Of a stretch of DNA of 20,391 nt, positions 1 to 20,391 are shown piece by piece. The notes beneath the pieces are model-generated. The model saw nothing but the letters and a program-made list of their open reading frames with translations, was not told the origin of the DNA and made no database searches. The translations under genes were made by a program, and so were the position numbers. The first letter of the stretch is position 1. Every line of letters begins with the position of its first letter. Source of the stretch: Streptosporangiaceae bacterium (GTDB taxonomy: Bacteria > Actinomycetota > Actinomycetes > Streptosporangiales > Streptosporangiaceae); contig JASHSZ010000387.1 in NCBI GenBank assembly GCA_030040815.1, positions 1-20,391 of the forward strand, read 5' to 3'.

Positions 1-91
1 CCGCCGACAGCGAGAACGGCCGCAGCAGGTCCGGGTCCGTTAGCGTTTGTCGGACACCAGCAGCCCCGGAGGCCGTCGGTGGTCATGAGGT

Positions 92-229
92 GCCCTGCTG
101 GCGACACCGGAGCCGCCGCCGCTGCGGCTGCGGGTGACGCACTGGACGTCGCGGCTGCTGCAGCCCAGCTGGGCATCTCCAACGTCTGGGTCGCGCGGAT
201 CTGGCGGAAGTGGCGGCTTCAGCCGTGGC
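92..229 (+). pseudogene. IS630-type transposase fragment, frameshifted and cut off by the IS21 element
   Basis: One frame reads LATPEPPPLRLRVTHWTSRLL (98-160, with the conserved THW..RLL block). A frame shifted by one base then reads AAQLGISNVWVARIWRKW followed by RLQPW (160-228). Together they match the N-terminal helix-turn-helix and linker of IS630/Tc1-type transposases, where THWS.RLLA..LG.S...V.RIWR..GLQP is typical. The reading is broken near 160 by a one-base shift and stops at the IS21 terminus at 230. The DDE catalytic part is absent on both sides of the IS21 copy, so this is a dead remnant. The family call rests on motif recall, not a search. Confidence 0.6.
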
Positions 230-235
230 TGTGGA

Positions 236-272
236 CGCTCACGTAATTCCCGGTGCCTGCGCTCAGGTAATT
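236..272. repeat. IS21 left-end transposase-binding repeats (two copies)
   Basis: CGCTCACGTAATTCC lies at 236-250 and a one-mismatch copy, CGCTCAGGTAATT, at 260-272. They start 24 bp apart and are inverted relative to the copies at the right end. Multiple terminal copies are characteristic of IS21 ends, where they bind IstA. Confidence 0.75.
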
Positions 273-300
273 GGGCAGGTTGTGGGTCCTTGGTGATGTT

Positions 301-1077
301 CTACTCGGTGTGCTCCCTTGCTGTCATGGCGTTCCGGCCGGGCCTCTTGCTGGGTCTGTAGCTCGGCCCGTTCATGAAGACCTGGTGGCTGGTGTTGATC
401 AGCCGGTCGAGCAGTGATTCGGCGACGACTGGGTTGGGGAACAGCGGATACCAGTCGGCGGGTGCCCGGTTGGCGGTGATCACCATGCTGTGGCCGGCTG
501 AGGCACGGGCCGAGACAAGTTCGTAGAGGTCGTCGGCCTGAGCAGCAGTGTGCTCGCGCATCGCGAAGTCGTCGAGGATGAGCACGGCCGGGCGGATTAG
601 CTCGGCGAGCCGCTTGTCGAAGCTGCGGTCGGCGTGCCCGCCGGCGAGGGTGGCGAGCAGGCGGCTGGTCTTGGTGAACCGGACCTCGGCGCCGTGGCGG
701 ATCGCGAGGTGACCCAGGGCCTGGGCGACGTGGGACTTGCCGACGCCGACCGGCCCGTAAAGAATCACCGACTCGCCGGCGGTCAGCCAGCGCAGCGCGG
801 CCAGGTCGCGGATCTGCGCGGCGGGCAGTTTCGGGCTGGCGGCGAAGTCGAAGCCCTCCAGGGTGGCCTGCTGCTCGAAGTGTGCCCGTCGCAGCCGGCG
901 GGTCATGGCGGCGGTTTCCCGGCGGGTGATCTCGTCGTGGCAGAGCACTTGCAGGAACTCCAGGTGACCGAGCTCGCCGGCGCGGGCCTGGGCCAGCCGG
1001 GCGTCGAGGGTCTCCAGCATCCCGGACAGCCTGAGCGTCCGCAGGCACGAGTGCAGGGCGGGTTCGACGATGCTCAT
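301..1077 (-). CDS. istB: IS21 helper ATPase IstB
   Basis: This is the AAA+ ATPase that assists IstA in transposition and target selection. The 258-residue length is typical. An N-terminal IstB domain (residues about 10-80) is followed by Walker A GPVGVGKS (108-115) and Walker B VLILDD (165-170). Further on, VITANRAPADWYPLF and LLDRLINTSHQVF are the sensor and C-terminal blocks usual for IstB. The ATG start overlaps the istA stop as ATGA (1074-1077), which indicates translational coupling. The short C-terminal tail after MNGPSYRPSK is basic. Nothing suggests inactivation. Confidence 0.93.
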   Translation of the reverse strand: MSIVEPALHSCLRTLRLSGMLETLDARLAQARAGELGHLEFLQVLCHDEITRRETAAMTRRLRRAHFEQQATLEGFDFAASPKLPAAQIRDLAALRWLTAGESVILYGPVGVGKSHVAQALGHLAIRHGAEVRFTKTSRLLATLAGGHADRSFDKRLAELIRPAVLILDDFAMREHTAAQADDLYELVSARASAGHSMVITANRAPADWYPLFPNPVVAESLLDRLINTSHQVFMNGPSYRPSKRPGRNAMTAREHTE

Positions 1078-2723
1078 GCCGGCCGTCCTGGCTCGGCAGC
1101 GGGTGCGTCGTCCCCGCCGGGACGACGGGTTTCGTCGCTCGCGGCGGGCAGCGGGACGACGTTCCCGAACAGCGTGTCGTCGCCGAACAGCGCGGCGGGG
1201 CCGTGCAGGAAGGCCGCGGCGCCGCCGTCACCGGCGCCGGCCGGCGGCGGGTCGGTCTCGGTGCCGGCGGCCAGGATGCCCTTGATGGTGCGGTAGGCCG
1301 GATCACCGACGAGCAGCGCCTTGCCGCAGGCGGCCTCGAGTCGGCCGGGGCCGTACTTGCCGGCCAGGCCGAGCACGCCCTGCGCGGCGCGCAGCCGGAA
1401 CAGCGCGTTGACTTCCAGCAGCTCGGTGATGACTGCGGTGGTGTGCTCGCCGATCTCGGCGGCGCGGGTGCGGCACCACACCGGGGTGCGCATCCGGAAG
1501 GCGATCTTTTCCGGCGGGTAGTGGGAGTAGTCGGTCTGCTTGCCGCGTGCCCGGAACGGGTGGGTGGCGATGAGCTCGCCCTTGCAGAAGATCTGCACCA
1601 TGGTCGTGGTCGAGCGGGCGTCGACCCTGGTGCCGATGAACCGCCACGGCACCGAGTACAACGTCTTGCCGACCTTGACATGGATGTCGGGCCCGACCAT
1701 GGGCCGTGACCATGCGGCGAGCACGAACACCGTCCGCGGCACCGGCCTGAGCTGCTCACGCTCCACGGCCTCGAACACGCTCAGGGGCGCGGCCCCGCCC
1801 AGTGGCCGGCAGGAACGGCGGCCGGCCACATTCAGCGACCAGTCCCGGGCGGCCTGCTGCATCGCCGTGAGCGAGGTGAACTCGCGGCCGCGGAAGAACG
1901 AGTCGCGGCAGTACGGCATCGGCCGCTCTACCCGAGCCTTGTCGCGTGGCCTGCGGGCCCTGGCCGGGTCGATCAGCAGCCCGTAGTGGGTGGCCAGCTC
2001 GGCATAAGACCGGTTGATCAGCGGGTCATACAAGTCCGCCCGTTCCACGCCGGTGCGCAGGTTGTCGGGCACCAGCCGCGCTGGCGTCCCGCCGAAGAAC
2101 TCAAACGCCTCCACGTGGCAGGCGGTCCAGGCCGCCTGATCCATGCTCAGCACCGGCCGCAGGAACAGGTGCCGCGAGCAGGCCAGCACGATCACGAACC
2201 CCCACACCCGGCGCCGCCGCCCGCCGACCGGGTCGACCCACCAGCCCAGATAGCCGTAGTCGATCTGACCCTCCTGGCCCGGCGGCAGATCCTCGCGCAG
2301 CACCCGCACCCGCTGCCGCAGCGACTCCTCAGGCAGGTTCGCCGCAATCCACCGCTTCAGCGACGCGACAGAAGCTTGCAGGCCGTGCTCATCACGCAGC
2401 CGCTGCCAGATCGTCGCCTTCGTCACGCCGGCCTGCAGCTGGGCCACGATGTAATCCCGGTGCGGCTCGATCAGCGGCCAGCTGATCTGCCGCAGACTAC
2501 TGTCGGTCAGCTGCGGGAACCACTCCCGCACCAGCACCGACCACTCCGGCTGCGTCCGGCCCGAGCCCGGCGCCAGCCCGGCAGCGATCGCGGGCGTCAG
2601 GTACTTCTTCACCGTCTTGCGATCCAGGCCAAGGCTGGTCGCGATCTCGCTCTGCGACCGGCCCGCATCCCAGTGGACCAAAATCTCCGTCACGTCCGGC
2701 ACGTCGAACGTCCTCCTCGCCAT
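1074..2723 (-). CDS. istA: IS21 transposase IstA
   Basis: This is the DDE recombinase of the element, 549 residues from the chosen ATG (MARRTFDV). An upstream in-frame start at 2792 would add 23 residues lacking family features and extend toward the terminal repeats, so it is not preferred. An N-terminal helix-turn-helix (about 11-42, SQSEIATSLGLDRKTVKKYL) is followed by a second DNA-binding region. The integrase core has candidate catalytic residues D155 (GQIDYGYLGWW), D220 (LVPDNLRTGV) and E266 (DKARVERPM). A C-terminal domain with a Mu-transposase-like beta-barrel (HVKVGKTLYSVPWRFIG) follows. istB is directly downstream with a 4-bp overlap. The frame is open throughout, so the element may be active. 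Confidence 0.92.
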   Translation of the reverse strand: MARRTFDVPDVTEILVHWDAGRSQSEIATSLGLDRKTVKKYLTPAIAAGLAPGSGRTQPEWSVLVREWFPQLTDSSLRQISWPLIEPHRDYIVAQLQAGVTKATIWQRLRDEHGLQASVASLKRWIAANLPEESLRQRVRVLREDLPPGQEGQIDYGYLGWWVDPVGGRRRRVWGFVIVLACSRHLFLRPVLSMDQAAWTACHVEAFEFFGGTPARLVPDNLRTGVERADLYDPLINRSYAELATHYGLLIDPARARRPRDKARVERPMPYCRDSFFRGREFTSLTAMQQAARDWSLNVAGRRSCRPLGGAAPLSVFEAVEREQLRPVPRTVFVLAAWSRPMVGPDIHVKVGKTLYSVPWRFIGTRVDARSTTTMVQIFCKGELIATHPFRARGKQTDYSHYPPEKIAFRMRTPVWCRTRAAEIGEHTTAVITELLEVNALFRLRAAQGVLGLAGKYGPGRLEAACGKALLVGDPAYRTIKGILAAGTETDPPPAGAGDGGAAAFLHGPAALFGDDTLFGNVVPLPAASDETRRPGGDDAPAAEPGRPA

Positions 2724-2809
2724 CAAGGCTCCCGTCAGCTCGTCTGAACGAGAGCAGCCTTCGACTTGCGAGGACCACACCAGCGGCGACACGCACGTCG
2801 TCCCGGTGC

Positions 2810-2881
2810 GGAATTACGTGAGCGTGCCCCTGCGGAATTACGTGAGCGGCAAGCGCCTCAACCTGGGGAATTACGTGAGCG
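2810..2881. repeat. IS21 right-end transposase-binding repeats (three copies)
   Basis: GGAATTACGTGAGCG occurs perfectly at 2810-2824, 2834-2848 and 2867-2881. The first two start 24 bp apart and the last two 33 bp apart. They lie between the istA start and the right terminus, so they can serve both as transposase-binding sites and as part of the istA promoter region. The left end carries inverted copies at the same 24-bp spacing. Confidence 0.85.
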
Positions 2882-2893
2882 CCGACAGACTGG

Positions 2894-2953
2894 CTAGTGC
2901 GCCGCCTCGTACTGCTGCATGGTCTCCACGCTGATCCGGCCACGCTCAGAGAC
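2894..2953 (-). pseudogene. C-terminal stub of an Lsr2-like nucleoid protein gene
   Basis: The minus strand encodes VSERGRISVETMQQYEAAH followed by a stop, only seven bases from the IS21 right end. This matches the C-terminal DNA-binding end of actinobacterial Lsr2 (typically VS.RGRIP...V..YEAAH), the xenogeneic silencer that binds AT-rich DNA. An in-frame stop lies directly upstream of the V codon, and no other Lsr2 sequence is found, so only the last 19 codons remain. Lsr2 paralogues are common in actinomycete accessory regions. The call comes from motif recall on a short stretch. Confidence 0.6.
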
Positions 2954-3082
2954 CTAAATCGGAAGGTTGTCAAATGCGGTAAAGGTCCGGCGACTTGCCC
3001 GTGACGGTGCTGGCAGCCGTTGGGAAGGGGTCGACACACTCGTCGTGGATCCGGCCGTAAGGTGCTGTGCCCCGGTGGTTCT

Positions 3083-3589
3083 TCATATCGCGCGGCTTCG
3101 TCGCTCGATGAGGATGACATCGCGCCAGCGGCCGTGATGGCGCGCTATGCGCTCGCGCACTCCGATCTCCCGGAATCCCGCGGCAGCGTGAAGCCTGAGG
3201 CTGGCGATGTTCTCAGGGAAGATGCTCGACTGGATTGTCCAGATTCCGGCCGACTCGGTCGACGAGATCAGCACCTCGAGCAGCTGTCGTCCGATGCCGC
3301 GGCCCCTGGCGAGCGGGTCGACATAGACCGAGTGCTCCACAACACCCGCATACACGGGGCGACGCGAGACTGCCGTGACAGCTACCCAGCCAACAACGAG
3401 ATTGCCATGGGTGGCAACAAATCGGTGGTCGGGAAGTCTGGCTTCAGAGAATGTTTCCCACGCCGGTATCTGAGTCTCGAAGGTCGCGTTGCCCTCGTCG
3501 ATACCCGACTGGTAGATGCTGAGAACGCCGTCGGCGTGACCATCGGTCATCGGCTCGATCAGCGCGGCGCTCGATGCTGGCTGTTTCAT
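3083..3589 (-). CDS. GNAT N-acetyltransferase, phosphinothricin acetyltransferase-like
   Basis: This probable acetyl-CoA-dependent N-acetyltransferase has 168 residues from the chosen ATG (MKQPASS). A GTG start at 3649 would add 20 residues without family features. It shows the pattern of the PAT/Bar subfamily: IYQSGIDEGNATFET (25-39), DHRFVA (54-59), YAGVVEHSVYVDP (80-92) followed by the acetyl-CoA loop ARGRGIGRQLLE (94-105), then GIWTIQSSIFPEN (115-127) and HHGRWRDVILIERR (151-164). These are the blocks that distinguish PAT-like enzymes from other GNATs. Family members acetylate phosphinothricin, methionine sulfone or related amino acids; the actual substrate cannot be read here. It is a single gene pointing toward the lsr2 stub. 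Confidence 0.85.
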   Translation of the reverse strand: MKQPASSAALIEPMTDGHADGVLSIYQSGIDEGNATFETQIPAWETFSEARLPDHRFVATHGNLVVGWVAVTAVSRRPVYAGVVEHSVYVDPLARGRGIGRQLLEVLISSTESAGIWTIQSSIFPENIASLRLHAAAGFREIGVRERIARHHGRWRDVILIERRSRAI

Positions 3590-3822
3590 CGTTAGTCGAC
3601 GATAACGAAACACCGCGCCGCAAGGTCTAGGCAGCGGGCGGCTGCTCACGCAGTGGCTGGTGGGTCACTGACGAGTGCGGCGATGCTGGCCAGCGCCTTG
3701 GGCCGTCAGCGGCGAGCAGCACACGGCCGTGCCAGCGGGCCCGAGACCGTCGAAATTGCCACCGGCATCATCATCCATCTCGCCCGTCGCGCAGCCAGCA
3801 CTAGCGCCCTGATGACCGCGGG

Positions 3823-3861
3823 TGGACGGCAGCGGTAACAAAGCCGAACCGCTGCCGTCCA
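3823..3861 (-). terminator. Strong hairpin, probable terminator of the lysine-repeat microprotein
   Basis: TGGACGGCAGCGGT (3823-3836) and ACCGCTGCCGTCCA (3848-3861) form a perfect 14-bp stem with an 11-nt loop. On the minus strand the hairpin begins about 10 nt after the stop codon of the small gene at 3871. There is no T-tract, which is common for actinobacterial hairpin terminators. Confidence 0.65.
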
Positions 3862-3870
3862 GCTAGCGGA

Positions 3871-3921
3871 CTACTTCGTCCCTTTCTTGCTCTTCTTGCT
3901 CTTCTTGCTCTTCTTGGCCAC
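3871..3921 (-). CDS. Lysine-repeat microprotein (16 residues; 19 if the upstream GTG is used)
   Basis: From GTG at 3919-3921 the frame reads VAKKSKKSKKSKKGTK then TAG: nine lysines in sixteen residues, built on a KKS triplet repeated as a 9-nt DNA repeat. An in-frame GTG at 3928-3930 would add three residues. A purine-rich GGGAAG lies 12 nt upstream of the nearer GTG. The stop is followed 10 nt later by a perfect 14-bp hairpin, and upstream lies the operator-rich divergent promoter shared with the HTH gene, so this looks like a complete tiny transcription unit. Strong positive charge suggests nucleic acid or membrane binding, but that is inference. No known family is recognised, and a chance ORF is possible. 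Confidence 0.45.
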   Translation of the reverse strand: MAKKSKKSKKSKKGTK

Positions 3922-3950
3922 GCGTATCACCCGCTTCCCGGAACCGGCAG

Positions 3951-3989
3951 GTCAACGAAACGTTGACGATGCGTCAACATATCATTGAC
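3951..3989. promoter_or_regulatory. Operator array: four hexamer half-sites at exact 11-bp spacing
   Basis: GTCAAC (3951-3956), GTTGAC (3962-3967), GTCAAC (3973-3978) and ATTGAC (3984-3989) start exactly 11 bp apart and alternate in orientation. The first three form two overlapping perfect dyads with 5-bp spacers. The fourth pairs with the third with one mismatch. All sites lie on one face of the helix, between two divergent small genes. The last half-site overlaps the probable -35 of the HTH gene, so autoregulation is the simplest reading. Confidence 0.7.
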
Positions 3990-4012
3990 CTGACCGAGTT
4001 GTCGAATACGCT
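3985..4012 (+). promoter_or_regulatory. Probable promoter of the small HTH gene, giving a leaderless mRNA
   Basis: TTGACC (3985-3990), a 16-bp spacer and TACGCT (4007-4012) fit an actinobacterial housekeeping promoter. Six bases further is the GTG at 4019, exactly where transcription would begin. That supports a leaderless start and explains the absence of a ribosome binding site. Confidence 0.5.
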
Positions 4013-4018
4013 GTGACG

Positions 4019-4306
4019 GTGGCCTCCAAGAACTTTGCCAAGCGGATCTTGGCCGCGCTCGGCGCCCTCGACGTCGCCGACGGGCCGATGAGCAGGCTGC
4101 AAGCCGCGCGGCGTCTGCGTGAAGTGGCAGAAGAGTTGGAGGCCGCTCAGGTTGAAGCCGCCCGCAAGGCCGGGGCCACGTGGGGTGAGATCGGCGCCTG
4201 CTACGGCCTGACAAAGCAAGGCGCCCAACAACGCTTCCGGGCGGCACGCAGCCAGGCCCATGCCCGCGCCGCGGAGTCGAGAAGCAACGCCGAACCGGCG
4301 GCTTAG
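4019..4306 (+). CDS. Small helix-turn-helix DNA-binding protein
   Basis: This is a 95-residue putative regulator. An alternative GTG six bases upstream (4013) adds two residues. The later GTG is preferred because it sits at the expected start point of the promoter at 3985-4012. The N-terminal half (MSRLQAARRLREVAEELEAAQVEAARKAG) is strongly helical. It is followed by a helix-turn-helix resembling sigma-factor region 4 or recombinase types (GATWGEIGACYGLTKQGAQQRF), then an Ala/Arg-rich tail. Proteins with this RLQAAR...W.EIG...G.(S/T)KQ(A/G)..QRF layout are common small regulators in actinomycetes. No enzyme domain is present. The adjacent 11-bp-periodic half-sites are its likely target. Confidence 0.75.
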   Translation: MASKNFAKRILAALGALDVADGPMSRLQAARRLREVAEELEAAQVEAARKAGATWGEIGACYGLTKQGAQQRFRAARSQAHARAAESRSNAEPAA

Positions 4307-4353
4307 CCGGCAAGCTTCCGACCACGGCAGAGGCCGCTTTAGACTGGCCGGCC

Positions 4354-4770
4354 ATGGGTTTGCTGCAGGACAGTCGCACACTGGTCACCGGCGGCACCGC
4401 AGGCCTGGGGTTCGCTATCGCCGAGCGTTTCCTGGCCGAGGGAGCACGGGTCGTCATCACCAGCGGTGACGTCAGTCTCGGCAGGCAAGCCGAACGGGCG
4501 CTCGGACCGGGAGCCCGCTTCGTGGTGGCCGATGTCGCCGACCACCTCGGCGGCCTCGACGTGCTGGTGAACAACGCCGGAGTCGGCGTCACCGCACGGC
4601 TCATCGACACCCGGGTCGCCGACCACGACCGGGTGATGAATATCAACGTCGTGGCCGCAGTGTTCTACGCCAGCCGCGAGTCAGAGTTCATCACCGGTAC
4701 CACGCTGCTCGTCGATGGCGGGATGACCGCCGGCTACCTGCAGCGCGAACGCGCGCCCGAGCCGCTGTGA
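4354..4770 (+). pseudogene. Short-chain dehydrogenase/reductase lacking its catalytic core
   Basis: The 138-residue frame has the SDR cofactor motif TGGTAGLG (12-19), the NNAG motif (73-76), the following helix ending [11 protein letters not shown] (about 98-108), and then jumps directly to [20 protein letters not shown] (109-128), the normal C-terminal block. A typical SDR has about 250 residues. Roughly 100 are missing, including the catalytic Ser and the Tyr-x-x-x-Lys. A second, shorter loss lies near residue 63, where DVAD runs into [13 protein letters not shown]. The frame stays open and the stop overlaps the cobQ GTG by 4 bp. A TAGACT box 8 nt before the ATG suggests a near-leaderless promoter (weak). 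It is enzymatically dead if expressed, but it may still couple translation to cobQ. Confidence 0.8.
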
Positions 4771-6299
4771 CGACCGGTTCGGTGCTGGTGGCCGGCACGA
4801 CGTCCGATGCCGGCAAGTCGGTGCTGACCGCCGGCATCTGCCGGTGGCTCGCCCGCCAGGGTGTGCGGGCAGCGCCATTCAAGGCGCAGAACATGTCGAA
4901 TAACTCGGTCGTCGCACCCGACGGTGCGGAGATCGGCCGCGCGCAGGCCATGCAGGCCGCAGCGTGCGGCGTGACCGCCGAAGCCGCGATGAACCCGGTG
5001 CTGCTAAAGCCGGGCAGCGATCTGACCAGCCAGGTCGTGCTGCTGGGCCACGCGGTCGGCGACACCGCGGCCGACGGATACTGGGGCGCCGGCGCGGGCC
5101 GGGAGCGGCTGCTGGCAACGGTGCTCGACGCTTACGACGACCTTCGATCCCGCTTCGACGTCGTGATCTGTGAGGGCGCCGGCTCGCCAGCGGAGATTAA
5201 CCTGCGGCGCGGCGATCTGGCCAACATGGGCCTGGCCCGCGCTCGCGGCCTGCCGGTTATCGTCGTGGGCGACATCGACCGCGGTGGCGTGTTCGCCGCC
5301 CTGTACGGCACGGTGGCGCTGCTGGAGCCGGCCGATCAGGCGCTGATCAGCGGCTTTGTGATCAACAAGTTCCGCGGCGACCAGTCGCTGCTGACGCCCG
5401 GCCTGATCGACCTGACCGCGCGGACCGGCCGGGCGGTGCTGGGCGTCGTTCCGTATCTGAACCGGACCTGGATCGATGCCGAGGACGCCGTGGCAACCGA
5501 GGGCGGGTACGGGCCAGCGGACACGGCCTGCAGCGATCGGTCGATGCAGGTTGCGGTGATCCGACTCCCCCGCATCTCCAACTTCACCGACGCTGACGCG
5601 CTGGCGCTCGAGCCCGGCGTGAGCGTCCGGTTCATCAGCTCGCCGACGGCGGCGGACGAGGCCGACCTGGTGATCCTGCCTGGCACCAAGGCAACCGTCG
5701 CCGACCTGGCCTGGCTACGCGCATGCGGGCTGGACCGCGCCCTGGCCAGACGGGCCGCCGCCGGCCTGCCGGTCCTGGGTATCTGCGGCGGCTACCAGAT
5801 GCTCGGCACCGTCATCCATGACCAGATCGAAAGCAAGGCAGGCACCGTCCCTGGCCTGGGCCTGCTGCCAGTGGCGACGCGCTTCGCCGCGGTCAAGACG
5901 CTGCGCCTGACCTCCGGCTACGCGGGCCACCTACCGGTTGCGGGCTATGAGATCCACCACGGCACCGTCGAGGTTGTCGGTGGCCGACCATGGTTCACCA
6001 GCCGACCTGGCGAGGAGGCAGCAGAGCTGGACGGCTGCCAGGCCGGCGCGGTGTCCGGCACGCTCTGGCACGGGATCTTCGAGAACGACGCGTTCCGCCG
6101 GTCCTACCTCGCCGAGACCGCCAGGATCGCCGGCTCCGACTTCGTCCCGGCGGCCGACACCTGCTTCGCCGCGGCCCGACAGGCCCAGTTCGACCAGCTC
6201 GCTGATGCCGTCGACAGCAACCTCGACACCGCAGCACTGCTGCGCCTCATCGAGAGCGGGCCCACGCGCGACCTGCCCGTCCTGCGGTCCGGCCGATGA
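4767..6299 (+). CDS. cobQ: Cobyric acid synthase CobQ
   Basis: This enzyme performs the four glutamine-dependent amidations of adenosylcobyrinic acid a,c-diamide to cobyric acid in cobalamin synthesis, in the cytoplasm. It has 510 residues, the usual length. The N-terminal ATP-binding domain resembles dethiobiotin synthetase: [21 protein letters not shown] (8-28), KAQNMSNN (39-46), [12 protein letters not shown] (135-146) and [11 protein letters not shown] (167-177). The C-terminal class I amidotransferase domain has nucleophile Cys340 in [17 protein letters not shown] (394-399) and catalytic His435 in [11 protein letters not shown]. All key motifs are intact. The GTG start overlaps the stop of the deleted SDR gene by 4 bp. 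No other cobalamin gene is in the window, so the rest of the pathway must be elsewhere. Confidence 0.95.
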
Positions 6300-6393
6300 A
6301 ACGGGTCACAGCGGGTCTACGCCTACCGCGCGGATCCAGAGATCGCCTACGCTGCCGGAGGCATAACCCTCGGCGGGGTGCCCCTGCTCGGAC

Positions 6394-6425
6394 GGCGCGT
6401 GTCACGCGCGCCAGCCCGGCTGGGC
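6394..6425. terminator. Possible bidirectional terminator between convergent genes
   Basis: Two adjacent short dyads, GCGCGTG/CACGCGC (6395-6409) and CCAGCC/GGCTGG (6411-6423), lie between the convergent cobQ and DinB-family stops. Loops are very short (1 nt) unless the innermost pairs open, and there is no T-tract. Position is the main argument. Confidence 0.35.
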
Positions 6426-6429
6426 GAGA

Positions 6430-6933
6430 CTATTCGCCGGTCGAACCGTCCAAGCGCTCACGGAGCAGGTCAGCATGACCGTTGTGGCGGGCGTACTCCT
6501 CGATCATGTGGGTCAGGACATAGCGAAGCGAAAACCACTCGCCACCCCGGTACCCTCTCGTCTCCAATGACGGGGCGGCCGCGACCAGGGCGCGTGAGCG
6601 GTCGCATTCCGCCCGCCACGTGCTGAACGCCTCGGCTACGTTAGCGGTGGCTACGTCGCGGAATGCAGCTTCCCAGTCCATATCTGGCCCGAAGAGGGTC
6701 CGCATCTCCTCAGCGGCGAGCACCGGCCGGAACCAGTTGCGTTCCACGTCAGCCATGTGCCTGACAATGCCGAGCAATGACAAGCTTGACGGCGGTACGG
6801 CGCGCTCGCGCAGCTGATCATCGGCCAGGCCGTCGCACTTGACAGCCAGGGTGGCCCGGTTGAAGTCCAGGAACATGGTCAGCGTGGTGAGCTCGTCCGC
6901 TTCCAGCGGTGGGTCAACGCGCGAGTCCGCCAT
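6430..6933 (-). CDS. DinB/DUF664 family protein
   Basis: This 167-residue protein of the DinB four-helix-bundle superfamily is of the DUF664 type frequent in actinobacteria. The superfamily includes metal-dependent, thiol-using transferases such as mycothiol-dependent enzymes. Visible signatures are LDFNRATLAVKCDGL (22-36), IVRHMADVERNWF (56-68), a central WxxE-type helix, and YVLTHMIEEYARHNGHADLLRE (138-159). Candidate metal ligands are His59, His150 and His153. The N-terminus matches the usual family start and no strong ribosome binding site is visible. It stands alone between convergent cobQ and a divergent membrane protein gene. The substrate is unknown; detoxification is a family-based guess only. 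Confidence 0.87.
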   Translation of the reverse strand: MADSRVDPPLEADELTTLTMFLDFNRATLAVKCDGLADDQLRERAVPPSSLSLLGIVRHMADVERNWFRPVLAAEEMRTLFGPDMDWEAAFRDVATANVAEAFSTWRAECDRSRALVAAAPSLETRGYRGGEWFSLRYVLTHMIEEYARHNGHADLLRERLDGSTGE

Positions 6934-7033
6934 GCCGACATCGTTCCATGCGGTTCCGGCCTGGACGTCCTACACCTCCCGCGACCAGCAGAACCGGGAA
7001 CCGACAGCTCTGACTCGCTCGCCTTGCCCGCAG

Positions 7034-7057
7034 CGCGCCCTGCACGTCAAGGGCGCG
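7034..7057. other. Perfect 8-bp GC hairpin in a divergent intergenic region
   Basis: CGCGCCCT (7034-7041) and AGGGCGCG (7050-7057) enclose an 8-nt loop. The hairpin lies between the divergent DinB and HdeD-like genes, where no terminator is expected. The surrounding 286 bp (6934-7219) otherwise show no recognisable gene. Confidence 0.4.
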
Positions 7058-7219
7058 ATGCCAGTCCTCATCATGGATGACCAGTCACTCGTAGCCTTCC
7101 TGCCGGTCCGCTCTGGGGTTCCGGGAACTCCGGGGTTTCAGATGCGACGTTGTGCCGGACTGTGGTTATTGAGAGGGTCTGGTGAGACTGTCGAGCCGGG
7201 CGTGCGAAGGGATACGAAC

Positions 7220-7810
7220 ATGAACATGAGCTTCCAGTCGGTGACGGGACCTAGCGCTCGTGGCAGGGTGGAGACAGCACTGGACCGACTCGGCGGGCCG
7301 TGGTGGCTGTTCCTCGTCACCGGGATAGCCTGGCTGGTCATCTCCCTCGTCGTTTTGCGGTTCCGCCTCTCTTCGGTGGTCGCCGTGGGCGTCCTCATGG
7401 GCGTGGTCTTCGTGGGCGGCTGGTTCAGCGAGATCCTCATCGCCTCGATGCGAAAGCGGTGGCGCTGGGCGCACGTGCTGATGGCGATCCTGTTCCTGCT
7501 CGCGGCGTGCTGGTCGTTCGCGAGCCCGTTCAGCGCATTCTGGGCGCTGGCCACGATCTTCGGGCTGCTGCTCATCTTCCGCGGCAGCCTCGACTTGGTC
7601 ACCTCTATCTCCTCGCGGGAGACCAACCCGGCCTGGTGGCTGGGCCTGACCGCGGGCGTGCTAGAGATCCTGCTCGGCTTCTGGGTCTCGCAGCAGGAGT
7701 TCCCCGCGCAGGCGCTGCTGTTGCTGCTCTGGGTCGGGTTCTTCGCGCTATTCCGGGGCTTCTCCGACATACTCCTGGCGTTCGAGGTGCGCGGCCAGCA
7801 CTCCAGGTAG
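7220..7810 (+). CDS. HdeD-like (DUF308) integral membrane protein
   Basis: A 196-residue polytopic membrane protein. The frame is open far upstream, but the ATG at 7220 is preferred because GAAGGGA sits 7 nt before it and hydrophobic sequence begins soon after. About six membrane segments are visible: WWLFLVTGIAWLVISLVVL, VVAVGVLMGVVFVGGWF, HVLMAILFLLAACWSF, FWALATIFGLLLIFRG, WWLGLTAGVLEILLGFW and ALLLLLWVGFFALFRGF. The repeated pairs and the RGSLDL / RGFSDI motifs at the ends of helices 4 and 6 fit the HdeD/DUF308 family, named after an acid-resistance membrane protein in enterics. The actinobacterial function is not established. It converges on the MOSC reductase gene with only 34 bp between. 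Confidence 0.83.
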   Translation: MNMSFQSVTGPSARGRVETALDRLGGPWWLFLVTGIAWLVISLVVLRFRLSSVVAVGVLMGVVFVGGWFSEILIASMRKRWRWAHVLMAILFLLAACWSFASPFSAFWALATIFGLLLIFRGSLDLVTSISSRETNPAWWLGLTAGVLEILLGFWVSQQEFPAQALLLLLWVGFFALFRGFSDILLAFEVRGQHSR

Positions 7811-7844
7811 CCCGCCGTTAAGCGGCAGCTGCTGCGGTACGGAC

Positions 7845-9641
7845 CTACATGTCCAGGACAATGTCGGTGCCGGGCCGGGCGCAGCAGATGAGCACCTGCC
7901 CGGCGGCTGGGAGCTCTAGCGGGGTCGGCGCGTAGCTGATGTCGCCGGACAGTAGCGCCGTGACGCAGGTGTGGCAGACCCCGGTGCGGCAGCCCCACCG
8001 GGTAGGCACGTCGCACGCGTCGGCGAGTTCGAGCACGCTGCGCCGGTCGTTGCCAAACGCCGTGGTGATACCGCTGCGGGCGAAGCTGACAAGCGGCCCG
8101 GTGACCGGAGGGCCCGGCGGCTGGTGCGGCAGCTGCCGGGTCTGGCCGGTCAGGCCCGGGTTGATCGAGGCCAGCGCGCCGAACAGCTCAGTGTGGATCG
8201 CCACCGGGTCGACGCCGAGCGCGGTCAGGGCGCCGTGCATGTCGGCCATGAACGAGGCCGGCCCGCAGACGTAGGCGCTCGCGCTTGCTGGGATACCCAG
8301 CGTAACCAGCGCCTCTTTGGTGAGGCGGCCGCTGGTGGCGTGGACCCGGTGGCGCTCGGGCGATGTAGCCGCGCTGTAGAAAACGCGCTCGCAGGCGTGC
8401 GGCAGCGACGCCAGCAGGGCGTGCGCCTCGGCCGCGAAGGGATGTTCGTGCGGCCCGCGAGCGCCGTGCAGCCACCAGACGTCCCGTTCGCTGCGGGACT
8501 CCGCGAGCTGGTAGAGCATGGACAGGACTGGTGTCACACCGATGCCGGCGGAGATGAGCAGGATCGGGCCGACGCTGTCATCCAGCACGAAGTCGCCGCG
8601 GGGTGCGGCCACGTCCAGGATCGCTCCCGGTCGCAGGTCGCGGTTCAGGTAGCGGCTGGCGGCGCCGTGCGGCTCCTGTTTGACGCTGATCCGGTAGGTG
8701 CCCGCGTCGGGTGCCGAGGACAGGGAGTAGCTGCGCACGGGGGCAGGCGTGCCGGCGCCGGTGATCCGGAGCGTCAGGTACTGGCCGGCGATGGCTGCCG
8801 GAAGCTGGCTGCCATCCGCGGCGCTCAGGTAGAAGGAGGACACGGTCGTGCTCTCCGGAACGACCTTGATCACCTGCAACTGGCGGAAGCCTGCCCAGGC
8901 CGGCTCGGTGTGCGCGGGCGCCTCGGTGGCGCCCGTGCTGTCGGCGGCATCGAGTAGTTCGCGGAACGATTGCTGCCAGCCGGGGCTGAGAGCCGGGATC
9001 TGCACCGCGATTTCTAGCTTGTCGTGGTCCCGGTCAGGCAGGTAGAGCAGCGCATCGGTGTCGGCCACGCTGAGCTGATGCGGGCCAGCCTGGGTCTTGA
9101 TGATCTGATCGCCGGCCTGGACGTGTCCCTCGGTGATAACCCGCATGTAGAAGCCAGGACGATGGTGGCTGACCAGCAGCGCAGCCATCTGGGGCTCGCC
9201 CACGCGCATGCCGACCCGGTAGCAGCTGACCCGCGGCTGGGTGACCTCGAATTCCGCCTCGCCGATCTGGTACCGGTCGCCGATGCACACCTCGTCGTCG
9301 GCCATGCCGTCGACCGTGAGGTTCTCCCCGAACTGGCCGTAGCTCACGTCGTCCCAGCCGAAGTGCTGCTGCCAGTGCCGGTAAGAGTCGAGCTGGTAGA
9401 CCAGCACCGCGCGCTGCTCGCCCCCGTGCCCGGACAGGTCGCCCTGGCCGTCGCCGTCGATGTTCAGCCGACGCACCAGCTTCGGGCCGGCAGCCGGCTC
9501 TTTCCAGACGCCGGTGTGCACGGTCTTGCCCTGCCAGGGCACGTCCTTCGGCAGGCCCACGTTCACCGACACCAGCACCGGCGGCGCAGATCCTCGTTCC
9601 GTAGCCGTGGCTGCTGCCGCCACCGAGCCGAGGTCAGTCAC
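7845..9641 (-). CDS. MOSC domain - flavin reductase - 2Fe-2S ferredoxin fusion oxidoreductase
   Basis: A 598-residue three-part protein. An N-terminal MOSC domain of the YiiM type (about 20-185) contains GDLSGHGGEQRAVLVY, GQFGENLT and the conserved Cys140 in QPRVSCYRVGMR; MOSC domains handle molybdenum-cofactor sulfur or N-hydroxylated substrates. A ferredoxin-reductase module follows (about 250-490), with FAD motif RSYSLSS (303-309), nucleotide motif GIGVTP (366-371) and CGP (459-461). A C-terminal plant-type 2Fe-2S domain has Cys551, Cys556, Cys559 and, most likely, Cys586. All parts are intact, so it could pass electrons from NAD(P)H to the MOSC site in one chain. The GTG start overlaps the stop of the upstream 38-codon stub as GTGA, and no good ribosome binding site precedes it. 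Confidence 0.9.
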   Translation of the reverse strand: MTDLGSVAAAATATERGSAPPVLVSVNVGLPKDVPWQGKTVHTGVWKEPAAGPKLVRRLNIDGDGQGDLSGHGGEQRAVLVYQLDSYRHWQQHFGWDDVSYGQFGENLTVDGMADDEVCIGDRYQIGEAEFEVTQPRVSCYRVGMRVGEPQMAALLVSHHRPGFYMRVITEGHVQAGDQIIKTQAGPHQLSVADTDALLYLPDRDHDKLEIAVQIPALSPGWQQSFRELLDAADSTGATEAPAHTEPAWAGFRQLQVIKVVPESTTVSSFYLSAADGSQLPAAIAGQYLTLRITGAGTPAPVRSYSLSSAPDAGTYRISVKQEPHGAASRYLNRDLRPGAILDVAAPRGDFVLDDSVGPILLISAGIGVTPVLSMLYQLAESRSERDVWWLHGARGPHEHPFAAEAHALLASLPHACERVFYSAATSPERHRVHATSGRLTKEALVTLGIPASASAYVCGPASFMADMHGALTALGVDPVAIHTELFGALASINPGLTGQTRQLPHQPPGPPVTGPLVSFARSGITTAFGNDRRSVLELADACDVPTRWGCRTGVCHTCVTALLSGDISYAPTPLELPAAGQVLICCARPGTDIVLDM

Positions 9642-9754
9642 AGGCGGCCGCCCGGCGGTGCCTCATCTATCAGTCTTTCCGGCAGCGGATCGGCCACCAG
9701 GAACCGGCCGATCGCAGCCGGGGCGATGGGTGGTTGCCGCCAGGCTAGGCCCAT
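9638..9754 (-). CDS. DUF427 N-terminal stub (38 codons), coupled to the MOSC gene
   Basis: From ATG at 9752-9754, which has an excellent AAGGAG 7 nt upstream, the frame encodes MGLAWRQPPIAPAAIGRF continued by LVADPLPERLIDEAPPGGRL and a stop. The first 30 or so residues match the N-terminus of actinobacterial DUF427 proteins (MGL.W.QGPL..GAIGRFL.P.PLPERLL). The remaining domain is absent. The stop TGA overlaps the MOSC GTG by 4 bp, and the MOSC gene has no evident ribosome binding site of its own. The stub may therefore survive as a translational leader. It could equally be a simple truncation. The family call is from recall. Confidence 0.55.
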   Translation of the reverse strand: MGLAWRQPPIAPAAIGRFLVADPLPERLIDEAPPGGRL

Positions 9755-9767
9755 TGTCCTGCTCCTT

Positions 9768-9818
9768 CCGGGTGTGCCCGGCGATGGCCGCCTCTGGCGA
9801 GGTGCTACCGGGCGGTAG
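9768..9818 (-). terminator. Tandem small hairpins after the LuxR-family gene
   Basis: CTACC-GGGC-GGTAG (9805-9818) and CCGGG-TGTG-CCCGG (9768-9781) are two compact stem-loops downstream of the regulator stop at 9859 and just before the ribosome binding site of the DUF427 stub. They could end the regulator transcript. The stems are only 5 bp, so confidence is low. Confidence 0.3.
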
Positions 9819-9858
9819 GCGGGCGCCGCCAGTCCAGTGGCGTGGCTGGATGCCACCG

Positions 9859-12753
9859 TTACTGAGCTTGTGTCCGGACGGGCCGTGATCGAATCCCCTG
9901 GTGGCTAGCCATCAAGGGCCGGCTAATCGACCCGTGAGACGTTCCGCGCCCGTCCGGCAGGACGAGCTCGAGCTGGCTTCGTGCGGTGACTCCGAGCTTG
10001 ATGAAGACCTTGCGCAGGTGGTACTGGACCGTGTGGGGGCTGAGGTAGAGCCTGGCGCCGATCTCCGGGTTCGACAGCCCCTCCCTGGCGAGCCGCGCTA
10101 TCAGCACTTCCTGTGCGGTCAGCTGATCGTTCCGCGCGCCGACGGCGCGCTTGCGCGCGGTTTCGCCGGTGGCCAGCAGCTCGCGGCGGGCTCGCTCGGC
10201 GAATGCCGCTGCTCCCATCGAGTCCAGCATGCCGACGGCTGTTCGAAGCTGTGCGCGCGCGTCGCTACGGCGCCGCTCCCGTCGCAGCCACTCCCCGTAC
10301 AGCAGGTGAGCTCGGGCAAGGCAGATGCGCATCCCGGTCCGCTGCAGCCGCTCGATGGCCTCGCGATAGTGGTCCTCGGCCTCGGCGCCGCCGCTGAGCA
10401 GCGCACGCGCCCGTGCCTGGTGTCCGAGCGCCCAGTCGGTGCCGCTGGCGTCCGTCATCTCGGCGAGCCGCTCGTAAGCGTCGGCCGCGATGTCGGTCTT
10501 GCCGGTACGCGTTGCGGCCTCGATGAGCTCAGCGATGGCCCACGGCGGCGCACCGATGGTTCCCGGACTCGCGGTGGCCAGCTGCGCGCCCGGCATCGCC
10601 TCCTGGTAGCGGCCGAGGCCGAGGAACAGCAGCGCGCTGGCCATGCCGACCGCGGTCATCCCGGCACCTTCGCCGCGCTGGGTCACTTCTGGAGCCACCG
10701 CATCTACCAGTGCGCAGACGGTGCGCTCGTCGCCGCGCAGCGCCGCGACTGCCAGCGCACCGTAGGGGGCGAGCGTGCCGCCCATCGCCTCGGTCGCGGC
10801 ATTCGCCTGCGCTACCAGGGATTCCGACGCGGTCAGCTGCCCGCCCAGCAGGAGACGCTGAGCGCGCATACCGAGGGCCAGCGGGTGTTCGCCAACGGCC
10901 CCGGTCTGTCGGACGAGAGCCAGGTACCGGGCAGACAGCCGTTCCCAGGCATCGTCATCCCACACGTGCACGGCGGTGAGACAAGCGAGCCAGAGCCAGC
11001 GGAGCTCCTCCTCGACGGACATGTCGGTCCCGAACGCGGTCAGCGCCGTGCGCAGCACCGGCACCCCGGCTGCGTAGCCGTCGATGTAGTACGCGGCCAG
11101 GCCGTCGAGCAGGAGATCGGGCGCGCGCGCTGAACGCGGCGGCGGCGGCGCGGTCAAGGCAGCGCGTGCCACCTCCCAGAGACCGCACCCGGGCCTGGCG
11201 AGCTGCCCGGCAAAGATTCCAGCGGACAGCGCCTCCAGGTACGTCGATCGCGCCAGCGCGGCATCAACGGACTCAAGCCGCCTCGCAGCCGCCAGCAGCA
11301 GGGTCGGTGCGTCGCTGCCGTGACTCGCGGCGAACGCAATCCGGGCGCGCAGCAGCTCGACGTGTGCCTGGTGGACCTCGCCGGCTGGCCGGGCTTCGGC
11401 CACGGCGAGCAGTTCGCGCGCCGCGCCGAGGTCTCCTGCCGCCAGCTTGGCGTCGGCCGCGGCGAGCGAACGGCTGGCTCGCTGTTCTGGCGCCAGCGTC
11501 AGGACTGCCGATCGTTCCAGGAACGCGGCCGTCGCCGCGATGCCGCCCCGAGACCGCGCGCGGTCGGCCGACCGCTCCAGTTCGTCGGCTACGTCCGCAT
11601 CAGGTCCGGCGGCTGCCTGCGCCAGATGCCACGCCCGGCGGTCGGAGTCGAGCCGGGCGTCGGTGACCTCTGCCAGGGCGCGGTGCGCCTGCTGGGTATC
11701 CCGCACCGACGCCGATCGGTACGCCGCCGAGCGTACGAGCGGGTGACGGAACCGAACCCGGCCACCAAACTCGGCCAGCCGCGCCTCGGCGGCTGGAACC
11801 GCTGCCGTGGCGCTGATGCCGAGCCGGGACGCGGCGCGCCATACCAGCGCCGCGTCACCGGTCGGATCGGCCGCTGCGACGAGCAGCAACCGCCGGGTCG
11901 GGCCAGGCAGCGCCTCCACGTGACGCCGGAAGCTCTCCTCCACGCTGCCCGTGAGACCTATCGCGCCAGGAAACCCAAACCCGCCGGCTAGCTGCGCCGG
12001 GGTTAGCCCGCGCGGCAGCTCGAGCAGCGCCAGCGGGTTACCGTGCGTCTCGGCGAGGATCTGATCGCGAACCCGCGCATCGACGGGACCGGCGAGCGCG
12101 CTGTCGAGCAGCGCCAGGGCGTCCTGGTCGTGCAGGCCCTCGACGACGAGCTCCGGCAGCCTGGCCAGCTCGCGAGTCGGTTCGCTAGCGGCAAAGACGA
12201 GGCCGAGCGACTCCGCCCCGAGCCGGCGGGCGGCGAAGGCCAGCACCTGCGCAGAGGCCTGGTCGAGCCACTGACCGTCATCGACCAGGCAGAGCAGCGG
12301 CTGCTCGTGGGCGACGTCGGACAGCAGGCTGAGCGCGGCGAGGCCAACGAGGAAGCGATCTGGCGCCGGCCCGGCGCAGCGGCCCAGCGCAATCTGCAGC
12401 GCCGCGCGCCGCGGCGCGGCCACGCTGTCGAGATGGTCCAGCATGGGCGTGCACAGCTGATCCAGCCCGGCGTACGCCAGTTCGAGCTCCGACTGAACGC
12501 CTGCGGCGCGCGCCACTCGGCAGTCCGGCGCGTGTGCGGCCAGGTAGTCGAGCATCGTCGTCTTCCCGATCCCAGGCTCGCCGCGCAATACCAGGGCTCT
12601 GCTCTGGCCAGCCGTGACGGCGGACACGAGCCGGTCAAGCTCCCGGCACAGTCCGTCGCGACCGAGCAGCCGCGGCTGACCTGGCGTCGCCAGCGACGGC
12701 CTCAGCACGCTGGGCTCTGCATCGGTCGGGTATCGAGCGTTTTCGGATGGCAT
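9859..12753 (-). CDS. Large ATP-binding LuxR-family regulator (LAL type)
   Basis: A 964-residue STAND-type transcriptional regulator. The ATG at 12753 is chosen because GAGGGAAAG lies a few bases upstream; the longer frame to 12831 adds 26 residues without homology. An N-terminal ATPase domain follows the usual LLGRD lead-in (29-33): Walker A GEPGIGKT (58-65), with LLCLVDDGQWLD as Walker B. A long helical region of TPR-like repeats fills the middle. The C-terminal LuxR helix-turn-helix runs about 878-930 (LTAQEVLIARLAREGLSNPE, then LSPHTVQYHLRKVFIKLGV). A basic 30-residue tail ends it. LAL proteins activate secondary-metabolite or catabolic genes in response to an unknown ligand. It is divergent from the CGNR gene across 119 bp. 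Confidence 0.9.
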   Translation of the reverse strand: MPSENARYPTDAEPSVLRPSLATPGQPRLLGRDGLCRELDRLVSAVTAGQSRALVLRGEPGIGKTTMLDYLAAHAPDCRVARAAGVQSELELAYAGLDQLCTPMLDHLDSVAAPRRAALQIALGRCAGPAPDRFLVGLAALSLLSDVAHEQPLLCLVDDGQWLDQASAQVLAFAARRLGAESLGLVFAASEPTRELARLPELVVEGLHDQDALALLDSALAGPVDARVRDQILAETHGNPLALLELPRGLTPAQLAGGFGFPGAIGLTGSVEESFRRHVEALPGPTRRLLLVAAADPTGDAALVWRAASRLGISATAAVPAAEARLAEFGGRVRFRHPLVRSAAYRSASVRDTQQAHRALAEVTDARLDSDRRAWHLAQAAAGPDADVADELERSADRARSRGGIAATAAFLERSAVLTLAPEQRASRSLAAADAKLAAGDLGAARELLAVAEARPAGEVHQAHVELLRARIAFAASHGSDAPTLLLAAARRLESVDAALARSTYLEALSAGIFAGQLARPGCGLWEVARAALTAPPPPRSARAPDLLLDGLAAYYIDGYAAGVPVLRTALTAFGTDMSVEEELRWLWLACLTAVHVWDDDAWERLSARYLALVRQTGAVGEHPLALGMRAQRLLLGGQLTASESLVAQANAATEAMGGTLAPYGALAVAALRGDERTVCALVDAVAPEVTQRGEGAGMTAVGMASALLFLGLGRYQEAMPGAQLATASPGTIGAPPWAIAELIEAATRTGKTDIAADAYERLAEMTDASGTDWALGHQARARALLSGGAEAEDHYREAIERLQRTGMRICLARAHLLYGEWLRRERRRSDARAQLRTAVGMLDSMGAAAFAERARRELLATGETARKRAVGARNDQLTAQEVLIARLAREGLSNPEIGARLYLSPHTVQYHLRKVFIKLGVTARSQLELVLPDGRGTSHGSISRPLMASHQGIRSRPVRTQAQ

Positions 12754-12838
12754 GACGGCTTTCCCTCTTGTCAGGCTCCCGCGGGGCTTCCCTGCCGACC
12801 TGCCTCTGCCGGTACAGCCGTAGTCAAGCAACCCTCGA

Positions 12839-12870
12839 TCTAACCTGTCAAGTGAAGTAATCTGGTTAGA
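12839..12870. promoter_or_regulatory. Dyad TCTAACC-N18-GGTTAGA in the LuxR/CGNR divergent promoter
   Basis: TCTAACC (12839-12845) and GGTTAGA (12864-12870) are perfect 7-bp inverted arms ending 3 bp before the CGNR start codon. Between them lie a TAATCT box (12858-12863), a possible -10 for the CGNR gene, and TTGACA on the minus strand (12846-12851), a possible -35 for the LuxR gene. A protein bound here would cover both promoters. Confidence 0.45.
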
Positions 12871-12872
12871 CT

Positions 12873-13385
12873 ATGGCTGATGTGCCTTCCGACGAGAGCT
12901 TTCTGCTCGCGCTGCTCAACACCACCCCGCTCATCGACGGTGTACCCGCCGACGAGCTCGGGGACCGAGCACGCGCTCTCGACTGGCTGGCGAGGGTCGG
13001 CGGCGCGGCCAGCGACGCCGAGTGGCAGCTCGTGCTGGAGGTGCGCGCGGCCCTGCAGGCGGTCGTGCGCGCACAGCTATCGCCCGACGCGCTGGCGGGC
13101 TTCCTGGCCGACGCGGCGCTGACTCCGGCCATCGCCGCCGGGGAGATCACGTGGACGCTGAGCGTCGCACCAGACCGCGCACTCGCTGTCCGGGCAATCC
13201 TGGCGTGGGACGCCCTCGCAAAGACAAGCGCGGGACGGCTACGCCCGTGCGCGAACGACGAGTGCCGGTTGTTTCTTATCGACCGCTCGAGGGCGGGCAC
13301 TGCCCGCTGGTGTTCCATGGCCATCTGCGGCAACCGCATGAAGGCGCGTCGCCACTACCAGAAGGCACGGCAGAGCAGCGGCTAG
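12873..13385 (+). CDS. CGNR zinc-finger DNA-binding protein
   Basis: A 170-residue putative regulator of the CGNR (ABATE domain) family, widespread in actinobacteria. The N-terminal stress-response-like helical domain runs about 8-115. The C-terminal zinc finger carries Cys126, Cys131, Cys147 and Cys152 in RPCANDEC and WCSMAICGNR, followed by the basic segment MKARRHYQKAR that normally contacts DNA. All ligands and the CGNR signature are present. The ATG lies just after a 7-bp dyad and about 9 nt after TAATCT, so a very short leader is likely. It is divergent from the LAL regulator and upstream of a broken hydrolase gene. Confidence 0.9.
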   Translation: MADVPSDESFLLALLNTTPLIDGVPADELGDRARALDWLARVGGAASDAEWQLVLEVRAALQAVVRAQLSPDALAGFLADAALTPAIAAGEITWTLSVAPDRALAVRAILAWDALAKTSAGRLRPCANDECRLFLIDRSRAGTARWCSMAICGNRMKARRHYQKARQSSG

Positions 13386-13431
13386 CTACCGGGGGATGCG
13401 AGCACGTCCACTCGTCCCGCAGGCTCGAACG

Positions 13432-13590
13432 ATGACGACCATCTACCACCGATATGCCACTGTCGAGGGACGGCACCTGTTTTACCGGGAGGCCGGGCCG
13501 CCGGGAGCACCGGTCGTTGTGCTGCTGCACGGCTTTCCGGCCAGTTCGTTCATGTTCCGCAATCTCATCCCTGTGCTCGCCGGCCAGCCA
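13432..13590 (+). pseudogene. Alpha/beta hydrolase, N-terminal fragment
   Basis: From ATG at 13432 the frame reads MTTIYHRYATVEGRHLFYRE through VVVLLHGFPASSFMFRNLIP (oxyanion HG motif, about residues 29-48). This is the standard start of haloalkane-dehalogenase-like hydrolases of about 290 residues. After VLAG (about residue 52) the homology stops, and the frame continues with unrelated Arg/Pro-rich sequence to a stop before 13680. The nucleophile Ser/Asp, the acid and the His are all missing. The start follows the CGNR stop by 46 bp on the same strand, so it was probably the regulator's partner gene before truncation. Confidence 0.75.
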
Positions 13591-13612
13591 TTGGATCCCC
13601 TCGAGCGCAGCT

Positions 13613-13629
13613 GGCGGACCAGGTCCGCC
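13613..13629. terminator. 17-bp palindrome between convergent genes
   Basis: GGCGGACC (13613-13620), a central A and GGTCCGCC (13622-13629) form a perfect odd-symmetric palindrome between the hydrolase fragment and the convergent ALDH stop at 13673. It may act as a bidirectional terminator or be a protein-binding site. There is no T-tract. Confidence 0.35.
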
Positions 13630-13672
13630 GGGCTGGCCGCGGAGGTAACGACCCCCTCGGGTGACTGCTGGG

Positions 13673-15172
13673 CTAGCGGTCTTGGTCCTCGTAGCCCGCT
13701 GGGCGCCCATCGAGGATGACGGTCTTGACCTCGAGGTAGTTCCGCAGGCCTTCTATGCCGCCTTCGCGGCCGATACCTGACTGCTTGAAGCCACCGAACG
13801 CGATCCCGAAATCGGTGCGGAAGGCGTTGTGCCCGACGGTTCCAGAGCGTAGCTGCGCCGCAACCTGGCGGGCGCGGTTGACGTCGTTGGTGAACACCGA
13901 GGCGTTGAGCCCGTAGATGGTGTCGTTGGCGACCCGGATCGCGTCGGCCTCGTCCTGCGCCGGGACGACGGACAGGACCGGGCCGAAGATCTCTTCCTGC
14001 GCGATGACCGACGAGTTGTCGACGTTGCCGAACACCGTGGGCTCGACGTAGTAGCCCCGCTCCAGGTCCTTGGGCCGCCCGCCGCCGGTGACCAACGTCG
14101 CGCCGTCGGCGATGCCCTTCGCGATATACCCCTCGACCCGATCCCGCTGCCGGCTAGCCACCAGCGGGCCCATCTGCGTCTGCACGTCGAACGGGTCGCC
14201 GACCCGGACTTGCGAGAATGTGCTGGCCAGCGCGTCGACGAACTCGTCATGGCGGCCAGCTGGAATCACGATTCGGGTCAGCGAGGAGCAGACCTGGCCG
14301 GACAGGAAGCACTCTGCGCCCGCAATGGCCTGAGCTGCGGTCGCGATGTCCATGTCGTCGAGAATCACCGCGGCCGACTTGCCGCCAAGCTCGAGCGTGC
14401 AGCGGGCGATCCGCTCGCCGCAGATCGAGCCGATCCGCCGCCCGGCGGCCGTCGACCCAGTGAACGCGATCTTGTCGACGCGAGAGTCGCGCACCAGCAG
14501 CTCGGACACCTCACGGTCGGCGGTCACCACGTTGAGCACGCCCGCCGGCAGCCCCGCAGCCTCCGCCGCCTCGGCCACCAGGTACCCCTCACCGGGCGCT
14601 TCGGGCGAGGACTTCAGGACGACCGTGCAGCCGGAGATGAGCGCCGGGGCGACCTTACTGGCGAGCAGGCCGATGGGGACGTTCCACGGGATAATCGCGC
14701 CGACGACACCAACTGGCTCTCGGACGATGAGGCCGAACTCGCCGCCGGCAGTGGGCTGGGCCGGTTCCTCCCAGGTGAACGTGTCGGCCAGGCCCGCGTA
14801 GTAGTCAAAGGTGTGAGCAGCGTCGTCGCCGAAGTACGGGGCCAAGATGTGCAGGCCCCCGGACTCGCGCGGCCAGATCTGGCCCAGGGCGTCGGTGCGT
14901 TCCCTGAGGCCGACCGCGATCGCGCGCATGTACTCGGCCCGCTGCGCGTGCGTCATCCGGGGCCAGGGCCCGTCGTCGAACGCGTGCCGAGCCGCCTCGA
15001 CGGCTCGCGATATGTCGGCCGCCTGCGCCTCGGCGACGCTGAAGTACACCTCCTCTGTGCCTGAGTCGATCACGTCAATCTTCGCGCTGGACGAGGGCTG
15101 TACCCACTCGCCGCCAATGAAGAACCGGTCCGTGTTGCGCAGCGGCGCCTTGATCTCATCTGCCAGGCTCAT
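13673..15172 (-). CDS. NAD(P)-dependent aldehyde dehydrogenase (second gene of the operon)
   Basis: A complete 499-residue ALDH-superfamily enzyme oxidising an aldehyde to its acid. Key residues are present: Asn164 in IIPWNVP, Lys187 in VVLKSSPEAP, general base Glu261 in LELGGKSA, nucleophile Cys295 in SGQVCSSLTR, and EEIFGPVLSV for cofactor binding. It starts 21 bp after the stop of the upstream ALDH gene, with GGAGGT 9 nt before the ATG, so the two form an operon. Its N-terminus is closely similar to the wreck at 16742-17049 (for example DRFFIGG.WV.PSS and VAEAQAADI), which indicates duplication. The substrate is not deducible. Confidence 0.95.
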   Translation of the reverse strand: MSLADEIKAPLRNTDRFFIGGEWVQPSSSAKIDVIDSGTEEVYFSVAEAQAADISRAVEAARHAFDDGPWPRMTHAQRAEYMRAIAVGLRERTDALGQIWPRESGGLHILAPYFGDDAAHTFDYYAGLADTFTWEEPAQPTAGGEFGLIVREPVGVVGAIIPWNVPIGLLASKVAPALISGCTVVLKSSPEAPGEGYLVAEAAEAAGLPAGVLNVVTADREVSELLVRDSRVDKIAFTGSTAAGRRIGSICGERIARCTLELGGKSAAVILDDMDIATAAQAIAGAECFLSGQVCSSLTRIVIPAGRHDEFVDALASTFSQVRVGDPFDVQTQMGPLVASRQRDRVEGYIAKGIADGATLVTGGGRPKDLERGYYVEPTVFGNVDNSSVIAQEEIFGPVLSVVPAQDEADAIRVANDTIYGLNASVFTNDVNRARQVAAQLRSGTVGHNAFRTDFGIAFGGFKQSGIGREGGIEGLRNYLEVKTVILDGRPAGYEDQDR

Positions 15173-15193
15173 TGTTGGCTGACCTCCATGCTC

Positions 15194-16648
15194 TTACTTA
15201 GAAGGAACGCTCATGACGTGCGTCTCGGTGAAGTCGAGCATGCCCTCACGCCCGAGTTCGCGGCCGATCCCGCTCTGGTTGAAGCCTCCGAAGGGGGCCC
15301 GCTCGTCCACGGCGGTCGCGTTGTGGTTGTTGAAGAACGTCACGCCGGTGCGCAGCTGCCGAGCTACGGCCATCGCGTGCTCAGTGTCAGCCGACCAGAC
15401 CGACGAGCACAATCCGGACCAGCTGTCGTTGGCCTCCGCGATTGCCTCGGCCTCGGTGTCGTACGGAATCACCGGAAGCGCCGGGCCGAACTGCTCCTCG
15501 GTCACGATCCGCAGGTCGCGCGCTGGGTCGAGAACCAGTGCGGCCTGCAGATAGTTGCCGTCGGTCGCCGTGCTGGCGAAGTCACCGAACTGGAACACCT
15601 CCGCACCCGCCTGGCGGGCCTCCGCGACGAGGTCGGCGACGTAGTCCCGCTGGCGGCGGGTGTTCAGGGGCCCCATGGTTACCTCGGGGTCGAGGCCCGA
15701 GCCGATCCGCGTCGGCTCCAGTGCCGCCCGCAGTCCAGAGACGACCTCGTCATAGCGGCGGCGCGGCACGTACAGCCGCTTGAGCGCCATGCACACCTGC
15801 CCGGACGTCATGAACGTCGCTGCGGCTAGCCTGCCGATCGCCGCGTCGTCGAGGTCGGCGTCCTCCAGCACGATGGCCGGGTCGTTTCCACCGAGCTCGA
15901 GCGTCACGTTCGTCAGGTTGGGCGCCGCCATCGTCATGATCCGCCGGCCGCCTGCGACGCTGCCGGTGAAGCAGACGTGCCGGACCCTCGGGTCGCCGAC
16001 CACGACCGGCCCGATGACCTCGTCGAGTCCGGTGACCACGTTCAGCACGCCGGGTGGGAGGGCGGGCACGAGATGGCGCAGCGTGCGCACGACCGACAGT
16101 GGTGTGGTGGGCGGCGGCTTCACCACGACGGTGTTGCCCGCCATCAAGGCATACGGCAGGCTCGCCGCGAGGATCGCTAGGGGCCAGTTGAACGGGAAGA
16201 TGATGGTCACCACGCCGGCCGGCACGTGGGAGATCGTCGTCATGAACGGCGGCGCGGCGATGTGCTCACTCTCGTCGAGCAGCGGCGCGAACTCGGCCGC
16301 CTGGTGGAAGCGACCGGCGAACACGTGCAGGTCAATGGTCGCTTCGAAGCGGATCTTGCCGTTCTCCCTGACCAGCAGCTCGGCCCGCTCGTCAGCGTCG
16401 GCGTCAAGCCCGCTGAGCGCCTTGATGACGATGCCCGTCCGCTCGACAGCGCTGAGGGCGGCCCAGCCGGGCCAGGCCGCGTGGGCTGCGCTGACCGCGT
16501 CCCGCGCCTCGGCGGCCGACGCCGCGGCAGCGTAGCCGACGATCGCGCCTGGAGCAGAGGGATCGTGAACGGGGAACGACTCTGTGGTGGCCCGTTCTTC
16601 ACCGCCGATGAGCAGCGGCGTGCTGATGCTATCGGTCGATGCCGTCAT
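15194..16648 (-). CDS. Aldehyde dehydrogenase (first gene of the operon)
   Basis: A complete 484-residue ALDH of a different subfamily from its neighbours, resembling benzaldehyde/vanillin dehydrogenase-like enzymes (tentative). Catalytic set: Asn154 in FPFNWPLA, Lys177 in TVVVKPPP, Glu251 in LELGGNDP, Cys286 in SGQVCMALKR, and EEQFGPALPV. The N-terminus is short, with LLIGGEERA near residue 15. The ATG at 16648 has a weak purine-rich GAGAGG 12 nt upstream. A 21-bp dyad overlapping a plausible promoter lies 34 bp upstream, and the 499-residue ALDH follows after 21 bp, so this gene probably leads a PadR-type-regulated operon. Confidence 0.94.
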   Translation of the reverse strand: MTASTDSISTPLLIGGEERATTESFPVHDPSAPGAIVGYAAAASAAEARDAVSAAHAAWPGWAALSAVERTGIVIKALSGLDADADERAELLVRENGKIRFEATIDLHVFAGRFHQAAEFAPLLDESEHIAAPPFMTTISHVPAGVVTIIFPFNWPLAILAASLPYALMAGNTVVVKPPPTTPLSVVRTLRHLVPALPPGVLNVVTGLDEVIGPVVVGDPRVRHVCFTGSVAGGRRIMTMAAPNLTNVTLELGGNDPAIVLEDADLDDAAIGRLAAATFMTSGQVCMALKRLYVPRRRYDEVVSGLRAALEPTRIGSGLDPEVTMGPLNTRRQRDYVADLVAEARQAGAEVFQFGDFASTATDGNYLQAALVLDPARDLRIVTEEQFGPALPVIPYDTEAEAIAEANDSWSGLCSSVWSADTEHAMAVARQLRTGVTFFNNHNATAVDERAPFGGFNQSGIGRELGREGMLDFTETHVMSVPSK

Positions 16649-16681
16649 CGGGTCAGTGCGCCTCTCTGGGTCAGGCAGACC

Positions 16682-16702
16682 TGTAGTCTCATTGAGACTA
16701 CA
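16682..16702. promoter_or_regulatory. ALDH operator, site 1 (perfect 9-3-9 dyad)
   Basis: TGTAGTCTC (16682-16690), ATT and GAGACTACA (16694-16702) form a perfect inverted repeat 34 bp upstream of the first ALDH of the operon. On the minus strand it contains TAGTCT, which with TGGACC (16718-16723) at a 17-bp spacing makes a plausible promoter. A bound repressor would cover the -10. Related sites lie at 18144 and 19115. Confidence 0.75.
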
Positions 16703-16741
16703 AATCCGCGCTGGGCCGGTCCAGGGCCTGCCGGGCCAGGC

Positions 16742-17049
16742 TCACATGCCCGCAGCGCCGTACCTGGCTGTCGGGCCGTCCAGCAGGATGGCCTTGGACT
16801 CGGGTAGCCGGCCCGCTCGGCATGCGTGAGGCGGGGCCACGGCCCGCTGTCGAACGCCGCACGTGCCGCGCTCACCACCCGGCCGATGTCGGCCGCCTGC
16901 GCCTCGGCGACCGTGAGGTACACCCGCTCCGTGTGTGAGTCAATAACCTTGATCGTGGCGTCGGACGAGGGCGCGACCCACCGCCCACCGATGAAGAAGC
17001 GATCCGTGTGCCCGATCGGCGCGTTGACGTCGCTGGCGGAGATGGTCAT
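16742..17049 (-). pseudogene. Aldehyde dehydrogenase wreck: N-terminus joined to C-terminus
   Basis: From ATG at 17049 about 78 codons match the N-terminus of the 499-residue ALDH downstream (DRFFIGGRWVAPSSDATI, VYLTVAEAQAADI, GPWPRLTHAERAGY). Then, in a shifted frame, PESKAILLDGPTARYGAAGM and a stop follow, which is a typical ALDH C-terminal end (compare VKTVILDGRPAGYEDQ in the intact copy). About 390 residues, with the whole cofactor and catalytic region, are deleted between them, near 16803-16815. The start is coupled to the zinc-finger/HTH gene by an ATGA overlap, with GGGAGG 5 nt upstream, so a functional ALDH was once the second gene there. Confidence 0.85.
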
Positions 17050-18125
17050 GATGGCCTCCCATTCACGCTCCTGACGTCGCGTGCGGCGTGCCTGCGGAGC
17101 CACGTCTGCGGCTGGCCTGACGCCGCTGACAGCTGCTGCCAGGTCCATCCCTGAGCCCGGCGCTGCTCGATGTACTCGACGACCGAGTCGACTCCCAGCG
17201 CTGCTGCCACCTGGGCGACCCGAGTCTGGGCGGAATGTCGTTTGGCGGCATGCGGCGCAACTTCGAGGCCGTGTCGCGATAGCGCGGACGTCACGGCGTG
17301 AAAGGACAGTCCCACCTCACGCGCGATCGCGTTGACACTCCTGTGCTCGACGAGATGCCGGTGCCGGAGATAGCTGGCTACGTCCTCAAACCCGAGGGCG
17401 CGAAGGGCCGGCAGCCAGCGCGCATCAAGCCGGTCGACGCTGGCAACGGCTGCTTCGGCCGCCGCTGGGTCCAGCCGCGGCAGATGGCGTGACATCCAGT
17501 CCTTATGCAGGCCGCACGTGACGCTAATGCCAGTAAGGCTGTGGCCAGCGCGGATCATGTCCTGTACGAGCTGTCCGATGTCGGTGTAGCCACGCTGGTG
17601 TGCCACCTCGTCCGCCACGCCAGCTAGCCGCTGGTGGGCGCGTTCCCGGTTAGCCCGGGCGAGCTGAGCGCGCGCGGCTGCGGATACCGCTGTCCGCGAC
17701 CGCTGACGGCGTTGCTCGGGGAACGACCGCCCGCGTGCTGCGTCAGCGGCTTGTCTGGTGAGCTGGCCAGTGCGTGCGAGCTCGCGACCATGAGCGCTGC
17801 CGTTGCGCAGGGCCGGCTCGAAGACCATGCGCCCGCTGAAGGCGGCGGCCCGCAGCTTGCGCGTGTCGGCTCCCTCGAGCGGCTGGCGGCGCTCGAGCCC
17901 GAATGCCTCGCAGTACTGCGCCTTTATCCAGCCATGGGAGGCCAGGTGCGCGGCAACCGAGCGGAATGCGCGGCCGCAGAGGTAGCAGGTCACCAGGGCG
18001 CCGTCTTCGACGACCTGGCCGATGGGGGCGAAGTACGGCGTGCCATCGGGGAGGACTCCCACGATCGGCTTGCCTGGCAGGCATGCCGGGCTGCCCAGCA
18101 TAGAGTCAGCCGGATCAGCACGCAC
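17046..18125 (-). CDS. ROS/MucR-like zinc-finger and helix-turn-helix DNA-binding protein
   Basis: A 359-residue protein from GTG at 18125, chosen because GAAGGG lies 8 nt upstream; ATG at 18101 is an alternative. The frame is open to 18287, but those extra codons would run through the operator. Near the N-terminus CYLCGRAFRSVAAHLASHG gives Cys47, Cys50, His60 and His64, the C-x2-C-x9-H-x3-H finger of ROS/MucR regulators. The middle is Arg/Ala-rich. At least three helix-turn-helix-like segments follow (AGHSLTGISVTCGLHKDWMS; RSVNAIAREVGLSFHAVTSA; GWTWQQLSAASGQPQTWLRR). Its stop overlaps the start of the ALDH wreck by 4 bp, and a 21-bp ALDH operator lies just upstream. It probably regulates, or once regulated, ALDH expression. 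Confidence 0.75.
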   Translation of the reverse strand: MRADPADSMLGSPACLPGKPIVGVLPDGTPYFAPIGQVVEDGALVTCYLCGRAFRSVAAHLASHGWIKAQYCEAFGLERRQPLEGADTRKLRAAAFSGRMVFEPALRNGSAHGRELARTGQLTRQAADAARGRSFPEQRRQRSRTAVSAAARAQLARANRERAHQRLAGVADEVAHQRGYTDIGQLVQDMIRAGHSLTGISVTCGLHKDWMSRHLPRLDPAAAEAAVASVDRLDARWLPALRALGFEDVASYLRHRHLVEHRSVNAIAREVGLSFHAVTSALSRHGLEVAPHAAKRHSAQTRVAQVAAALGVDSVVEYIEQRRAQGWTWQQLSAASGQPQTWLRRHAARDVRSVNGRPS

Positions 18126-18143
18126 GCGGGTGGCCCTTCTCTC

Positions 18144-18164
18144 GGTAGTAACGCTGAGACTACC
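18144..18164. promoter_or_regulatory. ALDH operator, site 2 (between padR and the zinc-finger gene)
   Basis: On the minus strand this reads GGTAGTCTCA then GCGTTACTACC, sharing GTAGTCTCA and ACTAC with site 1 at identical 21-bp length. It lies 18 bp upstream of the GTG of the zinc-finger/HTH gene. A further CTTCTCT...AGAGAAG pair (18136-18142 and 18172-18178) flanks it and may form a hairpin. Confidence 0.65.
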
Positions 18165-18202
18165 AAGACTAAGAGAAGCCGGCTTTTGGCGGAAGGTTCG
18201 GT

Positions 18203-18757
18203 CTACCGCGCCTTCGCGACTCGGGTCGCTTCGCGCAGGGCCTCGTCCAGGAAGCGCAGGGTCGCGGCGACCGTCTCCCGTCGCCACAAGATGATCATCC
18301 GATCGAATCCGGCAGCCCTGGCCAGTCTCACCTGCAGCGCGCTGGCAACCGGCTCCAGCAGCGCGCGCTGGGCGACCAGCAACGGCGTTGGATCAGCACC
18401 CGCCCTTTCCAGCAGGGCCAGCTTCATCAAAAGCTCTGATCGAATGTCCCGGTTGTGGCGAGCGGGCTTGGTCAGCCATGCCGCCGCCGCGTCCCGGCCA
18501 GCTCCCGTGACGTCGACAAGCGATCGGACCGGACCTGCGCTGGACGGCTGCAGTTCGACCGTGGCCACCAGGCCGGCGGTCTCAAGCCGTTGCAGTGCCC
18601 GGTAGATGACGGGCTTGGGTACGCGCCATATCTGCCCGAGATCTCCGTCCTCGGACAGGGTGCGGGCCAGCGCGAAGCCGTGTGTCGGCGCCTCGGAGAT
18701 CAGGCACAGCACCAGCCACTCCGCTAGCGAAAGAGGCGGCTGGCTCGGATCAGGCAT
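18203..18757 (-). CDS. PadR-family transcriptional regulator
   Basis: A 184-residue winged-helix repressor. The N-terminal PadR domain (about 9-95) has LSLAEWLVLCLISEAPTHGF, IWRVPKPVIYRALQRLETAG (recognition helix and turn) and a wing region through LVDVTGAGRDAAAAWL. The C-terminal half is helical (PADR1_C-like), used for dimerisation. PadR was first described as a repressor of phenolic-acid decarboxylase genes, and relatives sense small aromatic or toxic compounds. The ATG is probably leaderless: TAGGGT (18764-18769) ends six bases before it. The ALDH operators at 16682, 18144 and 19115 surround it, making it the best candidate to bind them. This is inference; no binding is shown. Confidence 0.88.
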   Translation of the reverse strand: MPDPSQPPLSLAEWLVLCLISEAPTHGFALARTLSEDGDLGQIWRVPKPVIYRALQRLETAGLVATVELQPSSAGPVRSLVDVTGAGRDAAAAWLTKPARHNRDIRSELLMKLALLERAGADPTPLLVAQRALLEPVASALQVRLARAAGFDRMIILWRRETVAATLRFLDEALREATRVAKAR

Positions 18758-18921
18758 GCACCAACCCTACGGCTTGCCTGCCCGGTCCCTAATGGACGCC
18801 GACGGCCTGGCCCGATCTCCACGGCTCCTCCCCCGGTCTGCAGCCATCCGCTGAGGTGATCGCGAAGTTGATCAGCCTGGCCAGCACGAGCTGCTTCTCG
18901 CCTCAAGTCTGGCCCGGTTGC

Positions 18922-18956
18922 GGTGCTACTCGGTGCACAGCGCGCCGAGTAGCGCC
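18922..18956. terminator. Strong GC-rich hairpin in the padR/ALDH intergenic region
   Basis: GCTACTCGG (18925-18933) and CCGAGTAGC (18945-18953) are perfect 9-bp arms around an 11-nt loop, extendable to 12 pairs with one G-T. No transcribed gene ends here, so it may be a relic terminator, an attenuator or a protein site. Confidence 0.4.
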
Positions 18957-19114
18957 AGGGTGATCATCTGGCCGCCGGATCCCTTGATCCGCCTCAACCT
19001 GCTTGCGGCCGCCTGCCATCGCGCCTCTCTCTTCCGAGACGACAGCGTGAGACAGCCGACAGCGTGCGCGTGCCACCTCGGACGTCGTTCCCCGCCTTGT
19101 GCTGTCCTCACTTC

Positions 19115-19135
19115 TGTAGTCTCATAGTGACTACT
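19115..19135. promoter_or_regulatory. ALDH operator, site 3
   Basis: TGTAGTC-TCATAGT-GACTACT has the same 21-bp frame as site 1 and shares its first eleven bases. It lies 83 bp upstream of the ATG of the last ALDH gene, leaving room for a promoter. No clear -35 box could be assigned. Confidence 0.7.
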
Positions 19136-19218
19136 TGGCCTGAACGGCATCTCCTTGACCGTCTAGCCCGGGAGCTGCTCGCAGGCGCACAGCCCCGCAC
19201 GCAAGGAGATGGTTCCTG

Positions 19219-20391
19219 ATGACGGTCACTCTTGACCACAACGTCGAGGCCTTCATCGGCTCCCCCCGCCAGCTGTTTATCAACGGCCAGTGGGTAGATG
19301 CCGCATCGGGCAAGACGTTCGAGACTCCGAACCCGGCCACGGGCGAGACGCTTGCGCGGGTCGCCGAAGGAGATGCCGAGGACATCAACCGTGCCGTCCA
19401 AGCGGCTCGGGCCGCATTCGATGATGGTCCGTGGAGCCGGATGACGCCGTCCGAGCGCGGCCGCATTGTGTGGAAGATCGGTGACCTCATTCTCGAGCAC
19501 GTCGATGAGCTCGCACAGCTAGAGTCGCTGGACAACGGCAAGCCATACCTAGTCGCGCAGGCCGCCGACGTGCCGCTGGCCGCTGACCTGTTCCACTACA
19601 TGGCCGGCTGGGCGACCAAGATCGAGGGCAACACGATCGACATCTCGGTTCCGTACATGCCGGGCGCGAACTTCCACTCCTACACCCTGCGCGAGCCCGT
19701 CGGCGTGGTCGGTCAGATCATCCCGTGGAACTTCCCGCTGCTGATGGCGGCGTGGAAGCTGGGTCCCGCGCTCGCGACGGGCTGCACGGTCGTGCTGAAG
19801 CCTGCGGAGCAGACCCCGCTGACCGCGCTGCGGCTGGCTGAACTGATGGCCGAGGCCGGCGTTCCCGCCGGCGTCGTCAACGTCGTTCCCGGGTTCGGGG
19901 AGACGGCGGGCGCAGCACTGGCGGCTCACGACGACGTCGACAAGGTCGCGTTCACCGGCTCCACCGAGGTCGGCAAGCTTATCGTGCAGGCAGCCGCCGG
20001 GAACCTCAAGAAGCTCACCCTCGAACTCGGCGGCAAAAGCCCCAACATCGTCTTCGACGACGCCGAAGACAACGCGGTCGAGGGTGCCGCCAACGCGATC
20101 TTCTTTAACCACGGCCAGTGCTGCGTGGCGGGCTCGCGTCTGTTCGTGCACGAGAGCCGATACGACGAGGTCGTGGACGGCGTGGCCGAGATCGCCAAGT
20201 CCATCAAGCTGGGATCCGGCCTCGACCCAGCCACCCAGATGGGTCCGCTCGTGTCCGACGAGCAGTTCCGCCGCGTCACCGGCTTCCTGGAGTCTGGCAA
20301 GGCCGACGGCGCCACCGCGCTCACCGGCGGCGGCAGATTCGGCGACCGCGGATACTTCGTCGAGCCCACGGTGCTCACCAACACGCGCCCT
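19219..20391 (+). CDS. Aldehyde dehydrogenase, partial (runs off the window end)
   Basis: 391 residues are visible of an expected 490-500, with no stop before the window ends. It is a classical ALDH1/2-like enzyme: Asn171 in [11 protein letters not shown], Lys194 in [10 protein letters not shown], Glu269 in [12 protein letters not shown], and catalytic Cys302 in [11 protein letters not shown], at the canonical numbering of the family. The ATG is preceded by AAGGAGA at 9 nt. It belongs to a different subfamily from the two ALDHs of the operon, and operator site 3 lies upstream. NAD-dependent oxidation of an aliphatic or aromatic aldehyde is expected; the substrate is unknown. Confidence 0.95.

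Follow-up and report, generated by a model that had tools for sequence, protein, structure and literature searches.

The window, that is, the whole 20,391-bp stretch of DNA analyzed, contains three 21-bp dyads situated among a padR gene, a gene for a Ros/MucR-like zinc-finger protein (ZF), and genes for aldehyde dehydrogenases (ALDHs) (Table 1). The dyads share the consensus GTAGTCTCA-N-TGAGACTAC, from which sites 1, 2, and 3 depart by 0, 3, and 2 mismatches, respectively. The pattern GTAGTCTCANTGAGACTAC, with up to three mismatches allowed, has exactly three matches in the window, which are the three dyads, and none in 100 dinucleotide shuffles of it. Exact TAGT-N9-ACTA sequences occur at the same three sites only, versus 0.04 expected. 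As judged by eye, the GTAGTCTCA half is oriented sense to the downstream gene at all three sites. The preliminary description had reported three dyads in one frame, located upstream of an ALDH operon, a zinc-finger/HTH gene, and a second ALDH gene, and both the coordinates and this arrangement are borne out.

Table 1. Features of the locus, in window coordinates
Feature	Coordinates	Strand	Description
ALDH_A	13673..15172	-	PF00171; second gene of the operon
ALDH_B	15194..16648	-	PF00171; first gene of the operon, behind dyad 1
Dyad 1	16682..16702		TGTAGTCTCATTGAGACTACA; perfect 21-bp palindrome, 10/10 symmetric pairs; 33 bp 5' of the ALDH_B-ALDH_A operon (ATG 16648)
ALDH_A-type 5' remnant, about 85 codons	16804..17051	-	Directly after ZF; tblastn 74% over residues 8-83
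ZF, Ros/MucR-like zinc-finger protein	17046..18125	-	Predicted regulon member, with helical HTH-like modules toward the C terminus
Dyad 2	18144..18164		GGTAGTAACGCTGAGACTACC; imperfect, 7/10 symmetric pairs; 18 bp 5' of ZF (GTG 18125), 38 bp past the padR stop
padR	18203..18757	-	184 aa; predicted dyad reader; Pfam PadR 1.1e-9; genome-level association with the dyad
About 310 extra bp relative to L001	18772..19092		Between dyad 3 and padR; ends placed by eye
Dyad 3	19115..19135		TGTAGTCTCATAGTGACTACT; imperfect, 7/10 symmetric pairs; 83 bp 5' of ALDH_C (ATG 19219)
ALDH_C	19219..20391	+	Partial, runs off the window

The padR product contains the PadR domain (PF03551; 38.6 bits versus a cut-off of 27) and falls in the PadR-1 size class of about 200 residues. 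By sequence, its closest solved chain is AphA (1yg2, 5.3e-10). As for the two signature tyrosines of the PadR winged helix, a comparison of the window subfamily with distant groups finds a Tyr retained in the recognition helix (IYRAL), and at an earlier position, the subfamily of the window carries HGF where distant groups carry HPY or HAY.

Ros/MucR zinc-finger regulators are known mainly from alphaproteobacteria. Like them, ZF retains Cys2His2-type ligands (C39, C42, H52, and H56, invariant in 33/33 alignment rows), and its score narrowly exceeds the Pfam ROS_MUCR cut-off (27.0 versus 25.4 bits). Unlike them, it is actinobacterial, about 350 aa long, and predicted to carry additional helical HTH-like modules. 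Residues from about 141 to 340 are helical in the predicted structure, in a block with pLDDT mostly >80 (whole-model pTM 0.40), and a fold search yielded no solved structure at E 0.001 or better. The GTG start is backed by N-termini conserved in several relatives.

The best-matching NCBIfam model for ALDH_C is phenylacetaldehyde dehydrogenase StyD, for which the partial protein scores below the cut-off. Plasmid records that match the window do so, for the best 20 of 50, entirely within the ALDH_C stretch. The spacing from dyad 3 to ALDH_C is nearly equal in the related locus L001, where the 17-bp core lies 84 bp from the gene, compared with 86 bp in the window.

Distribution of the dyad in related genomes

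Genomes of relatives were scanned, comprising 180 from Streptosporangiaceae and 397 from the order of genome G009 (577 in total). The exact long pattern GTAGTCTCANTGAGACTAC has no match in the genome-contig collection; because the outer G can be replaced by C in other relatives, later scans used a shorter pattern. Within Streptosporangiaceae, the exact dyad is found in 20 genomes and a padR homologue (E 1e-25 or better, 41-83% identity) in 38, with 19 genomes containing both (Fisher 2.9e-14). The association extends beyond the range of ZF, as it persists when only genomes without ZF are counted (Fisher 6.9e-10), and of the 12 genomes that lack ZF and have an exact dyad as well as a padR homologue, 11 carry the dyad at most 80 bp from the padR match. 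The one dyad genome without a padR homologue, G431, has its site about 41 bp 5' of a distant padR. Among relatives of that distant PadR, TAGT-N9-ACTA occurs upstream of 20/30 genes and downstream of 0/30, with 0.02 expected. Four genomes in the order of G009 contain the exact dyad, and all four have padR. Correction of these associations for kinship is limited to one tree, which gave 8 label changes, versus a shuffled mean of 14.6.

All 30 exact dyads in the 577 genomes adjoin padR (one of them the distant padR), ZF, or ALDH genes; 29 were placed by script, and the one in L020 by its coordinates, 21 bp from a ZF match. Dyads that are far away or on other contigs, in L043, L047, and L051, are located 5' of relatives of ALDH_A or ALDH_C, and the L129 dyad lies between ALDH_A-type and ALDH_B-type genes. 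Scattering of the dyad away from these genes, which the preliminary description had named as the result that would speak against its proposal, is thus not what the relatives exhibit for exact sites, and a local aldehyde-oxidation regulon around padR is supported by comparative genomics.

Results on degenerate sites weigh against PadR as the reader. Among 17 Streptosporangiaceae genomes with padR that have neither ZF nor an exact dyad, five have a site with one or two mismatches adjoining padR, and the remaining 12 have none at up to three mismatches within the fetched padR stretch. A genome-wide scan at one mismatch did not exceed its reversed-pattern control, either in padR genomes (10/20 versus 10/20) or in genomes lacking padR (2/20 versus 14/20), so one-mismatch sites are to be judged by position only. 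Some of them, in ZF genomes, are near genes without a clear aldehyde link, including those of L015 (10424), L046 (6199), L049, L050, and L053.

Possible readers of the dyad

The dyad is most probably the operator of the local PadR, an autoregulating protein that would govern a regulon for aldehyde oxidation by way of a 17-bp operator class, with ZF as a member of the regulon. The preliminary description had proposed PadR as a likely reader, and the genome comparison supports this assignment, because a padR homologue accompanies the dyad in 19 of 20 genomes and a distant padR lies beside the twentieth. By contrast, we give almost no credence to the idea that the repeats are promoter or chance sequences without a dedicated regulator, in which TAGTCT is merely a shared -10 box. 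TAGTCT is indeed oriented sense at 3/3 window sites, and the earlier suggestion of a promoter at site 1 stands as to spacing, as TAGTCT lies 17 bp from TGGACC. However, the corresponding -35 signal is weak over 57 sites from the window and its relatives: hexamers matching TTGACA at four or more positions number 15/171 at spacers of 16-18 and 13/114 at spacers of 9-10, and no fixed spacing shows a clear -35. Moreover, the second half, ACTA, is kept as well as TAGT among these sites (whose selection pattern included both halves), the TAGTCTCA half points in the opposite direction in six padR-ALDH_C operons, and exact matches are confined to the three kinds of gene noted above.

A more substantial competitor is ZF, which might read the dyad, repress its own gene, and control the ALDH genes, leaving PadR as a bystander or upstream input. 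The dyad is present 5' of ZF in 15/15 fetched ZF relatives, and in the order of G009, it occurs in precisely the four genomes with ZF and in none of the three with padR but without ZF. Taken alone, that order favors ZF as the candidate reader, as the dyad there follows ZF more closely than padR. In addition, the dyad accompanies both ZF matches in G009 and in G262, and in G005, G011, and G262, padR resides either on a separate contig or no closer than about 300 kb. Within the window, the distances also count against PadR: 357 bp lie between site 3 and the padR start (18757), and a spacer of only 38 bp between site 2 and the padR stop, while the ZF start is 18 bp from site 2. ZF as sole reader, first suggested by the 15/15 loci and the 4/4 ZF genomes among the 397, was nonetheless dropped once the dyad turned up in genomes that have padR and lack ZF. 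A ZF match at 1e-20 is absent from 13 of the 20 Streptosporangiaceae genomes carrying the dyad, and a lenient search of these 13, in which all candidates were scored, left 12 without any match at E 0.01 and gave one weak partial match in G565. Also, ZF is no significant predictor of the exact dyad among padR genomes (Fisher 0.12), and sibling dyads occur at relatives of the distant PadR. The zinc-finger protein, put forward previously as the alternative reader, is therefore very unlikely to fill that role. Reading by both proteins, whereby ZF would be a competitor, an anti-repressor, or an activator in lineages that have it, is somewhat less improbable, although still unlikely. It would accommodate the dyad before ZF in all 15 relatives, whose genomes all contain padR, and the HTH-like modules predicted beyond the zinc finger. 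However, the dyad would lie before ZF just the same if ZF were simply a target of PadR. Similarly doubtful is the elaboration that a Ros/MucR-type ZF with extra HTH modules was recruited as a second reader of the PadR operator, such that unrelated folds compete for or share the 17-bp dyad and thereby set aldehyde oxidation.

Operator specificity and the predicted PadR circuit

The published PadR consensus is ATGT/ACAT with a canonical 8-bp spacing (PMC3506622 and PMC5428041). In the window, ATGT-N8-ACAT with at most one mismatch has two matches (4532 and 6506; 1.73 expected), neither near the padR, ZF, or ALDH genes. This canonical operator was therefore rejected for these genes, in agreement with the earlier expectation of a different specificity. 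ATGT-N8-ACAT is common, yet does not define the PadR family; the AphA operator, for example, is ATGCAA-N4-TTGCAT (PMC6855506). The window protein resembles PadR-1 members (Bacillus subtilis PadR, VanR, and Vibrio AphA) in its N-terminal PadR winged helix, its size near 200 aa, its inverted repeat (here a predicted operator), and the nearby genes that remove reactive compounds. It differs from them in the predicted operator, TAGT-N9-ACTA with inner TCTCA in an odd 17-bp dyad, and in the predicted targets, which are aldehyde oxidation genes. PadR-2 proteins have about 100 residues (PMC6457526, also the source of the size classes); of these, LmrR sits on imperfect inverted repeats at its target as well as at its own gene, and the LftR operator is located upstream of lftR (PMC5428041 and PMC6457526). 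Unlike LmrR and LftR, which control transporters, the window PadR has 184 aa and is linked to ALDHs.

Across PadR subgroups, the outer operator bases are fixed and the inner bases differ (TCTCA, GTCA, or CATA), varying along with residues of the PadR recognition helix. In the open-licence PMC literature, the titles and abstracts among the matches listed contain no account of the dyad or of a PadR-ALDH operator, which is not proof of absence, and mentions of the letters TAGTCTCA or TGAGACTA seem unrelated by title among the matches listed.

Binding by PadR, repression as its sign, the inducing ligand, and the role of ZF are what we infer from these comparisons. The 184-aa winged-helix PadR would, as a dimer, occupy the 17-bp core TAGTCTCA-N-TGAGACTA and thereby block the promoters of aldehyde-oxidizing enzymes, here NAD-dependent ALDHs, and tentatively also molybdenum aldehyde oxidases, as suggested by weaker sites in relatives. 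In many relatives it would likewise block its own promoter, and in some lineages that of the Ros/MucR-HTH gene present there, and it might be released by the substrate aldehyde or a related toxic compound. Because about 310 extra bp part padR from the site that adjoins it in L001, autoregulation may be lost or altered in the window.

Actinobacteria commonly encode PadR regulators, few of which, to our knowledge, have a known operator. The present comparison provides a testable operator class, TAGT-N9-ACTA, and if it is correct, operators and regulons would be predictable from sequence by way of the PadR subgroup. Here, this prediction concerns a regulon for aldehyde oxidation in soil bacteria that are largely uncultured, and it would place an uncharacterized family of actinobacterial zinc-finger proteins within a regulatory circuit.

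Dyads in the aldehyde gene block

The preliminary description placed three dyads in the window, at 16682, 18144 and 19115, and all are present; a pattern scan found no fourth in its 20 kb, and none of 100 shuffles of the window reached three. The GTAGTCTCA half of each dyad is oriented sense to the gene downstream of that dyad. At the left window end, a gene pair (301-2792) resembles, by eye, istA/istB of the IS21 type.

Genes of the aldehyde block in the window
Feature	Position	Strand	Context
ALDH_A	13673-15172	-	aldehyde gene block at window end
ALDH_B	15194-16648	-	aldehyde gene block at window end
Short ALDH_A-type remnant, ~85 codons	16804-17051	-	directly after ZF
ZF	17046-18125	-	within aldehyde gene block
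padR	18203-18757	-	within aldehyde gene block
ALDH_C	19219 to window end	+	within aldehyde gene block

L001, a Streptosporangiaceae MAG, is the nearest named relative of the ZF locus (78% identity). Only about 45 bp separate the dyad and padR there; compared with L001, the window has about 310 extra bp (18772-19092) between dyad 3 and padR. The ALDH gene after ZF has shrunk to about 85 codons, and dyad 2 is the one that departs most from the pattern by mismatch count. Because of these three features, the circuit in the window strain may be partly rewired. Within the extra sequence, near 18925-18953, GCTACTCGG...CCGAGTAGC forms an inverted repeat by eye, and relative locus L002 has a full-length ALDH matching the remnant.

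Candidate readers of the dyad

An alignment of 33 rows (the window ZF and 32 relatives) yielded 15 loci, from seven Streptosporangiaceae MAGs, two MAGs filed as Actinomycetota, four Pseudonocardia and two Saccharopolyspora. Every ZF has an upstream dyad (15/15), at protein identities down to 43%; each genome has one padR match (E 1e-12 or better), and additional dyads lie upstream of window-ALDH relatives, some on separate contigs. Allowing up to one mismatch, the 17-bp core TAGTCTCANTGNNACTA gave 55 strand matches in these genomes, versus nine for the reversed pattern, and the exact 19-bp dyad pattern gave none in the searched genome contigs. Two ZF matches apiece, each with its own dyad, occur in Pseudonocardia acidicola and G262 (L054, L124-L125), the second in G262 spanning only about 100 residues.

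Either PadR or the zinc-finger protein had been proposed as the reader. Among 397 genomes from the order of P. acidicola, ZF and the exact dyad occupy the identical four genomes (reversed-pattern control, one), and padR occurs in these and three more, a pattern that on its own favours ZF as the putative reader. Among 180 Streptosporangiaceae genomes, ZF is found in nine, the exact dyad in 20 (reversed-pattern control, three) and padR in 38. A padR homologue is present in 19 of the 20 dyad genomes, and 13 have no ZF match at 1e-20; under a lenient search that scored all candidates, 12 of those 13 still lacked any match at E 0.01, and G565 had a single weak one, about 100 residues long, within a 341-aa frame. 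Where a padR homologue and an exact dyad occur without ZF, they lie within 80 bp of each other in 11 of 12 genomes, and in 10 of the 11 ALDH_C shares a 3-kb stretch with them; in the twelfth (G569), the sites are upstream of ALDH genes, at a distance of about 3 kb from padR and on a different contig. In the twentieth dyad genome (G431), the site is upstream of a distant PadR. Within this set, therefore, the exact dyad outlasts the absence of ZF but never stands without a PadR gene, and these comparisons favour PadR over ZF as the predicted reader. In the group searches, scoring was confined to the best candidates (at most 5, 8, 11 or 18 per genome), so absences are exhaustive only for the lenient ZF recheck; many compared genomes are incomplete MAGs, and scripted ORF calls are approximate. 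Kinship inflates the counts, and on a tree the dyad label (including variants with one or two mismatches) needs eight changes, versus a shuffled mean of 14.6.

Distant PadRs and predicted targets

Dyads of G431-type PadRs are a second, independent line of support. The G431 protein, 31% identical to the window PadR (BLASTP), was searched in 90 genomes; 51 matched, and the 30 of these with a retrieved locus were tested, each genome contributing one. TAGT-N9-ACTA occurs in the 250 bp upstream in 20 of the 30 (0.02 expected from dinucleotide shuffles) and in none of 30 downstream stretches. For window-type PadRs, the exact pattern lies within 250 bp upstream in 23 of 54 sequence-distinct matches, a few of them partial copies (0.06 expected from mononucleotide shuffles). 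The inner bases vary by PadR subgroup, being TAGTGTCA-G-TGACACTA or near it in the five nearest and taking TAGTCATA forms upstream of several other distant PadRs; recognition helices differ alongside them (VPKPVIYRALQRL in the window PadR, GQRTSLYRTIDRL and AQRNSVYQTIDRL in other subgroups). Sibling 17-bp dyads across distant subgroups (L145-L174) keep constant TAGT/ACTA ends with changed inner bases, and some upstream regions (L145, L146, L166) have two overlapping dyads 15 bp apart.

The proposed tie of the dyad to these genes holds in relatives for exact sites: all 30 listed by two scans of 577 genomes adjoin a padR, ZF or ALDH relative (29 assigned by script, L020 by coordinates; two look like one sequence at two contig ends), and six front a padR-ALDH_C operon. 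Among the weaker, one-mismatch sites, some are upstream of genes of the molybdenum aldehyde oxidase or xanthine dehydrogenase type (L044, L141, L144); others neighbour an XdhC gene (L142), a gene with a weak molybdopterin-oxidoreductase match (L139), ALDH_C (L137) and, in a ZF-less genome from the order of P. acidicola, an ALDH (L132). A further group lies by genes that show no obvious link: L015 at 10424 (IclR-type), L046 at 6199 (peroxidase/LysR), L049 (HTH_3), L050, L053 (LysR), L131, L135 (DJ-1/AraC-type) and L140. One-mismatch scans found sites in 10 of 20 padR genomes lacking the exact dyad (reversed control, 10) and in two of 20 genomes lacking padR (control, 14); because this does not exceed the control, it is position that marks such sites as candidates. 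Three one-mismatch or exact sites lie away from the surroundings of the padR homologue, directly upstream of distant PadR genes (G431, G457) or within a called PadR-type frame, where that frame probably begins (G434).

In G001 (L042 769-7689), two ALDH genes flank a dyad, and after one of them come genes encoding NADH dehydrogenase and Mrp-antiporter-type domains. In four genomes (L109, L114, L118, L135), the dyad adjoins the frame of a small protein that contains the motif NA(I/V)C(I/L)GGPCHG; the one scanned (L135) had no Pfam match.

Comparison with known PadR systems

The predicted window operator, of odd length with TAGT/ACTA ends, differs from two reported PadR operators, ATGT-N8-ACAT (PMC3506622, PMC5428041), with which it shares GT...AC, and ATGCAA-N4-TTGCAT (PMC6855506). 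A predicted specificity unlike ATGT/ACAT, as anticipated, is supported at the level of the site. PadR proteins are described as detecting toxic compounds and then allowing detoxifying enzymes or pumps to be produced, and LmrR as an autorepressor that also represses its target (PMC6457526, PMC5428041). The conservation, position and co-occurrence of the dyad are observed directly. PadR would bind the dyads here and repress the genes that bear them, the inducer would be aldehyde-type, and ZF would be a downstream regulator.
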